Source of the DNA: Massilia sp. CF038
GTDB lineage: Bacteria; Pseudomonadota; Gammaproteobacteria; Burkholderiales; Burkholderiaceae_D
Direction of reading: 5' to 3'
Assembly (NCBI RefSeq): GCF_900129765.1
Contig: NZ_FQWU01000001.1
Location: 620,001 to 684,000, forward strand
DNA length: 64,000 nucleotides
The notes beneath the pieces were generated by a model. It had not been told where the DNA came from, made no database searches, and worked only from the letters and a program-made list of their open reading frames with translations. Positions 1 to 64,000 of the stretch are shown one piece after another; the stretch's first letter is position 1, and each line of letters starts with the position of its first letter. A program made the position numbers and the translations under genes.

Positions 1-2
1 TT

Positions 3-623
3 GCCTTGCTGGTGCACCTGCTCGGACTGAAAGACGTGGTGATGGTGTACCAGTTTGCGATCAACGTGATTGCTGCCAACGCCCTGTTCGGGCTTGCCTT
101 GCCCAGCCTGATCGCAGACAACGACAAGCTGCGCCGCGTGGCCGAAACCGACAGCCTGACCGGCGCCGCATCGCGCGCCGCGCTGGAACGCCAGGCACGC
201 CATGAAATCGAGCGCTGCCGCCGCGTGCGCGAGCCGCTGGCGCTGGTGGTATTCGATATCGACTACTTCAAGAAGATAAATGACCTGTTCGGCCACGCCA
301 TGGGCGACCGCGCACTGCGCCAGGTGTGCGCCATCGCGCAGCGCAATCTGCGTCCGTCGGACATGCTGGGCCGAGTTGGCGGCGACGAATTCGTCGCGCT
401 ACTGCCGGGCATAGGCGCGGAAGCGGCGCTGGCGATTGCCGAGCGCATCCGAGCCCAGGTGCATACGAATGAACTGGAAAGCGCGCTCTTGATGACCGCC
501 AGTTTCGGCGTGGCGGAGCTGCGCGACGATGACCACTACCAGGATATTTTTGAACGGGCCGACCGCGCCTTGTACGTGGCCAAGCAGCAGGGACGCAACC
601 GGGCGGCGATGCTGGCAGCTTAA
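3..623 (+). CDS. Diguanylate cyclase (GGDEF), 5'-partial
   Basis: The reading frame is open to the left edge, so the start and most of any N-terminal sensor or membrane region lie outside the window. The visible part begins with a hydrophobic stretch that looks like the end of a membrane segment, followed by a full GGDEF domain. The active-site signature GGDEF is intact and is preceded by RPSD five residues upstream, which matches the RxxD allosteric inhibitory site of product-inhibited cyclases. The protein should make cyclic di-GMP from two GTP at the inner membrane. No downstream partner is visible: the next gene (spoT) is convergent. The input signal cannot be inferred. Confidence 0.9.
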   Translation, partial: ALLVHLLGLKDVVMVYQFAINVIAANALFGLALPSLIADNDKLRRVAETDSLTGAASRAALERQARHEIERCRRVREPLALVVFDIDYFKKINDLFGHAMGDRALRQVCAIAQRNLRPSDMLGRVGGDEFVALLPGIGAEAALAIAERIRAQVHTNELESALLMTASFGVAELRDDDHYQDIFERADRALYVAKQQGRNRAAMLAA

Positions 624-649
624 GTCGTGGGCGACGCCGCTAGCGGTTT

Positions 650-2887
650 CTAGTTCCGTTCGCGTTCGACGCGGGTGACACCAGCCACGCCACGCAGATT
701 GCGGATCAGGTGGGCCAGATGCACGCGGTCCTTGACCTGAATGGTAAAGCGCAGCTGCGTCATGACGTGTTCGTCGTCCTCGTCCATGCCCACGTACGAG
801 ATGTTGGCATCGGACTCGCCTATTTCGGCGGCCACGCGCGCCAGAATGCCTTTTTCGTTGTTGATCAGAAGACGAATGCGGCAATCGAAGCGGCGGTTGA
901 CTTCCTGGCCCCACTGCACCGGGATCCAGCGGTCCGGTTCCTTGGCGCGGGTGCGTTTGGCAGCCACGCAATCGTGGGTGTGCACGATCAGACCCTGGTC
1001 GCGGCGCAGCTGGCCAATGACCTGGTCGCCCGGAATCGGCAGGCAGCATGGCGCCAGTTGCACGGCCACGCCTTCTGCGCCATAGATAGTGACCGGATCG
1101 AGTTCGCCGGGACTGGCGTGCTGGGTCGACGGTACTGACACCAGCTCGTCGTCGATCAGCCCGAAAATGTGGCGCGCCACCAGCGCTGCCATGCGCTTGC
1201 CGATACCGATGTCCGCATACAGTTCGTCCATGGTGTTGGCGGACGATTCGTTGAGCAGCTTTTCGATGGTCGGCGCGGGCAAATCGGGGCGGATGTTGAG
1301 CGCCGTGAGTGCCTGCGCCAGCAGTTCCTGGCCCAGTTCAACCGACTCGTTCAGGTTGATGGTGCGCAGATGATGGCGGATCGCCGAACGGGCCTTCCCG
1401 GTGCGGACAAATGCCAGCCAGGTCGGGCTGGGGCGCGAATTCGGATCGGTGACGATTTCAATGATGTCGCCGTTGCGCAGTTCGGTGCGTAACGTCGCCG
1501 CCTCGTGGTTGATCTTGACCGCCACAGTATGGTCGCCAATGCCGGTGTGGATTGTGTACGCAAAGTCGAGCGCCGTGGCGCCGCGCGGCAGCGCGATGAT
1601 CTTGGACTTGGGCGTGAACACGTACACCGAGTCGGGGAACAGGTCGACCTTGACGTGTTCGAGGAATTCGGCCGAGTCGCCCGTCTGCTGCTGAATGTCG
1701 AGCAGCGACTGCAGCCAGGCGTGGGTACGCTGCTGCAGGTCGGACAGATTGGAGTCGCCGTTTTTATACAGCCAGTGCGCGGCCACGCCCGATTCGGCCG
1801 TGCGGTGCATTTCCTGGGTGCGGATCTGGAATTCAACCGGGGTGCCGTACGGGCCAATCAGCGTGGTATGCAGCGACTGGTAACCATTGAGCTTGCGGAT
1901 GGCGATGTAATCCTTGAATTTGCCCGGCATCGGTTTGTACAGACCGTGCAGGGTGCCCAAGGCCACATAGCAGTTGGCGAAATTGTCGACGACAACGCGA
2001 AAACCGTACACGTCCAGCACCTGCGAGAACGACAGGCGCTTGCTGCGCATTTTTTTGTAGATGCCGTACAAGGTCTTTTCGCGGCCATACACCTCGGCTT
2101 CGAGGCCGGCGTTGGCCAGCGTGCCCTTGACCGATTCAAGAATTTTTTTCACCACTTCGCGGCGGTTGCCGCGCGCCGCCTTGACGGCCTTGGCCAGCGT
2201 GCGATAGCGCACCGGGTACAGGTGCGAGAAGGCCAGGTCCTGCAGTTCGCGATAAATATTGTTCAGGCCGAGACGGTGCGCGATCGGCACGTACACTTCC
2301 ATGGTCTCGGAGGCGATGCGGCGCTTTTTGGCGTCCGTCATGTGCTCGAGCGTGCGCATATTGTGCAGACGGTCGGCTAGCTTGATCAGGATGACGCGCA
2401 CGTCCGAGGCCATGGCCAGCAGCATTTTGCGGAAGTTTTCCGCCTGCGCCTCGATCAGGCTTTGGAATTCGATTTTTTCCAGCTTGGACAGGCCGTCAAC
2501 CAGGGTGGCGACCTGGGCGCCGAAGCGCTCGATCAGCTCGTCCTTTTTGACGTCCTGGTCTTCCATCACATCGTGCAGCAGCGCGGCCATGATGGCCTGG
2601 GCGTCCAGCTTCCAGTCGGCGCAGATTTCAGCGACGGCGATGGGATGGGAAATGTAGGGTTCACCCGACTTGCGGACCTGGCCCAGATGCATCTCGTCCG
2701 AAAAACGATATGCTTCCTTGACCTTTTTCAGTTCCGTGGGGCTGAGGTATTCGGCCAGTTTGGCCGTGAGCTGCGTGACCGACGCCACGCCGGGTGCAAT
2801 GGCGGGCGTGGCATCCGGCTTGGACGCGCGGGGAGTGCGCGTCTTGGGCGTGCCTGGGAGTGTCGTATCCGGAGTGGTCAGGTTCAT
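650..2887 (-). CDS. spoT: Bifunctional (p)ppGpp synthetase/hydrolase
   Basis: This 745-residue RelA/SpoT homologue controls the stringent-response alarmone. The N-terminal HD hydrolase is intact (LLHDVMED near residue 103 and ADRLHNMRTL further on). The synthetase domain follows (KDYIAIRKLNGYQSLHTT region around residue 330), then a TGS domain (VYVFTPKSKIIALPRG) and a C-terminal ACT domain ending at the stop. With both catalytic domains preserved it should make and degrade (p)ppGpp. It lies downstream of gmk and rpoZ on the same strand, the usual rpoZ-spoT order. The start at ATG 2887 precedes a low-complexity Thr/Pro-rich leader of about 35 residues. Confidence 0.97.
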   Translation of the reverse strand: MNLTTPDTTLPGTPKTRTPRASKPDATPAIAPGVASVTQLTAKLAEYLSPTELKKVKEAYRFSDEMHLGQVRKSGEPYISHPIAVAEICADWKLDAQAIMAALLHDVMEDQDVKKDELIERFGAQVATLVDGLSKLEKIEFQSLIEAQAENFRKMLLAMASDVRVILIKLADRLHNMRTLEHMTDAKKRRIASETMEVYVPIAHRLGLNNIYRELQDLAFSHLYPVRYRTLAKAVKAARGNRREVVKKILESVKGTLANAGLEAEVYGREKTLYGIYKKMRSKRLSFSQVLDVYGFRVVVDNFANCYVALGTLHGLYKPMPGKFKDYIAIRKLNGYQSLHTTLIGPYGTPVEFQIRTQEMHRTAESGVAAHWLYKNGDSNLSDLQQRTHAWLQSLLDIQQQTGDSAEFLEHVKVDLFPDSVYVFTPKSKIIALPRGATALDFAYTIHTGIGDHTVAVKINHEAATLRTELRNGDIIEIVTDPNSRPSPTWLAFVRTGKARSAIRHHLRTINLNESVELGQELLAQALTALNIRPDLPAPTIEKLLNESSANTMDELYADIGIGKRMAALVARHIFGLIDDELVSVPSTQHASPGELDPVTIYGAEGVAVQLAPCCLPIPGDQVIGQLRRDQGLIVHTHDCVAAKRTRAKEPDRWIPVQWGQEVNRRFDCRIRLLINNEKGILARVAAEIGESDANISYVGMDEDDEHVMTQLRFTIQVKDRVHLAHLIRNLRGVAGVTRVERERN

Positions 2888-2938
2888 ACTTTAAGGCTAC
2901 CAGAAATACGGCGAAACACTCATAGGCGCAACAACAAC

Positions 2939-3142
2939 TTACATCGGGACCTTTTTGAGCATCTCGATACCGACCTTGCCAGCGGCGATTTCACGCAGGG
3001 CGACGACGGTTGGCTTGTCCTTGGCTTCGACTTTAGGAGTGTGGCCTTGGAGCAACTGACGTGCGCGATAGGTGGCCGCCAGGGTCAGTTGGAAGCGGTT
3101 AGGGATACTTTTCAAGCAATCTTCAATAGTGATGCGGGCCAT
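2939..3142 (-). CDS. rpoZ: RNA polymerase omega subunit
   Basis: This 67-residue protein begins [17 protein letters not shown] and has the helical omega signature ([16 protein letters not shown]). Omega binds the beta' subunit, helps assemble RNA polymerase and forms part of a ppGpp site in proteobacteria. A clear AGGAG ribosome binding site sits just upstream of the ATG. It lies between gmk and spoT on the same strand, a conserved proteobacterial order that couples nucleotide metabolism with the stringent response. Confidence 0.97.
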
Positions 3143-3174
3143 TCTGACTCCTAAATAGACAATAGTGTGAGACG

Positions 3175-3819
3175 TTACGATTGTTGCGCATGGATACCCA
3201 ACTGGGCAAAAAGCGAGGCGTTGCGCGCAGCCTGCTGTGCAAATCGGCTGCGTGTCGCTCTGACAATCGCGCTCATCTCGGACAAGGCGACGTTGAACTC
3301 TTCATTGATAATAACATAGTCGAACTCCGGAGCGTGAGAGATCTCACCCCCGGCAGCCAGCAGGCGGCGCTCGATAATGTGCGGTTCGTCCTGGCCGCGC
3401 TTGTGCAAACGTTCCGAAAGAGCCGCAATCGAGGGTGGCAAAATAAAGATGCCAGCCGCAGCCGGGAACTGCTTTTTTACCTGGCGCGCGCCTTGCCAGT
3501 CGATTTCCAGCAGGATGTCGGTACCTGCTTTCATTTCCTTTTCGACCATCAAACGCGAAGTGCCGTAGTAATTGCCATGGACTTCAGCCCACTCGATGAA
3601 TTCGCCGCGGCCAGCGCGGGCGACGAAGTCTTCGGCGGTGGTGAAATGGTATTCCTTGCCATCGGTTTCACCCGGCCGCGGTGCCCGCGTGGTGGTCGAG
3701 ATCGACAGCTTGATGGCCGGTTCCTGGGCCAGCAAGGCATTGACCAGGGTCGACTTGCCAGCGCCGGACGGGGCGGCGACGATGAACAGGCTGCCGGAAA
3801 AGCCGGGAGTAGTGGGCAT
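3175..3819 (-). CDS. gmk: Guanylate kinase
   Basis: This 214-residue enzyme phosphorylates GMP to GDP with ATP. The P-loop APSGAGKST lies near residue 15, and the GMP-binding region ([11 protein letters not shown], then GKEYHF) follows as in the Gmk family. Length is normal. An AAGGAACC ribosome binding site precedes the ATG at 3819. The gene heads the gmk-rpoZ-spoT cluster; 35 bp separate it from rpoZ, so co-transcription is likely. Confidence 0.97.
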
Positions 3820-3861
3820 GGTGGTTCCTTGATAGCTTTATATTAAGTGCGAGAATAACTG

Positions 3862-3939
3862 CATCGCCCTCGCGAAGGCGGGGGCCTATATCACTTCTGA
3901 GCAGAGGTGCTATGGGCCCCCGCCTGCGCGAGGGCGACG
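3862..3939. repeat. REP inverted pair between gmk and yicC
   Basis: Two 28-bp REP units face each other. The left unit spans 3862-3889 (CATCGCCCTCGCG ... GGGGGCCTAT) and the right unit spans 3912-3939 (ATGGGCCCCCGCC ... GAGGGCGACGG). Together they can fold into a long hairpin, a BIME-like arrangement. The same unit recurs at about 10.98, 24.6-25.3, 43.4 and 49.2 kb. It sits in the gap between two same-strand genes, where such a stem could stabilise or attenuate the transcript. Confidence 0.85.
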
Positions 3940-3963
3940 GGGGTAACGTTCAGTGTAGCGGTT

Positions 3964-4866
3964 TTATTCCAGGTTTTGCACCTGTTCGCGCATCTGTTCG
4001 ATCAGCAGTTTCAGTTCCATCGAGGCGTCGGCCAATTCCTTGACCGAGGCTTTGGCGCCCAGCGTGTTCGCTTCGCGGTTCAACTCCTGCATCATGAAGT
4101 CGAGCCGCTTGCCGACCTGGCCGCCTTTTTTCAGGATGTGGCGCGTTTCGGTCAGGTGCGCGGTCAGGCGCGACAGCTCTTCGGAGACGTCAATACGAAT
4201 CCCGTACAGCGTCACTTCCTGGCGAATCCGCTCAAATGCTTCCTGGCGCGTGAGGGTGGACGGCGTACCGTGACCGGCCAGGCCTAATGCATCTTGCATA
4301 CGTTCGACCGCTTTTTGCTGGAACTGGGCGATCACCTGGGGAATCAGCGGCGTGATGCGCTTGACGATGACGTCCATCGCATCGATGCGCGACACCAGCA
4401 TGGCTTCGAGGGCAGCGCCTTCGCGGCGGCGGCTGTCGACAAAGGCAGCCACGGTCTTGGCGGTGAGGGCCGCCACGTCCGCCTGGAGCGACTCCTGGCC
4501 GACCTGCGCTTCTTCAATCACACCGGGCCAGCGCAGCAGTTCTGCCACCGTCATGAGGGGTGCGGAGACGAAGTGCTTGGTCACTTCGGTTTGCAAACGG
4601 GCGAGGTCGGCCAGCAGCGATTCGTTCAGTGCCTGCGAGCCGCCAGCGACTTTGCGGCCGAAACTCAACCTTGCCTCTACCTTACCGCGCGTGATTGCGG
4701 CCATAATAGCGGCTCGCAAATCGGGCTCCAGTGCGCGCAGTTCGTCATTGATACGAAACTGCAGATCCAGAAAACGTGAGTTGACACTCTTGATTTCGAT
4801 TGTAAGGGTGCCTGCAGCGCCTTCGCTGGTAGCAACCGCGTAACCTGTCATGCTAGAAATGCTCAA
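3964..4866 (-). CDS. yicC: YicC family endoribonuclease
   Basis: This 300-residue protein belongs to the YicC/YloC family, reported as endoribonucleases involved in RNA turnover. The N-terminal MTGYA motif and the C-terminal block ending in a helical EQMREQVQNLE tail are typical, as is the DFMMQELNREANTLGAK segment near residue 255. The start is probably TTG at 4866, giving MSISSMTGYA in line with the family's M-x-x-SMTGY start; a GGGGA ribosome binding site lies 5 nt upstream. ATG 4851 is the alternative. It is upstream of gmk on the same strand. Confidence 0.93.
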   Translation of the reverse strand: MSISSMTGYAVATSEGAAGTLTIEIKSVNSRFLDLQFRINDELRALEPDLRAAIMAAITRGKVEARLSFGRKVAGGSQALNESLLADLARLQTEVTKHFVSAPLMTVAELLRWPGVIEEAQVGQESLQADVAALTAKTVAAFVDSRRREGAALEAMLVSRIDAMDVIVKRITPLIPQVIAQFQQKAVERMQDALGLAGHGTPSTLTRQEAFERIRQEVTLYGIRIDVSEELSRLTAHLTETRHILKKGGQVGKRLDFMMQELNREANTLGAKASVKELADASMELKLLIEQMREQVQNLE

Positions 4867-4944
4867 TGGAGTCCCCGGTTTTTATCTTTTCTTTACAAAG
4901 CACAGATTTATCCACACAATCGCCGTGTTAAGCAAGGAACCCTC

Positions 4945-5931
4945 ATGGCTGCACAAAATAACGCTCCCTTGCCCGATGGGCTTGAAATTGCCGGATATCG
5001 CATTGTAAAGAAAATTGCGTCCGGTGGGTTCAGTATTGTATATCTGGCGTACGACGCCGATGGCATTGCGGTAGCGATCAAAGAATACCTCCCAAGCGCG
5101 CTGGCTTTACGCCAGCCGGGCGAGCTCGTCCCTGTTATCTCCAAGCCCAATCTGGCGGTGTTCCGGATTGGCTTGAAATGCTTCTTCGAAGAAGGCAGGG
5201 CACTTGCCAAAATTTCGCATCCGAACGTTGTCCGGGTATTAAATTTCTTCCGTGGCAACGAAACCGTGTACATGGTGATGGCATATGAATCAGGCCACTC
5301 ATTGCAGGAACAGATTGCGCGGCTCGGCCAAAAAGGCAGCCGGCTGAACGAAGCGTTCATCCGACAGATATTTATTGGCGTTTGCGCGGGTTTGCGCGAG
5401 GTCCATACGAGCAAGTTGTTGCATCTTGACCTCAAACCAGCAAATATTTATTTGCGTACAGACGGCACCCCGATCGTGCTGGACTTCGGCGCGGCCCGTC
5501 AGACCTTCAATGCCGACGTGCCAAAACTGACGCCTATGTATACACCGGGCTTTGCACCGCCGGACCTGTATTCAAAAACGGCAGCGCTGGGACCGTGGTC
5601 GGATATTTACAGCCTGGGCGCCTCGATGTTTGCCTGCATGGCCGCCTCGCCACCGCAGGCTGCTGACCAGCGCAAGATCGAAGACAAGATGCCGCTCTAT
5701 TACAGCAAGCTGGAAGCGAACTATTCGCCCGAGCTGATCAAGCTGGTGCAATGGTGCCTGGAGATGGATCCGCTGGCCCGTCCGCAAAGCCTGTTCACGC
5801 TGCAGAAGGAACTGGCTTCCACGCGCAAGAAGACCAAGGCAGCGCCCGTCGGTACCGAAAAGCTGACCGGACGCTGGCGCGAGCTGGCCGACAAGATCGG
5901 CATCGGGCGCAAAAAAGCTGTCAATAAATAA
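4945..5931 (+). CDS. Serine/threonine protein kinase
   Basis: This is a 328-residue soluble Hanks-type kinase. The glycine-rich loop (IASGGFSIVY) is near residue 24, the ATP-binding lysine is K46 (VAIKEY), the catalytic loop is HLDLKPAN around residues 160-167 and the metal-binding DFG begins at D180. The catalytic loop has Leu in place of the Arg of HRD, so this is a non-RD kinase, which usually does not need activation-loop phosphorylation. There is no transmembrane segment or extracellular sensor. An AAGGA site precedes the ATG. A PP2C phosphatase follows 24 bp downstream and is its likely antagonist. Substrates are unknown. Confidence 0.93.
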   Translation: MAAQNNAPLPDGLEIAGYRIVKKIASGGFSIVYLAYDADGIAVAIKEYLPSALALRQPGELVPVISKPNLAVFRIGLKCFFEEGRALAKISHPNVVRVLNFFRGNETVYMVMAYESGHSLQEQIARLGQKGSRLNEAFIRQIFIGVCAGLREVHTSKLLHLDLKPANIYLRTDGTPIVLDFGAARQTFNADVPKLTPMYTPGFAPPDLYSKTAALGPWSDIYSLGASMFACMAASPPQAADQRKIEDKMPLYYSKLEANYSPELIKLVQWCLEMDPLARPQSLFTLQKELASTRKKTKAAPVGTEKLTGRWRELADKIGIGRKKAVNK

Positions 5932-5955
5932 AAACACCTGATCAGAAAGTACATC

Positions 5956-6906
5956 ATGCAATTCTCCGTTTATCAGGAAAGCCAGATCGGTGGCCGCAAG
6001 GTCAACCAGGACCGCATGGGCTACAGCTTTACGCGTGATGCACTGCTGCTGGTGCTGGCCGACGGCATGGGTGGCCACTTGCGCGGCGAGGTCGCGGCCT
6101 CGATCTTCATGCAGACCATGTCGACCCTGTTCCAGCAAAACGCGCAGCCATACGTGAAAAAGCCCGAGCGCTTCCTGGAAGAGGCCTTCATGCAGGCCCA
6201 CGAAGAAATTCACCGCTACCGCGCGACCAATAACTTGCCGGACACGCCGCGGACCACCGCCGTGGCCTGCCTGATTCAACACAATATCGCCACCTGGGCC
6301 CATTGCGGCGATTCGCGCCTGTACTGGATGCGCCGGGGGCAGATTTTGGGCCGCACGCGCGACCACTCGCACATTGAACACCTGATCGACAAAGGCCTCG
6401 CCGATCCGTCGGAGCGCGCCACCCACCCGGACCGCAACAAGCTGTATAACTGCATTGGCGCCTCGTCGCTGCCGCGCGTGGACGTAGCGCGGCCTGCCGG
6501 CCTGCAGTCGGGTGACATTCTGATGTTGTGTTCGGACGGCCTGTGGTCGATGCTGTCGGACGAAGACCTGGTGCACCGCCTGACGACCCAGACCATCGTG
6601 CGCGCGATCCCTGAAATGATCAGCACCGCCACCGCCATTGCCGGCGAAAAGGGCGACAACGCCACCGCGCTGGCCATCATGTGGCAAGGTTCGCCGGACG
6701 TCGAAGCCCCGTCCGCCGAAGGCGTGGACATGGCCACCGTGATCTCGACCATGATGCTGCCCGATAACCTGGTCAGCACCACCATCACCGCTAACACCGA
6801 GCCGGAAAACCCGAGCGAAGTGGACGCATTCAACGACGATGAAATTGAAAAAGCGATTGCGGAGATCCGCGGCGCCATCGAAAAATCGTCCCAGATCATC
6901 AAATAA
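5956..6906 (+). CDS. PP2C-family Ser/Thr phosphatase
   Basis: This 316-residue phosphatase carries the PP2C metal-site motifs in order: [12 protein letters not shown] near residue 35, CGDSRLYW near residue 117, LCSDGLW and GDNATAL. It should remove phosphate from Ser/Thr residues using two Mn or Mg ions. An acidic C-terminal tail of about 60 residues follows the domain. It sits directly behind the kinase gene and 8 bp before rph, so kinase, phosphatase and rph may share a transcript. The kinase-phosphatase pairing suggests a reversible phosphorylation switch. Confidence 0.93.
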
Positions 6907-6914
6907 GGCAGCAC

Positions 6915-7643
6915 ATGACTTTTGAAGCACGCCCGAGCGGCCGCGCCGTTGACCAGTTGCGCGATATTCGCTTGACCCGCCAGTACACCAAGCATGCCGA
7001 GGGATCGGTCCTGATCGAGTGCGGCGACACCAAGGTCATTTGCACCGCCAGTATTGAAGACAAGGTGCCGGGCTTCCTGAAAGGGAAGGGGCAGGGCTGG
7101 ATGACGGCGGAATATGGCATGCTGCCGCGTTCGACGCATACGCGCATGGACCGGGAAGCGGCGCGCGGCAAACAGTCTGGCCGCACCCAGGAGATTCAGC
7201 GTCTGATTGGCCGTTCGCTGCGTGCGGCGTTTGATCTGAATGCTTTTGGCGAGCGCACCTTGCAGATCGATTGCGACGTGCTGCAGGCCGACGGCGGCAC
7301 GCGTACCGCATCGATTACCGGCGCCATGGTGGCCGCGTATGACGCGTTCAATCAGCTGGTGGCCAAGGGCGCCATTGGCGCGGTGCCGGTGAAGAGTTTT
7401 GTGGCGGCCATTTCGGTGGGCGTGTATCAAGGCATGCCGGTGCTCGATCTCGATTACATCGAGGACTCAGGCTGCGATACCGACATGAACGTGGTGATGA
7501 CCGATGCTGGCCACTTCATCGAAGTGCAGGGCACCGCAGAGGGCGCGGCCTTCGACCGCGCTGGTATGAACCGCCTGCTCGATCTGGCGCAGGGCGGCAT
7601 CGCCGACCTGATCAAAATGCAGAAGCAAGCACTCGGCATCTAA
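6915..7643 (+). CDS. rph: Ribonuclease PH
   Basis: This 242-residue phosphorolytic 3'-5' exoribonuclease trims tRNA 3' ends using phosphate. The family hallmarks are visible: [13 protein letters not shown] at the start, [17 protein letters not shown] (residues about 60-76), the [15 protein letters not shown] block and the [19 protein letters not shown] block. Length is normal. An AAGG site is seen upstream. In related betaproteobacteria rph is commonly followed by rdgB and hemW; here about 3.4 kb of accessory sequence separates them. Confidence 0.97.
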
Positions 7644-7651
7644 CTACCACA

Positions 7652-7677
7652 TAGGGCTGGCGCATGCGCCAGCCCTA
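7652..7677. terminator. Perfect 26-bp palindrome after rph
   Basis: Starting 9 bp after the rph stop there is a perfect 26-bp palindrome with half-site TAGGGCTGGCGCA. It would form a very stable GC-rich hairpin, but no T-tract follows on either strand. It may be a Rho-assisted or processing-type 3' end. It marks the boundary between the core block and the accessory islet. Confidence 0.55.
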
Positions 7678-7760
7678 CACCATCTCAGAGCAACTTCCTG
7701 GTTCTTTTTCCGGCCAAGGTCCGACTCTGCCTTTATCCGTATTCCGGTACGCGCCAGCTA

Positions 7761-8153
7761 ATGAAAATCAATCATCTCACTGCACTTGAGCAGATAAACT
7801 CGCCGGCCTCAGCACAACTGATCGCCGCTTTGGAAACGGAACTCAAGAGACCGCTTCCTATCCAATATCGGCAGCTTCTTCTGACCGCAAACGGAATGAT
7901 TTTCGAAAATGGGCTCGTACTTTATTCAACCGACGACGTCGTAGAGCGGAACGAAACGTTCGAGGTCGGTACATACGCCCCGGGCTATCTCGCCGTTGGT
8001 GATGACAGCGGCGGGAAAGCCGTGATGATCGCGATCGAAACGCAAGGCGTATTCATGGTTGGCATGGGCAGTATGGATCCAGATGACATGATTCAAATTA
8101 GCGATTGCTTAGAATCTTGGGTAACTGATGGATTCCCAATGCCCGAGCAGTGA
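7761..8153 (+). CDS. SMI1/KNR4 (SUKH) family protein
   Basis: This 130-residue protein matches the SUKH fold: an N-terminal helix pair, LPIQYRQLLLTANGM, then a beta-rich half with GYLAVGDDSGGKAVMI. SUKH proteins often serve as immunity proteins against polymorphic toxins, but stand-alone copies also exist. No toxin gene lies beside it, so its target is unknown. Codon choice and base composition look less GC-rich than rph upstream. The ribosome binding site is weak. Confidence 0.75.
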   Translation: MKINHLTALEQINSPASAQLIAALETELKRPLPIQYRQLLLTANGMIFENGLVLYSTDDVVERNETFEVGTYAPGYLAVGDDSGGKAVMIAIETQGVFMVGMGSMDPDDMIQISDCLESWVTDGFPMPEQ

Positions 8154-8174
8154 GTCACGTTCTGCAGCCACCGC

Positions 8175-8405
8175 TTATTCGGGTGTTGTCGAATCCCCGT
8201 CCGCACCAGGATGCGCCAATGCCTGCTGCTCCAGCTCTGCGTCGGAAACCACCGGCGCGCCATCGACCGCAACTTCGGGCACAAATGGCGCCCCAGTCTT
8301 GCTGTCCTGTTCGTGCGGCGGATTGGCCAGGTCGAGTACCGATTCAATAGCGTGCTCGATCTGCTCGCCCAAGTCTTCTTCGTGCGGGGTGGTGTTGGTA
8401 GTCAT
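8175..8405 (-). CDS. Small acidic hypothetical protein
   Basis: This is a 76-residue protein beginning MTTNTTPHEEDLGEQIEH and rich in Asp, Glu, Pro and Ala, with no cysteine, signal peptide or membrane segment. An AAAGGCGA ribosome binding site sits just before the ATG at 8405, which is preferred over a farther upstream ATG. It is convergent with the SUKH gene, with only about 20 bp between the stops. I do not recognise the family; its composition suggests a largely disordered protein. Confidence 0.55.
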   Translation of the reverse strand: MTTNTTPHEEDLGEQIEHAIESVLDLANPPHEQDSKTGAPFVPEVAVDGAPVVSDAELEQQALAHPGADGDSTTPE

Positions 8406-8750
8406 GATGTCGCCTTTGATTGAGGTTGTCATTTGACTATGCACCAATTTCGGAATTGATGGCAACACTGGAGCTTATCGGGATTCCTAAGAGCGTTTCC
8501 TGAGAGCTGCGCTTGGAACGCTGATCTATCGTACCAAAGCTCAATCAGCTCGTTATGGTTCGTAACCGGATGACGGATTGACCAAATCGAAATAATCTCT
8601 CCGATCCGTTCTTCAGTTTTACTGACCGGCTTCTACAAAGGTAGCAGAACTTTGCCGTGAATTCCCCAACATAAAACTCCCGGATGCGTCTCTTGTGGAG
8701 CGACATATTGTACACTTGGGAGCTCAAATAAATAGATACTGGGGTGCTCC
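8406..8750. other. Gene-free, AT-richer upstream region of the TIR gene
   Basis: No convincing gene is seen here. A short open frame on the minus strand (8545-8727) has no homology that I recognise and no good ribosome binding site. The stretch is clearly lower in GC than the flanking core genes and should contain the promoters of the divergent small acidic gene and the TIR gene. A TTGTAC hexamer at 8708 is a possible -35 element, but no well-spaced -10 was found. Confidence 0.4.
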
Positions 8751-9632
8751 ATGAAGGTGTTTATGAGCTGGTCTGGCAACAGGAGCCACGCGACAGCACA
8801 GTTGTTAGCATGGTGGGCTAAATGTGTGATTCAAGCGTCACGGCCTTGGATTTCGAGCGAGGACCTGGATCGGGGATCACTTTGGTTCAGTGAGATCAAC
8901 AACAACTTAAGCGATACGTCTGTAGGGATTGTATGCCTGACCGACGAGAATAAAGATCGCCCCTGGATTCTTTTTGAGGCAGGTGCCTTGGCTAAAGGGC
9001 TGTCAAACAGTCGTGTTTGTACTTTCCTCGTTGATTTAGAGCCGAAAAACATCACAGATCCCCTCGCGCAGTTCAATCACACCAAGCCACTTGAAGATGA
9101 TATGAAGAAATTGGCGCGCACGTTAAACGCTGCCTTAGGACCAAATGCCCTGGATCCTAACGTGTTGAATGACGTTTGTGATGTTTCCTGGCCCAAATTC
9201 AAGGAGCGATTCGACCAGCTATTAAGCGATAACCCACCGGCTGGGCCAAGGGTTGAACGCGACAGCAACGATGTGCTTGGTGAAATCCTTGATAGCGTTC
9301 GTGGAATGAATCAGCGTGTCCGACAATTAGAGAACAAATCAGCTATCACTTCGTGGACGGGCTCTGCGTTTCCAGGTTTGGACGCGACAATGGGAAATGT
9401 AAAAAAGTGGATATTAACGTCGCTTGCTGACGGTTACACGATCAATGACCTTATCAACGACGTTGAAAGCAATTCGTCACTTAGCCCCAAGCTGCGCAAG
9501 CAGCTAACAATGATGGTCATTGAAGCGGGCCGGACCCAGAACCCCGAGACGAAAGGATACTCTGATATTCTGCGGCCAACTAGCTTCGTGGGTGCCGGAG
9601 GGATATTAGATACATCATCCAATAGCGAGTGA
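8751..9632 (+). CDS. TIR-domain protein
   Basis: This is a 293-residue protein with an N-terminal TIR-type domain of about 150 residues: KVFMSWSGNRSH at the first strand, PWISSEDLDRGSLW in the BB-loop region, GIVCLTDEN, and the WxxxE signature as W72-I-L-F-E76 in PWILFEAGALAKG. In catalytic TIR proteins the Glu of that motif is the NAD-cleaving residue. Residues 175-200 (GEILDSVRGMNQRVRQLENK) look like a coiled coil, and the C-terminal 100 residues are not recognised. No Thoeris, CBASS or SIR2 partner lies beside it. Defence by NAD depletion is an inference. Its base composition is AT-richer than its neighbours, which suggests transfer. Confidence 0.8.
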   Translation: MKVFMSWSGNRSHATAQLLAWWAKCVIQASRPWISSEDLDRGSLWFSEINNNLSDTSVGIVCLTDENKDRPWILFEAGALAKGLSNSRVCTFLVDLEPKNITDPLAQFNHTKPLEDDMKKLARTLNAALGPNALDPNVLNDVCDVSWPKFKERFDQLLSDNPPAGPRVERDSNDVLGEILDSVRGMNQRVRQLENKSAITSWTGSAFPGLDATMGNVKKWILTSLADGYTINDLINDVESNSSLSPKLRKQLTMMVIEAGRTQNPETKGYSDILRPTSFVGAGGILDTSSNSE

Positions 9633-10131
9633 GCCCATTTTATGACCCTCTCTCGATGTTCCGACCTGCGCGGGCCTTTCGATAATCAGAACGGCAAATC
9701 AAACCCGTGCGGACGACGCGCCGAAGCAGTTCGGCTACATCGCTAACGGTCATGCATCTAATGCGAGTGAGAGGACGATGGTTTTATTCCCCTCAATCGA
9801 AATATAGCGAAAAAGCCTGAAACACCTTAGTTTTCGTTGTCAGCAATCGCGATTGTTTGCAGGCATATCTTAGCGAAGGTGATTAAGCAGTCCGGCGTGA
9901 ACTCGACGAATTGGTTCCGTAAATAAATACAGTGGAGATAACAAGGTAAACAGTTGTGCTCGATTTCGTTGCTGGAAAGAGCATTCATAGGCCACTCAAC
10001 ACCACGAGACGTGCGAGTATGTATCATGTATCGCCTGTCTTACTTCCTCGACGGCTAAAACTCTTGAATGAAAGTTTGGGCATTCTGGAATTATTGTCGG
10101 GAGCTGGCGCAAAGTTTTCCCGGATACGCTG
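9633..10131. other. About 500 bp without a supported gene
   Basis: This AT-richer stretch follows the TIR gene. Short open frames exist on both strands (for example 9827-10027 minus), but none has a ribosome binding site, recognisable domain or coding-like composition. On the minus strand, 10131 down to about 10090 appears to continue the C-terminus of the neighbouring antitoxin gene in a shifted frame. The rest is probably decayed sequence. Confidence 0.4.
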
Positions 10132-10359
10132 TCAGTAGTGGCGCATGTCGCCCCACGGAATGGTTTTGCCCGATTCCACGATTTTTGCGAAGCGGGCGTC
10201 GGCCTCGGCGTCAAAGCCGGCACGCTGTTCTTCCAGCTCTGCCTTTTCGGTAATAGCCTCAAGGATGAAACTATGGGTGGTTTTGCCAGCGCGCTCGGCG
10301 GCGCTGGCAATTCGTGCCTTCAATTCTTCGGGCAAACGAATTGTCGTGGTGGTTGCCAT
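10132..10359 (-). CDS. Ribbon-helix-helix antitoxin-like protein, probably frameshifted
   Basis: The 75 residues begin MATTTTIRLPEELKARIAS, a typical ribbon-helix-helix DNA-binding start, followed by RAGKTTHSFILEAI and an acidic helix. ATG 10359 has a GGGAGACC ribosome binding site and is preferred over the upstream ATG at 10392. The frame stops after GDMRHY. The next frame directly continues DSVSGKTLRQLP, which resembles the usual C-terminal extension of this family as I remember it. A one-base shift has therefore probably shortened the protein. No RelE/ParE-type toxin follows, so this looks like an orphan remnant of a type II toxin-antitoxin pair. Confidence 0.65.
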   Translation of the reverse strand: MATTTTIRLPEELKARIASAAERAGKTTHSFILEAITEKAELEEQRAGFDAEADARFAKIVESGKTIPWGDMRHY

Positions 10360-10466
10360 TGCGGTCTCCCTTGGTACATCCAAATGTAGCATAACTGTGC
10401 TAACTTCCGGATCCGTGAGCTGTTCGCATGGTTCACTGTAATTCCTTATCAGCCCGTTCGTCCACG

Positions 10467-10940
10467 CTAGGGACTGGCATTTTTTAGCGCCTGGATCGCA
10501 GCTGCGGCCTCAGTGGCATGCTCGGTGGTCAGATAAACCGGCACCCCGCGCATGCCCGAGCGATTCAAAAACAGAATCAGCGCTTTGACATCGTCGCCCG
10601 GCGGAGCGATCTCGGCGCGTTCGATTTCTTGCCAGGTGAAGTGCGCGATTCTGTCAGCCGGACCGTTGCCTTGGATGTGATGAACGCCAGTTTGATCCAG
10701 CCACAGGTAAGGGAAGTAGCGTACTTTTTCTGCGCGGCGGAGAAGATGGATGTATGCGAGGACGCCGATCACAATCAAAGCAATGCCGCCTACCATCAAG
10801 CCACGGGTTGTGCCGAGCCAGAACACCACGATACCTACTGCCAGGGTAATACCGGCGAACAGGTAGGCTGCGTCGGCTTTTGCGCTGTTCGTGCTGTCTA
10901 TTTTTTCGAATGAATGCGCGGTCAGTTTGGATTGATCCAT
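10467..10940 (-). CDS. Small two-helix membrane protein, unknown function
   Basis: From ATG 10940 (GAGAAC upstream) the protein is 157 residues. It has two hydrophobic segments, AAYLFAGITLAVGIVVFWLG and LMVGGIALIVIGVLAYIHLL, and then a soluble C-terminal half of about 90 residues (FPYLWLDQTGVHHI ... YLTTEHATEAAAAIQAL) that could adopt a PH-like fold, a common pairing in bacterial membrane proteins. The family is not recognised by name. It is divergent from rdgB and closes the accessory islet. Confidence 0.65.
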   Translation of the reverse strand: MDQSKLTAHSFEKIDSTNSAKADAAYLFAGITLAVGIVVFWLGTTRGLMVGGIALIVIGVLAYIHLLRRAEKVRYFPYLWLDQTGVHHIQGNGPADRIAHFTWQEIERAEIAPPGDDVKALILFLNRSGMRGVPVYLTTEHATEAAAAIQALKNASP

Positions 10941-10979
10941 GTTCTCAATAAATCTGCTGTCTGTGGACGCTAGCATGCC

Positions 10980-11007
10980 ATGGGCCCCCGCCTGCGCGAG
11001 GGCGATG
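10980..11007 (-). repeat. Single REP unit upstream of rdgB
   Basis: One 28-bp REP unit in the ATGGGCCCCCGCC ... GAGGGCGATG orientation. It lies about 45 bp before the rdgB start and just after the divergent start of the membrane-protein gene, so it occupies the shared promoter region. Confidence 0.8.
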
Positions 11008-11053
11008 TGGGGGAAGGGGTAAAATACGGGCTTCCGACTTTATGCAGCCTATT

Positions 11054-11638
11054 ATGACCCAACGCCTCATCCTCGCCTCCAATAACGCAGGCAAACTCCG
11101 TGAGTTTTCCGAAATCCTGGGGCCGATCGGTTTCACCCTGCATCCGCAAGGCGAATTCAATGTGCCCGAGGCGGAAGAGCCGCACGCAACCTTCGTCGAA
11201 AACGCACTGGAAAAAGCGCGCCATGCCGCCCGCCTGACCGGCCTGCCGGCGCTGGCCGACGACTCGGGCGTGTGCGTCAATGCTTTTGGCGGCAAGCCTG
11301 GTGTGTACTCCGCACGCTTTGCAGGCGAACCAAAATCGGATGCGCGCAACAACGAGAAGATGATCGCCGACCTGGCCGCCCATGCCGACAAATCGGCCTA
11401 TTACTACTGCGTGCTGGTGTATGTGCGCCACGCTGATGACCCGCAGCCTGTCATTGCCGACGGCCGCTGGGATGGCGAAATTACGCCAACGGCGCGCGGC
11501 AGCAACGGTTTTGGCTACGACCCGCACTTCTTCATTCCATCCCTGGGCAAGTGCGTCGCTGAACTCACGCCGCTGGAAAAGAACGGTCTGTCGCACCGCG
11601 GCCAGGCCCTGCGCGCGCTGGTGGAAAAACTGAAATGA
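11054..11638 (+). CDS. rdgB: XTP/dITP diphosphatase (non-canonical purine NTPase)
   Basis: This Ham1/RdgB family enzyme hydrolyses XTP, ITP and dITP to monophosphates, keeping deaminated purines out of nucleic acids. The signatures are RLILASNNAGKLREF at the start, TFVENALEKARHAA, ADDSGVCVNAF and the late GFGYDPHFF and LSHRGQALRAL motifs. I start it at ATG 11054 (194 residues), which fits the family; ATG 11042 would add MQPI. Neither start has a strong ribosome binding site. Its stop overlaps the hemW start (ATGA), so the two are translationally coupled. Confidence 0.95.
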   Translation: MTQRLILASNNAGKLREFSEILGPIGFTLHPQGEFNVPEAEEPHATFVENALEKARHAARLTGLPALADDSGVCVNAFGGKPGVYSARFAGEPKSDARNNEKMIADLAAHADKSAYYYCVLVYVRHADDPQPVIADGRWDGEITPTARGSNGFGYDPHFFIPSLGKCVAELTPLEKNGLSHRGQALRALVEKLK

Positions 11639-12873
11639 TCCCGATTAAGGTTGTCAGCGGCGACGCCAAACCAGAGCCACGTTCGCCCGCGGCCAGCGCG
11701 CTGCAGTACCTGCAGCCCGGTGCATTGAACCTGACGGCGCTGCCGCCGCTGTCGCTGTACATTCATTTTCCGTGGTGCGTGCGCAAGTGCCCCTACTGCG
11801 ACTTCAATTCGCACGAAGCGAAGGGCGACTTCCCGGAAGAAGAATATCTCGATGCGGTGCGCCTGGACCTGGAACAATCGCTGCCCCTGATATGGGGCCG
11901 CAAGATCTACACGATCTTCATTGGCGGCGGCACGCCCAGCCTGATGTCGGCCAAGGGACTGGACCGGCTAATGTCGGACGTGCGCACGCTGCTGCCGCTC
12001 GACAGCAATTGTGAAGTGACGATGGAAGCCAACCCGGGCACCTTCGAGGCGGAGAAATTCAAGTCGTTCCGGGCCAGCGGCATCAACCGCCTGTCAATCG
12101 GCATCCAAAGTTTTAACCCGCGCCATCTGCAGGCCCTGGGCCGCATCCATGATGACAACGAGGCGCGCCGCGCGGTCGAGATCGCGCACGCCAACTTTGA
12201 CAACTTCAATCTGGACCTGATGTACGCGCTGCCGTCGCAGACTCTGGGCGAAGCGAAGAAGGATCTGGAAACGGCACTGTCGTTCTCACCGCCGCATCTG
12301 TCGCTGTATCACCTGACGATGGAGCCGAACACGCTGTTTGCCAAGTATCCGCCGACGCTGCCCGACGACGACGCCAGCGCCGACATGCAGGACATGATCG
12401 CCAGCGAAACGCGGGTGGCTGGCTTCGAACAATACGAGGTTTCCGCTTACGCGCAGCCCGGCCGGCGCGCGCGCCACAATCTCAATTACTGGGAGTTTGG
12501 CGATTACCTGGGCATCGGCGCCGGTGCCCATTCCAAGATCTCGTTCCCGCACCGGATTTTGCGTCAGGCGCGCTTCAAGCAGCCCAAGGCCTTCATGGAA
12601 GCGGCACGCGCCGGCAACCCGGTGCAGGAAGAGCGCGAGATCGGACGCGACGAGATGGGTTTCGAGTTCATGCTCAACACGCTGCGCCTGACGGGCGGCT
12701 TTGCGCCCAACCTGTTTGCCGAACGCACTGGCCTGGCCATCACGGCCATCGACAAGATGCTCAATGAGGCGGAAGCGAAGGGATTGCTGTATCGTGATCA
12801 TCTGATCATCCGCCCCACCGAACTGGGCCAACGTTTTTTGAACGACCTGCAGCAGTTATTCCTGACTGAGTAA
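11635..12873 (+). CDS. hemW: Radical SAM heme chaperone HemW
   Basis: This 412-residue radical SAM protein shows the CxxxCxxC cluster motif as WCVRKCPYCDFNSH near residue 47, followed by GGGTPSLM and the GIQSFNPRHLQALGRIH block. The family inserts heme into haemoproteins and was formerly annotated as an oxygen-independent coproporphyrinogen oxidase-like protein. HemW keeps the CPYCDFNS form, unlike true HemN. The residues before LYIHFPWC are a short variable leader. It overlaps rdgB by 4 bp (ATGA). Confidence 0.94.
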   Translation: MIPIKVVSGDAKPEPRSPAASALQYLQPGALNLTALPPLSLYIHFPWCVRKCPYCDFNSHEAKGDFPEEEYLDAVRLDLEQSLPLIWGRKIYTIFIGGGTPSLMSAKGLDRLMSDVRTLLPLDSNCEVTMEANPGTFEAEKFKSFRASGINRLSIGIQSFNPRHLQALGRIHDDNEARRAVEIAHANFDNFNLDLMYALPSQTLGEAKKDLETALSFSPPHLSLYHLTMEPNTLFAKYPPTLPDDDASADMQDMIASETRVAGFEQYEVSAYAQPGRRARHNLNYWEFGDYLGIGAGAHSKISFPHRILRQARFKQPKAFMEAARAGNPVQEEREIGRDEMGFEFMLNTLRLTGGFAPNLFAERTGLAITAIDKMLNEAEAKGLLYRDHLIIRPTELGQRFLNDLQQLFLTE

Positions 12874-12995
12874 ATACGCTCCAGCATCTGATTAATGTCT
12901 TTCGAGACATACAAGTTTCTATTTTGAATCCGATTTCGATGGATTTGCGTAGATGAATGCGTTACGCACACATCGACCAAAACCAGGAGAGTAAA

Positions 12996-13883
12996 TTGGC
13001 GAAATTACAACTGAAACAGATGCTGGCGCTTGCGGCCTGCATCGCGGCCACGCACGGCGCGCACGCGCAAGACATGGGCAAGCTGCTTGCCACCGGCGGC
13101 GTCAGCCAGGTGGAAGGGGCGGGCGGCGGTGGTCTCACCCCGTGGGCCCTGATTACCGGTTACGGCACCCGTGACAGCTTCGGTGCCAATGCCCACGTCA
13201 CCCAGATCAACACCAGCGATTACGCACTGTCCAGCTATGGCGTGGCCGTCGGCATTGCAGACCGCGTTGAGCTGTCGTACGCCAATCAGGACTTCAAAGG
13301 CGATCTGGCGCCGCTCGATGAATTGCGCATCAAGCAGGACATCTTTGGGGTCAAGGTCCGCGTGGCCGGTGACGCGCTGTATGACCAGTTCTCGTACATG
13401 CCGCAAATTGCGGTTGGCCTCCAATACAAGCGCAACAAGGGCATCGGCGGTCTGGGCGCCCTGGGCGTGACCAGCGTGACGCAGCTTGGCGCCAAGAAGG
13501 ATAGCGGCGTCGACCTGTACGCCTCGGCCACCAAAGTTTATCTGGCCCAGAGCCTGCTCCTGAACGGCACCCTGCGCTTCACCAAGGCCAATCAGATGGG
13601 CATCCTGGGCTTTGGCGGCGACCTGAAGGACAGCTACCAGCCGATGGTGGAACTGTCGGCCGCATACCTGATCACCCGCAAGCTGGTGGCTGGCGTCGAA
13701 TATCGCATGAAGCCGCATAACCTTGCGGTCGACAACGAGCGCGATTACAAGGATGTGTTCCTCGCTTATTTCCCGAACCGGAATCTGTCGCTGACGGCGG
13801 CGTATGTGGACCTCGGTGACATCACCATTTTCAATCCCAAGAAGCAGCGCGGCTGGTATCTGTCGGCCCAGGCTGGTTTCTGA
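12996..13883 (+). CDS. DUF3034 family outer-membrane-like protein
   Basis: The protein starts at TTG 12996, chosen because AGGAGAG lies 4-5 nt upstream; it opens MAKLQLKQMLALAACIA with a signal peptide ending at HAQ. The mature part is rich in alternating hydrophobic strands (YGVAVGIADRVELSYANQDF, MVELSAAYLITRKLVAGVEYRM) and ends with Phe, typical of an outer-membrane beta-barrel. It matches the DUF3034 family as I recall it. Function is unknown. A globin and a thioredoxin-fold protein, both exported, follow on the same strand, 26 bp and 24 bp apart. Confidence 0.8.
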   Translation: MAKLQLKQMLALAACIAATHGAHAQDMGKLLATGGVSQVEGAGGGGLTPWALITGYGTRDSFGANAHVTQINTSDYALSSYGVAVGIADRVELSYANQDFKGDLAPLDELRIKQDIFGVKVRVAGDALYDQFSYMPQIAVGLQYKRNKGIGGLGALGVTSVTQLGAKKDSGVDLYASATKVYLAQSLLLNGTLRFTKANQMGILGFGGDLKDSYQPMVELSAAYLITRKLVAGVEYRMKPHNLAVDNERDYKDVFLAYFPNRNLSLTAAYVDLGDITIFNPKKQRGWYLSAQAGF

Positions 13884-13909
13884 TTCCCTTCCAATAAAGC
13901 GAGAACAAC

Positions 13910-14344
13910 ATGACTATTTTTGAGCGCGCCACCATCGTTTTGGCCTCCCTGACCCTGGGTTTCGGCCTGTGCCTGCCTGCCCAGGCTGCCGAGCCGACCT
14001 TGTTCGATGATCTGGGCGGCAAGCCCGGCATTGAAAAAATCGTCGCCGATTTCCTGCCGATTCTGCAGGCCGATCCCCGCATCAACACCTTCTTTGCCAA
14101 GACCGACATGAAGCAACTGGGTGTTTTGCTGAGCGAGCAGTTTTGCCAGCTGGCGGGCGGACCCTGCACCTACAGCGGGCGCGACATGGTCGCCTCCCAC
14201 GATGGCATGGGCGTGAAGTCGGCGCACTTCAATGCGCTGGCGGAGGACCTGCAAATCGCGATGGAAAACAACAAGGTGCCCAGCTCGGTGGCAAATCGCC
14301 TGGTGGCGAAACTGGCACCGATGAAACATGCTATCGTGCGATAA
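13910..14344 (+). CDS. Exported group 1 truncated hemoglobin
   Basis: These 144 residues start with a clear signal peptide (MTIFERATIVLASLTLGFGL ... AQA) and continue as a truncated globin: TLFDDLGGKPGIEKIVADF, ILQADPRINTFF, then FCQLAGGPCTYSGRDM and HFNALAEDL carrying the likely proximal histidine. Group 1 truncated globins bind O2 or NO and can act as NO dioxygenases. An exported form is unusual and suggests a periplasmic role. Two cysteines in CQLAGGPC could form a disulfide in that compartment. It lies between the DUF3034 gene and a thioredoxin-fold gene. Confidence 0.88.
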   Translation: MTIFERATIVLASLTLGFGLCLPAQAAEPTLFDDLGGKPGIEKIVADFLPILQADPRINTFFAKTDMKQLGVLLSEQFCQLAGGPCTYSGRDMVASHDGMGVKSAHFNALAEDLQIAMENNKVPSSVANRLVAKLAPMKHAIVR

Positions 14345-14368
14345 CGATATTATTTCTGGAGGCCAAGC

Positions 14369-14920
14369 GTGAAAAGACGCGATTTTCTGCATACTGTTGC
14401 CGCCGGCGGCATGGGTTTGATGCTGCCGGGGCTGGTCCTGGCGCAAGACAAGAAGGCGCCTGCGCCTGCGGCCGCTGCCAAGCCGGTGAAGCCGCCGACC
14501 GAATACACATTGAAAGGTTTTGATGTGTACGGCAAGGCGATCAATCTGCAGGACTATCGCGGCAAGGCGGTGCTGGTCAGCTTCTTTACCGCCGAATGTA
14601 TTCCATGCACCAACGACTTACGCTTGATGCGCGAGTTTTTCGGTGCGAATCGCTCGCGCAATTACGTCAACATTGCGGTGAACATGGATGCGGATCGCCA
14701 GGCCATTGCCGAGTACATGGATCTGGTGAAGAAGACGATTCCGGCGGAGCAGCACTTCCCGATTGCCTGGCGCAATGCGAAGGGGCATAGCGATAATTTC
14801 GGTGCGATCACGTCCGAGCCCACCCACTTTGTGCTGGATAAAGCCCACCAGCTGGTCACACGCCGCAATGGGGTTTTCAAAGCCGGTGACTGGGACGATC
14901 TGTGGACCAATCTTGAATGA
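14369..14920 (+). CDS. Exported thioredoxin-fold protein (TlpA/redoxin type)
   Basis: This 183-residue protein begins MKRRDFLHTVAAGGMGLMLP, a Tat-like leader with an RRDFL motif, followed by an Ala/Pro-rich linker. The thioredoxin-fold domain has the redox motif C-I-P-C in SFFTAECIPCTNDLR near residue 76. TlpA-like proteins reduce periplasmic disulfides or act in thiol peroxidation. The annotation is at family level; the substrate is unknown. The context (exported globin upstream) suggests periplasmic NO or peroxide chemistry. A strong terminator follows. Confidence 0.85.
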   Translation: MKRRDFLHTVAAGGMGLMLPGLVLAQDKKAPAPAAAAKPVKPPTEYTLKGFDVYGKAINLQDYRGKAVLVSFFTAECIPCTNDLRLMREFFGANRSRNYVNIAVNMDADRQAIAEYMDLVKKTIPAEQHFPIAWRNAKGHSDNFGAITSEPTHFVLDKAHQLVTRRNGVFKAGDWDDLWTNLE

Positions 14921-14940
14921 TGGTTCCTGCTTGTTAACGT

Positions 14941-14970
14941 AAAAAAAGCCGGCGTTTGCCGGCTTTTTTT
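14941..14970. terminator. Bidirectional intrinsic terminator
   Basis: A hairpin with stem AGCCGGC, loop GTTT and matching GCCGGCT is flanked by seven A on the left and seven T on the right. It therefore serves both the plus-strand globin/redoxin operon and the convergent efflux operon. Confidence 0.93.
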
Positions 14971-14981
14971 ATTGCACACGC

Positions 14982-16376
14982 TTACTGCGGACTGGTCCAG
15001 CCTCCGCCCAGCACGCGATACAAGGTCACCTGATTCTGCAGCCGCGCCAGGTTGGCCTGCACCGCGCCTTGCTGTGCCTGGAACAGCGAACGCTGCGCGT
15101 CCAGCAGATCGAGATAGCTCGACGCGCCGCTGCGGTAACGCAGGTCCGACAGCTTGAAGCGTTCGGCTTCCGCATCGGCCACTGCACGCTGGGCGCGCAG
15201 CTGCTCGGTGTAGGTTGCCTGTCCGGCCAGCGCGTCGGCCACTTCGCGGAAGGCCGACTGGATCGACTTCTCGTATTGGGCCACGGCGATGTCGCGCCCA
15301 GCCGTGGCACTGCCCAGATTGGCCTTGTTGCGGCCATAGTCAAAGATCGGCAGCACCAGTTGCGGTGCAAAGGTCCAGCCGAACGAGCCGCTCTTGAACA
15401 AGCCCGACAGCTCGCTGCTGGCGCTGCCGGCACTGCCGGTGAGCGTGATGCGCGGGAAGAAATTGGCACGCGCAGCACCGATGTTCGCGTTGGCCGCAAT
15501 CAGTTGCTGCTCGGCCGAGCGAATGTCCGGTCGCACTGCCAGCAAGTCCGACGGCAAGCCGCCTGGGAGTTCGCTCAGTTCGGTCAGCGCCAGGGCGCCC
15601 GGGCTGGCTGCTTCGCCTGGCAGGGGCTGGCCTACCAGCAAGGTGAGCAGATTCAGGTCCTGCGCGCGCTGGCGCTGGGTTTGCGCCAGCGTCACGCGCG
15701 CGCTGTCGACCAGTGACAAACCCTGCTGCAGATCGAGCTTGGAGACGGCGCCATTGTCGTACTTGAGCTGCGTGAGCTTGAGCGATTCGACGCGCGCGTC
15801 CAGCGTTTGCTGGGTCAGCGCCAGCAGTTCGGCATCTGCCAGGGTGGCCAGGTAAGCGTTGGCGACCGACGCGATCAGGCTGATCTGGGTGGCCTTGCGC
15901 GCTTCTTCGGTGGCCAGGTATTGCGCCAGGCCGGCGTTGGACAGGCTGCGCACGCGCCCGAACAAATCAAGCTCGAACCCACTGACCACCAGACCGCCCG
16001 AGTAGGTGCTGTTGATGCTGTCGTTCGGGCCCGGCGTGCGGCTGCCGCTCACGCCCAGTCCCACGGTGGGCAGCAGGTCGGCACGGCGGATTTGATACTG
16101 CGCGCGCGCCTGCTCGATGTTCAGAATGGCCACACGCAGGTCGCGGTTGTTTTTTAGCGCCAGCTCGATCAGTTCTTTCAGGCGCGCGTCCGCGAAGAAA
16201 CGCTGCCATTCAATCTTGGATGCCGCTTCGTTGGCGGCCGTCGCGCTGGACGCATCGGGGAAGGCTGCCGCCACGGGTGCGGCGGGACGCTCGTATTTTG
16301 GTGCGAGCGACATGCAGCCCGACAGGCTCAGGGCCAGCGCCACAGGCGCCAGAATCAGTTTGCTTTTATTAGTCAT
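14982..16376 (-). CDS. RND efflux outer-membrane lipoprotein (OprM/NodT type)
   Basis: This 464-residue outer-membrane factor has a lipoprotein signal (LALSLSGC, lipidated Cys near residue 21) and the two TolC-like repeats of this family, including LFGRVRSLSNAGLAQYLATEEARKA and the late YEKSIQSAFREVADALAG helix. It forms the outer-membrane exit duct of the pump. Its start overlaps the permease stop by 8 bp. It is the third gene of the adaptor-permease-channel operon. Confidence 0.94.
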   Translation of the reverse strand: MTNKSKLILAPVALALSLSGCMSLAPKYERPAAPVAAAFPDASSATAANEAASKIEWQRFFADARLKELIELALKNNRDLRVAILNIEQARAQYQIRRADLLPTVGLGVSGSRTPGPNDSINSTYSGGLVVSGFELDLFGRVRSLSNAGLAQYLATEEARKATQISLIASVANAYLATLADAELLALTQQTLDARVESLKLTQLKYDNGAVSKLDLQQGLSLVDSARVTLAQTQRQRAQDLNLLTLLVGQPLPGEAASPGALALTELSELPGGLPSDLLAVRPDIRSAEQQLIAANANIGAARANFFPRITLTGSAGSASSELSGLFKSGSFGWTFAPQLVLPIFDYGRNKANLGSATAGRDIAVAQYEKSIQSAFREVADALAGQATYTEQLRAQRAVADAEAERFKLSDLRYRSGASSYLDLLDAQRSLFQAQQGAVQANLARLQNQVTLYRVLGGGWTSPQ

Positions 16377-19300
16377 GTTTTACCTCGACTGCTGGTGCGC
16401 CGCCATCTTCGTGCGCGTACTTCTGGCGCTGGCGTTCGCTTCCCTTGAAAAACTTACGTACCACGACGAAGAACACTGGCACAAAAATCACACCCAGTGC
16501 AGTCGCCGTGATCATCCCGCCCATCACGCCGGTACCAATGGCGCGCTGGCTGGCCGAACCGGCGCCGCTGGCAATCACCAGTGGTAGCACGCCCAGAATG
16601 AAGGCCAGGGAGGTCATCAGAATCGGACGGAAGCGCAGGTGGCACGCTTCAATCGCCGCTTCCACCAGGGTGCGGCCCTGGGCCTGCAGGTCCTTGGCAA
16701 ATTCGATGATCAGCACCGCGTTCTTGGCGCCCAGGCCAATGATGGTGATCAGGCCGACTTTGAAGTACACGTCGTTCGGATAGCCGCGCGCCAGCGCTGC
16801 CAGAAGCGCGCCGAACACGCCGAAGGGCACCACCAGCAGCACGGCGACCGGGATGGACCAGCTCTCATACAGCGCTGCCAGCGACAGGAACACCGCCAGC
16901 AGGGCAAAGCCCAGCAGCACGAATACGGTCGAGCCGGACAGCTTTTCTTCGCGCGACTGGCCGGTCCATTCAAACGCGAAGCCAGGTGGCAGCTGGGCTG
17001 CCAGTCGTTCCATTTCGTCCAGCGCCTGGCCGGTACTGTGGCCAGGGGCGGCATCACCAGCCAGACGCATGGTGGAGTAGCCGTTGTAGCGCACCGTCTG
17101 CATTGGGCCGGTGATCCAGCGCGTGGTGGCGAAGGCCGACAGTGGCACCGCCTGGCCCTTGTTGTTTTGCGCGGTCAGCTTGAGCAGATCGCCCGGCTGC
17201 ATACGCGCCGGCGCATCAGCCTGGACCACCACGCGCTGCAGACGGCCAGCGTTGGGGAAGTCGTTGATATAGGCCGAACCAAGCGAGGTCGAGATGGCAG
17301 CATTGATCGCGTCAAAGGTCACGCCCAGGGCGTTGGCCTTGTCGCGGTCGATGTCGAGCTGGACCTGCGGTGCATCTTCCAGCCCTTCCGGGCGCACGCC
17401 CGCCAGAATGGGGCTCTGGGACGCCAGCCCCATCAGCTGATTGCGCGCATTGAGCAGCGCTTCGCGGCCCTGGTCGCCCCGGTCCTGCAGGCGGAACGAG
17501 AAGCCGGTGCCGCGCCCGAGTTCGGGAATCGGTGGCGGGCTGATGGCAAAGATGAAGGCGTCGCGCACGGCCGCCATGCGCCCGCTGATGCGGTTGGCCA
17601 CGTCGGTGGCGCTGTGGCCTTCGCCTTTGCGCTCTTTCCAGTCTTTCAGGGTAATGAAGCCGAGCGCCATGTTCTGGCCCTGGCCCGAGAAGCTGAAGCC
17701 TTGGACTCCCACCATACTCGCCACTTCTGGCTGCTTGAGAATGAATTCTTCCGCTTCGCGCAGCGCCAGGCCGGTGCGTTCCAGCGTGGCGCCCGGCGGC
17801 AGCTGGAAGTTGGCAATGATGTAGCCCTGGTCTTCGTTAGGCAGGAAGGAATTGGGCATGCGCATGAAGATGAACCCGACCACCACAATCACCACGGCAA
17901 ACACGGCCAGCGCGCGGCCGGTGTGGCGCAGCACGCGGGCGACAAAGCCTTCATAATTTTTGGCCGTTTTGGTGAAGCTGCGGTTGAACCAGCCGAAGAA
18001 GCCGGTCTTGGCGTGATGGTGACCCGCTTCCACCGGCTTGAGCAGGTGAGCGCACAGGGCCGGGGTGAGCGACAGCGCCATGAAGGCCGAGAAGGCAATG
18101 GCACTGACCATCACCGCCGAGAACTGGCGGTAAATATTGCCGACCGCGCCTGCAAAGAAGGCCAGCGGCACAAACACGGAAATCAGCACCACCGTCACGC
18201 CGATGATGGCCCCGGAAATCTGGCCCATTGCCTTGCGCGTTGCTTCCAGCGGCGACAAGCCTTCTTCACTCATGATGCGTTCGACGTTTTCGACCACCAC
18301 AATCGCATCATCGACCACGATACCGATGACCAGCACCATGCCGAACATGGTCAGCACGTTGATCGAGTAACCAAGCGCCAGCAGCGATGCGAGCGAGCCG
18401 AGCAGGGCGACCGGCACCACGATGGTCGGGATGATGGTGTAGCGGAAGTTTTGCAGGAACACGTACATCACCAGGAACACCAGCAGCACGGCTTCGATCA
18501 GGGTTTCGACCACTTGCTTGATGGAGATGTCGACGAAGGCCGAGCTGTCAAACGGCACCGCGTATTTCATTCCGGGCGGGAAGTACTTCGACAATTCGTT
18601 CATGCGCTGGCGCACCAGCTTGGCCGTTTCCAGCGCATTGCCGGTAGGCGAGAGCTGGATGCCGATGCCGGTCGACGGCTTGCCGTTCAGGCGTGCCGAG
18701 GTGGAATAGCTCTGGCCGCCGATTTCAATCCGGGCCACGTCCTTCAGGCGCACGGTCGAGCCGTCCGGGTTAGCGCGCAGCACAATCTTGCCGAATTCTT
18801 CGACGGACGTCAGCTGACCGGTCACCACCACGGTGGCCGTGGTGGCCTGGCCGCCGATATTGGGCAGGTCACCGATGGTGCCGGATGCGACCTGGGCATT
18901 CTGGGTGCGGATGGCGTTGTTGACGTCGGTGGGCGACAGGTTAAAGCCGACCAGCTTGGCCGGATCGATCCAGATCCGCATGGCTTTTTCGGTACCGAAC
19001 AGCTGGGCCTGGCCAACACCGGGTACGCGTTGAATTTCCGGCAGCACGGTGCGCGAGGCGTAGTCGCCCAGCGCGATCGGATCCCATTTCGGATCGTCCG
19101 ACGACAAGATGGTGAACATCAGGAAGTTGGCACGCGCCTTGTCCACGCGCACGCCTTGCTGAATCACCGCCTGCGGCAGGCGCGGGGTGGCGCGGCCCAG
19201 CCGGTTTTGTACGTCCACCTGGGCCAGGTCGGCGTCGGTGCCGGTTTCAAAGCTGAGGGTGATGGTGCCGGTGCCGTTGGCCTGGCTGATCGACTCCATG

Positions 19301-19530
19301 TAGATGAGGCCAGGCGAGCCATTCATTTCGCGTTCAATCACGCTGATGACGGCGTCTTCCAGAGTCTGGGCCGAGGCGCCAGGGTAGGCGGCGGTGACCA
19401 CGATGGACGGGGGAGCGACCGCCGGGTATTGCGCGATCGGTAGCTGAGTGATGGCAACACCGCCCACCACCATGATGAATAAAGCGATCACCCACGCAAA
19501 AATGGGGCGGTCAATAAAGAAACGAGCCAT
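16369..19530 (-). CDS. RND multidrug efflux permease (AcrB/MexB, HAE1)
   Basis: This 1053-residue inner-membrane proton antiporter begins MARFFIDRPIFAWVIALFIM. Twelve membrane segments are arranged as in AcrB with two large periplasmic loops. The proton-relay acidic residues lie in VLVIGIVVDDAIVVVENVERIM, and the GAKNAVLIIEFAKDL repeat is the second-half counterpart. Length equals AcrB and MexB. It pumps hydrophobic drugs from the periplasm and membrane through the outer-membrane factor. Confidence 0.97.
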   Translation of the reverse strand: MARFFIDRPIFAWVIALFIMVVGGVAITQLPIAQYPAVAPPSIVVTAAYPGASAQTLEDAVISVIEREMNGSPGLIYMESISQANGTGTITLSFETGTDADLAQVDVQNRLGRATPRLPQAVIQQGVRVDKARANFLMFTILSSDDPKWDPIALGDYASRTVLPEIQRVPGVGQAQLFGTEKAMRIWIDPAKLVGFNLSPTDVNNAIRTQNAQVASGTIGDLPNIGGQATTATVVVTGQLTSVEEFGKIVLRANPDGSTVRLKDVARIEIGGQSYSTSARLNGKPSTGIGIQLSPTGNALETAKLVRQRMNELSKYFPPGMKYAVPFDSSAFVDISIKQVVETLIEAVLLVFLVMYVFLQNFRYTIIPTIVVPVALLGSLASLLALGYSINVLTMFGMVLVIGIVVDDAIVVVENVERIMSEEGLSPLEATRKAMGQISGAIIGVTVVLISVFVPLAFFAGAVGNIYRQFSAVMVSAIAFSAFMALSLTPALCAHLLKPVEAGHHHAKTGFFGWFNRSFTKTAKNYEGFVARVLRHTGRALAVFAVVIVVVGFIFMRMPNSFLPNEDQGYIIANFQLPPGATLERTGLALREAEEFILKQPEVASMVGVQGFSFSGQGQNMALGFITLKDWKERKGEGHSATDVANRISGRMAAVRDAFIFAISPPPIPELGRGTGFSFRLQDRGDQGREALLNARNQLMGLASQSPILAGVRPEGLEDAPQVQLDIDRDKANALGVTFDAINAAISTSLGSAYINDFPNAGRLQRVVVQADAPARMQPGDLLKLTAQNNKGQAVPLSAFATTRWITGPMQTVRYNGYSTMRLAGDAAPGHSTGQALDEMERLAAQLPPGFAFEWTGQSREEKLSGSTVFVLLGFALLAVFLSLAALYESWSIPVAVLLVVPFGVFGALLAALARGYPNDVYFKVGLITIIGLGAKNAVLIIEFAKDLQAQGRTLVEAAIEACHLRFRPILMTSLAFILGVLPLVIASGAGSASQRAIGTGVMGGMITATALGVIFVPVFFVVVRKFFKGSERQRQKYAHEDGGAPAVEVKHD

Positions 19531-19551
19531 GAGGAAATCCTGTCAGTGTTC

Positions 19552-20748
19552 TTATTTAGCGGCAGCGGCTTTGGCAGGCGCTGCTGGTGCGACGGCAGGC
19601 TGCTTCGGCGTCCACGGCACCGGCTTGACTGGCGCGCCTGGGGCCTGCATTTTCTGGAAGCCGTCGACCACGACTTGCTCGCCTTCTTTCAGGCCCTCCA
19701 GCACCACCCAGTTGCCACCGACTTGCGAGCCGATCTTGACCGGGCGCGGGCCGGGTTTGCCGTCGGCGCCGACCACGATCACGGTATCGCCCTGGTTGCT
19801 GCGGGTAACTGCCTGCTGAGGAATCAGCATGCCTGCCGGCAGTTCTGCCTGCGACACGCGAACGCGCACGTACTGGCCAGGCAACAGGGCGTTGTCGGCA
19901 TTGGGCACTTCGGCGCGCAAGGTCACCTGGCCCGAGGTGGGGTCGACGGTCACGTCGGAGAACAGCAGCTTGCCTTTTTGCGTCAGCTCGGTGCCGTCGT
20001 CGAGCACGATGGTGACAGGGGCGCTGCCGTTGGCCAGCTTGACGCCGGCATTGCGGCGCAGCGTCTGCAGCTCAGTGGCGGACTGGGTAAAGTTGACGTA
20101 GACAGTATTGGTCTGCTGAATCAGGGCCAGCTGGGTGGCTTCGGTTGCACTAACAAGCGCACCCTCGGTGACCAGGGCACGGCCAATGCGGCCGGCAATC
20201 GGCGCCGTGACGTTGGCGTAGCCCGAATTAATCTGGGCAATTTGCAGCGCGGCTTTGCTGGCGGCGACGTCCGCTTCGGCCTGCTTGGCGGCTGCAACCA
20301 CGTTCAAGTATTCCTGCTTGCTGACAGCATTGGCTTCGACCAGTGGCTTGTAGCGCTCGGCCTGGGCTGCTGCCTGCGTCTGGTTTGCTTCTGACTTGCC
20401 CAGCGCAGCGCGCGCGCTGTTGAGTGCAGCCTGGTAAGGGGCTGGGTCGATCTGGTACAGGACCTGGCCGGCCTTGACCTCGCTACCTTCGGTAAACAAG
20501 CGCTTGAGCACCACCCCATTCACGCGGGCCCGCACTTGCGCGACGCGCACCGGCTCCACCCGGCCCGGCAATTCTGTCTGCAGCGCAACGGGCTGGAATT
20601 TAGCGCTGATGACACCGACTTCCGGTGGTGGCCGCTGGCCACCAGCGCCGGCGGCAGCGGGATCTTTTTTATCGCAGGCGGAGAGCAGGAACAGCGTGGC
20701 CAGGCTGATTGCGGCGAGCGGCAGGGCGAGAGGGCGGGACGGATGCAT
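19552..20748 (-). CDS. RND efflux periplasmic adaptor lipoprotein (AcrA/MexA type)
   Basis: This 398-residue membrane-fusion protein has a lipoprotein signal (ATLFLLSACDKK). A barrel-sandwich half (PGRVEPVRVAQVRARVNGVV) follows, then a coiled-coil hairpin with the VSKQEYLNV motif, the second lipoyl half (VTAPIAGRIGRALVTEGALV) and a C-terminal beta domain. The tail is Ala/Pro/Lys-rich. It bridges permease and channel. It is the first gene of the operon, and its promoter region is shared with the divergent TetR gene. Confidence 0.95.
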   Translation of the reverse strand: MHPSRPLALPLAAISLATLFLLSACDKKDPAAAGAGGQRPPPEVGVISAKFQPVALQTELPGRVEPVRVAQVRARVNGVVLKRLFTEGSEVKAGQVLYQIDPAPYQAALNSARAALGKSEANQTQAAAQAERYKPLVEANAVSKQEYLNVVAAAKQAEADVAASKAALQIAQINSGYANVTAPIAGRIGRALVTEGALVSATEATQLALIQQTNTVYVNFTQSATELQTLRRNAGVKLANGSAPVTIVLDDGTELTQKGKLLFSDVTVDPTSGQVTLRAEVPNADNALLPGQYVRVRVSQAELPAGMLIPQQAVTRSNQGDTVIVVGADGKPGPRPVKIGSQVGGNWVVLEGLKEGEQVVVDGFQKMQAPGAPVKPVPWTPKQPAVAPAAPAKAAAAK

Positions 20749-20843
20749 TGCTTGGACTTCCTTTTTTTTAGGGCGTCGCGTTGTATTTACCGGACACTTG
20801 CTGCCGCCGGTATTGTTGGCTGACGCGGTCGAATCGATTTCGA

Positions 20844-20866
20844 ATATACTATCACGAATGTATGTT
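20844..20866. promoter_or_regulatory. Probable AcrR/TtgR-type operator
   Basis: A 23-bp sequence, ATATACTATCA followed by CGAATGTATGTT, lies between the divergent adaptor and repressor genes. Its right half (GAATGTATGT) is identical to the right half of the E. coli AcrR operator as I remember it, and the left half partly mirrors it. It is 40 bp before the repressor start and about 95 bp before the adaptor start, placed to repress both. Confidence 0.65.
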
Positions 20867-20905
20867 TAATGTTTTAGCGCTTATTTTTTTGATCTGGAGA
20901 AAGCA

Positions 20906-21517
20906 ATGGTGCGTAAAACCAAGGAAGACGCTTTGGTCACCCGTAACAGCATTCTCGACGCTGCATCGGCCTTGTTCGCGGAGAATGGTGTTTCTGGCAC
21001 TACCCTCCAGCATATCGCAACTGCGGCCGGTGTGACACGCGGTGCCATATATTGGCATTTCATCGACAAGGGCGCCTTGTTCGACGCCATGATGGAGCGG
21101 GCGAAAATGCCGTTCGAATCGGCCATGGCCTTGCTCGACAAGCAGGATGGCGACGATCCGCTGGGCGATATCCGCGCCTACGCGACGACCGTGTTCCGCA
21201 TCACCATGGAAGATGAAAACGCGCGCCGCGCTTTTGAAATTGCAACCCTGAAAATCGAATACACCGGCGAGATGGCCGTGCTGCGCGAGCGCCGCGCACA
21301 AAGCCAGGCCGACTGGTTGCTGCGGGTGGAGGGCAAGGTCAGAACCGGCATTCGGGTCGGACAGATCAAGGCGGGCATCAAGCCCAAAGTCGTCGCGCTG
21401 GGCTTGTGGGTGATGGTCGAGGGCTTGATCCGCACTTGGGTCATGGGACACGATTTCAATCTGATGAAAATGGGCGCGGACATCGTGGACACCCATCTGG
21501 AGGCCCTGCGGGCATAG
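20906..21517 (+). CDS. TetR/AcrR family repressor of the efflux operon
   Basis: This 203-residue regulator has the AcrR-type helix-turn-helix at residues 10-55 (SILDAASALFAENGVSGTTL then GVTRGAIYWHFIDKGALF). The C-terminal ligand-binding half resembles AcrR/TtgR. It is divergent from the adaptor gene, and an AcrR-like operator lies between them, so it very likely represses the pump and itself and is released by pump substrates. The specific ligand is not known. Confidence 0.94.
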   Translation: MVRKTKEDALVTRNSILDAASALFAENGVSGTTLQHIATAAGVTRGAIYWHFIDKGALFDAMMERAKMPFESAMALLDKQDGDDPLGDIRAYATTVFRITMEDENARRAFEIATLKIEYTGEMAVLRERRAQSQADWLLRVEGKVRTGIRVGQIKAGIKPKVVALGLWVMVEGLIRTWVMGHDFNLMKMGADIVDTHLEALRA

Positions 21518-21599
21518 CGGCAAGGAGACCGTGCGTGGCATAATGTGCAACTTCGGCCGCCACTCGAGCGCGGCCCTCTCCACTATTGAAAGCTTTACG

Positions 21600-22712
21600 A
21601 TGCGCCCATTGCATGACTCTACGCACCACGCCGGCGCCGCACGCCTGTCCATCTTCAAACGCGTGATCGGTGGTGGTTTGCTGCTCGCATTGATGGCAGG
21701 CTGTGGCGGGGGCGGGAGCGCGCCTGCAGCGCCCTCGCCAGCGCCCGCGCCTTCGCCATCGCCCGCGCCTTCGCCATCGCCTGTGACCTCCGATAACATG
21801 ACGGTGCTGGCCGGCGCCATCTACGAGTCCGGCAGCGTGAACGGCCCCGTTGCCAACGCCCGCTTTACCAGCGCAAGCGCGCTGGCACTCGATGCTGGCG
21901 GCAATTTGTTTGTCGCTGACGATGCGCTGCTGCGCAAGATCAGCACGACGGGGACGGTATCGACGGTGGCTGGTGGCGGCGTGGTCACCGATCTCAATGA
22001 AACGGCACCGGACAAGGTGCAAATCCAGCCAACTGCGCTCACGTTTGACGCGGCAGGTAATCTGTATATGGCAGACGCGCAAAACATTCGGCGCCTGAGC
22101 CCGCAGGGTGTCTTGTCGACCATGTTCACAATTGCCAGGGGACCGCGCGACTCACGTGCCGCCGGCGCCTACATCTTGTCTTCGGTCGGCGTCGATGGCA
22201 ACGGCAATGTGTATGCCAGCGATAATCTTGGCACCCGCAAGGTCAGCCCGACCGGCACCACCAGCATGCTCGAAGGCGTGGCAGACATGGCCCTGTCTGG
22301 CACCCAGACCTCGGCGCCGCGCGGCATGGCGGTGTCAGCGGCCGGGCAATTGTGGGTGTTTTCTCTGGAATCGACCATTGCCCACTTCGATGCGAACGGC
22401 AGCCGCAGCACCTTTGTGGGCCAGGTGAATACGCCCGGCTATGTCGACGGCACCGGTCTGGCAGCCCAGGTTGGCAACGGCCACATGGCCAGGGACGCGA
22501 CAGGCAATCTTTACTTTGCTCAAGGGAGTTCGGTGAGGAAAATCACATCCGCCGGCGTGGTCACGACCATTGCGAAGACGCCGGCAGCGACAGTCGATTC
22601 TGTGTGGGGCGCAGCGGGCGAGCGGCCGCGGATTGCCGGCATTGCAGCCAGTGCAGGCGGCGTCGTGTACGTCAGCACCGCACGCGCCGTGTTGAAAGTC
22701 ACGCAGCCCTGA
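21600..22712 (+). CDS. NHL-repeat lipoprotein
   Basis: From ATG 21600 the protein is 370 residues. A lipobox (LLLALMAGCGGG) is followed by a Ser/Ala/Pro linker with repeated SPAPAPSPSP units, then several NHL-type beta-propeller blades (ALALDAGGNLFVADDALLRKI, ALTFDAAGNLYMADAQNIRRL, GVDGNGNVYASDNLGTRKV). Such propellers usually bind proteins or sugars; no catalytic motif is seen. It should sit on the outer membrane, facing the periplasm or surface. It follows the TetR gene but is probably a separate unit. Confidence 0.82.
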   Translation: MRPLHDSTHHAGAARLSIFKRVIGGGLLLALMAGCGGGGSAPAAPSPAPAPSPSPAPSPSPVTSDNMTVLAGAIYESGSVNGPVANARFTSASALALDAGGNLFVADDALLRKISTTGTVSTVAGGGVVTDLNETAPDKVQIQPTALTFDAAGNLYMADAQNIRRLSPQGVLSTMFTIARGPRDSRAAGAYILSSVGVDGNGNVYASDNLGTRKVSPTGTTSMLEGVADMALSGTQTSAPRGMAVSAAGQLWVFSLESTIAHFDANGSRSTFVGQVNTPGYVDGTGLAAQVGNGHMARDATGNLYFAQGSSVRKITSAGVVTTIAKTPAATVDSVWGAAGERPRIAGIAASAGGVVYVSTARAVLKVTQP

Positions 22713-22762
22713 CAGCGGCAGACGCCCGCGCTGCGCGCGGGCCAAGGCCGATCAAACAACAG

Positions 22763-22780
22763 CGCCGCCCGCAGGCGGCG
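22763..22780. terminator. GC-rich stem-loop between convergent genes
   Basis: CGCCGCC, loop CGCA, GGCGGCG forms a 7-bp all-GC stem between the NHL lipoprotein and tal stops. No T-tract follows on either strand, so it is a candidate factor-dependent or processing site only. Confidence 0.4.
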
Positions 22781-22784
22781 TGGA

Positions 22785-23717
22785 TTATCGCATTGCAGTG
22801 ACGATCTGTTTCAGCTTGCCCGAATCGGCGCAGAAGGCACGAATGCCTTCGGCCAGCTTTTCGGTCGCCATGGCATCTTCATTCATCATGAAACGGAAGG
22901 TCTTTTCATCGAGCGCAACTTTCTCGATCGATACCGAACTCGTTTCCGCACCCAGCTTGCGCTCCACCGCGCCCTCGGTCTCGGCCAGCTTTTGCAGCAG
23001 GTCAGGGCTGATGGTCAGCAGGTCGCAGCCGGCCAGTTCCAGGATCTGCGAGGTATTGCGGAAACTCGCGCCCATCACTTCGGTCTTGTAGCCAAACTTG
23101 CGGTAGTAGTTGTAGATGCGCTTGACCGACTGCACGCCCGGATCTTCGGCGCCGGTGTAATCGATGCCGGTGGTCTTTTTGAAGTAATCGTAAATGCGCC
23201 CGACAAACGGCGAAATCAATTGCGCGCCCGCTTCGGCGCAGGCGATCGCCTGCGGCAGCGCGAACAGCAGCGTCATGTTGCAGCGGATGCCTTCCTTCTG
23301 CAAAATCTCGGCGGCGCGGATGCCTTCCCAGGTCGAGGCAATCTTGATCAGCACGCGTTCGCGGCCGGCACCGGCCTCTTCGTACAGCGCGATCAGCTCG
23401 CGGCCCTTGGCCACCGTGGCGGCAGTGTCGAACGACAAGGCAGCGTCCACCTCGGTCGAGACACGGCCGGGAATGATCTTCAGAATTTCCATGCCGAACG
23501 CGACCAGCACGCGGTCAATGATGTCGCCCGTGGACAGATTTGGATGGTCCTTGATGGCCTTTTCCAGCAGCGGCTTGTACTCGGGCTTTTGCACCGCCTT
23601 CAGGATCAGCGACGGATTGGTCGTCGCGTCCTGCGGGGTGAATTGTTTGATGGACTGGAAGTCGCCCGTGTCGGCAACGACGGTCGTGAATTGCTTGAGT
23701 TGTTCGAGTTGATTCAT
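22785..23717 (-). CDS. tal: Transaldolase
   Basis: This 310-residue class I transaldolase exchanges three-carbon units between sedoheptulose 7-phosphate and glyceraldehyde 3-phosphate. Motifs include [12 protein letters not shown] near residue 30, the Schiff-base lysine in [12 protein letters not shown] near residue 130, and [25 protein letters not shown]. Length is typical for TalB. It is 48 bp downstream of hexR on the same strand, so zwf, hexR and tal together look like a pentose-phosphate operon. Confidence 0.97.
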
Positions 23718-23765
23718 TTCGGCAATATTGTTCAGTAGGTTAGAAACCTATTGTACAACCAGCCG

Positions 23766-24620
23766 CTAGCCAATGAATGAATCGAATTGCATGTCAAATT
23801 CCTGCAGGGCTTTTTGCGCATTCTGCATCTTTTTGCGGAACTCCGGACCACGCTGCAATGCGAGTCCAACGGCCAGCACATCAATCACCACCAGGTAAGC
23901 CAGGCGCGCCGAAATCGGCGTGTAGGGGTCGGTGTTGAAGACCAGGTCGATCGGAATCAGCACGGTGGCCAGGTCGGCCAGTGGCGTGCCCGACGGCGCC
24001 AGCACAATCACATCGGCGCCGCCGCGGCGCGCCAGCTTGACCGAGCGCACCAGGGCGGGGCTGTTGCCGCGCTGCGAGATGGCCACCACCGCGTCGCCGC
24101 TGTGCAGCAGGGCCGCGGCAATGCTGTGGATGTTCGGATCGGCATAGGCCACGGTGGGCACGCCGGAGCGGAAGAATTTGTGCTGGGCGTCAGTGGCCAC
24201 TATGCCGGATGTGCCCTGGCCATAGAACTCGATCTTGCTGGCGCGCGAGAGGATATCGAGCGCGCGCTGAATCGCTTCCGGGTTCAGGTTGTTGCGCAAG
24301 TCGAGCAGGGTGTTGATCGAGCGGCTGCAGATTTTGTTGACCAGGTCGGAGGCCAGATCGTCCTGGGCCGGCTGTTCATTCACGCCCGGCATGGCCAGGG
24401 CCAGTCCCTGGGCCAGTTTCAGCTTGAATTCGTGCCAGCCGTCGTAGCCGAGGGTGCGGCAGAAACGCACCACGGTTGGTTCGGACACCTGCGCGCTTTT
24501 GGCCAGCGCGGTGATGTTCTGGCTGACCGTGGCGGCCGGGTGTTCAAGCACGGCAAGCGCGACTTTTCGCTCCGATTTGGAGAGGGAGTCAAGCTGGGTG
24601 CGGATGGAGTCAAGAAGCAT
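23766..24620 (-). CDS. hexR: HexR/RpiR-family regulator of glucose metabolism
   Basis: This 284-residue regulator has an N-terminal RpiR-type helix-turn-helix (SERKVALAVLEHPA, then ITALAKSAQVSEPTVVRFCRTLGYDGWHEFKL) and a C-terminal SIS sugar-phosphate domain (IEFYGQGTSGIVATDAQHKFFRSG, VVAISQRGNSPALV). In pseudomonads HexR represses zwf, edd and gap genes and is released by 2-keto-3-deoxy-6-phosphogluconate. Here it lies downstream of zwf and upstream of tal. HexR-like boxes are present before zwf, pgi and edd. The start at ATG 24620 lacks a good ribosome binding site, and its first 23 codons are repeated three times upstream. Confidence 0.92.
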   Translation of the reverse strand: MLLDSIRTQLDSLSKSERKVALAVLEHPAATVSQNITALAKSAQVSEPTVVRFCRTLGYDGWHEFKLKLAQGLALAMPGVNEQPAQDDLASDLVNKICSRSINTLLDLRNNLNPEAIQRALDILSRASKIEFYGQGTSGIVATDAQHKFFRSGVPTVAYADPNIHSIAAALLHSGDAVVAISQRGNSPALVRSVKLARRGGADVIVLAPSGTPLADLATVLIPIDLVFNTDPYTPISARLAYLVVIDVLAVGLALQRGPEFRKKMQNAQKALQEFDMQFDSFIG

Positions 24621-24641
24621 CGAGGTGTCTGAATAAAGTTA

Positions 24642-24726
24642 CATCGTCCTCGCGAAGGCGGGGACCCATTCCACGCTGCCGAAGTTGATCAGCGTGCTAT
24701 GGGCACCCGCCTTCGCGAGTGCGATG
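24642..24726. repeat. REP inverted pair, array unit 1
   Basis: Units at 24642-24669 (CATCGTCCTCGCG ... GGGGACCCAT) and 24699-24726 (ATGGGCACCCGCC ... GAGTGCGATG) face each other across a 29-bp spacer. The pair lies in the hexR leader, 22 bp before the start codon. Confidence 0.9.
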
Positions 24727-24750
24727 TGGTGCGCTGCAGTCTTCCTGCAG

Positions 24751-24818
24751 CCAAGCGCGACTTTTCGCTCCGATTTGGAGAGCGAGTCAAGCTGGGTGCG
24801 AATGGAGTCAAGAAGCAT
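24751..24818 (-). pseudogene. hexR 5' fragment, copy 1
   Basis: This 68-bp copy encodes MLLDSIRTQLDS ... KSERKVAL, identical in protein to the start of the true gene, then breaks into GCRK and REP sequence. The frame runs on to a stop at 24639, giving a 60-residue chimera. It is a truncated duplicate that retains its start codon. Confidence 0.9.
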
Positions 24819-24838
24819 GGGGTATTTAATATTCGTTA

Positions 24839-24923
24839 CATCGTCCTCGCGAAGGCGGGGACCCATTCCACGCTACCGAAGTTGATCAGCGTGCTATGGG
24901 CACCCGCCTTCGCGAGTGCGATG
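24839..24923. repeat. REP inverted pair, array unit 2
   Basis: Units at 24839-24866 and 24896-24923 repeat unit 1 almost base for base (one difference in the spacer). Confidence 0.9.
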
Positions 24924-24947
24924 TGGTGCGCTGCAATCTTCCTGCAG

Positions 24948-25015
24948 CCAAGCGCGACTTTTCGCTCCGATTTGGAGAGCGAGTCAAGCTGGGTGCGGAT
25001 GGAGTCAAGAAGCAT
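24948..25015 (-). pseudogene. hexR 5' fragment, copy 2
   Basis: A second 68-bp copy of the hexR head. Its frame ends at 24836 after passing through the REP pair. Confidence 0.9.
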
Positions 25016-25035
25016 GGGGTATTTAATATTCGTTA

Positions 25036-25097
25036 CATCGTCCACGCAGCCGAAGTTGATCAGCGTGCTATGGGCACCCGCCTTCGCGAGTGCGATG
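25036..25097. repeat. REP pair with deleted left unit, array unit 3
   Basis: The left REP is cut to CATCGTCC (25036-25043) by a 23-bp deletion, and the right unit at 25070-25097 is intact. The deletion changes the array period from 197 to 174 bp, a multiple of three, which opens a continuous frame through copies 3 and 2 (24836-25189). Confidence 0.85.
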
Positions 25098-25121
25098 TGG
25101 TGCGCTGCAATCTTCCTGCAG

Positions 25122-25189
25122 CCAAGCGCGACTTTTCGCTCCGATTTGGAGAGCGAGTCAAGCTGGGTGCGGATGGAGTCAAGAAGCAT
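25122..25189 (-). pseudogene. hexR 5' fragment, copy 3 (outermost)
   Basis: The copy nearest zwf. Its upstream leader (25190-25238) matches the leader of the true hexR gene. Its frame continues in phase into copy 2, giving a 117-residue open frame made of two 58-residue repeats. I regard this as a by-product of duplication rather than a gene. Confidence 0.9.
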
Positions 25190-25210
25190 CGAGGTGTCTG
25201 AATAAAGTTA

Positions 25211-25310
25211 CATCGTCCTCGCGAAGGCGGGGACCCATTCCACCTGACCGAAGTCGTTCAGCGTGGAATAGGCACCGAGTCGTCGGACCGCCGCCTTCAC
25301 GAGTGCGATG
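25211..25310. repeat. REP pair, diverged, after zwf
   Basis: The left unit (25211-25238) is canonical. The right unit (about 25268-25310) carries an extra 15 bp, GAGTCGTCGGACCGC, inside its arm. The core of that insert (GAGTCGTCGGACC) appears again in the REP-like element at 27.0 kb. Confidence 0.7.
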
Positions 25311-25325
25311 TGGTGGTGCGCTGGA

Positions 25326-25361
25326 GTCTTCCTCCAGCGCCTGTTCGCGCCATTGCAAACC
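25326..25361 (-). pseudogene. Relic of a second zwf C-terminus
   Basis: On the minus strand these 36 bp read GLQWREQALEED. The authentic zwf ends GLQWREEALPED, encoded at 25377-25412. The two differ at 9 of 36 bases, mostly at third or synonymous positions in the first codons (GGC/GGT, CTG/TTG, CAG/CAA) and near the end (GAG/GAA). The copies are exactly 51 bp (17 codons) apart. Divergence that preserves the protein suggests a true zwf tail from another allele, cut on its 3' side by a REP hairpin. It overlaps a perfect 9-bp stem-loop at 25318-25340 (GCGCTGGAG, TCTTC, CTCCAGCGC). Confidence 0.6.
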
Positions 25362-25373
25362 ATTGTGGTGTGT

Positions 25374-26840
25374 TTAGTCCTCGGGCAGCGCTTCTTCGCG
25401 CCACTGCAGGCCGTCACGGCCGATCAGGGCGCTCGCGGCGGCCGGGCCCCAGGTGCCGGCGCTGTATGGAATCGGCACGCTGTCATCTTCTTCCCAGTAA
25501 TCGAGAATCGGTTCCACCCATTCCCACGCCGCTTCCAGTTCGTCGCCGCGCATGAACAGGGTCAACTGGCCGCGCAGCACATCGAGCAGCAGGCGCTCGT
25601 AAGCATCCATACGCGGGGTCTTGAACTGTTCGCGGAAGTCGAGTTCGAGCTCGGCCTGCTTGAGGCGCATGCTGTCGCCCGGGGTCTTGGCCATCAGGTT
25701 CATCGACAAGCCTTCGTCCGGCTGCAGGCGAATCACCAGGCTGTTGGGCTGGAAGCTGCTGGTCGGCTGGTTGAAAATCGAATGCGGGATCTGCTTGAAG
25801 CGCACCACGATTTCGGCCAGGCTGTCTGCCATGCGCTTGCCGGTGCGCAGATAGAAGGGCACGCCGGCCCAGCGCCAGGTGTCGATTTCCGCTTTGATGG
25901 CCACAAAGGTTTCAGTGCTCGACTGTTGCGGCGCATCCGGTTCGTCGCGATAGCTTGGCACGGCCTTGCCGTCGACATGGCCGGCGCGGTACTGGCCGCG
26001 TACGATATTTTGCGACAGCGTGGTTTGCGTAAAGCGCTTGAGCGAACGCAGCACCTGCAGCTTGGCGTCGCGCACGGCGTCCGGGGCGATCGAGGTGGGC
26101 GGTTCCATGGCGACGATGCACAGCAGCTGCAGCAAGTGATTTTGCAGCATGTCGCGCAGCGCGCCCGAGGTGTCGTAGTAACCCATGCGGTTGCCCACAC
26201 CAAGCTTTTCGGCAATGGTGATCTGGACGTCGGAAATCCATTCGCGGCGCCACAGCGGCTCGAACAGCACGTTACCAAAGCGCAGCGCCAGCAGGTTCTG
26301 TACGGTCTCTTTGCCGAGGTAGTGGTCGATCCGGTAGATCTGCGATTCGGCGAACACCTTGCCGACTTCAAAGTTGATCTGCTTGGCCGATTCCAGGTCG
26401 CGCCCGAGCGGCTTTTCCAGCACCACGCGCGAGTTGGGCGTGGCCAGGCCGACTTCGGCCAGGTTGTCGCAGATTTGCGCAAACAGGTGCGGCGGCGTGG
26501 CCAGATAGTAGACGCGGGTGAGCTTGTCGTCGCTGCGCATGGCCGCCGTCAGCGGCGCGTAGGTGGACGCGTCGGTCGCGTTGAGCGACACGTAGACGAT
26601 GCGCTTGATGAATTTGTCCCATGCGGCCTGGGCCGGGTTTTTGACGTGCGGCCTGGAGGTGCTTTCGACGGTGGCAACGAATTCTTCTTGCGACCATTCG
26701 TGGCGGCCGACGCAAATGATGCGGGCCGTGGCCGGCAGGTCGTTGGCGACGTCGCGCGCGTACATTGCGGGCAGCAGCTTGCGCATTGCCAGATCGCCGC
26801 TGCCGCCAAAGAGAACGAGGTCAAAATCGGTAAGTGCCAT
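25374..26840 (-). CDS. zwf: Glucose-6-phosphate 1-dehydrogenase
   Basis: From ATG 26840 the enzyme is 488 residues. It has the NADP-binding start (FDLVLFGGSGDLAMRKL), the substrate-binding and catalytic motif YRIDHYLGKETVQN, and the C-terminal Zwf domain. It oxidises glucose 6-phosphate to 6-phosphogluconolactone, feeding both the Entner-Doudoroff and pentose phosphate routes. The upstream ATG at 26894 would add an implausible His-rich leader. Two HexR-like boxes lie 97-143 bp upstream. hexR and tal follow on the same strand after the repeat array. No 6-phosphogluconolactonase of the Pgl/DevB type is present nearby. Confidence 0.96.
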   Translation of the reverse strand: MALTDFDLVLFGGSGDLAMRKLLPAMYARDVANDLPATARIICVGRHEWSQEEFVATVESTSRPHVKNPAQAAWDKFIKRIVYVSLNATDASTYAPLTAAMRSDDKLTRVYYLATPPHLFAQICDNLAEVGLATPNSRVVLEKPLGRDLESAKQINFEVGKVFAESQIYRIDHYLGKETVQNLLALRFGNVLFEPLWRREWISDVQITIAEKLGVGNRMGYYDTSGALRDMLQNHLLQLLCIVAMEPPTSIAPDAVRDAKLQVLRSLKRFTQTTLSQNIVRGQYRAGHVDGKAVPSYRDEPDAPQQSSTETFVAIKAEIDTWRWAGVPFYLRTGKRMADSLAEIVVRFKQIPHSIFNQPTSSFQPNSLVIRLQPDEGLSMNLMAKTPGDSMRLKQAELELDFREQFKTPRMDAYERLLLDVLRGQLTLFMRGDELEAAWEWVEPILDYWEEDDSVPIPYSAGTWGPAAASALIGRDGLQWREEALPED

Positions 26841-26936
26841 AGTGTATGTTCGCAGTAAGTGGGTGCCGTGATGATGATGCCGCCATCGTGCCATTGGGGG
26901 CGCACGCGAAGCGCGGAGTCGCGCTGCAGCTGGTCA

Positions 26937-26951
26937 TGTAAATTTACTACA
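26937..26951. promoter_or_regulatory. HexR-like box 1 upstream of zwf
   Basis: TGTAAATTTACTACA is a near-palindrome of the form TGTA-N7-TACA, matching the known HexR half-site spacing. It lies about 97 bp before the zwf start. Confidence 0.7.
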
Positions 26952-26968
26952 TAAAATCACGATTTGCA

Positions 26969-26983
26969 AGAAATTTTACTACG
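26969..26983. promoter_or_regulatory. HexR-like box 2 upstream of zwf
   Basis: AGAAATTTTACTACG matches box 1 at 11 of 15 positions and has the same well-conserved right half, TTTACTAC. It is centred 32 bp from box 1, about three helical turns, so the two could be bound on the same face. Confidence 0.5.
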
Positions 26984-27007
26984 AAACTGTGGGAGATTTT
27001 GGTCCGC

Positions 27008-27056
27008 ATGGCAAGATGCGCCGAGTCGTCGGACCCCGCCGACGCGAGGGCGATGC
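27008..27056. repeat. Degenerate REP-like element
   Basis: ATGGCAAGATGCG is followed by CCGAGTCGTCGGACC and CCGCCGACGCGAGGGCGATG. The end matches the REP right arm, and the middle carries the same GAGTCGTCGGACC insert as the element at 25.27 kb. It lies between the zwf promoter and the end of the histidine kinase gene. Confidence 0.55.
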
Positions 27057-27067
27057 GGTGGTGCCGA

Positions 27068-28291
27068 TTATGCCAGGGGCAGGCGGACGGTGAAGGTGCT
27101 GCCCATGTCGCGGCCGGCGCTGGTCACTGTCAGCGAACCGCCGTGCAGCTCGACGATGCGGCGCGCGATGTACAGACCCAGGCCCAGACCCGTGGCGTTG
27201 GCCTGGGTTTGCAAGGTGAAGGCGCCAAACACGTGCGGCAGATCGGCTGCGGCAATGCCCTGACCATTATCCGTCACTTCGATCTCGAGGTGTGAGCTTC
27301 CTTGTGCGATGCCGATTTGAATCGCGCCCGCATCGGGCGTGAACTTGATGGCGTTCAGCAGCAGATTCCACAGCACTTGCTGCAGGCGCCGCCCGTCGGC
27401 CTGCAGCACGATGCCGTCACCATGGTCGGGTGGGAATACCGACAGCGCAATCGATTTGGCGTGGGCCTGTTCTTCGATGGTAGAGACGGCGTCGCGCAGC
27501 ACCCGTCCCAGGTCGGTCGGCACCAGTGCGATTGACATCTGCCCGGTCAGGGTGCGGGCGGCGTCGATCAGGTCTTCGACCATGCCCGCTTCCTGGCGCA
27601 CATGCACGCGCATGGCTTGCAGACCGCTTTCCACCTGGGGCGGCAAGTCCTTCACGGTACGCAGCAGCACTTCCACCCGCAGCGACAAAGCCGCCAGCGG
27701 CGTGCGCATCTCGTGCGACACGGTGGCCAGAAACAGGTCGCGTGTCTTGTTGACGCGGGTGAGTTCTTCAATCGTCTCGCGCTGGCGGTCGATGGTGCTG
27801 ACCAGCGTTCCAAGCAGCGCCGTGTAGGTGTCCATGCGCGCGTTCGACACGGGTGTCGTGAGCCGCACCTCGTTCCACAGTGCCTGCGACGAGACGCCCG
27901 TCAGGCGCGCAATCTTTTCGCATTCGAGCGGCGAGCTGAAATCGGAAAATGCCCAGCCATACACCAGCACCCCGTACACCTGGCCGAACTGCTGCAGCGG
28001 CGTGGCGCATACGCGCATGCCGTGCAGGCTGTCGCACTGGGCACCGTCGCTGGCCAGCACGCCCACCACCAGGCGCCGCTCGAGCGCGGTCCCGGCGCCG
28101 TCGTCGTGCCACAGGCTCGAGCCGCTCAGCAGACGCGCCGTGCCCGACGCCAGCAGCGGTCCCACCTGGCGCACACATTGAATGTCGTAGGCGGCCACCG
28201 CCAGGCCGGTGGCCTGGCTGAATTGACGCAGAGGCGTGCGCCAGCTGTCCCAGTCAGTCAGCGCGTCATCCGGCAGGGCGATGTTGATCAC
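27068..28291 (-). CDS. Soluble histidine kinase with PocR/GAF-like sensor
   Basis: The gene starts at GTG 28291, overlapping the KaiC-like stop (GTGA), so the two are translationally coupled. The 407-residue protein has no membrane segment. Residues 1-170 resemble a PocR/GAF-type ligand domain (LRQFSQATGLAVAAYDIQCV, then CATPLQQFGQVYGVLVYGWAF with nearby cysteines). A short coiled coil leads into the kinase core: H-box SHEMRTPLAAL, N-box NLLLNAIKFTPD, and G boxes DNGQGI and GLGLGLYIARR. No receiver gene follows, so its partner must lie elsewhere. Ligand and output are unknown. Confidence 0.9.
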   Translation of the reverse strand: MINIALPDDALTDWDSWRTPLRQFSQATGLAVAAYDIQCVRQVGPLLASGTARLLSGSSLWHDDGAGTALERRLVVGVLASDGAQCDSLHGMRVCATPLQQFGQVYGVLVYGWAFSDFSSPLECEKIARLTGVSSQALWNEVRLTTPVSNARMDTYTALLGTLVSTIDRQRETIEELTRVNKTRDLFLATVSHEMRTPLAALSLRVEVLLRTVKDLPPQVESGLQAMRVHVRQEAGMVEDLIDAARTLTGQMSIALVPTDLGRVLRDAVSTIEEQAHAKSIALSVFPPDHGDGIVLQADGRRLQQVLWNLLLNAIKFTPDAGAIQIGIAQGSSHLEIEVTDNGQGIAAADLPHVFGAFTLQTQANATGLGLGLYIARRIVELHGGSLTVTSAGRDMGSTFTVRLPLA

Positions 28292-29850
28292 GTTGCAGCT
28301 TCAGGCGGCAGTTCGACCGATTCCGGCATTTTTGTGCCTTGCGCGATTGCGTCTTCAATCACGGGACTCTGGCGCGACGGCGAACGTGACAGCAAGCCGT
28401 AGTAGGACGAGAACGGCAGCTGCGGCACCACGCCATTCGGGTCGACGTTGTTGCCGGTTTCATCCAGCAGCACCAGGCCGCCTTCGGCGATGACATATTC
28501 GCGCGTGATCTGCTGGTTGCGGCTGCCGCGCACCTTGGGAATGGCAATCGCGCGCCGCAGGACGGTGGAGATTTCAACGTAGTTGAGCAGGATGATGTTA
28601 TCGACCAGGTGCGAGCCCTTGAGCTCTTCGCTGATCTGCGACAGTCCCAGCAGCTCGGGGCTTTCGTAGTTGAAGAAGATGGTGGCCAGGCGGTCTTTGA
28701 AGAAGGTGGCCAGCGCATACAGGTAGTCGGCCACTTCGTCGGGACTGGTCATCTCGTAGACGGCCACCGAATCGAACACGACCACGTCGATGCCTTCCTT
28801 CTCGACCATGCTGATGATGCGTTCGAAGTGCACATCGAGTTCCAGCTCCAGCGGTGATTCGTAGTGGACGAACAGTTCGCCCCGGTCGACCATGCCGTCC
28901 AGATCGAAGCCGAGCGAACTGGCATTGCGCGCCAGTTGACGGGGATGCTCGTCCAGGCTGACCAGCAGCGTCTTGTGGCCGGCCGCGATGGCCGAGCTGA
29001 GGAACTGCACCGACAGCACCGTTTTGCCGGTGCCGGAAATGCCGCTGACCATGCTGACCGAACCCTTGTACAGGCCACCGTCAAGCATGTCATCGATGGC
29101 TTTGGAACCGATCGACAGGCGTTCCTGAGAGGTGGGCTGGTCATGCATATTGTGCGGGCGCGATTGTGCGCGCCGGTACACGTGCACGCCCTGATTGGGT
29201 TCGATGCGCATGGTGTGGCTGCCAGCGATGAAGTCCTGGCCGCGCGACTTGAGCACGGTCAGGCGGCGCTGCACGCGCCGCTTGACCTCGGCCCGTGTGA
29301 GCGAGATGACGGTGTCGAAAACGAAACGTTCGTGCGCTGGTACGGCGCCCATCGATTCATCGCGTTCGGCGGTGACCAGGGTGGTCACGCCGAGCCGGTT
29401 CAGGCCTTCGATGAGCAGGTATAGATCCTCGCGGAAGGGCATGTCGTGCATGTCGGCGTACAGGCGCATGGGCGTCAGGCCGTCGATGAGCAGGCGCTTG
29501 GCGCCCATGCTGCGCAAGGTTTCGGCAAAGGCGCCGTCCGGATTGCGAAATTCGCTCAGCAGCACAGCAGGACTGGTCTGGATGATCTTGATGTTACCGG
29601 CGCCAATCAATTCTTCCAGGTGCCAGTTGAAGCCGGCTGCGTCGCGCATCAGTTTGGCGGCGTCGAGCTCAAAAGAGACGATGGCCCCTGGCTCGCCATA
29701 CAGGGCGGCGCCAGCGTAGATGAAACCCAGGCCCATGGTGGTTTTGCCGGCACCGGGCGCCCCTTCGACCATCAAATTATTCTGGCGCGGCAAGCCGCCA
29801 TGGAGCACCTCATCGAGTCCGGCGATGCCGGTCCTGACCAAATCGTTCAC
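28288..29850 (-). CDS. KaiC-like double RecA/ATPase
   Basis: Two tandem KaiC domains occupy about 520 residues. Walker A motifs are GAPGAGKTT in the first and GISGTGKTV in the second. The paired catalytic Glu of KaiC is altered: SFELD in the first and SLDEH in the second. Aligned to the cyanobacterial S431/T432 phosphosite through DNIILLNYVE, the residues are Ser and His. I start at GTG 29850, which has a GAGGA site 5 nt upstream; ATG 29895 lacks one. No kaiA or kaiB is present. The gene lies between a PAS-GGDEF-EAL gene and a histidine kinase on one strand. Confidence 0.9.
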   Translation of the reverse strand: MNDLVRTGIAGLDEVLHGGLPRQNNLMVEGAPGAGKTTMGLGFIYAGAALYGEPGAIVSFELDAAKLMRDAAGFNWHLEELIGAGNIKIIQTSPAVLLSEFRNPDGAFAETLRSMGAKRLLIDGLTPMRLYADMHDMPFREDLYLLIEGLNRLGVTTLVTAERDESMGAVPAHERFVFDTVISLTRAEVKRRVQRRLTVLKSRGQDFIAGSHTMRIEPNQGVHVYRRAQSRPHNMHDQPTSQERLSIGSKAIDDMLDGGLYKGSVSMVSGISGTGKTVLSVQFLSSAIAAGHKTLLVSLDEHPRQLARNASSLGFDLDGMVDRGELFVHYESPLELELDVHFERIISMVEKEGIDVVVFDSVAVYEMTSPDEVADYLYALATFFKDRLATIFFNYESPELLGLSQISEELKGSHLVDNIILLNYVEISTVLRRAIAIPKVRGSRNQQITREYVIAEGGLVLLDETGNNVDPNGVVPQLPFSSYYGLLSRSPSRQSPVIEDAIAQGTKMPESVELPPEAAT

Positions 29851-29945
29851 GCTGTCCTCATTGCTATTAGTAGAAATATATTTCCAGTCTACCATTTGGT
29901 TTTGTTCGCTTGCGCACGTAAGGAATTGCCATACCGCCTGACAGG

Positions 29946-32036
29946 CTAAGGGGGCAGGGTGAGTGCTTGCTGCGATTCTGTTGCTGCCTGGATAAATTGC
30001 ACCAAGGCGGCTTCGGTCAGTGGCCGGCTGTACAGATAGCCCTGGTATTCGCCGCATCCGGCGTGGGCGATGAAGGCATGCTGCTCGGCTGTTTCGACAC
30101 CCTCGGCCAGTACACTGAGCTTGAGGGCCTTGCCCAACGCGAGGATGGTGTGGGCAATGGCGGCACCCTGCTGGCCGCCGAGTGCATCGCGCACGAAGCT
30201 TTTGTCGATCTTCAGCTGGCTGAGCGGCAGGCGGTGCAGATACGACAGGGACGAATAGCCGGTGCCAAAGTCGTCCAGCGAAAAGCGCACGCCAATGGCG
30301 TTCAGCTGGGCCATTTTCGCAATTGTGCCTTCCACGTCGTTGACCAGCAGGCTTTCAGTCAGTTCCAGCTTCAGGCGCTGGGGCGGCGCGCCGGTGGCGG
30401 CCAGTACGCTTTGCACCTGGGCCACAAAGTCGGTCCGGTGCAACTGGTGCGCGCTGACGTTGACAGCCATGGTCAGCTGCGCCGTGGCGCTCTGCTGGGC
30501 CCAGCGCGCCAGCAATTCGCAGGCGGTGTGCATGACCCATTGGCCCAGTGGCAGAATCAGTCCGCTTTCTTCTGCCAGCGGAATAAAGTCGTTGGGCGGC
30601 ACCAGGCCGCGCGTGGGGTGGTTCCAGCGTACCAGCGCTTCGACCCCGGTCATGCTGCCATCGACCCTGGCCAGGGGCTGGTAGTGCAGCACAAAGTGGC
30701 CCAGCGCGAGCGCCTGGCGCAGATCGGTTTCGAGCGCGACGCGGTCAGCCAGGCGGGCCTGCATGTCGGGCGTGAACAAGGCGTAGGTGTTGCGCCCGGC
30801 TGCCTTGGCATGGTACATGGCCAGGTCGGCCCGCTTGAGCAGCTCGTCGGGGCTGACCACTTCGCCGTCAAACAGGGTCAGGCCGATGCTGGCGCTGGTG
30901 AATTCTGGCAGGCCGGCAATGGCAAAGCTCGGTGCCAGACTGTCGACAATGCGCAAGGCGGTAGCGCGCGCCGCTTGCTCGGCAGCGGCGCCATCGTTGC
31001 CCAGGTCATGCAGCAGGATGACGAATTCGTCGCCGCCAAAGCGCGCCAGAATGTCGCGCGTGTCGATCTGCTCGCGCAGGCGCGCCGCCACCAGAAGCAG
31101 CAGTTCGTCGCCCTTGTCGTGACCGCGGGTATCGTTGATGATCTTGAAGTTGTCCAGGTCGATGATCAGCAGGGCGCGGTAATGCCCGTCGCGGCGGTTG
31201 GCCCGTACGCCTTCCAGCACATAGTCGAGCAGCATTTCGCGGTTGGGCAGGCCGGTCAGCTTGTCGAAATAGGCGAGCGTGTTGATTTTTTCTTCGGCCG
31301 ACTTGCGTTCGCTGATGTCGAGAAAGTAAATGGCCAGCCCGTCTTCGGACGGATACGCGCGTATTTCGGTCCACAGGTCAAGCGGGGCGTAGTAATCCTC
31401 GAACCAGACCGAGACATTGTCGCGCATGGCGCGGTGGTATTCGCGGTAATAGCGCCCGCCAATGGCATCGGGAAAGCGGTCCCACAGGACGGTGCCGATC
31501 ACGTCTTCGCGTTTGCATTGCAGCAGGCGCTCGGCGTAGCTGTTGAGGTAGCAAAAGCGCCAGCCGCGGTCGACCATCAGCACGGCGTCGGTGATGCTTT
31601 CCATCATGGTGGCCAGGCGATGATCGAGCACGTTGCGGTGGTGTTCGCTCTGCTTGGCGGCGCTGATGTCCTGGAAGGCGCCTTGCGCGCGCACGATTTC
31701 GCCGTGCGCCCCGTAGACGGCCTCGGCAATTACGCGCACCCATTTGCGCTTGCCATCGGCACTGATGATTTGCAGCTCTGCATCGACAGGGGTGCCGTTT
31801 TGCACGCAGCCATCGAACAGCTGCTGGGCCCAGGGACGCCACTCTGGCGGGTAAAACGCGATGGCCTCGGCAATGGTGGGCGAGGTGCCGTGCGGCACGC
31901 CGTGAATGTCGCACACTTCCTTGGACCAGAAGGCATGGCCGCTGGCGGGCTCGGCGATCCAGCCACCGATGTGCGCGATCCGGCCAGCGATGTCGACCAG
32001 TGTTTCGTCCGGAAGGCGCGGATTGGCGGCGTTCAT
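29946..32036 (-). CDS. PAS-GGDEF-EAL cyclic di-GMP protein
   Basis: This is a 696-residue soluble protein. Two PAS-type segments come first (ISADGKRKWVRVIAEAVYG, then a second starting near LATMMESITDAVLMV), followed by a GGDEF domain with an intact RFGGDEFVILL signature and an EAL domain with VEALVRWNHP and LDDFGTGYSSLSYLHRLPL. Both domains appear catalytically complete, so it could make, degrade or switch between both activities on cyclic di-GMP. The PAS domains suggest a small-molecule or redox input. It is the first gene of the operon with the KaiC-like ATPase and the histidine kinase. Confidence 0.94.
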   Translation of the reverse strand: MNAANPRLPDETLVDIAGRIAHIGGWIAEPASGHAFWSKEVCDIHGVPHGTSPTIAEAIAFYPPEWRPWAQQLFDGCVQNGTPVDAELQIISADGKRKWVRVIAEAVYGAHGEIVRAQGAFQDISAAKQSEHHRNVLDHRLATMMESITDAVLMVDRGWRFCYLNSYAERLLQCKREDVIGTVLWDRFPDAIGGRYYREYHRAMRDNVSVWFEDYYAPLDLWTEIRAYPSEDGLAIYFLDISERKSAEEKINTLAYFDKLTGLPNREMLLDYVLEGVRANRRDGHYRALLIIDLDNFKIINDTRGHDKGDELLLLVAARLREQIDTRDILARFGGDEFVILLHDLGNDGAAAEQAARATALRIVDSLAPSFAIAGLPEFTSASIGLTLFDGEVVSPDELLKRADLAMYHAKAAGRNTYALFTPDMQARLADRVALETDLRQALALGHFVLHYQPLARVDGSMTGVEALVRWNHPTRGLVPPNDFIPLAEESGLILPLGQWVMHTACELLARWAQQSATAQLTMAVNVSAHQLHRTDFVAQVQSVLAATGAPPQRLKLELTESLLVNDVEGTIAKMAQLNAIGVRFSLDDFGTGYSSLSYLHRLPLSQLKIDKSFVRDALGGQQGAAIAHTILALGKALKLSVLAEGVETAEQHAFIAHAGCGEYQGYLYSRPLTEAALVQFIQAATESQQALTLPP

Positions 32037-32162
32037 GCGAGTGCTCGTTTGCTCATATGTTCATCCCGATGCCCTGAACCTGTACTGACATTGTATACTT
32101 GATCGGGCAATAATGCCTTTTTGCACACCTATAAAAGAACCGACCTGCGCTGCAGCACCTTT

Positions 32163-32918
32163 ATGATTTCACGACAATATGTGAGTGCGGTTTCGCTGCG
32201 GCGCGACATGATTGACTCTTTCGAGCGATTCCCTTTTTGTCTGCCATCGGTGCGCGCGCTGGACAATCTGCCGCTGCACCCCAAGGTCACGTACTTCATT
32301 GGCGAAAATGGCTCGGGCAAATCGACCCTGCTGGAAGCGATTGCCGTGTCGCTGGGCTTCAATGCCGAAGGCGGCGGCAAGAATTTCAGCTTCGGCACCC
32401 GGCGCTCGCATTCGGTGCTGCATGAATACCTGCGCGTAGCAAAAGGATTCAGGCGCGCGCGCGATGGCTACTTTCTGCGCGCGGAAAGCTTTTTCAATGT
32501 CGCGACCGAAATTGAAAACCTGGACAAGGAGCCGTTTGGCGGGCCGCCGATCATCAATCATTACGGCGGCCTGTCCTTGCACGAGCAGTCGCATGGCGAA
32601 TCGTTCATGGCGCTGCTGACCAAGCGATTCGGCGGCCAGGGCTTGTACCTGCTGGACGAACCGGAAGCGGCCTTGTCGCCGCAGCGCCAGCTGGCTGCGC
32701 TGGCGCGCATTCACACGCTGGTCGAGGATGACTCGCAATTCATCATCGCCACGCACTCGCCGATCCTGATGGCCTACCCGGACGCACGCATCTATCAGTT
32801 CGGCGAAGACGGCATCACGGAACTGCAGTATCGCGACACCGAACACTATCAAGTGACCCGCGCATTCCTCGCCAACCCGGAAGGCATGATCCGTACGCTG
32901 TTCGACGACAAGGACTAA
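32163..32918 (+). CDS. ABC-type AAA ATPase (SMC-like head)
   Basis: From ATG 32163 this is a 251-residue stand-alone nucleotide-binding protein. Walker A is GENGSGKST near residue 45, a signature-like LSLHEQSHGESF lies mid-protein, and Walker B is GLYLLDEPEAALSPQRQL followed by IIATHSP. There are no membrane segments and no coiled-coil arm. Such proteins are often annotated as predicted ATPases (AAA_21 type). It is divergent from the PAS-GGDEF-EAL gene and precedes a small membrane protein by 3 bp; a joint role is possible but not shown. Confidence 0.88.
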   Translation: MISRQYVSAVSLRRDMIDSFERFPFCLPSVRALDNLPLHPKVTYFIGENGSGKSTLLEAIAVSLGFNAEGGGKNFSFGTRRSHSVLHEYLRVAKGFRRARDGYFLRAESFFNVATEIENLDKEPFGGPPIINHYGGLSLHEQSHGESFMALLTKRFGGQGLYLLDEPEAALSPQRQLAALARIHTLVEDDSQFIIATHSPILMAYPDARIYQFGEDGITELQYRDTEHYQVTRAFLANPEGMIRTLFDDKD

Positions 32919-32921
32919 GCA

Positions 32922-33356
32922 ATGACGAGAAAAAAACGCCGCGCACCAATGAGTAAAGCGCCTGCTCCGATACGCATCGCGCACGAACCAGGACGCCTGG
33001 TGCGCCTGCTGGACTGGGTGCAACGGCATCCTGTGACGGCCTTGTTATCGGGCGGGGCTATCCTTGGGGGGATTTTGCTGTTGACCAGGGCGTCCTTTCT
33101 GGTGACGTCTGCCAGGGCATTCTTCCTGTATTTTGCTTGCGCCTGGCTGTTCGGGACCTTCTTGCTGATTGCCGTGATCACCGAGAGCGAGCGCAAATAC
33201 GCGCGCTCAGGCGGCACCATTCGCGCCGTCTGCGGCGCCGTGACGGGCGCTGCCATTGCCGCGCTGCTTGGTGCGCCAATCGATGGGGTGCTGCTTGCTG
33301 CCATTGGCGGGGCGCTGCTGGGCAGTGTGGCGCGCTACTGGATACGGGGACTGTAG
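32922..33356 (+). CDS. Small membrane protein, unknown function
   Basis: A 144-residue protein begins with a basic leader (MTRKKRRAPMSKAP). Three or four hydrophobic segments follow: VTALLSGGAILGGILLL, FFLYFACAWLFGTFLLIAVI, and a glycine-rich pair (VCGAVTGAAIAALLGA, LLAAIGGALLGSVARYW). Gly/Ala-rich pairs of this type occur in small helical-bundle proteins. The family is not recognised. It lies 3 bp behind the ATPase gene, so they are likely co-expressed. Confidence 0.7.
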   Translation: MTRKKRRAPMSKAPAPIRIAHEPGRLVRLLDWVQRHPVTALLSGGAILGGILLLTRASFLVTSARAFFLYFACAWLFGTFLLIAVITESERKYARSGGTIRAVCGAVTGAAIAALLGAPIDGVLLAAIGGALLGSVARYWIRGL

Positions 33357-33370
33357 GACCTGTAGCCGGT

Positions 33371-34267
33371 TCAGGCCAGGTAGGGCGGTTCTTCGCGTCC
33401 TGCCACATCCACGTTCAAGGACAGCACGCAGCCGCTTAGCGGATAACGCTCACGTTCCTGCGCGGAGCGGCCATGGCTGGCGCTGGTGATATACAGGGTG
33501 CGCAGATCCTCGCCGCCAAAGGCCAGCATGGTCGGGCAGCGCAGGGGCAGGGCGATTTCGCGCAGCAGTTCGCCCGTTGGCGCAAAGCGCAGCAGGCGTG
33601 CGCCTTCAAACATCGCACACCAGTACGCGCCTTCGCTGTCGACGGCGGCGCCGTCCGGCCGGCCGCCATAGTCGGCAGCCGTTTTGTCGGATGCGAATTG
33701 CTGGAATACCTGCGGATGCGACGCGGTGCCGCTCTCGGCGGCGAAATCGTAGCGGTTGATCCGGTGCGCCGCCGTGTCGGCGTGGTACATGCTGTGCCCG
33801 TCCGGCGCGAAACCGAGACCGTTCGAATTCATCATTCCGCCTGACCATTTCAGGCTCAGCGTCCCTTTTTCGAGGCAGTACATTTCGGCGGACTGGCGGT
33901 CGCGCGGTTCGAAGATGGTGCCAATCCAGAAGCGGCCCGCCGGGTCGACCCGCCCATCGTTGAAGCGGGTAGTGGCGGTATCGTACGGTGCCGGGGCGAT
34001 GGGCGTGATGGCGCCACTGGCCGTGTCCAGATGCACCACACCGGCGCGCGTGGCCACCACCAGCCCGCCGTGGGTATGCATGGCCAGCGCCGATGGCTCG
34101 CTGGGCATGGACCACTGGCGGTGTTCGCCGGTCAGTGGATGGACGCGGTGTACCGCCATGCCACCGATATCGACCCAGTAGATATTACGCTCGGCCGCAT
34201 GCCATAGCGGGCATTCGCCCACTTGCATGGGCTCGGGGTGGACGACATTGAAGTGGGCGCTGTCCAT
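33371..34267 (-). CDS. SMP-30/gluconolactonase family lactonase
   Basis: This 298-residue six-bladed propeller shows the SMP-30 metal-site motifs: ECPLWHAAERNIYWVDI near the start (the family Glu ligand), RFNDGRVDPAGRFWIGT, and NGLGFAPDGHSMYHADT with the Asp ligand. The family hydrolyses sugar lactones such as gluconolactone and arabinonolactone. It lies 3 bp downstream of pgi on the same strand and faces edd-eda, so it may open a lactone in glucose oxidation. Whether it takes phosphorylated lactones is not known. Confidence 0.88.
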   Translation of the reverse strand: MDSAHFNVVHPEPMQVGECPLWHAAERNIYWVDIGGMAVHRVHPLTGEHRQWSMPSEPSALAMHTHGGLVVATRAGVVHLDTASGAITPIAPAPYDTATTRFNDGRVDPAGRFWIGTIFEPRDRQSAEMYCLEKGTLSLKWSGGMMNSNGLGFAPDGHSMYHADTAAHRINRYDFAAESGTASHPQVFQQFASDKTAADYGGRPDGAAVDSEGAYWCAMFEGARLLRFAPTGELLREIALPLRCPTMLAFGGEDLRTLYITSASHGRSAQERERYPLSGCVLSLNVDVAGREEPPYLA

Positions 34268-34270
34268 GGC

Positions 34271-35914
34271 TTACACCGCTGCCTTGGCCATGGCGATCAG
34301 GCCATTGGTGGAGCAGTCGTGGCGTTCCGGCACCGAGGCGCCGGTCAGCTCGGCCTCGATCGACTTGGCCAGTACCTTGCCCAGTTCCACGCCCCACTGG
34401 TCGAAGCTGTTGACGTCCCAGATCACGCCTTGGACAAAGGTTTTGTGTTCATACAGCGCGATCAGCGCGCCGAGCGTGTACGGGGTCAGATATTCCATCA
34501 GGATGGTGTTGCTGGGGCGGTTGCCGGGGAAGGTCTTGTGCGGCGCCAGGCGCTCGATCTCGGCCAGCGACAAGCCCTGCGCCTGCAGGTCCACGCGCAC
34601 TTCATCGATGGTTTTGCCGCGCATGAACGCTTCCGACTGGGCGAAGCAGTTGGCCAGCAGCGCCGCGTGTTGGTTGGTATATTCGTGCGCCGGACGCAGG
34701 GCGGCAATGAAGTCGATGGGCGTGACGTCCGTGCCCTGGTGCAGCAGCTGGAAGTAGGCGTGCTGGCCGTTGGTGCCGCAGTCGCCCCAGATCACGGGGC
34801 AGGTCAGGGTATCGACCGGCTGGCCGCCTTTGGTGACCCGCTTGCCATTGCTCTCCATGTCGAGCTGCTGCAGGTAAGCCGGGAAGCGGTTCAGGTCCTG
34901 GTGGTAGGGGGCAATCGAGAGCGAGGCGCAGCCCAGGAAGTGGCGGTTCCAGAAACCGATCATGCCCAGCAGGACCGGCATGTTCTTTTCCAGCGGCGCT
35001 TCCTTGAAGTGCACGTCCATCGCGTGGGCGCCGGCCAGCAGGTCGCTGAAATAGCCAAAGCCGACCGACAGCGCCACCGACAGGCCAATGGCCGACCAGA
35101 CCGAATAGCGCCCGCCCACCCAATCCCAGAACGGGAACATATTGGCCGGGTCAATCCCGAACGCCTTGATGGCTTCGGTATTGGTGGAGACGGCGACAAA
35201 ATGCTTGGCCAGCGCTTCGCTGGGCGCGCTTTGCAGGAACCAGGCGCGCGCGGTCTGCGCGTTCATCATGGTTTCGGTGGTGGTGAAGGTCTTGGAGGCG
35301 ACGATGAAGAGCGTGGTTTCCGGATTGACCTTGGTCAGCGCGGCATCCATGTCGTGGCCATCGACATTGGAGACAAAGTGCATGCGCAGGCGCGGATGAG
35401 CATACTGGCGCAATGCCAGGCACACCATTTTCGGGCCCAGGTCGGAGCCGCCGATGCCGATGTTGACGATGTCGGTAATGGGTTTGCCGCTGTGGCCAAG
35501 CCAGGTACCGCTACGGACGGCGTCGGAGAAAATCCGCACCCGGTCGAGCACGGCGTGCACGTCGGCGTTGACGTCCTGGCCGTCGACGGTCAGGGCGGTG
35601 CCGCGCGGTGCGCGCAGGGCGGTGTGCAACACGGCGCGCTGCTCGGTCAGATTGATGCGCTCGCCGGCAAACATGGCGTCGCGCTGGGTGTCAACGCCAC
35701 GCTCGCGCGCCAGCTCGGTCAGCAGTTCAAGCGTGCGCGCATCGATGCGGTTTTTTGAATAGTCTAGGAACAGGCCGGCCGCGTCCACGGTCATATCCGG
35801 GAAGCGCGTGTCGCTGGCGGCAAACAGGCTGCGCAATTGCCAGTCTTCGGCTTCAATGGCGTGGGTTTCAAGCGCCTGGTAGCTGGCGGTGGAAGTGAGT
35901 GCAGGCTGGAGCAT
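34271..35914 (-). CDS. pgi: Glucose-6-phosphate isomerase
   Basis: This 547-residue enzyme interconverts glucose 6-phosphate and fructose 6-phosphate. Motifs include [38 protein letters not shown] and [14 protein letters not shown]. Length is normal. It is divergent from edd, and a HexR-like box lies about 55 bp upstream. In Entner-Doudoroff bacteria Pgi often runs backward to recycle fructose 6-phosphate, which fits its co-regulation with zwf and edd here. Confidence 0.97.
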
Positions 35915-35967
35915 AGGTAGGCTAGGAGGTTGGTTGGGCTGGATTGTCGAATAATACAGGAAAAATT

Positions 35968-35982
35968 CGTAAATTCACTACA
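35968..35982. promoter_or_regulatory. HexR-like box upstream of pgi
   Basis: CGTAAATTCACTACA matches the zwf box TGTAAATTTACTACA at 13 of 15 positions. It lies about 55 bp before the pgi start, in the pgi-edd divergent region. Confidence 0.65.
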
Positions 35983-36116
35983 AAAAATCCCGGCCCGGCC
36001 TGCGCGTTTAACCAGCAAGGGTAGCGGCCTCGGCGCTTGAATGCCGTTCAAGAACTTGCCTTTTTGCTGCAGCAGGTGCAAGATCGGGCACGGATTTGTT
36101 CAGTTCGTATCGATTT

Positions 36117-36131
36117 TGTAGTAAAATTTCA
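36117..36131. promoter_or_regulatory. HexR-like box upstream of edd
   Basis: TGTAGTAAAATTTCA; its complement, TGAAATTTTACTACA, matches the zwf box at 13 of 15 positions. It lies 26 bp before the edd ATG, where binding would block initiation. Confidence 0.65.
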
Positions 36132-36156
36132 GGAAATAAATTTATAAGGAACGACC

Positions 36157-38073
36157 ATGGCGTTGCATCCCGTAGTTGAAACGGTGACCAATCGGATCAT
36201 CTCGCGCAGCAAAGCGTCGCGCGCGGCTTACCTGGCGCACCTCGATGCGGCGCGGATTCAGGGCGTACAGCGCGGCGCCCTGTCGTGTACCAATCTGGCG
36301 CACGGCTTTGCCGCCTTTCCCGCCAACGACAAGCTCAAGCTGCGCGAGGCCAAAAAGCCGTCGGTCGCGATTGTTTCGTCGTACAACGACATGCTGTCGG
36401 CGCACCAGCCGTTCGAGACTTTCCCAGCCGTCATTAAAGATGCTGTGCGCAACGTGGGCGCCGTGGCGCAGTTCGCCGGCGGGGTACCCGCCATGTGCGA
36501 TGGCGTGACCCAGGGCCAGCCGGGCATGGAACTGTCGCTGTTCTCGCGCGACACGATTGCCATGTCGACCGCCGTGGCGCTGTCGCACAATATGTTCGAT
36601 TCCGCCTTGTACCTGGGCGTGTGCGACAAGATCGTGCCTGGCCTGCTGATCGGCGCGCTGCACTTCGGCCATCTGCCGGCCGTGTTCGTGCCGGCCGGGC
36701 CAATGACGTCGGGCTTGTCGAACAAGGAAAAAGCGCGCGTGCGCCAGCTCTATGCGCAGGGCAAGGCCACGCGCGAAGAGCTGCTCGAATGCGAGTCGCA
36801 GTCCTACCACGGTGCCGGCACCTGCACCTTCTACGGCACGGCCAACAGCAACCAGATGCTGATGGAAATCATGGGTCTGCACTTGCCAGGCGCCGCATTT
36901 GTCACGCCAGGCACGCCATTGCGCGATGCGCTCACGGCCAGCGCTGCCGTGCGTTCGGTTGAAATTTCGCAGCAGGGCAGCCGCTATACGCCGGTTGGCC
37001 ACATCGTTGACGAGAAATGCATCGTCAACGCCGTGGTCGGTTTGCTGGCCACGGGCGGCTCCACCAATCACACCCTGCACCTGGTGGCCATGGCCAAGGC
37101 GGCTGGCATCGTGATTGACTGGGACGACTTCAACGAGCTGTCGGCCGTGGTGCCGATGCTGACCCGCATTTACCCGAACGGCGACGCCGACGTGAACCAT
37201 TTCAATGCGGCTGGCGGCCCGGGCTTCGTGATTCGTGAACTGCTCGACATCGGCATGCTGCACGACGACGTCAACACCATTCTGGGCCATGGCTTGCGCG
37301 CGCACGCCAAAGAGCCTTTCCTCGATGGCGACAAGGTGTTCTGGAAAGATGCGCCGGCCGTCACCGGCGACGACAGCGTGCTGCGTCCGGCCAGCAATCC
37401 GTTTGCCAAAGATGGCGGCATGATTCTGGTCAAAGGCAATCTGGGCCGCGCCGTGATGAAGATTTCTGCCGTCAAGGAAGAGCACCGCGTGGTGGAAGCG
37501 CCCGCGCTGACCTTCAATTCGCAGGAAGACTTCATGCATGCCTATAAGGCCGGCAAGCTTGACCGCGACTTTGTGGCAGTGATCCGCTTCCAGGGCCCGC
37601 GCGCCAACGGCATGCCGGAACTGCATGCCCTGACCCCGGCCCTGGCCAACTTGCAGGATGCCGGCCGCCACGTGGCGCTGGTGACCGACGGGCGCATGTC
37701 TGGCGCATCGGGCAAGGTACCGGCGGCCATCCACGTGTCGCCCGAAATTCTCGCTGGCGGCCCGCTGGGGCTGGTGCGCGACGGCGACATCATTCGTCTG
37801 GATGCCACCACCGGCACGCTCGAAGCGCTGGTGCCGGCCGATGTCTGGGCCGCGCGCAAACTGGCCACGGCCGACCTGAGCTCCAGCCATATCGGCATGG
37901 GACGCGAACTGTATGCCGTGTTCCGCAACACCATCAGCGAAGCGGAGGCCGGCGCCACCACCTTCCCGCTGCCATCCCCGATTCACACCACCGTGCCGCT
38001 GCACGCGACCGCCGATATTGGCGACACCGTGCCAGGCTCCGACGAAGACTTCCTGATCAAGAACCCAAAATGA
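36157..38073 (+). CDS. edd: Phosphogluconate dehydratase
   Basis: This 638-residue member of the IlvD/Edd [4Fe-4S] family dehydrates 6-phosphogluconate to 2-keto-3-deoxy-6-phosphogluconate, the committed step of the Entner-Doudoroff pathway. Family motifs include [33 protein letters not shown] (Cys ligand), [22 protein letters not shown] and [17 protein letters not shown]. An AAGGA site precedes the ATG. eda follows with an overlap, as in many proteobacteria. A HexR-like box lies just upstream. Confidence 0.97.
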
Positions 38074-38696
38074 CCATGACCCTCCTTGACATCATGCGCT
38101 CGGCGAGCGTGATCCCTGTTATCGCCATTGATGATCCCGAGCACGCGGTACCTTTGGCGCGCGCCCTGGTTGCGGGCGGCATCTGCGTACTCGAGGTGAC
38201 CCTGCGCACCAAGCATGGTCTGGACGCGATCCGCGCCATGTCCGAGGTGCCGGGCGCCATCGTTGGCGTCGGCACGCTGACCCAACCCGAAGAATTTGCT
38301 GCCTCGCGCGATGCAGGCGCCGTGTTCGGCGTCTCGCCTGGTCTGACCGCCAGCCTGATTGAAGCAGGCCGCAAGAGCGGCTTGCCGCTGCTGCCAGGCG
38401 TGATGACGCCGTCCGAAGTGATGGCTGCGCGCGAAGCGGGCTTCCGTCAGCTCAAGCTGTTCCCGGCGGTGCCGGCCGGTGGCGTGGGGATGCTCAATGC
38501 AATTGGCGGCCCGCTGCCGGACGTGACGTTCTGCCCGACCGGCGGGATCTCCATTGAGACCGCGCCCAAGTTCCTCGCTTGTAAAAACGTGGCGTGCGTG
38601 GGTGGCTCGTGGCTGACCCCGAAAGAGGCGATTGCCGCTGGCGATTGGGCGCATATTACGGAACTGGCACGCGCTGCGGCGGCACTGCGCGTCTGA
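38070..38696 (+). CDS. eda: KDPG/KHG aldolase
   Basis: This 208-residue class I aldolase cleaves KDPG to pyruvate and glyceraldehyde 3-phosphate. It has the family's [14 protein letters not shown] block, [12 protein letters not shown], the [17 protein letters not shown] segment and the Schiff-base lysine in RQLKLFPA. The ATG at 38070 overlaps the edd stop; ATG 38076 is an alternative. It forms one transcript with edd. Confidence 0.97.
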
Positions 38697-38700
38697 GCGA

Positions 38701-39261
38701 TTGAAAGCGCGGCACGGACGGCAGCGCTTTCGCGCGCTGACCGAAGGTGAGGTGGCGATGGCGGCGCAGCTGTTTGGCGACGCCATCGACTATCGCAAAG
38801 TGCGCATCTACAACCGGCGCTATCTGCCTTTTGGCCTGCAGCCGCGCAACTGCGCCATGAGTCCGAATGGCGCCATCTACTTCCATCATTCTTGTTGTCT
38901 GGTCGATTTTTCCACTGGCACCGAAGGGGCGCGCCACTGGTTCATGCATGAGATGGTGCACGTCTGGCAGCACCAGCTGGGGTATCCGGTGCGCTTGCGC
39001 GGGGCAGTGCGCATCGGCCTGAGTTATCGCTACGTACTTGCGCCTGGCAAGACGCTCGCGGACTACAACATGGAAGCCCAGGGCGATTTGCTGGCGGACT
39101 ACTTTGCGCTGAAGTATATGGGGTCGGCTGCCAGCATGCGTCAGCCGCGCCATGCGACACAACTGGCGCTCTTCGAGCATGTTCTCGATCGTTTTATCCA
39201 AGCGCCTGGCGATCGCGGCAACCTGCCAAGAATGCGATTGCGTCTTTTACCGTCCACATAG
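38701..39261 (+). CDS. HExxH-motif protein of the 'vgr-related' type
   Basis: The protein carries a zinc-protease-like helix HEMVHVWQHQLGY near residue 82 and a conserved front half (AAQLFGDAIDYRKVRIYNRRYLPFGLQPRN, MSPNGAIYFH). It resembles short proteins annotated 'vgr-related' or Rhs/Vgr-associated metallopeptidase-like; the assignment rests on memory of these sequences. I start at TTG 38701, 5 bp after the eda stop; an ATG at 38758 would remove conserved residues. No type VI secretion gene is nearby. Whether it is an active peptidase is unknown. Confidence 0.65.
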   Translation: MKARHGRQRFRALTEGEVAMAAQLFGDAIDYRKVRIYNRRYLPFGLQPRNCAMSPNGAIYFHHSCCLVDFSTGTEGARHWFMHEMVHVWQHQLGYPVRLRGAVRIGLSYRYVLAPGKTLADYNMEAQGDLLADYFALKYMGSAASMRQPRHATQLALFEHVLDRFIQAPGDRGNLPRMRLRLLPST

Positions 39262-39306
39262 CCGCGCATCCTTTTTTTGAAACGCGAGGCGGCTCGGCGC
39301 ATTCGT

Positions 39307-39915
39307 TTATTCTTCGTCAATCCAAGCGTACTGCATTGGCGCGACAGACCACGTGCGCTGGTCGCGCTGGCGCCAGGTGAGCAGACCAAGCAGCTCGCCT
39401 TCGCCGTCGCAGACAAGAATGTCCGCCGGCGAATACTCTCCCGGACCCGGCGAATTGTATGGTCCGATATGGGATGCACTTGGTTCTATCACGCCAAAGT
39501 CGCATTCGACATGTCGAAACAGCGGCTGCGCCACGTCGAGGAATTGAAAATTGACGCCGCCACAGCACAATATTCTGGCGGATCGGCGCCGCTGCATGCG
39601 CCATCGCAAAAATGCTTCGGCTTCTGGAATGACGGTGTCGGGCGTCATGCATTCCGAAGCAATTGGGTATTCGATTGGTTTTCCTGTCCGCGCTGCGCCA
39701 TAAGCAGCTTCAAAGGCGCGCAGGGGGGCGATATCTTCGGCGATGCAAATACCGCCGCAGTCCTTGCACCAGGCTGGTCGGACGGGCATATTGAATAAAT
39801 CGGCATCGCGCACTGAACCGCCAAGCGAATCACCGCCGAAGTAATAGCAAGCTTCCCGAAACTTGAAATTGAATTCTTCTTTACAGCCGGTACACGAATA
39901 GGATCGCGGGAGCAT
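39307..39915 (-). CDS. Zinc-ribbon-containing hypothetical protein
   Basis: From ATG 39915 (with AAGGCAAG upstream) the protein has about 202 residues. It opens with a CTGC pair (YSCTGCKEEFNFKF), then a CKDC pair (RPAWCKDCGGIC), and a further LCCGG, which suggests one or two zinc ribbons. The C-terminal half is acidic and aromatic (NSPGPGEYSPADILVCDGEGE). I do not recognise a family. It is divergent from the HD hydrolase gene. Confidence 0.6.
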   Translation of the reverse strand: MLPRSYSCTGCKEEFNFKFREACYYFGGDSLGGSVRDADLFNMPVRPAWCKDCGGICIAEDIAPLRAFEAAYGAARTGKPIEYPIASECMTPDTVIPEAEAFLRWRMQRRRSARILCCGGVNFQFLDVAQPLFRHVECDFGVIEPSASHIGPYNSPGPGEYSPADILVCDGEGELLGLLTWRQRDQRTWSVAPMQYAWIDEE

Positions 39916-40027
39916 GACTTGCCTTGGTGTTGGATGCGTCCGCCCTGCTTGGGCCCGCAGCATGGCAGGGTACAATTGTTCTATTCTTCTAGCAAGTTCA
40001 AACGCAACAGCCTCTGAAGGGAAGCAC

Positions 40028-40576
40028 GTGAAATCAGGTATCGATGCCTACGCTGATGCGTGGGAATTTGTCACCGCACGCCATGCAGGCCAGACCTATG
40101 GCGGGCGCGGGCAGGGCGAGAAGGTCCCATATATCAATCACCTGGCCAGTGTCGCCGCGGAAGTTGCATGGGGTATTGCGGGAGCCGCAGGATGGGACCT
40201 CGACCTTGCTGTGCAGTGCGCGCTTTTGCACGATGTGATGGAGGATACCCATACCACCGTTGACGAGGTGAGCGAGCGTTTCGGTCCGGCCGTGGCGGCT
40301 GGTGTTCTTGCCTTGACCAAGAACATGGCGCTGCCCACTGGGGAAGAAAAAATGCGCGATACGCTGGCGCGCATCCGGCAGCAGCCGAAAGAAGTGTGGG
40401 CGGTGAAGCTCGCTGACCGCATCAGCAATTTGTATCATCCGCCGTTTTACTGGACAAGTGAAAAGAAGCGCCAGTACACCGTTGAGGCGCAGGTGATCCT
40501 TGATGCGCTGGGTGCGGCGAACAGCAAGCTGGCCGAGCGACTTGCGGCGAAGATCGCGACGTATCCGGTTGACTGA
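40028..40576 (+). CDS. HD-domain hydrolase, MESH1-like small alarmone hydrolase
   Basis: From GTG 40028 (GAAGGGAAG site upstream) the protein is 182 residues and consists of a single HD domain. Motifs follow the RelA/SpoT hydrolase: YINHLASVAAEV, ALLHDVMEDTHTTVDEVSERFG and VWAVKLADRISNLYHPP. It lacks synthetase, TGS and ACT domains. Proteins of this shape are small alarmone hydrolases, or act on related nucleotides such as NADPH. A longer frame reaches 39914, but its extra residues have no coding look. Confidence 0.82.
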   Translation: MKSGIDAYADAWEFVTARHAGQTYGGRGQGEKVPYINHLASVAAEVAWGIAGAAGWDLDLAVQCALLHDVMEDTHTTVDEVSERFGPAVAAGVLALTKNMALPTGEEKMRDTLARIRQQPKEVWAVKLADRISNLYHPPFYWTSEKKRQYTVEAQVILDALGAANSKLAERLAAKIATYPVD

Positions 40577-40661
40577 CCTCGTGTGAGTGCGTCCGCCAGG
40601 TTCTCTGTAATGATTGGCGGGTTGAGTGTGCAGGGTACAGCGTATCAGGCGGTGGGTTGAC

Positions 40662-41645
40662 TTAGCCCTTCAAGACCCTCAACTGTTCTTCGGAATCGTT
40701 CTTCATATTCGGCGGCAAGTCGGCCTTGAACGACAGTGCCTTTTCATATTCTGCCTTTGCTCTTGCTTTCTCACCCAAGGCCTGCAGCGACTTGGCAATG
40801 CGGTAGTGAACGTGCGAGCGGTCATCCTTGGCTAGTGCCGCTTCCAGAATGGCCAGCGCTTCGCGGTGCTTGCCTTGTTCCTGGAACACACGGGCCTGCC
40901 CATAGGCCACGTCGTCGCTGTCCGGGAAGCGCTTGGCCGCATCATTGAAGATGCGCTCGGCCTCGCCCACGCGTTTCTGGCTCAAGTGCTTGAAGGCGAC
41001 CGCAGCGAGCACGCCCAGTTGTTGCTCTGCCAGTTCATCGTCGCTGCTGGCGCGCACGCTCAGTGCGGTCGCTTCTGCCTTGGCCAGACGGTCACCTGCA
41101 ATGTCGATGCGCGCCTGCATCAGCTTGGCCGCTTCCGGATAAATGGTGACGGTCTGGGCCGCCAGATTTTCGGCCTTGCCGGTGCCACCGCCCACAATGC
41201 CAGGCGCCATCAGGTAATACTGCAGCAGCGAAAAGCGCGCGTCCAGATTGCGTGGATCGAGATCGACGGCTTTCTTGAAGGCGTTGCGAATGTCGCTGGC
41301 ATAGCCCATGGCCGACAACATGCCGCCATTCATTGCCTTCGCGCCCAGCGCCTTGCCCAGCGCCAGCTGGCAGCGCGCGTCAGCGGCCTTGGCATTGACG
41401 CATTGCTGTGCTTGTTTGATAGCTTCTTCAATGCGGGCCGAGCGCCCACTCGCCAGAATGGCATCGGTACGGTTGGCCATGGCTTCTGCATTGCCTGGAT
41501 CCTGCGCCAGTACGGCGGCAGCCGCTTTTTCTGCGTCGGCGTATTTTTTTGCCTTCATCAGCGCATCGTGATCGCTTGCTGCACAAGCTTGGGTGGCGAC
41601 CAGCAGACCGCATAGCGCGAGGGGGAGGGATAAATATTTGTTCAT
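40662..41645 (-). CDS. Exported TPR-repeat protein
   Basis: These 327 residues begin with a signal peptide (MNKYLSLPLALCGLLVATQA). The mature protein is built of tetratricopeptide repeats (AEKAAAAVLAQDPGNAEAMANRT at the front; ALAILEAALAKDDRSHVHYRIAKSLQAL at the end). A central part, including NAFKKAVDLDPRNLDARFSLLQYYLMAPGIVGGG, resembles repeats found in uncharacterised periplasmic proteins. It is likely a periplasmic protein-interaction scaffold; the partner is unknown. It stands alone, between the HD hydrolase and the PEP-CTERM gene. Confidence 0.82.
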   Translation of the reverse strand: MNKYLSLPLALCGLLVATQACAASDHDALMKAKKYADAEKAAAAVLAQDPGNAEAMANRTDAILASGRSARIEEAIKQAQQCVNAKAADARCQLALGKALGAKAMNGGMLSAMGYASDIRNAFKKAVDLDPRNLDARFSLLQYYLMAPGIVGGGTGKAENLAAQTVTIYPEAAKLMQARIDIAGDRLAKAEATALSVRASSDDELAEQQLGVLAAVAFKHLSQKRVGEAERIFNDAAKRFPDSDDVAYGQARVFQEQGKHREALAILEAALAKDDRSHVHYRIAKSLQALGEKARAKAEYEKALSFKADLPPNMKNDSEEQLRVLKG

Positions 41646-41756
41646 CGGTCTGCGTCAATAGTGATTGATGTAGTGCAATATCTCCAGTGTCGGATATTTT
41701 TGAGGAATTGGCAACCTTGACGAGATTGCCGTGCGGCGATTGCCATTGCGGTGGGC

Positions 41757-41782
41757 AAAAAAAAGCCCGCGCGAGGCGGGCT
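41757..41782 (-). terminator. Intrinsic terminator of the PEP-CTERM gene
   Basis: Stem AGCCCGC, loop GCGAG, stem GCGGGCT (41764-41782). On the plus strand it is preceded by eight A, so it reads hairpin then T-tract on the minus strand, 20 bp after the PEP-CTERM stop. Confidence 0.9.
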
Positions 41783-41801
41783 GGTGCGGAAGCGCGCTGG
41801 T

Positions 41802-42413
41802 TCAGGCGCGCCGCTTGCGGCTCAGTGCCAGGCCCAGCAGGCCAAGGCCGAGCAGGGCGATCGAATCCGGTTCCGGTACGTCCACGGGCGGTGCACGGCG
41901 GGCGCGGGTGACGTTGTCGAGAATGAGGTAGTCGGCGCTGGTGGAGATTTGCACCGAGGTGATCGGGTCGGTCGAGGTCCAGCCGTAGAAGCTCAGCTCG
42001 GGCCGCAGGCTGGTACTGATCACGGTGGCAATGCCGTTGATGGTGACGGTGACGTTGTTGGCCTGCCCGAGAATGGTGCCGAAGTCGGCGGCAAAGGCGG
42101 TGCTGGCGCCGAAGGTCAGCGTGGCTGGGCTGTCAATCAGCAGCACTGCGCCAGAGTTCCACTGATACAGGGTAGGCGAGTAGCCAGGGTCGACCAGATA
42201 GGTGTCACTGCTGTAGCCAATGCCGTTGTAGGTGGTGTTGCTAATTTCGGTGAACGAATTAAGCGGCGCGGTGTATGGCTCGACGACCGTGCCTGTGGTG
42301 GCGGCGTCGAACGCGGCGCGATCGGTGTAGAGAATAAGCGCGGCTTGGGCGCTGGTGGCGGAAAACAGCGCGGCCAGCGCGCCTGCCTGAATGAACGTGC
42401 GAACAAGTTTCAT
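41802..42413 (-). CDS. PEP-CTERM sorting-domain protein
   Basis: From ATG 42413 this 203-residue protein has a signal peptide (MKLVRTFIQAGALAALFSAT ... AQA). The mature part is beta-rich with no cysteine, and the C-terminal sorting signal is VPEPDSIALLGLGLLGLAL followed by SRKRRA: the PEP box, a hydrophobic span and a basic tail. Such proteins are processed by exosortase and tend to accompany exopolysaccharide production. Exosortase is not in this window. The front half (LYTDRAAFDAATTGTVVEPY) is common in this family. Confidence 0.9.
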   Translation of the reverse strand: MKLVRTFIQAGALAALFSATSAQAALILYTDRAAFDAATTGTVVEPYTAPLNSFTEISNTTYNGIGYSSDTYLVDPGYSPTLYQWNSGAVLLIDSPATLTFGASTAFAADFGTILGQANNVTVTINGIATVISTSLRPELSFYGWTSTDPITSVQISTSADYLILDNVTRARRAPPVDVPEPDSIALLGLGLLGLALSRKRRA

Positions 42414-42495
42414 GACCTGGTCCAATGCGTTAGTGGGAATGACAAGACTAATGCAATTTTTATACCACTTCGGACCAGGCTTTGATATCAATCAC

Positions 42496-42768
42496 TTAGC
42501 AAAGTGCCAGTGTTTCCTGCGGCGAGAATGTAAAGGATTCCGACAACCGTATGTCATAGATTCCAATCACGTTGTGCAGGCGCGCGCTGAACAGGCTAAG
42601 CAGGTCGGGATCGTCCGCCCCGAGTTCCATGGCGACCTCGGTGCGCTCGACCTGCAACCTCGTCAGATGCACATTCCCGCGCCGGGCAATGGCGAGGATG
42701 GCTTCGAGGGTGTCGAGCGGATGATCGCGGTCGAGCGAAAAAACAAGTGGCAAGCGGTTCGGATTCAT
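42496..42768 (-). CDS. Small ACT-domain-like protein
   Basis: This 90-residue protein resembles a single ACT domain: an initial strand (LPLVFSLDRDH), a helix (PLDTLEAILAIARRG), a strand (NVHLTRLQVERTEVAMELG), a second helix (DPDLLSLFSARLHNV) and a final strand (IGIYDIRL). ACT domains bind amino acids, and this one is similar in shape to acetolactate synthase small subunits. It is divergent from an Lrp/AsnC regulator, which hints at amino-acid-responsive control. Confidence 0.65.
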   Translation of the reverse strand: MNPNRLPLVFSLDRDHPLDTLEAILAIARRGNVHLTRLQVERTEVAMELGADDPDLLSLFSARLHNVIGIYDIRLSESFTFSPQETLALC

Positions 42769-42857
42769 TCAAGAAGGATAGCTGGCCGCACGGAAAATAG
42801 GCTTTCGAAATTGCCGCGTAAATCTAAAAATTTAGAAGAATCATCTCGGAATGGATT

Positions 42858-42875
42858 AAGATTCACATTAATCTT
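42858..42875. promoter_or_regulatory. Palindrome in the ACT/Lrp divergent promoter
   Basis: AAGATT, spacer CACATT, AATCTT form a perfect 6-6-6 palindrome in an AT-rich stretch, 20 bp before the Lrp-type start. It is a good candidate autoregulatory site. Confidence 0.5.
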
Positions 42876-42895
42876 CTTTTGGATTGGAAATTACG

Positions 42896-43363
42896 GTGAA
42901 TCCTGCTGAACTTGACGATATAGACCGCAAAATCTTGCGCGAACTGCGCCTCGACGGCCGCATCTCGAATGCCAATCTGGCAGAAAAAATTGGGCTGTCG
43001 GCCTCGCCGTGCTGGAATCGCGTACGCCAGATGGAAGAGCAGGGTGTGATTGAGGGTTATACGGTGCTGCTAAATCAGAAGGCGCTTGGTGTGCCCGATA
43101 CGGTGATGATCGAGGTGACGCTGGACCGGCATGACGACGATACCTTCGAGCGTTTCGGGCAGGCATTGGCCGATATGCCGGAAGTGCTGGAAGCGTATTT
43201 GCTGACCGGTGAATACGATTACCTGATCAAGGTGGCGGTGGCGGGCACGGCAGGATACGAGGAGTTTTTAAGGCGCAAGCTGTACAAATTGCCGGGGTTG
43301 CGGCATAGCCGGTCTACTTTTGTGTTGCGGATGCTGAAGCGGGTGCATTCGCCGCAGCCTTGA
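42896..43363 (+). CDS. Lrp/AsnC family transcriptional regulator
   Basis: This roughly 155-residue regulator has the Lrp helix-turn-helix (LDDIDRKILRELRLDGRISN then LAEKIGLSASPCWNRVRQMEEQGVI) and the C-terminal RAM ligand domain ending in STFVLRMLKR. The start is taken as GTG 42896 (TGGAAA upstream); TTG 42884 is also possible. Lrp-type proteins sense amino acids and often control the gene next to them, here the ACT-domain gene. Confidence 0.92.
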   Translation: MNPAELDDIDRKILRELRLDGRISNANLAEKIGLSASPCWNRVRQMEEQGVIEGYTVLLNQKALGVPDTVMIEVTLDRHDDDTFERFGQALADMPEVLEAYLLTGEYDYLIKVAVAGTAGYEEFLRRKLYKLPGLRHSRSTFVLRMLKRVHSPQP

Positions 43364-43427
43364 TGGGATGGGGGGCGTTGTAGGCGGCCTGTTGTGTTGC
43401 GAGTTTTTGGGGCTGCGGGGGCGTGGT

Positions 43428-43455
43428 ATGGGCCCCCGCCTACGCGAGGGCGATG
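43428..43455 (-). repeat. Single REP unit
   Basis: ATGGGCCCCCGCC, TACGC, GAGGGCGATG: one 28-bp REP unit between the Lrp gene and the convergent GGDEF gene. Confidence 0.8.
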
Positions 43456-43496
43456 TAGTGGGATGCGTCCGTCGTGGCGATGTGGGGGGGCGCGGG

Positions 43497-44459
43497 CTAG
43501 TCGGTGTGGGCGACGACGCAGTTGCGGCCGGCGCGTTTGGCCGTGTACAGGGCGCGGTCGGCGGCGCCGAGCAGGTCGGCAATGGTGGACTGGCTGCCGT
43601 TGCTCAATGTGGCCAGGCCAATGCTGATGGTCACGCGGTCGGCGTGGCCCGCTTTTTCGTGGGGGATGTTCAGTGCCGCCACGGTCAGGCGCATGGCTTC
43701 GGCCATCTTCATGCTTTGTGCCGCATCCATGTCGGGCAGCACTGCCGCAAATTCTTCGCCACCGTAACGGGCAATCAGATCAGCCGGACGCTGCAGCATT
43801 CTGGCCAATGCGGTCGCCACCTTGATCAAGGCATCGTCGCCGATCTGGTGGCCATAATGGTCGTTAAAGGGCTTAAAGGCGTCAATATCGATCATCATCA
43901 GCGTCAGCGGACTGCCTGAGCGCTTGGCGCGCCGCAGTTCCTTTTCCATCGTGACATCGAAATGGCGCCGGTTGGCAATGCCGGTCAGCCCATCGGAGAA
44001 GGTCTGGGAGCGCAATTCCAACGCTTGCTCGCGCAGCAGGCGTTCGCGATTGACTGCCACGCTGACATCGGCAATCTGGATCAGGCAGTGCCGCTCGCCG
44101 CCCGCAACCGTGAGCGGGGTCACAGCCACCGCCTGCTGCATGCGTTCGTTGGCAGCGCGCGCGGCCGGGTTGGCAAACAGGGCAAAGGGCGCCTTGTGCA
44201 GGGTTTGCGATAAGACGGAGGGAAAGTTGTCACGCAGTGCTTGCTGGACGGCGCTGTCGAGGCGCTTGCCCTTCAGATCGGGAAACACGCCAAACAAATC
44301 CTGGCCCAGCACATCCTTGCCGGCATGTCCTGAATACTGGCCCATCCAGCCATTCCACAGCACCACCTGGCGCGCCTGGTCCAGCACCACGACGCCCATG
44401 TTCAGGGCGCCAAGCACCTCTTCAAGCATGCCCAGCCGGCCTGTTGCAGTGTGCATCAT
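43497..44459 (-). CDS. PAS-GGDEF diguanylate cyclase
   Basis: This 320-residue soluble cyclase has an N-terminal PAS-like domain (LEEVLGALNMGVVVLDQARQVVLWN, with GKDVLGQDLFGVFPDL) and a complete GGDEF domain with the GGEEF signature and an RPAD inhibitory site five residues upstream. It lies 1 bp behind a CheC-like gene, which is itself 1 bp behind a receiver-domain gene. The three form a tight operon and probably one signalling chain that ends in cyclic di-GMP. Confidence 0.94.
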   Translation of the reverse strand: MMHTATGRLGMLEEVLGALNMGVVVLDQARQVVLWNGWMGQYSGHAGKDVLGQDLFGVFPDLKGKRLDSAVQQALRDNFPSVLSQTLHKAPFALFANPAARAANERMQQAVAVTPLTVAGGERHCLIQIADVSVAVNRERLLREQALELRSQTFSDGLTGIANRRHFDVTMEKELRRAKRSGSPLTLMMIDIDAFKPFNDHYGHQIGDDALIKVATALARMLQRPADLIARYGGEEFAAVLPDMDAAQSMKMAEAMRLTVAALNIPHEKAGHADRVTISIGLATLSNGSQSTIADLLGAADRALYTAKRAGRNCVVAHTD

Positions 44460-44460
44460 G

Positions 44461-45081
44461 TCAGGGTGAACCCATCACTTTGGCAAGGTAGCGGTCCACT
44501 TGCTCGCGCAAATCGTGCAGTGCGGACAGATCCAGGATGAAGGCGACGTAGCCGTGGATCTGGTGCTTTTCGAGAATGAAATCGATATGCAGCATGAGCA
44601 CGATGCTGTCGGCCAGCCCGCCCGAGGCAGTCAGAATCTGCTCGCTGGTGCCCACGTGATAGACCGGCAGCGAGCCGCTCAATTCCTGGGAAAAGATATT
44701 GGCCAGGGTGCCGACGCAGGAATTGAGAATGATGTTGCCAATCTCGCTCATCGCCTCCTGTTCCATTTCGGTCAATTCCTGTAGGGGCACCGACTCGCCC
44801 ACCATCAGGCGCACGATATCGAGGCTTTTATCCTCCGGAAACATCAGGATGGCTTCGGTGGAGAATGCCCCTTCGTAGTGCTGGCTGACGCCGCACACGC
44901 GCGATCCTTCCTTGTTGCCGAGCATGGAACCGGCGTCGGCGCGGTTGAGGAAGGTAATCAGGGGTACCGACATCGTCACTTCTTCGTTGACGATGTCACT
45001 CATGGCCCGGGCCGCGTGACCCACACCGATATTAAAGATTTCGACGAGCGCGTCGTGCTGCAGGTCGGTGAGATTGAACAT
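44461..45081 (-). CDS. CheC-type phosphatase
   Basis: This 206-residue protein matches the CheC/CheX/FliY phosphatase family. Both phosphatase motifs are present: ALVEIFNIGVGHAA (E and N) and EAMSEIGNIILNS (E and N). CheC proteins dephosphorylate CheY-type receivers. It lies between a single-domain receiver gene (1 bp upstream) and a GGDEF gene, so the receiver is the obvious substrate. No chemotaxis cluster is present, which suggests use outside classical chemotaxis. Confidence 0.88.
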   Translation of the reverse strand: MFNLTDLQHDALVEIFNIGVGHAARAMSDIVNEEVTMSVPLITFLNRADAGSMLGNKEGSRVCGVSQHYEGAFSTEAILMFPEDKSLDIVRLMVGESVPLQELTEMEQEAMSEIGNIILNSCVGTLANIFSQELSGSLPVYHVGTSEQILTASGGLADSIVLMLHIDFILEKHQIHGYVAFILDLSALHDLREQVDRYLAKVMGSP

Positions 45082-45082
45082 G

Positions 45083-45454
45083 CTAGGCCAGCGCGAGGGC
45101 GTTGATCAGGCCATGCAGCTTGGTTTCGGTGATTGGTTTTTCCATGAAACCAATGCCGAGTTCGTTGGCGCGATTGCGGGTGGCGTTCTGCACGTTGGCG
45201 GTGACCAGCGCAATGTGGGCTTTTGGACACAGCCGGCGCAGCTGCTCGGCCGCAGCCAGACCGCCAATGCCGGGCATGTTCACGTCGATCAAAATCAGGG
45301 CTGGATCGGCCGTGCCGGCCTTGTCCAGCGCTTCTTCGCCGGTGGCGCATTCTTCCACGGACCAGCCGGGGCGGGCGCTAAGGATGAACTGGCGCGCCAT
45401 CATGCGCGACACGCGGCTGTCATCGACGATCAGAACCGTTGTGGTTTCGCTCAT
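45083..45454 (-). CDS. Single-domain response regulator (CheY-like)
   Basis: This is a 123-residue receiver: the acidic pocket is in VLIVDDSRVSRMM, the phosphoacceptor Asp in ALILIDVNMPGIGGL near residue 56, and the conserved Thr and Lys in IALVTANVQ and GFMEKPITE. There is no output domain. An AGGAA site precedes the ATG. It heads the receiver-CheC-GGDEF operon; its kinase is not adjacent. Confidence 0.94.
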   Translation of the reverse strand: MSETTTVLIVDDSRVSRMMARQFILSARPGWSVEECATGEEALDKAGTADPALILIDVNMPGIGGLAAAEQLRRLCPKAHIALVTANVQNATRNRANELGIGFMEKPITETKLHGLINALALA

Positions 45455-45605
45455 TTCTGGATTCCTGGCTGTGCTTTGGGCATGTCACATTTTCGCATAC
45501 ATTGCTGGAGGGATTCACAAAAACGCGACACCTTTTGCCTGCAAAAGATGATTGGTGGGTAGTCTATCCGCTAGAATGATGCCATTACTCATTATTTCCG
45601 AGATC

Positions 45606-46286
45606 ATGACCCAAGACGAACTGAAGCAGGCTGTCGCGCGCGCGGCTATCGACTATGTGGTCGATGGCGAAACTATCGGCGTCGGCACCGGCTCCACCGC
45701 CAATTTCTTCATTGACGAGCTGGCCCGCATCAAAGACCGTATCAAGGGCACCGTGGCATCGTCGGAAGCGACCGCGGCGCGCCTGCGCGGGCATGGCATT
45801 GCGGTGTTCGATCTGAACGACGTGACCGAGATTGCAGTCTATATCGACGGGGCCGATGAAATCACGGCCAGCGGCGCGATGATCAAGGGCGGCGGCGCGG
45901 CGCTCACGCGCGAAAAAATCGTTGCCTCGGTATCGCGCCAGTTCGTGTGCATTGCCGATGGTTCGAAACTGGTCGAGGTCATGGGCAAGTTTGCCCTGCC
46001 GGTCGAAGTGCTGCCGATGGCCCGCGCGGCCGTCATGCGCCAGCTTGCGGCACTGGGTGGCCAGCCGCGTTTGCGCCTGAAGCCAGGCACCGATCAAGCA
46101 TTTATTACCGACAACGGCGGCGAGATTATCGACGTTGCGGGACTGCATATCACCGACCCGCAAGGGCTGGAACAAGGAATCAACCAGATCGTCGGCGTCA
46201 TCGCTGTCGGCCTGTTTGCACGGCGCGGCGCCGATGTGTGCCTGCTGGGAACCAGCGAAGGCGTCAAAACGCTGACGTTCGCCTGA
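45606..46286 (+). CDS. rpiA: Ribose-5-phosphate isomerase A
   Basis: From ATG 45606 the enzyme is 226 residues. It interconverts ribose 5-phosphate and ribulose 5-phosphate. Signatures include [16 protein letters not shown] (phosphate loop), [22 protein letters not shown] and the [15 protein letters not shown] segment. Upstream in-frame codons look non-coding. It complements zwf, tal and edd elsewhere in this window. Confidence 0.97.
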
Positions 46287-46320
46287 GAACTTTGGCGTAA
46301 TTTAACAACAAGGAAAAATG

Positions 46321-47160
46321 ATGAAGCGATTGATTGTATTGATGGCATGTGCGGCTGTACTGGGTGGCTGCGCATCGAAACGCGCGCCGATGCCTGCCTG
46401 GACGCCTGTGGCTGCTGCCGAACCCGCCGCCGAGACGCAGACCGCGGCTGTCGCGGCGCCTGTCGCCGCGCCTGGCACAGATACTGCCGCTCAGCCAGTC
46501 GAATACATTCCTTTCCGCGCCGGGGTGTCCTCCACCACGGTCGAGAACATGGCCAAGCAAGTCGGTTGCGTCGGTGGTGTGGGTGCCGGCCTGACCTCGC
46601 CACCTGGCCCGGTCGAAACGTATCGCATGGTTTGCCCGAACCGCGCGCTGTACACCGCCAAATGTGAATTCCGTCAATGTGTGGCCACCTCGGTCGTGCC
46701 GCAGGGCGGTTACGCGCTGCCAGCAGGCGCCATGGTGCAGCAAGGCGAGACCGCTGACGGCCAGCCTGTGATGGTCGCAGCCGAGGGCGGCGTGCTGGGC
46801 GCGCGTGAAGTGCCAAAGCTCAACGTGGTTTGGGCCTGTGGCAACTGCAGCCAGAACTTCAAGGTGGCCGGCCTGATTCAGCAAGCTTACGCCGGCGCTG
46901 CCGCTGCGCGTGGCTACAGGGTATCGGCTGTTGAAACGGCAAAAGTGTCGATCACCGACTACCGCCAGCGTCCGCCTGCAGTGCGCGTCATGTTCGGCCT
47001 CATGGCCGGCAAGGACCGTCTGGCTGTGAAAACCGAATACCGCGGCCGTGTCACCACCTTCAAGGATTCGAACTTCAGCGCCTGGGTTGGCATGAACAGC
47101 CTGGCCGACCAAGTTGGCAAGGAAACCTTCGCGCAGCTGGTTGTACCGGCAACGCAATAA
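46321..47160 (+). CDS. Lipoprotein of unknown function
   Basis: This is a roughly 279-residue lipoprotein with a lipobox (VLGGCASK), an Ala/Pro/Thr-rich linker and a mature domain with several cysteines (QVGCVGGVGAGLTS, YRMVCPNRA, AKCEFRQCVATS, VWACGNCSQNF), likely as disulfides. The C-terminal half has a beta-rich look. AGGA with a six-base gap favours ATG 46321 over 46318. I do not recognise the family. A strong terminator follows. Confidence 0.75.
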   Translation: MKRLIVLMACAAVLGGCASKRAPMPAWTPVAAAEPAAETQTAAVAAPVAAPGTDTAAQPVEYIPFRAGVSSTTVENMAKQVGCVGGVGAGLTSPPGPVETYRMVCPNRALYTAKCEFRQCVATSVVPQGGYALPAGAMVQQGETADGQPVMVAAEGGVLGAREVPKLNVVWACGNCSQNFKVAGLIQQAYAGAAAARGYRVSAVETAKVSITDYRQRPPAVRVMFGLMAGKDRLAVKTEYRGRVTTFKDSNFSAWVGMNSLADQVGKETFAQLVVPATQ

Positions 47161-47205
47161 AATTGGGTCTGCCATCGACGCTGTGACGGCGATGGCAGAT
47201 GCTGG

Positions 47206-47243
47206 GACGTAAAAAAACCGGGCGTGCCCGGTTTTTTTACGTC
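47206..47243. terminator. Bidirectional intrinsic terminator
   Basis: A long palindrome, GACGT, seven A, CCGGGC, loop GT, GCCCGG, seven T, ACGTC, lies between the lipoprotein and the convergent yggX gene. A further 10-bp stem (TCTGCCATCG ... CGATGGCAGA, about 47168-47199) lies just before it. Confidence 0.93.
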
Positions 47244-47259
47244 TGCCTGCGCTGCAAAG

Positions 47260-47532
47260 TCAGTCTGCCGGCGGAACGTAACCGGCGGCCGCGTCCGCGC
47301 CTTCGCCGAAGAAATGCTTTTCCATTTGCGCCGCCAGGTACTTGCGCGCGCGCTGATCGGCCAGGTTCAGGCGGTTTTCGTTGACCAGCATGGTCTGGTG
47401 CTTGAGCCAGGCGGCCCAGGCTTCCTTCGAGACCGATTCCCAGATCTTTTTGCCCAGTTCGCCTGGGTAAGGCGGGAAGTCGAGGCCTTCGGCTTCTTTG
47501 TTCAGTTTGATGCAATGGACGGTGCGCGCCAT
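47260..47532 (-). CDS. yggX: Fe(II)-trafficking/oxidative damage protection protein
   Basis: This 90-residue YggX protein opens [20 protein letters not shown] with the conserved Cys7 and continues [35 protein letters not shown], typical of the family. YggX helps protect iron-sulfur enzymes and handles ferrous iron. An AGGAGCACC site precedes the ATG. It is 35 bp downstream of argA and probably co-transcribed. Confidence 0.96.
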
Positions 47533-47567
47533 GTGGTGCTCCTAAAGCGGTGTCGGTAAAAGCGTGA

Positions 47568-48878
47568 TTATAAAGGTTTGATCAACACCTGGGATTTGCG
47601 CTGCCAGTTGTACATATGCTGGCGGTCTTTTGGCAGGGCATCGACGGTGGCGGGCACAAAGCCGCGTTTCTTGAACCAGTGCGAGGTGCGGGTGGTCAAT
47701 ACGAACAATTGCTTGATACCCAAAGAACGCGCGCGGTTTTCCATGTGCTTTAAAATACGCTCGCCGTCGCCTTGCGCCTGCACTTCGGGGTTCACGGTCA
47801 GGCAAGCCATCTCGGCCATTTTTTCTGCCGGGAAGGGGTACAGTGCGGCACAGCCGAAAATGACGCCATCGTGCTCGATGACGCTGAAGTTGTCGATTTC
47901 GCGCTCGATCAGCTCGCGGCCCCGTTTGACCAGGGTGCCGTCCGCTTCCAGCGGTTCAATCAGTTTAATGATGCCGCCCACGTCTTCAATCGTGGCCTGG
48001 CGCAAGCTTTCCAGGTTTTCGTGGCTGATCATGGTACCCACGCCATCGTGGGTGAACAGCTCGAGCAGGGTGGAGCCGTCCATTTCAAACGGCAGAATGT
48101 GCGCGCGCGGCACGCCATTGTTGCACGCCTTGATGGAGTGCTGGAGGTAGAAAGCGGCATCGGTGGGCAAAAAGCCCGCTTGCAAAACGGCTTCAGCCTG
48201 ATGCGATGACAATTCGCGAATCTCGACCTCGGCTTCATCTTTCATCATCATGGTTTCGGTGATGAAGATGATCTTGTCGGCGTGCAGGGCGATGGCGGCG
48301 GAGACGGCCACGTCTTCCATGGTCAGGTTGAAGACTTCGCCGGTGGGCGAGAAGCCCAGCGGCGAGAGCAGCACCACCGAATCGGTGGCCAGAATGGCGT
48401 GAATGGTTTCGGCCGCGATCTTGCGGGTCATGCCGGTCAGTTCGAGGTCGACGCCGTCGATCACGCCGAGCGGGCGTGCGGTGACGAAGTTACCCGAGAT
48501 GATGCGGATGGCTGCATGCGCCATTGGCGTGTTGGGCAAGCCCTGGCTGAAGGCAGCTTCGATATCGAGGCGCAGTTCGCCGGCCGCCTCTTTGGCGCAT
48601 TCGAGGGCGGCGGTGTCGGTGATGCGCACGCCGTTGTGGAAGCGGCCTTCGACGTTACGCAGTGCCAGCTGTTCGGCCACCTGCGGACGCGAGCCGTGGA
48701 CCACCACCACGCGGATGCCGAGCGCCACCAGCAGCGACAGATCCTGGGCCAGCACGGGCAGGGCGCCAGCCGTGACAAGTTCACCTGGGAAGGCGACCAC
48801 GAAGGTCTTGCCACGGAAGGCGTGGACGTAGGGCGCGACGGAGCGCAGCCATTGGACGAATTGGTTAAAGGTTTCCAT
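47568..48878 (-). CDS. argA: Amino-acid N-acetyltransferase (NAGS)
   Basis: From ATG 48878 this is a roughly 436-residue N-acetylglutamate synthase of the classical ArgA type. An amino-acid kinase-like domain comes first (FRGKTFVVAFPGELV, VVVHGSRPQVAEQL, GVIDGVDLELTGMTRKI), followed by a C-terminal GNAT domain with the acetyl-CoA loop VNPEVQAQGDGERILKHMEN. It starts arginine synthesis by acetylating glutamate and should be arginine-inhibited through the kinase-like domain. ATG 48887 is an alternative start. Confidence 0.95.
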   Translation of the reverse strand: METFNQFVQWLRSVAPYVHAFRGKTFVVAFPGELVTAGALPVLAQDLSLLVALGIRVVVVHGSRPQVAEQLALRNVEGRFHNGVRITDTAALECAKEAAGELRLDIEAAFSQGLPNTPMAHAAIRIISGNFVTARPLGVIDGVDLELTGMTRKIAAETIHAILATDSVVLLSPLGFSPTGEVFNLTMEDVAVSAAIALHADKIIFITETMMMKDEAEVEIRELSSHQAEAVLQAGFLPTDAAFYLQHSIKACNNGVPRAHILPFEMDGSTLLELFTHDGVGTMISHENLESLRQATIEDVGGIIKLIEPLEADGTLVKRGRELIEREIDNFSVIEHDGVIFGCAALYPFPAEKMAEMACLTVNPEVQAQGDGERILKHMENRARSLGIKQLFVLTTRTSHWFKKRGFVPATVDALPKDRQHMYNWQRKSQVLIKPL

Positions 48879-48932
48879 TTGCCGCATTATAATTCGCTGC
48901 GCGACTTGCGCACCAAAACAGTGTAAAAAACA

Positions 48933-51900
48933 ATGTCAGATCAGAGCAAGAAGCCCTCCGCGCCCCGTAACGCCCCGCGTGAAGGCCAGCCAGGTGAACG
49001 CAGCGCAGGCCAGGCGCCGCGCAATGAAGCACGCCCGCCCCGCGCCCCGCGCGACCAGGCCGCGCGCAATGAAGCACGCCCGGACCGCACCCCGCGCGAC
49101 CAGCCGCCGCGTAACGATGCACGCCCGGACCGCGCCCCGCGCGACCAGCCGCCGCGTAACAACATCGTCCTCGCGCAGGCGGGGACCCATGGCACCGCCA
49201 ATCAGTCGCCACGCCCCGCGCAGCCCCGCGCGCGCCGCGACGGCCAGACCGACCGCACCCCGCGCCCGCCGCGCGAAGCCACCCCTGAACGCGCGCCGCG
49301 CGAACAACTCCGCACGCCCCTGCCACCGATCACCTTCCCCGAAGACCTGCCCGTCTCAGGCCGCCGCGGCGACATCGCCAAGGCACTGCTGGAAAACCAG
49401 GTCATCATTGTCTCCGGCGAAACCGGTTCCGGCAAAACCACCCAGCTCCCCAAGATCTGCCTTGAGCTTGGGCGCGGTGTCAAAGGCCTGATCGGCCACA
49501 CCCAGCCGCGCCGGATCGCGGCCTCCTCCACCGCCAAGCGCATCGCGCAGGAGCTGGGCACGCCGCTGGGCGAGCATGTAGGCTTCAAGGTGCGCTTTAC
49601 CGACACCCTCAAGCCGGGCGCCTACGTCAAACTGATGACCGACGGGATTCTGCTGGCCGAAACCCAGACCGACCCGCTGCTGCGCAATTACGACACCATC
49701 ATCATCGATGAAGCGCACGAGCGCAGCTTGAACATCGACTTCCTGCTTGGCTACCTCAAGCAGCTGCTGCCGCGCCGCCCTGATCTGAAAGTGATCATCA
49801 CCTCGGCCACGATTGACGCCGACCGCTTCGCGCGCCATTTCGGCACGCCCGACATGCCGGCGCCGGTGATCGAAGTATCTGGCCGCCTGTACAAGGTGGA
49901 AGTGCGCTATCGCCCGGTCGACCGTGATCCGGTCAATGTGCCGGTCCCGGAGGGCAAGCCAGTGCCCAAGGCGCAGGCCGCGCGCGAGAAGCGCGATCTG
50001 ATGGACGCCGTGGTCGAAGGCGTGGATGAACTGTGCCGCCTGGGCTCGGGCGACGTGCTGGTGTTCCTGCCGGGCGAGCGTGAAATTCGCGACTGTGCCG
50101 AAGCCCTGCGCAAGCACCATCCGCCGCATGTGGAAATCCTGCCACTGTTTGCCCGCCTGTCGGTGGAAGAGCAGGAGAAGGTCTTCAAGATCACCAACGC
50201 GCGCCGCATCGTGTTGGCAACCAACGTGGCCGAGACTTCGCTGACGGTGCCAGGCATCCGCTACGTGGTCGACGCCGGGCTGGCGCGGGTGAAGCGCTAC
50301 AGCTTCCGCAACAAGGTCGAGCAGCTGCAAGTGGAACCGATTGCCCAATCGGCTGCCAACCAGCGTGCCGGCCGTTGCGGCCGCGTTGCCGACGGCGTCT
50401 GCATCCGCCTGTACGAAGAGGACGACTTCAATCAGCGTCCCAAATTTACCGAACCCGAAATCCTGCGCTCTTCGCTGGCGGCCGTTATTTTGCGGATGAA
50501 GTCTTTGCATCTGACCGATGTGGAGACCTTCCCCTTCATTGAGCCACCACAGGGCCGCGCCATCGCCGACGGTTACCAGCTGCTGCAGGAAGTGGGGGCC
50601 GTTGACGATACCAACAACTTGACCCCGCTGGGCCACAAGCTGGCCAAGCTGCCGCTCGATCCGCGCGTGGGCCGCATGATTCTGGCCGCGCTGGACAACG
50701 CCTGCCTGACCGAGATGCTGATTGTCGCCTCGGCCCTGTCGGTGCAGGATCCGCGCGACCGGCCAATGGAGTACCAGCAGGCGGCCGATGAGGCGCACAA
50801 GAAGTTCGCGGACGAGAAGTCCGAGTTCCTCACTTATATCAAGATCTGGAAGTGGTTCGAAGACGCCATCGAACACAAAAAGACCAACCGCCAGCTGCAG
50901 GAAACCTGCCGCAGCAACTTCCTGTCCCAGGTGCGCTTGCGCGAATGGCGCGATGTGCATTCGCAGCTGCTGACCATCGTCAAGGAGCAGGGCTGGCGCA
51001 TGAACGAGCTGGCCGCCACTTACGAAAACCTGCACACGGCGCTGCTCACTGGCCTGCTGGGGAACATTGGCTTCAAGGCCGAGGACGAACCGGGCGCGGG
51101 CTACTTGGGCGCGCGCGGGATCAAGTTCCACATCTGGCCCGGTTCGTCGCTGCTGAAAAAGCCCGGCAAGTGGATCATGGCGGCTGAACTGGTGGAAACC
51201 ACGCGCTTGTACGCGCGCTGCGTGGCGCAGATTCAGCCCGAATGGATCGAACGGGTGGGCGCACACCTGCTGAAAAAATCGTGGGGCGAGCCGCGCTGGG
51301 AAAAACGCGCTGCCCAGGTGACGGCTTCGGAACGCGCGACCTTGCATGGCATTGTGATTTACAGCCAGCGGCGCATCAATTATGGTCAGTTCAACCCCTT
51401 CGAGGCGCGCGAGATCTTCATTCGCGACGCGCTGGTGCAGGGCGACTACGATACGCGCGCGCCGTTCTTCGCGCACAATCACAAGCTCATTAAAGAGATT
51501 GAAAACCTCGAGCACAAATCGCGCCGCCTGGATGTGCTGGTGGACGACCACTTGATCGCGGCCTTCTACGACAAGCTGATCCCGAACGATGTCGTCAACG
51601 GCGCCGGTTTCGAGAAGTGGCACAAGGACGCCACGCAGAAAGAACCCAAGCTGCTGTTCCTGAACCGTGAAGAGTTGATGCGCCACGAGGCCGCTGGTGT
51701 GACGACCGAGCTGTTCCCGAAAACCATGTCGGTGACCGGCATTGAAATGCAGCTGACCTATCACTTTGAACCGGGCAGCCTGCGCGACGGCGTGACGCTG
51801 TCGGTACCGCTGTTTGCGCTGAACCAGATGCCGCGCGAGCGCGTCGAGTGGCTGGTGCCCGGCATGCTGAAAGAGAAAGTGCACCTGCTGCTGAAATCGC

Positions 51901-53159
51901 TGCCGCAAAAGCTGCGCCGTCACTGCGTGCCGCTGCCGGACTACGCGGCGCGTTTCTGCGAGCGCGTGCACGAGGCAGGCGTGTTTGGCCGGGGCGACCT
52001 GATCGACGCCATCATTGCCGACATTCGCGCGCAAACCAGTTTGTCGGTGCTGACCAGCGACTTCAAGGCCGAGACGCTGCCAGCCCACCACTTCATGAAC
52101 TTCAAGGTCATTGACGAACACGGCCGCCAGCTGGATATGGGCCGCAATCTGGCGACCCTGCAAGCGGAATTTGGCGGCCAGGCGCGTCAGAGTTTCCAGA
52201 AGCTGGCGGAAGTATCGGTGCCGGCCAAGGGCGTGGTGGCGACAGCCCAGCCTGCCAAGGGCGCGCCGCAAGGCGCCGCACCAAAGGCTGCCGCACCGGT
52301 AGTCAGCCAGCATACGGGCCTCACCAACTGGACGTTTGGCGAACTGCCGGAGTTGCTGGAAATCGTGCAGGGCAAGCTGACCCTGATTGGCTTCCCGGCA
52401 CTGGTGGACAAAGGCACGCACTGCGACCTGGAAGTGTTTGACGACCCGACCGTGGCCGCGCGCACGCATCGGATTGGCCTGCGCCGCCTGTTTGCGCTGC
52501 AGTTCAAGGAGCAGCTCAAGTTTGTTGAAAAAAACATTCCGGGCTTGCAGCAAATGGGCATGCAATTCATGGCCATGGGCTCGCAGGAAGAATTGCGCGA
52601 CCAGATCATTCAAAAGGCGATCGACATTGCCTGCTTGCAGGACCCGCTGCCGACCGACGCGGCCTCGTTCAACAAGCGCAAGGATGAAGGCAAATCACGC
52701 CTGACTCTGCTGGTGAACGAGATCGCGCGTCTGGTATCGCAAGTGCTGACCGAGTTCCACGGCTTGCCCAAGAAGCTGCAAAGCGTGAACCCGCAGGCGG
52801 CCGCCGACATCACCACCCAGCTGCAGGGCCTGGTGCACAAGCGCTTCCTGATCGACAATGACTACGCGCAGCTGGCGCATTTTCCACGCTATTTGAAGGC
52901 CATCAACGTGCGCATCGAAAAACTGCGTGCCGACCCAAGCCGCGACGCCAAGCTGATGGCGGAATGGACGCAGTCGGCCAGCCACTTCATGCGCGCAGCA
53001 AAAGATCGTCTGGCCGGCAAGAATACCGACCCCAAAATGGTGGAATTCCGCTGGATGCTGGAAGAGTTGCGCGTCTCCTTGTTTGCGCAGGAATTGAGGA
53101 CACCAATGCCAGTGTCCTCGAAGCGCCTGCAAAAAGTATGGGAATCGATGCAGCGCTAA
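48933..53159 (+). CDS. hrpA: ATP-dependent RNA helicase HrpA
   Basis: This 1408-residue DEAH-box helicase is longer than E. coli HrpA. Walker A GETGSGKTTQLPK lies near residue 161 and DEAHERSLNIDFLLGYL near residue 259. Next come the SAT motif (ITSATIDADRF), the QRAGRCGR motif VI region, then helicase-associated and DUF3418-type C-terminal domains. HrpA rescues stalled ribosomes and remodels RNA. The first 130 residues are a basic, Pro/Arg-rich extension made of 15-residue repeats, with a REP element inserted in frame after them (encoding NIVLAQAGTHG). The gene is divergent from argA. Confidence 0.96.
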   Translation: MSDQSKKPSAPRNAPREGQPGERSAGQAPRNEARPPRAPRDQAARNEARPDRTPRDQPPRNDARPDRAPRDQPPRNNIVLAQAGTHGTANQSPRPAQPRARRDGQTDRTPRPPREATPERAPREQLRTPLPPITFPEDLPVSGRRGDIAKALLENQVIIVSGETGSGKTTQLPKICLELGRGVKGLIGHTQPRRIAASSTAKRIAQELGTPLGEHVGFKVRFTDTLKPGAYVKLMTDGILLAETQTDPLLRNYDTIIIDEAHERSLNIDFLLGYLKQLLPRRPDLKVIITSATIDADRFARHFGTPDMPAPVIEVSGRLYKVEVRYRPVDRDPVNVPVPEGKPVPKAQAAREKRDLMDAVVEGVDELCRLGSGDVLVFLPGEREIRDCAEALRKHHPPHVEILPLFARLSVEEQEKVFKITNARRIVLATNVAETSLTVPGIRYVVDAGLARVKRYSFRNKVEQLQVEPIAQSAANQRAGRCGRVADGVCIRLYEEDDFNQRPKFTEPEILRSSLAAVILRMKSLHLTDVETFPFIEPPQGRAIADGYQLLQEVGAVDDTNNLTPLGHKLAKLPLDPRVGRMILAALDNACLTEMLIVASALSVQDPRDRPMEYQQAADEAHKKFADEKSEFLTYIKIWKWFEDAIEHKKTNRQLQETCRSNFLSQVRLREWRDVHSQLLTIVKEQGWRMNELAATYENLHTALLTGLLGNIGFKAEDEPGAGYLGARGIKFHIWPGSSLLKKPGKWIMAAELVETTRLYARCVAQIQPEWIERVGAHLLKKSWGEPRWEKRAAQVTASERATLHGIVIYSQRRINYGQFNPFEAREIFIRDALVQGDYDTRAPFFAHNHKLIKEIENLEHKSRRLDVLVDDHLIAAFYDKLIPNDVVNGAGFEKWHKDATQKEPKLLFLNREELMRHEAAGVTTELFPKTMSVTGIEMQLTYHFEPGSLRDGVTLSVPLFALNQMPRERVEWLVPGMLKEKVHLLLKSLPQKLRRHCVPLPDYAARFCERVHEAGVFGRGDLIDAIIADIRAQTSLSVLTSDFKAETLPAHHFMNFKVIDEHGRQLDMGRNLATLQAEFGGQARQSFQKLAEVSVPAKGVVATAQPAKGAPQGAAPKAAAPVVSQHTGLTNWTFGELPELLEIVQGKLTLIGFPALVDKGTHCDLEVFDDPTVAARTHRIGLRRLFALQFKEQLKFVEKNIPGLQQMGMQFMAMGSQEELRDQIIQKAIDIACLQDPLPTDAASFNKRKDEGKSRLTLLVNEIARLVSQVLTEFHGLPKKLQSVNPQAAADITTQLQGLVHKRFLIDNDYAQLAHFPRYLKAINVRIEKLRADPSRDAKLMAEWTQSASHFMRAAKDRLAGKNTDPKMVEFRWMLEELRVSLFAQELRTPMPVSSKRLQKVWESMQR
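49020..49154 (+). repeat. Three 45-bp in-frame tandem repeats in hrpA
   Basis: Residues 30-74 of HrpA are three 15-residue units (49020-49064, 49065-49109, 49110-49154) of the form RN-E/D-ARPDR-x-PRDQPP. Nearly identical DNA implies recent slippage or unequal crossing-over. Confidence 0.92.
49163..49190 (+). repeat. REP unit inside the hrpA coding sequence
   Basis: CATCGTCCTCGCG, CAGGC, GGGGACCCAT is a canonical 28-bp REP that lies in frame directly after the third 45-bp repeat. It is translated as part of NIVLAQAGTHG. The reading frame of this essential-looking helicase is kept on both sides. Confidence 0.9.
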
Positions 53160-53166
53160 GCCTGCC

Positions 53167-53649
53167 TTAGTGGGCGGTGCCCGGGCTGGTCTGGGTGCCG
53201 CCAGCGCCGCCGACCATGCCGCTGGCAGCCACGCCGCCACTGCCGATATTGCCAGCCTCGGTGCCGTAGAAGGTGTGGATCTGGCTGGCCCAGCCCATGT
53301 CGCTCATGTCGGGCCAGGCATCGGGATCGAAACCGGGTGCGTTTTTCAGATGCTCTTTGTCGACATTGAGCACAAAGCGCTTGTTGACGGTATCGAGCTG
53401 CAAGGCTTGCCAGGGGACGGCAAACAGCTTTTCGCCCATACCCAAAAAGCCGCCGAACGACAGCACTGCGTAGGCCACCTGGCCGGTCCGCATGTCGAGC
53501 ATGATTTCCTTGATGTCGCCCAGGTTTTCGTCCTGGCCATTGACGACGTTGTCGCCGATTAGCGTGTCTGCCCCCATCAGCGATGGGCCGGGGCCTGCAC
53601 TGCCGCTGGATTTGTACATGCCGTAGCGGTCGCGGTCTGCATAACTCAT
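53167..53649 (-). CDS. PRC-barrel domain protein
   Basis: From ATG 53649 (AGGAGAAC site) the protein has 160 residues. A PRC-barrel is visible: NVVNGQDENLGDIKEIMLDMRTGQVAYAVLSFGGFLGMGEKLFAVPW, a classic match. The C-terminal tail is Gly/Ala-rich. Stand-alone PRC-barrel proteins of this type are widespread in proteobacteria and often linked to stress or membrane-associated functions. It is convergent with hrpA. Confidence 0.88.
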   Translation of the reverse strand: MSYADRDRYGMYKSSGSAGPGPSLMGADTLIGDNVVNGQDENLGDIKEIMLDMRTGQVAYAVLSFGGFLGMGEKLFAVPWQALQLDTVNKRFVLNVDKEHLKNAPGFDPDAWPDMSDMGWASQIHTFYGTEAGNIGSGGVAASGMVGGAGGTQTSPGTAH

Positions 53650-53979
53650 CTTGTTCTCCTGTGACGTGTCTATTAGGTGAGTCGGTTTGCTCACCTGACC
53701 AGCCTAGGTTCTGGGCCGTGCCCCTGTTTGATCTCGATCAATCGTCTCCTATGCGTTGCAAATGCGGCGAGGGTGTTGCTTTATTGTTGAGTTCGCCACG
53801 TTATGCGGGATAGCGCACAGAGCGGACGTTTCCAGTTGGATATTCTTGTCAAAACCCTGGAGATTTCACATGATGTTCGTCACTTCCCGCTGCAACAACG
53901 CCGGCCCGCTGGGCAAGCCCATCCCAACCCGCTCGTTCGTGGCGTCGCTGCTGTCGCGTCTGACCGTGACCAGGCTTCG
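53650..53979. other. Gap between PRC-barrel and esterase genes
   Basis: These 330 bp hold the divergent promoter region. No gene is supported. The esterase frame stays open leftwards to 53803, but the extra residues lack coding character. Near 53692 a pair GGTGAG ... CTCACC can form a small hairpin. Confidence 0.45.
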
Positions 53980-55107
53980 ATGGTAAAAAAGTCTGCCAAT
54001 CCCTGGCTGCGCACGCTGGTGCGGGCAGGGAAGAAGCAGCAGCGCACGGTGTCACGTGCGCTCACCGCATTATTGCTACCCAAGCCCGCCCCGAAACCGA
54101 GAGCCAGGCCGACGCCCAAACCAAAGCCGCCTCCCAAGGCCGGTGCGGGACCCGGTCCGCGCAGCACGCCGCGTAAGCTTGCTGCGACCGCCCCAGCGGC
54201 GCCAGCATCGGGCAAGTGGCTGGCCTCGCGCCACGCCGGGCTGACAGGCGAAGGCAACGGCGCCATGCGCCAAATGCGGTATTGGCTATACCTGCCCGAT
54301 CAGGCGCCGGGGCCTTTGCCGCTTTTGGTCATGCTGCATGGCTGCGACCAGAGCGCGACCCAGTTTGCCGAAGGCACCCGCATGAACCAGGCGGCCGACA
54401 AGCGTGGCTTTGCCGTGCTCTACCCGCAGCAGTCAGTAAGCGCTCACCCGCACCGCTGCTGGAAATGGTATGACCGGGCCACCCAGCAGGGCGGCGGCGA
54501 TGTCGGGCTGATTGTCGGCATCGTGCGCAAGGTCATGGGGCAATATCCGATCGATCCCACCCGTATTTATATTGCCGGCATTTCGGCCGGGGCCGGCATG
54601 GCCAACATTGTCGCGCTTAACCATCCTGATCTGTTTGCCGCGCTGGGTCTGCATTCCGGCCCCATGTTCGGTGCCGGCCACAGCCAGTTTGGCGCGCTGG
54701 GCGTCATGCGGCACGGCGCCACGCAGCGGGTCGACAGCGCGATTGACGAAGTCTTGCTCAAGCATCCTGCGTTCCCGGCCATGCCCACCATGCTGATCCA
54801 GGGTGAAGACGATGACGTGGTCCGGCCCGTCAACCAGGCCCACCTGACGCGCCAGGCAATGCAAGTGAACCGCTTGCACCACGGCACCCCCGTGAAAGTC
54901 ACCACCAAAGCTGGCAACAGGAATGTGCGTGCCCATCGCCTGCATGACGTCTACAGTGGCCGCAAGCTGGTGCTGCGGGTGGCACAGATTGCCGCGCTCA
55001 AGCATGCCTGGAGCGGCGGGGACGCGCGCCTACCCTACAATGCCAGCGAAGGGCCGGATGCCAGCAAGATGCTGCTGGACTTTTTTGCGAAGCATCGGCG
55101 CAAGTAG
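53980..55107 (+). CDS. PHB-depolymerase family esterase
   Basis: From ATG 53980 this is a 375-residue alpha/beta hydrolase of the extracellular esterase/PHB-depolymerase family. A basic, Pro/Lys-rich leader precedes the domain (KPRARPTPKPKPPPKAG). The core has LLVMLHGCDQSATQFAEGTRMNQAADKRGFAVLYPQQ, the nucleophile elbow GISAGAG, the Asp-loop MLIQGEDDDVVRPVN and a late histidine in IAALKHAWSGG. Such enzymes cleave polyester or cinnamoyl-type esters. There is no classical signal peptide, which leaves its location open. Confidence 0.88.
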   Translation: MVKKSANPWLRTLVRAGKKQQRTVSRALTALLLPKPAPKPRARPTPKPKPPPKAGAGPGPRSTPRKLAATAPAAPASGKWLASRHAGLTGEGNGAMRQMRYWLYLPDQAPGPLPLLVMLHGCDQSATQFAEGTRMNQAADKRGFAVLYPQQSVSAHPHRCWKWYDRATQQGGGDVGLIVGIVRKVMGQYPIDPTRIYIAGISAGAGMANIVALNHPDLFAALGLHSGPMFGAGHSQFGALGVMRHGATQRVDSAIDEVLLKHPAFPAMPTMLIQGEDDDVVRPVNQAHLTRQAMQVNRLHHGTPVKVTTKAGNRNVRAHRLHDVYSGRKLVLRVAQIAALKHAWSGGDARLPYNASEGPDASKMLLDFFAKHRRK

Positions 55108-55187
55108 GCTGTCTCGCAGTTCCGCGGTATGATGCCGACACGAATTTTTCGGCCCGCTCGTCCTGCAATCAACCAACTTGAATCCGA

Positions 55188-55853
55188 ATGAGTGCACTTG
55201 ATATTTTTCGATGGCAGCGCCGCCCGGTCATGGCCGTGCTGGGGTTTCTGATCCTGCTGGCATTCTGGATTGCTTACCTGTTTATTCCGAAACCGTGGTC
55301 GTCGGCCAGACTTAGCGCCCAGGTGACAGGGTGGGACGGTCAGCCCGTGCCGGGGGCGCTTGTGGTGGTTTCCTGGAATGCAGTCAGTATGTGGTTCAGC
55401 TCTGATTTGGGAACGGTGCACGCAGCAGAGGCCGTGACTGATGCAGCGGGGCGATTCGTCATTCCGGCATGGGGCGGAACGTATATTGAAGGTGGCGCAC
55501 TCGGGTCGAATCAACCTCGCATCTATGTCTACAAAGAAGGCATCACACCCTTGGTGATCAGCCGTCAATGGCGAAGTTCGTTTTCGATCAGCGAGCATGC
55601 GACGGTGACTGAATTGATAGGCGGCAAACTGCGCATGGCGCCTCGGGACGATGGCGAGTACAGGGATGACTATTTGACTGAAGATCAAGCGGAAACCTCG
55701 TTCATCAAGGCCGCCGCGGATCTTGATGGCTGGCCCTTACCTCGTATGAAAATGGCACTGAAGGAATTGGAAATCGCGCGCGCTACGCGGCTTCCGGTCA
55801 TTCGCAGCGGCCCGCCAAATGTGGCGCCTACCCCTTCGACTTGCGATCCCTAA
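55188..55853 (+). CDS. Membrane-anchored protein with carboxypeptidase-regulatory-like domain
   Basis: A 221-residue protein with one N-terminal membrane segment (VMAVLGFLILLAFWIAYLFI) and a periplasmic part that opens like a carboxypeptidase regulatory-like Ig domain: LSAQVTGWDGQPVPGALVVVSWN, then AVTDAAGRFVIPAWGG. The rest is not recognised. No catalytic motif is seen. It lies between the esterase and a large unrecognised gene on the same strand. Confidence 0.7.
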   Translation: MSALDIFRWQRRPVMAVLGFLILLAFWIAYLFIPKPWSSARLSAQVTGWDGQPVPGALVVVSWNAVSMWFSSDLGTVHAAEAVTDAAGRFVIPAWGGTYIEGGALGSNQPRIYVYKEGITPLVISRQWRSSFSISEHATVTELIGGKLRMAPRDDGEYRDDYLTEDQAETSFIKAAADLDGWPLPRMKMALKELEIARATRLPVIRSGPPNVAPTPSTCDP

Positions 55854-55958
55854 GATCCGGAAAGTAATTGTCCCTCGGCTTGCGAGCCTTGATCCCGCAT
55901 AAGCAGCCTCAGCAATGGCTGGTCCAAACTGATCCATCCCATTCACCGAGGAGCGATC

Positions 55959-58154
55959 ATGGACAATGAACAAGACAGCGGCGCGGGCGCGACGCCAGCG
56001 CGACAGGCGCAAGTGCCACCCGAGCGCAGCAAGTTCCGCGCATTGGTGCTGGCCAATCCCAACTACTTTGGCAACGTCGAAGCCAGCCCCTTCCCGCCAG
56101 TGCTTCAGATCCAGCTGAACCGCACCTACGAAGAAATCGGCTGCGTCGGGTTCCAGCCCCAGTTCAACCGCCTTGACGCGGTTATCTACATCAACCAGCC
56201 CAGCGGCTACGGCGGCGGCATCTGCGCCCAGGGTACCCCTGAATACGTGCGCTTCTACACGTCCAGCGACAACGGCGCCAGCTGGCAAGACGCGGGGCTG
56301 ACCAGTTTCCGCGCCTGGGATATTCCTTCCGGTACCGCCGGCCCGCGCCGCCTTGAATACGCAGTGTCGCTGAACATCAATCCAGCCAAGCGATTCTGCT
56401 TCATTCAGAACGTGGTGCTGGTGCGCGCCATTTTGTCGTGGAATGTGCCGCCGCCACCGAATGTGCCCAATTTTGTACCTGTCTGGGGCGATATTCACAA
56501 CACCCACATTCAAATTGACCCGCGCACGATCATCCTCGTCAACGATATTTTGCAGCAGGCGCAGATCAAGCTGCCGCCGCAGCTGGCCGACATTCTCGAC
56601 CTCGAATCGGCGGTGGCGGTCAAGCCGCCCAAGCTGCTCAGCGCACCAGAATTGGCCGAGCTGTACAAGGGACAGGATATCGAACCGCACCGTTTCGCCC
56701 TGGCCGAATTACAGCAACTGCTGACCCAGCCAACAATGGTCGAAGAGTTGATGGCGCCCGGCTTTGCTGGCGTGCTGGCCAACACCGGCATCGATCTGGC
56801 CAAGCTGGCCGAGGTGCTGTTCCCCGTCGATGGCAGTACCCGCTACGAGGAACTTGCATGCATCGGCCTCAATCCAAATCAGGACACGCTGGTGGGCGTG
56901 ATTCGCGTCAAGCTTTCCAGCGGCTACTCGGGCGGACTGTGCACGCCCGGCAGCCGCGAGTACGTTGCCTTTTGGGCCGACTTCGACCGCAACGGCAGCT
57001 TTGAAACCTATCTGGGCACCACCTCGGTGAATGTGCACGACATCAATCCGGTGCCGCGCGAAGGGCTGGAATATTCAGTGGCGCTGCCGCTGCAGCTGGA
57101 CCGCTACCGCCGTCTGTGCCAGCAGGGCGCGGTGGTGGTGCCGATTCGCGCCATCCTGTCGTGGCAGGTGGCCCCGCCGCCCGGCAACCCCAACTTTGTG
57201 CCGGTGTGGGGCAACCGCGAACACACGCTCATCCACATCCGCCCAGGTCAGCGTCCGCAAGGCCATCCACCCATCATTGAAACCGTGGGCAGCATGGCTG
57301 TGGTGGATATCAACGGCGCCGGCTACGCCAATGGCCCGGCCCAGCTGGCCGGCTTCAGCGCCAGGCAAAGTCCTTTTGGCGGCGAGGTCATCATCACCGG
57401 CCACCTGGCCAATCCCACCGACATCAGTGCCGGCGCCGCAGCCTTGCGCTACCGCGTGATCGTCAACGATGGCAGCGTCGACCAGATCCTTACCAACCCG
57501 TTCAACATTGCGCGCACGCAGTTGCTCGATGGCGTGTGGAGCTTCCTGCCCGGGATCACGCAAATGCCGGACGCCGAAGGCTATTACACCTACCGCGAAG
57601 ACTTGAGCGCGGGGCCGGGCAATGCGCAGATCTTTGTAGCTGGCAACGTATTGGGACGCTGGCAGACGGCTGGCAAGACGGGCACCTGGCATATTCGCAT
57701 TGAAGTCAAGGACGCGGCCGATGTGGTGTACGTGGGCAGCGCCGTCACCGTGCGGATAGACAATGCCGCGCCGCAGATTCCAGTGGGCAGCTTCAAGATC
57801 ACTTCCGGCGGCGGCAGCTGCGCCGACTTTGTGATTGGCGACATCATCGAGGGAACTTACCAGGTCACGGACGAGCACTTCGGCGCACTATCGCTGTCGG
57901 TCCTCCCGTCACTGGGCGGTACTTTTACGGCACCAGTGCCCTTGCCACGCACCTATCCCACCGTGTCCACCCTGGGCGAAGCGGGCGTCTGGCGGCTGGA
58001 CACCACCGGCATGCCCAAGTGCGGCTATGTGGTACGCCTGAGCGCCACCGACCGCACCATCGTCAACAGCGGCTATGTTGGCTTCTACAACGAAGACAGC
58101 GTGGGTCTGTGCCTGAAAGTGGCAGGCACGGCGCAGGCCTGTTCCAACCCGTAG
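55959..58154 (+). CDS. 731-residue protein with a duplicated domain, unknown function
   Basis: This unrecognised protein lacks a signal peptide. Two related domains stand at about residues 57-187 and 295-430. They share YEE-(I/L)-x-C-(V/I)-G, (Y/S)SGYGGGIC or SGYSGGLC, EYVxF, LEY(A/S)V, VRAILSW or IRAILSW, and PNFVPVWG. A linker of about 100 residues and a C-terminal region of about 300 residues of Ig- or adhesin-like beta sequence (GSMAVVDINGAGYANGPAQL ... VNDGSVDQIL) surround them. Conserved Cys and Trp hint at a stable extracellular-type fold, yet no export signal is visible. The gene stands alone between the anchored protein and a small secreted protein. Confidence 0.75.
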   Translation: MDNEQDSGAGATPARQAQVPPERSKFRALVLANPNYFGNVEASPFPPVLQIQLNRTYEEIGCVGFQPQFNRLDAVIYINQPSGYGGGICAQGTPEYVRFYTSSDNGASWQDAGLTSFRAWDIPSGTAGPRRLEYAVSLNINPAKRFCFIQNVVLVRAILSWNVPPPPNVPNFVPVWGDIHNTHIQIDPRTIILVNDILQQAQIKLPPQLADILDLESAVAVKPPKLLSAPELAELYKGQDIEPHRFALAELQQLLTQPTMVEELMAPGFAGVLANTGIDLAKLAEVLFPVDGSTRYEELACIGLNPNQDTLVGVIRVKLSSGYSGGLCTPGSREYVAFWADFDRNGSFETYLGTTSVNVHDINPVPREGLEYSVALPLQLDRYRRLCQQGAVVVPIRAILSWQVAPPPGNPNFVPVWGNREHTLIHIRPGQRPQGHPPIIETVGSMAVVDINGAGYANGPAQLAGFSARQSPFGGEVIITGHLANPTDISAGAAALRYRVIVNDGSVDQILTNPFNIARTQLLDGVWSFLPGITQMPDAEGYYTYREDLSAGPGNAQIFVAGNVLGRWQTAGKTGTWHIRIEVKDAADVVYVGSAVTVRIDNAAPQIPVGSFKITSGGGSCADFVIGDIIEGTYQVTDEHFGALSLSVLPSLGGTFTAPVPLPRTYPTVSTLGEAGVWRLDTTGMPKCGYVVRLSATDRTIVNSGYVGFYNEDSVGLCLKVAGTAQACSNP

Positions 58155-58159
58155 TTGCC

Positions 58160-58552
58160 TCAGCCCGGGCGCACGCGCAGATGACTGATGCGTGCGCCCT
58201 TACCGAAGTTAATTTCCACCAGTAAAGGCTTGCCCCCACAGGGGGCGCGGTACTGATACTGCCGCTCCTCGCCCTTCGTCGTGCGTGCAAGCAATTCAAG
58301 TGCGCCCATATTGGCGCAGTCGCGCAGCAGGGTGCGCATTGCTTCCATCTGCGGCGCATCAAGCGCCGCGCGCGCGTTCTCGGTCAATGGCTCGGCGGTC
58401 AGCGTGCCCTGGGCCGCCTGATTCAACACAGCAGCCACGCGCTCGGTGACATCCGGTTCCGTGTCTGCAATTGCAGCCACTTGCGGCGCTTGCGCTTGAG
58501 CGCAGGCCGTCACTGACAAGGCTGCAAGCAGCCCGATGCATGCAATGCGCAT
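58160..58552 (-). CDS. Small secreted hypothetical protein
   Basis: From ATG 58552 (AGAGGAAA site) it is 130 residues with a signal peptide (MRIACIGLLAALSVTACA) and a mature part with two cysteines (LLRDCANMGA, RAPCGGKP) that may pair. The end, GKPLLVEINFGKGARISHLRV, reads as beta strands. Not recognised. It is convergent with the 731-residue gene, 5 bp between stops. Confidence 0.7.
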   Translation of the reverse strand: MRIACIGLLAALSVTACAQAQAPQVAAIADTEPDVTERVAAVLNQAAQGTLTAEPLTENARAALDAPQMEAMRTLLRDCANMGALELLARTTKGEERQYQYRAPCGGKPLLVEINFGKGARISHLRVRPG

Positions 58553-58703
58553 GATATTTCCTCTGGCGTAAAAGAAAAAAATCATGCTACCGCAATGCTT
58601 CTCGTGCCCGGTTGAAATGTCTTAAATAAGACATCGGTCGCGCGAATGTCCAAATTAATCAGTTTTAAAAATGGCACGATTTTCGTGTTTATACTTGTCT
58701 TTA

Positions 58704-58723
58704 CGCGAGCACGAATGTGCTCG
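58704..58723. promoter_or_regulatory. Perfect palindrome upstream of the peptidase
   Basis: GCGAGCAC, loop GAAT, GTGCTCGC: an 8-bp perfect stem, 45 bp before the peptidase start. It could be an operator or a 5'-UTR hairpin. No T-tract follows. Confidence 0.5.
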
Positions 58724-58768
58724 CTCCTCATTTAAAACATCGGTTTTCCATCTAAAGGGAGTTTCCGC

Positions 58769-60901
58769 ATGCCTAATTTTTCCCGCACCGTTCTTGCCTC
58801 CATGCTTGTACTGGCCTACGCCGCGCCGGCGTTTGCCGGCAGCACCGTGGTCGAGAATCTGACTGTCTACAGCAATACCAGCGTGCGCTCGCCTGAGCAA
58901 GCGCTGCGCGCTAACGCGGCGCGTTTCGGCCTGTCGCCCAAGCTCGACAATCTGGTGCAAACCAAGGTGCAGGAATCGCTGACGGCAACCCACTATACCT
59001 ACCAGCAAATGCTGCGTGGCTTGCCCGTCGACCGTGCTGAAATTATCGTGTCGATCAGCAAGACTGGGCAGCTGCAAAAAATCTTTAATGAAACGCGCTA
59101 CATTTCTCCCGCCATCGACGCGAAGGCCGTCAACCAGCTGTACAACCAGCATCAACTGACCGAAGACCAGGCACTGGACCGCGGCTGGTCCAACATGAAG
59201 GTCCAGCACAAGCTGGTGGCCGTGCCAAAAGGCGAGCTGGTCTGGGTACCCACCAAGGATGGCGTGCAACTGGCGCGCAAAGTGACGATCCAGGCTGAAA
59301 TGCCGACCGGCGGTTTTGTGCAATACCTGAATGCGCATGACGGCACATTGATCGATTCCTACTCGCTGTCGCTGCCGCGCACCAACAAGGGTGGCGAGCG
59401 CAGCCTGGCCGCACGCGCGCAATTGCTGGCCGCGCCGCTGGACCGCATTGCTGCCACCGAAGAAGCCAAGAAGCAAGTCAAGCCACCGAAACCAATGGCG
59501 GCCGACGCCTTGCTGGTGCCATCGGGCATTAACGGCACTGGCCTGGTGTTTGATCCGGACCCACGCACCAAGCTCAATAATGAGTCGCTGACCGATACCT
59601 CGCCCGCCTCGGCCTTTGATGCTGCTTATGAAACCAAGACCCTGCCAGACCTGACCGTCACGGGCGGCGTCTACAGTTTGAGCGGACCGTTCGTCAACCT
59701 GAAAAACATTGAATCGCCAGCCACCGGGCCCAGCACCACCACCAACGGGGTGTGGACGGCCAAGCGCGGCAACAATGCGTTTGATGATACCAACGTCTAC
59801 TTCCATCTGGACCAGAACCAGCGCTACATTCAGTCGCTCGGCTTTACCGGAAGCAAGTCGATCATCAACCGTCCGCTGGACGTCGACACCGATGGCGTCA
59901 ACGGCGACGACAATTCGCACTACAGCCGCGGCGCTACCGACTACCTGGCCTTTGGCCACGGCTGCGTGAACGACAGCGAAGACGCGGACGTCATCCTGCA
60001 CGAGTACGGCCACGCCATTCAGGCCAACATCAATTCCAACTGGTCGGGCGGCGACACCGGCGCCATGGGCGAAGGCTTTGGCGACTACTGGGCTGGTTCC
60101 TATTCCTACAGCCGGCCCAATGGCGCGACCTTCCATCCGGAATGGATCTTCAGCTGGGACGGACATAACGGTTGCTGGGGTGGGCGTATGCTGAACCGCA
60201 CCGACGCCTGGTACAACAGCAGCAAATCGTACAGCGCGCACTCGTCGGTGACGGAAAACGGCGTGACGTTCCAGTCCGACGAACTGTGGTCGGCGCCGCT
60301 GTTTGAATCGATGAAGGCCCTGATCGCTGCCGGCAAGCCGCGCGCCAATATTGACAAGATCATTCTGGAAGCGCACTTCGGTCTGGGCAGCGCCGTCAAG
60401 ATGCCAGTCATGGCCACCTCGATCGTGAACGCCGCCAAGGCGCTGTTCCCCGGCGACCTGACGTACGCCAACACCTTCCAGGCCAAGTTCGAAGCGCAGA
60501 AAATTCTGAGCACGATCGTGGTGGGCCCGTCCATCAATGAAACCGAGGTCAACAACACGAAAGAGACCGCCAATGCCATCGCCACGTCCGGCACCACGGT
60601 CAACGGCAACATGGCCGTGAGCCGGGTTGCCACGGGTGACGTTGATTTCTTCAAGGTGGTACTGCCAGCGGGTAAAACCCTGACGGCAGCCTTGACGCCA
60701 AACGCCAGTTCCGACTATGACCTGGAACTGCAAAACAGCGCGGGCACCAAGCTGTCGAACAGCATCAAGGGCACTGGGCAGACCGACACCGTGACCCGTA
60801 CTGCGGGCGCGGCAGCGGAAACGCTGTATCTGAAAGTGTACTTCTACAGCGGCGGCAATGGGCCGACCAACGGCAAGTACACGCTCAAGGCCAGCTGGTA
60901 A
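58769..60901 (+). CDS. Secreted M36/M4-like zinc metallopeptidase with PPC domain
   Basis: This 710-residue pre-pro-protein has a signal peptide (MPNFSRTVLASMLVLAYAAPAFA). A propeptide with an FTP-like part is followed by the catalytic domain with HEYGHAI (HExxH) near residue 412 and GAMGEGFGDYWAGSYSY, whose Glu is the third zinc ligand. GEGFGDY is closer to M36 fungalysin than to M4 thermolysin. A PPC-type C-terminal domain (NETEVNNTKETANAI ... VDFFKVVLPAGKTLTA) ends the protein. It should be secreted and cut to activate. A perfect palindrome lies upstream and a terminator follows. Confidence 0.9.
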   Translation: MPNFSRTVLASMLVLAYAAPAFAGSTVVENLTVYSNTSVRSPEQALRANAARFGLSPKLDNLVQTKVQESLTATHYTYQQMLRGLPVDRAEIIVSISKTGQLQKIFNETRYISPAIDAKAVNQLYNQHQLTEDQALDRGWSNMKVQHKLVAVPKGELVWVPTKDGVQLARKVTIQAEMPTGGFVQYLNAHDGTLIDSYSLSLPRTNKGGERSLAARAQLLAAPLDRIAATEEAKKQVKPPKPMAADALLVPSGINGTGLVFDPDPRTKLNNESLTDTSPASAFDAAYETKTLPDLTVTGGVYSLSGPFVNLKNIESPATGPSTTTNGVWTAKRGNNAFDDTNVYFHLDQNQRYIQSLGFTGSKSIINRPLDVDTDGVNGDDNSHYSRGATDYLAFGHGCVNDSEDADVILHEYGHAIQANINSNWSGGDTGAMGEGFGDYWAGSYSYSRPNGATFHPEWIFSWDGHNGCWGGRMLNRTDAWYNSSKSYSAHSSVTENGVTFQSDELWSAPLFESMKALIAAGKPRANIDKIILEAHFGLGSAVKMPVMATSIVNAAKALFPGDLTYANTFQAKFEAQKILSTIVVGPSINETEVNNTKETANAIATSGTTVNGNMAVSRVATGDVDFFKVVLPAGKTLTAALTPNASSDYDLELQNSAGTKLSNSIKGTGQTDTVTRTAGAAAETLYLKVYFYSGGNGPTNGKYTLKASW

Positions 60902-60920
60902 CAGCGCGCTGGCACAAAGA

Positions 60921-60948
60921 GACCCTGGCTTGCCAGGGTCTTTTTTTT
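60921..60948 (+). terminator. Intrinsic terminator of the peptidase gene
   Basis: Stem GACCCTGGC, loop TT, GCCAGGGTC, then eight T, 20 bp after the peptidase stop. Confidence 0.95.
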
Positions 60949-61035
60949 GCCGCAGGCACGCAAATACGGATGGCTTGCCAGCAAGGCCGTACCACCGCAT
61001 ACTCGATGCTCCGTCTTCCTGCCCGCTTTCAAACA

Positions 61036-61167
61036 ATGAATTCCAACGACAAATTCCCGTATCGCGCACCGGCGTCCCAATTTGTCGCACTTGACCATGA
61101 TGGCTTGCCCGGTGCGGCGGGGTATCCCATCCGCTTTGCGACGCAGCGTGCTGACGCTGCGCGCTGA
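61036..61167 (+). CDS. Short open frame, possible truncated paralogue
   Basis: A 43-residue frame starts MNSNDKFPYRAPASQF. Its N-terminus resembles that of the next gene (MAEQHPYAPPRADML), which suggests a truncated copy, but no membrane part follows. The ribosome binding site is weak. It may be a non-functional remnant. Confidence 0.3.
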   Translation: MNSNDKFPYRAPASQFVALDHDGLPGAAGYPIRFATQRADAAR

Positions 61168-61194
61168 GCGCCTTCTTCATCACCAGAAATAGCG

Positions 61195-61605
61195 ATGGCA
61201 GAACAACACCCTTATGCACCGCCCCGGGCGGACATGCTCGACACCGGCGCTGCAGGTCAGGCCGGCCCGACCGCACGATTGTTCACACCATGCGTCTTGC
61301 TGCTCGCAGCGAGCTGGTTCGGATGGTGGGGCTTATCGTATGACTTGCCGATGTGGACTGCGTGCGCGGCCGGTCTTCTATTGCTTGCAGCAGGACTGGT
61401 GTTGCGGGCGCGCTGGGCTAAGTATATTTTGTATCTATTGACGGCTGGCGTCAGCTTGCTACTAGCCCGCGTCATCGTCTCGGCCGCACTGGACGGCGCG
61501 CTGGACGGCTCTGCACTGGAGGGTTATTTGTCGCTGCTTCCCGCGCTGCTGTTGATGCTCGTATGCGCTGGATGTGCATTTAGCACCAGACGCACCTTCG
61601 CCTGA
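61195..61605 (+). CDS. Small four-helix membrane protein, unknown function
   Basis: This 136-residue protein has a soluble N-terminus (MAEQHPYAPPRADMLDTG) typical of small membrane proteins with a PYxxP leader. Four hydrophobic segments follow (FTPCVLLLAASWFGWWG, WTACAAGLLLLAAGLVL, YILYLLTAGVSLLLARVIV, LLPALLLMLVCAGCAF). The family is not recognised. It is convergent with the VWA gene. Confidence 0.65.
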   Translation: MAEQHPYAPPRADMLDTGAAGQAGPTARLFTPCVLLLAASWFGWWGLSYDLPMWTACAAGLLLLAAGLVLRARWAKYILYLLTAGVSLLLARVIVSAALDGALDGSALEGYLSLLPALLLMLVCAGCAFSTRRTFA

Positions 61606-61617
61606 GCGCCTTAACAA

Positions 61618-62766
61618 CTATCCCGCAACCGCGATATCGTGCTGCGCTGCCCACGCGCCCATGTCCTGTTTTTTGATGGCAGCGGCCATCAGGTCGGGGA
61701 ACTTGTCCGGCGTGCAGGCAAAGCAGGGGATGCCAAGCTTGGCGAAATGGGCGGCATGGCGATGGTCGTAACTAGGTGCGCCGTGATCGTCAAGGGCGAG
61801 CAGGGCGATCATCTGCATGCCGCTCTCGACCATGGCCTGGGCGCGCGCCAGCATCTGCCCGGCGTTGCCGCCTTCGTATAAATCGCTGATGAGAACAAAA
61901 ATGGTTTCCTGCGGGCGCTTGACCAGACCCTGACAGTAGGCCAGCGCCAGGTTGATGTCGGTACCGCCACCGAGCTGGGTACCAAACAGGACGTCGACCG
62001 GATCGGCCAGCAGCGGCGTCAGATCCACCACGGCAGTGTCGAACACGACCACCTGGGTACTGACCGCCTTGATGCTGGCCAGGACTGCGGCAAACACGCT
62101 GGCGTACACCACCGACGGCGCCATCGATCCGCTCTGGTCCACGCACAGCACGATGTCGCGCAGGCTCTGGCTTTTGCGCGCAAAGCCGACCCGGCGCTCG
62201 GGAATGATGGTCTGGTAGTCGGCCTGGTAGTGGCGCAGGTTGGCGCGGATGGTGCGCAGCCAGTCGATTTCGTTGTGGCGCGGGCGGTGGTTGCGGGCCG
62301 CCCGGTTCAAGCTGCCCGAGACGGCCTGGCGCAGCGGGTTGCTGAGCTTGCGCTCGAGTTCCTCGACCACGGTGCGCACCACCTGGCGCGCGGTGTCCTT
62401 GGTCTTGCTGGGCATCAGACGATTCAAGGACAGCAGCGTGGCCACCAGATGCACATCGGGCTGCACGCTGCGCAGCATTTCCGGTTCCAGCAGCATTTGC
62501 TGCAGACCGAGCCGCTCCATCGCGTCTTTCTGCATCACGTGCACAATGCTCGACGGGAAGTACTCGCGAATGTCGCCCAGCCAGCGCGCCACGCTGGGCG
62601 CCGAGCTGCCCAGACCGCCGCGGCCTTCCTTGCTGTCGTACAGTGCGCCCAGCGTGCGTTCCAAAGCGATATCGCCTGGCGGCAGGGGCAAATGGTCGGC
62701 TTCGCTGCCCAGAATCAGGCGCCAGCGCCGCTCCAGGGCGGCTTGATCGATCGGGGGAGTGGTCAT
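61618..62766 (-). CDS. VWA-domain protein of the DUF5682/MoxR-type operon
   Basis: From ATG 62766 this protein is 382 residues. A helical N-terminal half (LGALYDSKEGRGGLGSSAPSVARWLGDIREYFPSS) precedes a von Willebrand A domain with an intact MIDAS: DQSGSM near residue 218, a Thr in LGGGTDINLA and an Asp in LISDLYEGG. This sequence type is found in operons with a MoxR-like AAA ATPase, SWIM and DUF5682 proteins. The start overlaps the stop of the upstream gene (ATGA). Function of the complex is unknown. Confidence 0.88.
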   Translation of the reverse strand: MTTPPIDQAALERRWRLILGSEADHLPLPPGDIALERTLGALYDSKEGRGGLGSSAPSVARWLGDIREYFPSSIVHVMQKDAMERLGLQQMLLEPEMLRSVQPDVHLVATLLSLNRLMPSKTKDTARQVVRTVVEELERKLSNPLRQAVSGSLNRAARNHRPRHNEIDWLRTIRANLRHYQADYQTIIPERRVGFARKSQSLRDIVLCVDQSGSMAPSVVYASVFAAVLASIKAVSTQVVVFDTAVVDLTPLLADPVDVLFGTQLGGGTDINLALAYCQGLVKRPQETIFVLISDLYEGGNAGQMLARAQAMVESGMQMIALLALDDHGAPSYDHRHAAHFAKLGIPCFACTPDKFPDLMAAAIKKQDMGAWAAQHDIAVAG

Positions 62767-64000
62767 GCGCTGGCCTCGCCTAGCAAAAGTGTGAGCATCG
62801 GCAGGATTTGTGCTGCGCGTGCCTCGTCGACGGCAGCGCTGCTGCCCGGCTGGGCCAGCACCACGCTGCCGTGGGCAACCCGCTCGCCCAGCTGGCGCCG
62901 TTCGGCCGGCTCGAAGCTGGCGAAAGTACGGCGCAGCAGCGGCAGCAGTTCGATGAATGCGCTGTCGGGCAAGCTGCGCACCCAATTGTTCAGAATGTGC
63001 CAGAGCGGGTCGTTGACGATCAGGAGCAAGCCGCTGCCGCGCAAGAAGCCTTCCAGCCATGCGGCAGTGGCCAGCGGATCGATCGGATTGCTGCACGCGA
63101 GCGACAGCGCCTGGGCACAGCGTTCCACGCTCCAGTGCTCCTGCTCGAACAGAATGCGCACGGCGCGCCCGGCGATCAGCGCATGGGCCTGGCTGTGCAC
63201 GCACTGTTCCAGTGCGCCGCGCCAGGCGTCCTGATGGTCGCGTTTTTGCAGCAAGGCGATGGCCTGGTCGGCTTGCAGCAGCTGGCCAAGCAGCACCTGG
63301 GCTGCGTCTTCGTTGATGCCGCGTGCGGCAAGCGGCAGGGCAATGCTGGCGCGCTGCACCAGGCCGTCCATGACCTCGGCCACGCTGGCCGTGTCGGTGC
63401 CGCGCACATTGCCGTAGCGCTGGACGTTGGCCAGCGGGGCCAGTGCGGCCAGCAGGCCGCCGGCGTCGTGGGTGCCAGCGGCCAGCGCTTGCATGCGCGC
63501 CATCAGCACCGGCACGGCCGGACGCACGTCGGCCAGCAGCATGCGTTCGACCAGCGCGGTCAGGGCAGGCAGCTGCTGCACTTGCTGCGACTGGTGGCAC
63601 AGCCAAGCGTAGCTGGCCACTTCCAGGGTCGCGCCCCAGACGTTCGCTTCCAGCAGCCGCAGTTCAAATTCGGGCTCCCACACGAGCAGCCAGCGCTCGT
63701 GGAAGCTGCCGCTCTTGCCATGCACATGGCGCGTTTTGCCCCACTCGATTCCCAGCATGCTCAGGCGGTGCAGGAAGATACTCTTTTCCAGGTGCGCGCT
63801 CTGGCGCAAGTCCAGATCGAGCTCGGTCTGGTCGGCCCGCACCGCCATCCGGAAGCGCTTTTGCAGCTGCTTGACGTCGGCCGGCAGCGGCAGGGTCGGG
63901 GTCTCGGGCGGCACGGCGCCAAGGCGGTCGTTGACCAGCAATTCGCGTTCGATCAGGCGCAGTGGCGCATCGGACTCGCCAAAGAGCACGCTTTGCAGCG
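62763..64000 (-). CDS. DUF5682-type protein, 5' end beyond the window
   Basis: The frame is open to the right edge, so the N-terminus is missing. The visible 412 residues are helix-rich with no membrane segment or catalytic motif. They include RLSMLGIEWGKTRHVHGKSGSFHERWLLVWEPEFELRLLE and a long alpha-solenoid-like stretch. The C-terminal half and the tight link to a VWA gene match DUF5682-family proteins as I recall them. Family naming is by context and memory, so moderate confidence only. Confidence 0.7.
   Translation of the reverse strand, partial: LQSVLFGESDAPLRLIERELLVNDRLGAVPPETPTLPLPADVKQLQKRFRMAVRADQTELDLDLRQSAHLEKSIFLHRLSMLGIEWGKTRHVHGKSGSFHERWLLVWEPEFELRLLEANVWGATLEVASYAWLCHQSQQVQQLPALTALVERMLLADVRPAVPVLMARMQALAAGTHDAGGLLAALAPLANVQRYGNVRGTDTASVAEVMDGLVQRASIALPLAARGINEDAAQVLLGQLLQADQAIALLQKRDHQDAWRGALEQCVHSQAHALIAGRAVRILFEQEHWSVERCAQALSLACSNPIDPLATAAWLEGFLRGSGLLLIVNDPLWHILNNWVRSLPDSAFIELLPLLRRTFASFEPAERRQLGERVAHGSVVLAQPGSSAAVDEARAAQILPMLTLLLGEASA

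Follow-up and report, generated by a model that had tools for sequence, protein, structure and literature searches.

A tandem array of REP pairs and gene ends between zwf and hexR in Massilia sp. CF038

Why should the beginning of a regulatory gene be repeated several times ahead of the gene itself? This question is raised by hexR of Massilia sp. CF038, which lies in a 64,000-nucleotide stretch of contig NZ_FQWU01000001.1 (positions 620,001 to 684,000), referred to here as the window and numbered from its first nucleotide. An earlier, sequence-only reading noticed that the hexR start is amplified together with inverted REP pairs, and offered two interpretations: decoy starts that tune the HexR level, or a neutral footprint of REP-mediated unequal recombination. 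We analysed the array, the genome around it and the same junction in relatives.

Layout of the array

On the minus strand, zwf (stop at 25374) is followed by a 753-nt gap, hexR (24620–23766) and tal (23717–22785), the identities of the three genes being backed by Pfam. A tandem array occupies the entire gap. The features are as follows.

26937–26951, minus strand: candidate HexR-type operator TGTAGTAAATTTACA, a conserved palindrome upstream of zwf
25374–26894, minus strand: zwf, glucose-6-phosphate dehydrogenase (Pfam G6PD_N and G6PD_C), TAA stop at 25376–25374, true start likely at 26840
25326–25361, minus strand: diverged duplicate of the zwf 3' end, reading GLQWREQALEED, 51 nt past the true end
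25207–25314, minus strand: unit 1 REP pair, long-arm subtype with an extra GGTCCGACGACTC
25123–25189, minus strand: hexR start copy 1, with leader A
25189 to 24836, minus strand: open reading frame of 117 aa from hexR copy 1, in frame through copy 2
25041–25101, minus strand: unit 2 REP pair, one arm with a 23-bp deletion
24949–25015, minus strand: hexR start copy 2, with leader B
24835–24927, minus strand: unit 3 REP pair
24752–24818, minus strand: hexR start copy 3, with leader B
24818 to 24639, minus strand: open reading frame of 59 aa from hexR copy 3, its stop 18 nt ahead of the authentic ATG
24638–24730, minus strand: unit 4 REP pair, immediately before hexR
23766–24620, minus strand: authentic hexR, RpiR-family regulator (Pfam HTH_6 and SIS), with leader A
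22785–23717, minus strand: tal, transaldolase (Pfam TAL_FSA), the next downstream gene

Most of the earlier description was borne out. The first 67 nt of hexR are present in four copies with minus-strand ATGs at 25189, 25015, 24818 and 24620 (the authentic one), separated by the 174, 197 and 198 nt described before, each copy adjoining an inverted REP pair or what is left of one. Both leader types were found as well, A before copy 1 and authentic hexR and B before copies 2 and 3, as was the 23-bp deletion, which takes away the greater part of an arm in the second pair and thus leaves unit 2 without a full REP pair. The end previously given for the array, 25238, needs correction, since the outermost REP pair reaches 25314 and the zwf-end copy lies beyond it.

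Copies 1 and 2 of the hexR start are identical, and copy 3 and the authentic start each deviate from them by one base; pairwise distances of at most two bases over 67 nt are far beyond chance. At the amino-acid level, the three extra ATGs share the first 22 hexR codons. The REP pairs measure about 93 nt where intact, in units 3 and 4, and 108 nt in the outermost unit, whose pair is of a different subtype with a longer arm. A small palindrome beside the REP shows a paired change from GGAG/CTCC to GCAG/CTGC. Given the near-identity of the remaining unit sequence, leaders A and B are too different from each other; no donor for either was found elsewhere in 1.66 Mb with up to three mismatches allowed.

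Sequence comparison further revealed a second zwf 3' end in the same frame as the first, reading GLQWREQALEED as against GLQWREEALPED at the true end. This diverged copy still reads as an in-frame zwf C-terminus; 27 of its 36 nt agree with the zwf end of the window itself, and other zwf ends reach up to 31 matches (median 27). REQALEED is absent from all 79 zwf ends read in relatives. A foreign allele that replaced zwf and left the former end behind is a candidate source of the copy. The final portion of the copy, in GCTGGAGGAAGACTCCAGC, can be aligned to the GCTGCAGGAAGA(C/T)TGCAGC that heads each inner unit, and the inner units open with CTGCAGGAAGA(C/T)T, which aligns to the end of the copy. 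Given this alignment, each unit is composed of a zwf-end fragment, a REP pair, a leader and a hexR start; what is repeated is thus the intergenic region together with the ends of both flanking genes. At the junction within the array, hexR codons 21–23 are joined to the zwf end across a common GCGCT. A junction between these two coding ends indicates that the first duplication did not take place between REP copies.

The array also calls for caution in annotation: it gives false extra hexR starts, and its open reading frames (at most 168 aa on the plus and 117 aa on the minus strand) are probably spurious.

REP family and tandem loci in the genome

We sampled 864 kb of the genome in two parts, one of 464 kb that contains the window and one of 400 kb from another place, both picked regardless of repeats, and defined a tandem locus by a TRF period of 60–500 nt and a score of at least 120. 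The REP of the array is of the CGTC type, its arm ACATCGTCCTCGCGAAGGCGGGGACCCA on the plus strand of units 1, 3 and 4 showing by eye a palindromic arm, a terminal CGTC and a CCA-like tail. This REP is dispersed and of high copy number, with 65 places in the 864 kb (30 and 35 in the two parts) and matches on at least 7 of 14 contigs, 40 of 320 candidates having been scored. All eight tandem loci of the sample overlap a CGTC-type REP. Random placement gave mean overlaps of 0.09 in the 464-kb part and 0.14 in the 400-kb part, and 0 of 5000 placements reached the observed value in either part, although the contrast is overstated because the null placed arrays anywhere and not in intergenic DNA only.

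At five of the eight tandem loci, hexR included, the unit contains ends of flanking ORFs, and the remaining three hold no clear gene end. The other four of the five, together with two loci from outside the 864-kb sample, are listed below.

C6:237975: the unit holds the 3' end of a WXXGXW gene and the start of an RVT_3 gene
C2:321094: the unit holds the 3' ends of two ORFs
C2:367745: the unit holds the 3' ends of two ORFs
C6:274406: the unit holds the 3' end of a DUF1569 gene
L005, outside the sample: the unit holds 57 nt from the start of a GNAT-like ORF
L013, outside the sample: the unit holds the final 46 nt of an aldehyde-dehydrogenase/MaoC ORF

Two of the four ORFs at the C2 loci were searched against Pfam, and neither gave a match. 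The pattern is not special to hexR.

Other genomes qualify the role of the REP. In 400 kb of G006, eight places with a REP of the same family are accompanied by no tandem locus, where about one would be expected at the rate of the window's genome; this speaks mildly against the REP having such an effect in every genome that carries the family. Conversely, 400 kb of G011 contain no CGTC-type REP place, yet two tandem loci, and 836 kb around hexR in 80 relatives hold two tandem loci, one of them in the zwf–hexR gap. Long-period repeats can therefore arise without a CGTC-type REP.

The 13-nt GGTCCGACGACTC that marks the unit 1 REP pair occurs five times in the 864 kb at up to one mismatch (window 25277 and 27023; C6:359260, 461996 and 462141), each time in a REP-like arm; one of these sites belongs to a remnant resembling a REP that lies a short distance upstream of the zwf promoter. 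It was not found in the 400-kb samples of G006 and G011. Elsewhere in the window, a 45-nt tandem repeat of 3.3 copies (49010–49156) is adjoined by a single REP arm at 49162–49190.

The genome carries three Y1_Tnp genes, and a CGTC-type REP pair lies less than 500 bp from one of them, 4 bp behind the stop of a neighbouring gene. Capture driven by a RAYT was considered and set aside, as the three genes show no clear tie to the CGTC-type REP. Two Y1 transposase genes, on contigs C9 and C7 (L184 and L185), are accompanied by repeats unlike the CGTC REP: TCGGGGTCAGACCTCAATACTG-like repeats flank the former on both sides, and GGGGACAGAGT and GACTGTGTCCC lie near the latter. These repeats may be the targets of the two transposases.

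The zwf–hexR junction in relatives and the origin of the array

Among the loci compared, G006 is the closest by DNA (hexR 89.7%, first of 111; zwf 90.7%, first of 110). In this assembly, which contains frameshifts, zwf and hexR overlap by one base (TGATG) without any insert. At the protein level, hexR identity is 89–97% in 23 relatives (L032–L054) and 81–84% in six more (L055–L060). We also collected 80 named relatives, 79 of which could be scored, the remaining one having no zwf on the contig. In the 79, the two genes overlap in 10 cases, are separated by 0–40 nt in 41 and by 41–140 nt in 24, and lie farther apart in 4. A search of 1.2 kb upstream, requiring at least 32 of 40 matches, revealed no second hexR start in any of them. 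Comparison of the gap in related genomes had been proposed as a check, and its outcome is that the array is absent from G006 and from all 79 scorable relatives. The same picture of the gap was obtained from 30 loci of the whole-genome collection, one of which is the window's own and many of which come from genomes that are also among the named ones; G013 was left out, as the stretch fetched carried a distant hexR paralogue. Among the genomes examined, the array is specific to the window's lineage, and the junction tolerates inserts.

Inspection by eye revealed that several of the longer gaps in relatives carry other palindromic elements, often followed by another zwf-end copy, and the gap of L071 is itself a two-copy tandem array. 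Such gap elements were seen in other Oxalobacteraceae at L065, L071, L073, L074, L076, L084, L086, L091, L092 and L094, and further at L096, L110, L122, L127, L128, L132, L078, L079 and L087. By eye, the element is about 100 nt long and reads CGCAGGCGCGG...CGCGAAACCCCTGC, and a zwf-end copy often stands after it, just before hexR; the element of L078, L079 and L087 is GGGTCGGACCCTGAGGGTCCGACCC-like, unlike the others. To judge from these gaps, the zwf–hexR junction looks like a repeated landing site.

We consider it probable that the array arose by tandem duplication of the whole zwf–hexR intergenic region around a CGTC-type REP pair, with breakpoints inside both genes. Initially, to judge from the relatives, a REP pair would have settled where zwf and hexR overlapped or nearly did so. 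Its hairpin may then have stalled replication, followed by a template switch at the short common GCGCT; as the junction suggests, this step would have duplicated a unit of about 197 nt comprising the zwf-end fragment, the REP pair, the leader and the hexR start. Afterwards, the near-identical units could have grown to four through unequal exchange or slippage. The 23-nt deletion, the replacement of a leader and the difference in REP-arm subtype would be later changes. Given that the REP of unit 1 is of a different subtype, the history is not a plain series of duplications. Such duplications would survive because the outer copies of zwf and hexR stay intact.

Microhomology was found at the hexR junction, where the zwf end and hexR codons 21–22 have GCGCT in common, and at C2:367745, where it is CTTGA; it is short or unclear at the remaining junctions inspected. 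The earlier proposal of REP-mediated unequal recombination is accordingly divided: it does not account for the first crossover, which joined the zwf end to hexR codons 21–22 at GCGCT, but it suits the later growth in copy number between units, which may have been gained and lost by such exchange.

That misjoined or duplicated reads created the units in the assembly is highly improbable. Repeats of 197 nt are difficult for short reads, which counts for such an artefact; however, short-read assemblies usually drop rather than gain such units. Moreover, a 23-nt deletion, two leaders and point changes distinguish the units from one another, and the array sits inside a 2.2-Mb contig, both of which make an artefact unlikely.

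Possible effects on hexR and comparison with known systems

The clearest change brought about by the array is the loss of the close zwf–hexR junction; in its place stands a structured spacer of 753 nt that contains three additional ATGs of the hexR type. The Shine-Dalgarno energies at the four hexR starts range from +0.1 to +0.4 kcal/mol, which is no match at any of them, the authentic one included; in 80 relatives, the median for hexR is -3.5, with 30 of 80 weaker than -2, and the random window median is -2.6. The accessibility of the four starts in predicted folds is likewise similar (0.64–0.75). Judged by these predictions, the extra starts could be about as usable as the authentic one, and this similarity keeps two models of function under consideration, each at low probability. 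In one of them, the extra ATGs and REP hairpins would catch ribosomes or promote mRNA decay and thereby lower HexR relative to Zwf, the number of units setting the level. In favour of this model, the extra ATGs agree in their first 22 codons at the amino-acid level and have one or other of the two leaders; with a Shine-Dalgarno energy and accessibility like those of the authentic start, they may attract ribosomes about as well. We nevertheless regard this model as unlikely, as similar duplications are also seen at genes unrelated to hexR, and at 3' ends, where there is no start to copy, and the array is common to 0 of the 79 relatives. The absence of a Shine-Dalgarno match says little in either direction, since zwf and tal of the same genome also have none and hexR in 30 of 80 relatives is similarly weak, and the differences between copies are too few to test constraint. 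In the other model, a chain of short ORFs would pass ribosomes from zwf to hexR and substitute for the lost TGATG coupling. The coordinates fit such a chain, running from ATG 25363 to a stop at 25208, from 25189 to 24836 and from 24818 to 24639, with each stop 17–18 nt before the next hexR-type ATG, and the ancestral junction was probably close. Yet the REP consensus, read by eye, has an open frame among its three in any case, and with units copied from one another the chain may require no more than one or two lucky frames. A spacing of 17–18 nt without a Shine-Dalgarno sequence is also not ideal for reinitiation, and we hold this relay to be very unlikely. The broader idea that REP pairs drive repeated duplication of intergenic regions and both gene ends with fast-changing unit number, the hexR array being a relay or attenuator of variable length that uncouples the repressor from zwf, appears improbable to us.

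An array of operators, in which the repeats would provide sites for HexR or a relative, is barely conceivable. The REP end makes a half-site-like TGTAAC ahead of both leaders, but the best match in the gap has five mismatches, a level also reached by some shuffled upstream regions, and the array contains no match to the candidate operator at up to three mismatches. The candidate operator upstream of zwf is itself well conserved among 77 relatives (29 exact, 44 with one mismatch, 1 with two and 3 with five to seven), and at up to three mismatches the window holds three sites against 0.15 expected. Two-mismatch sites lie at 35968–35982 and 36117–36131, between a pgi-like ORF on the minus strand (start 35914) and an edd-like ORF on the plus strand (start 36157), both named from sequence. 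The sites near zwf and these two ORFs suggest a small HexR- or RccR-type regulon. By comparison with the sites given in PMC5489143, TGTAGTAAATTTACA differs from the Pseudomonas HexR consensus TTGT-N7-8-ACAA and is nearer to the 15-bp RccR site. An internal hexR promoter of the consensus type was also sought and discarded: a scan of 24500–27100 for consensus promoters gave none inside the array.

Of the two earlier interpretations, tuning of HexR thus gained no positive evidence from operators, consensus promoters or Shine-Dalgarno matches, whereas the neutral footprint gained support, as the array is among the eight tandem loci centred on a REP in the 864 kb sampled and is restricted to the window's lineage as described above. 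On our best reading, microhomology-mediated duplication around a REP pair produced the array, which later expanded; the result would be lineage-specific and largely neutral. Any effect of the array on hexR is most probably slight or neutral. The decoy starts do exist in the sequence, and a part for them in setting the HexR level is a candidate only. The array looks like a by-product of hairpins disturbing DNA copying, not a designed switch. An odd local repeat becomes in this way an instance of a wider pattern, in which the intergenic region around a REP pair is at times duplicated with adjacent coding pieces. It shows a route by which the tight gene junction of an operon gives way to a long structured spacer, and REP-linked fork stalling with template switching becomes testable by plain genome comparison.

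Pseudomonas is already known to have REP clusters repeated in tandem together with their flanking DNA. The main text of Bertels and Rainey 2011 (PMC3116915) reports 16 ordered REPIN clusters, repeated with their flanks, in Pseudomonas fluorescens SBW25, the largest of which has four REPINs and an extra REP and exceeds 700 bp. With four units, one pair being damaged, the hexR array is an ordered tandem cluster and appears to belong to this kind. Like the SBW25 clusters, it consists of inverted REP doublets arranged head-to-tail with flanking sequence; unlike them, it derives from another REP family. That main text does not mention gene ends in the flanks or microhomology. The REP itself resembles the CGTC-tagged elements of Di Nocera et al. 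2013 (PMC3733652) in its arm CGTCCTCGCGAAGGCGGGGACC, its CGTC end, its head-to-head dimers and its intergenic location. In the main text of that work, which does not mention Janthinobacterium or Herminiimonas, grouped CGTC elements are rare except in Neisseriae and Wolbachia and are not associated with transposase genes. In contrast, tandem CGTC groups are common in the window's genome, and a REP pair is found close to a Y1 transposase gene, although 4 bp behind the stop of another gene.

In starved E. coli, 22 of 90 sequenced novel amplification junctions were at REP, and the authors prefer secondary structure over homology (PMC3161906). The hexR array shares with these events rearrangement junctions with microhomology. 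However, the E. coli events mostly span many kb and have the REP at the junction, whereas the hexR unit is about 0.2 kb and has the REP inside. The literature surveyed in part on REP duplication, gene ends and Massilia REPs gave no description of gene starts amplified with REPs. Compared with these systems, what appears to be new here is that the repeated flanks often include coding ends, in one case a gene start four times over, and that CGTC elements are often grouped.
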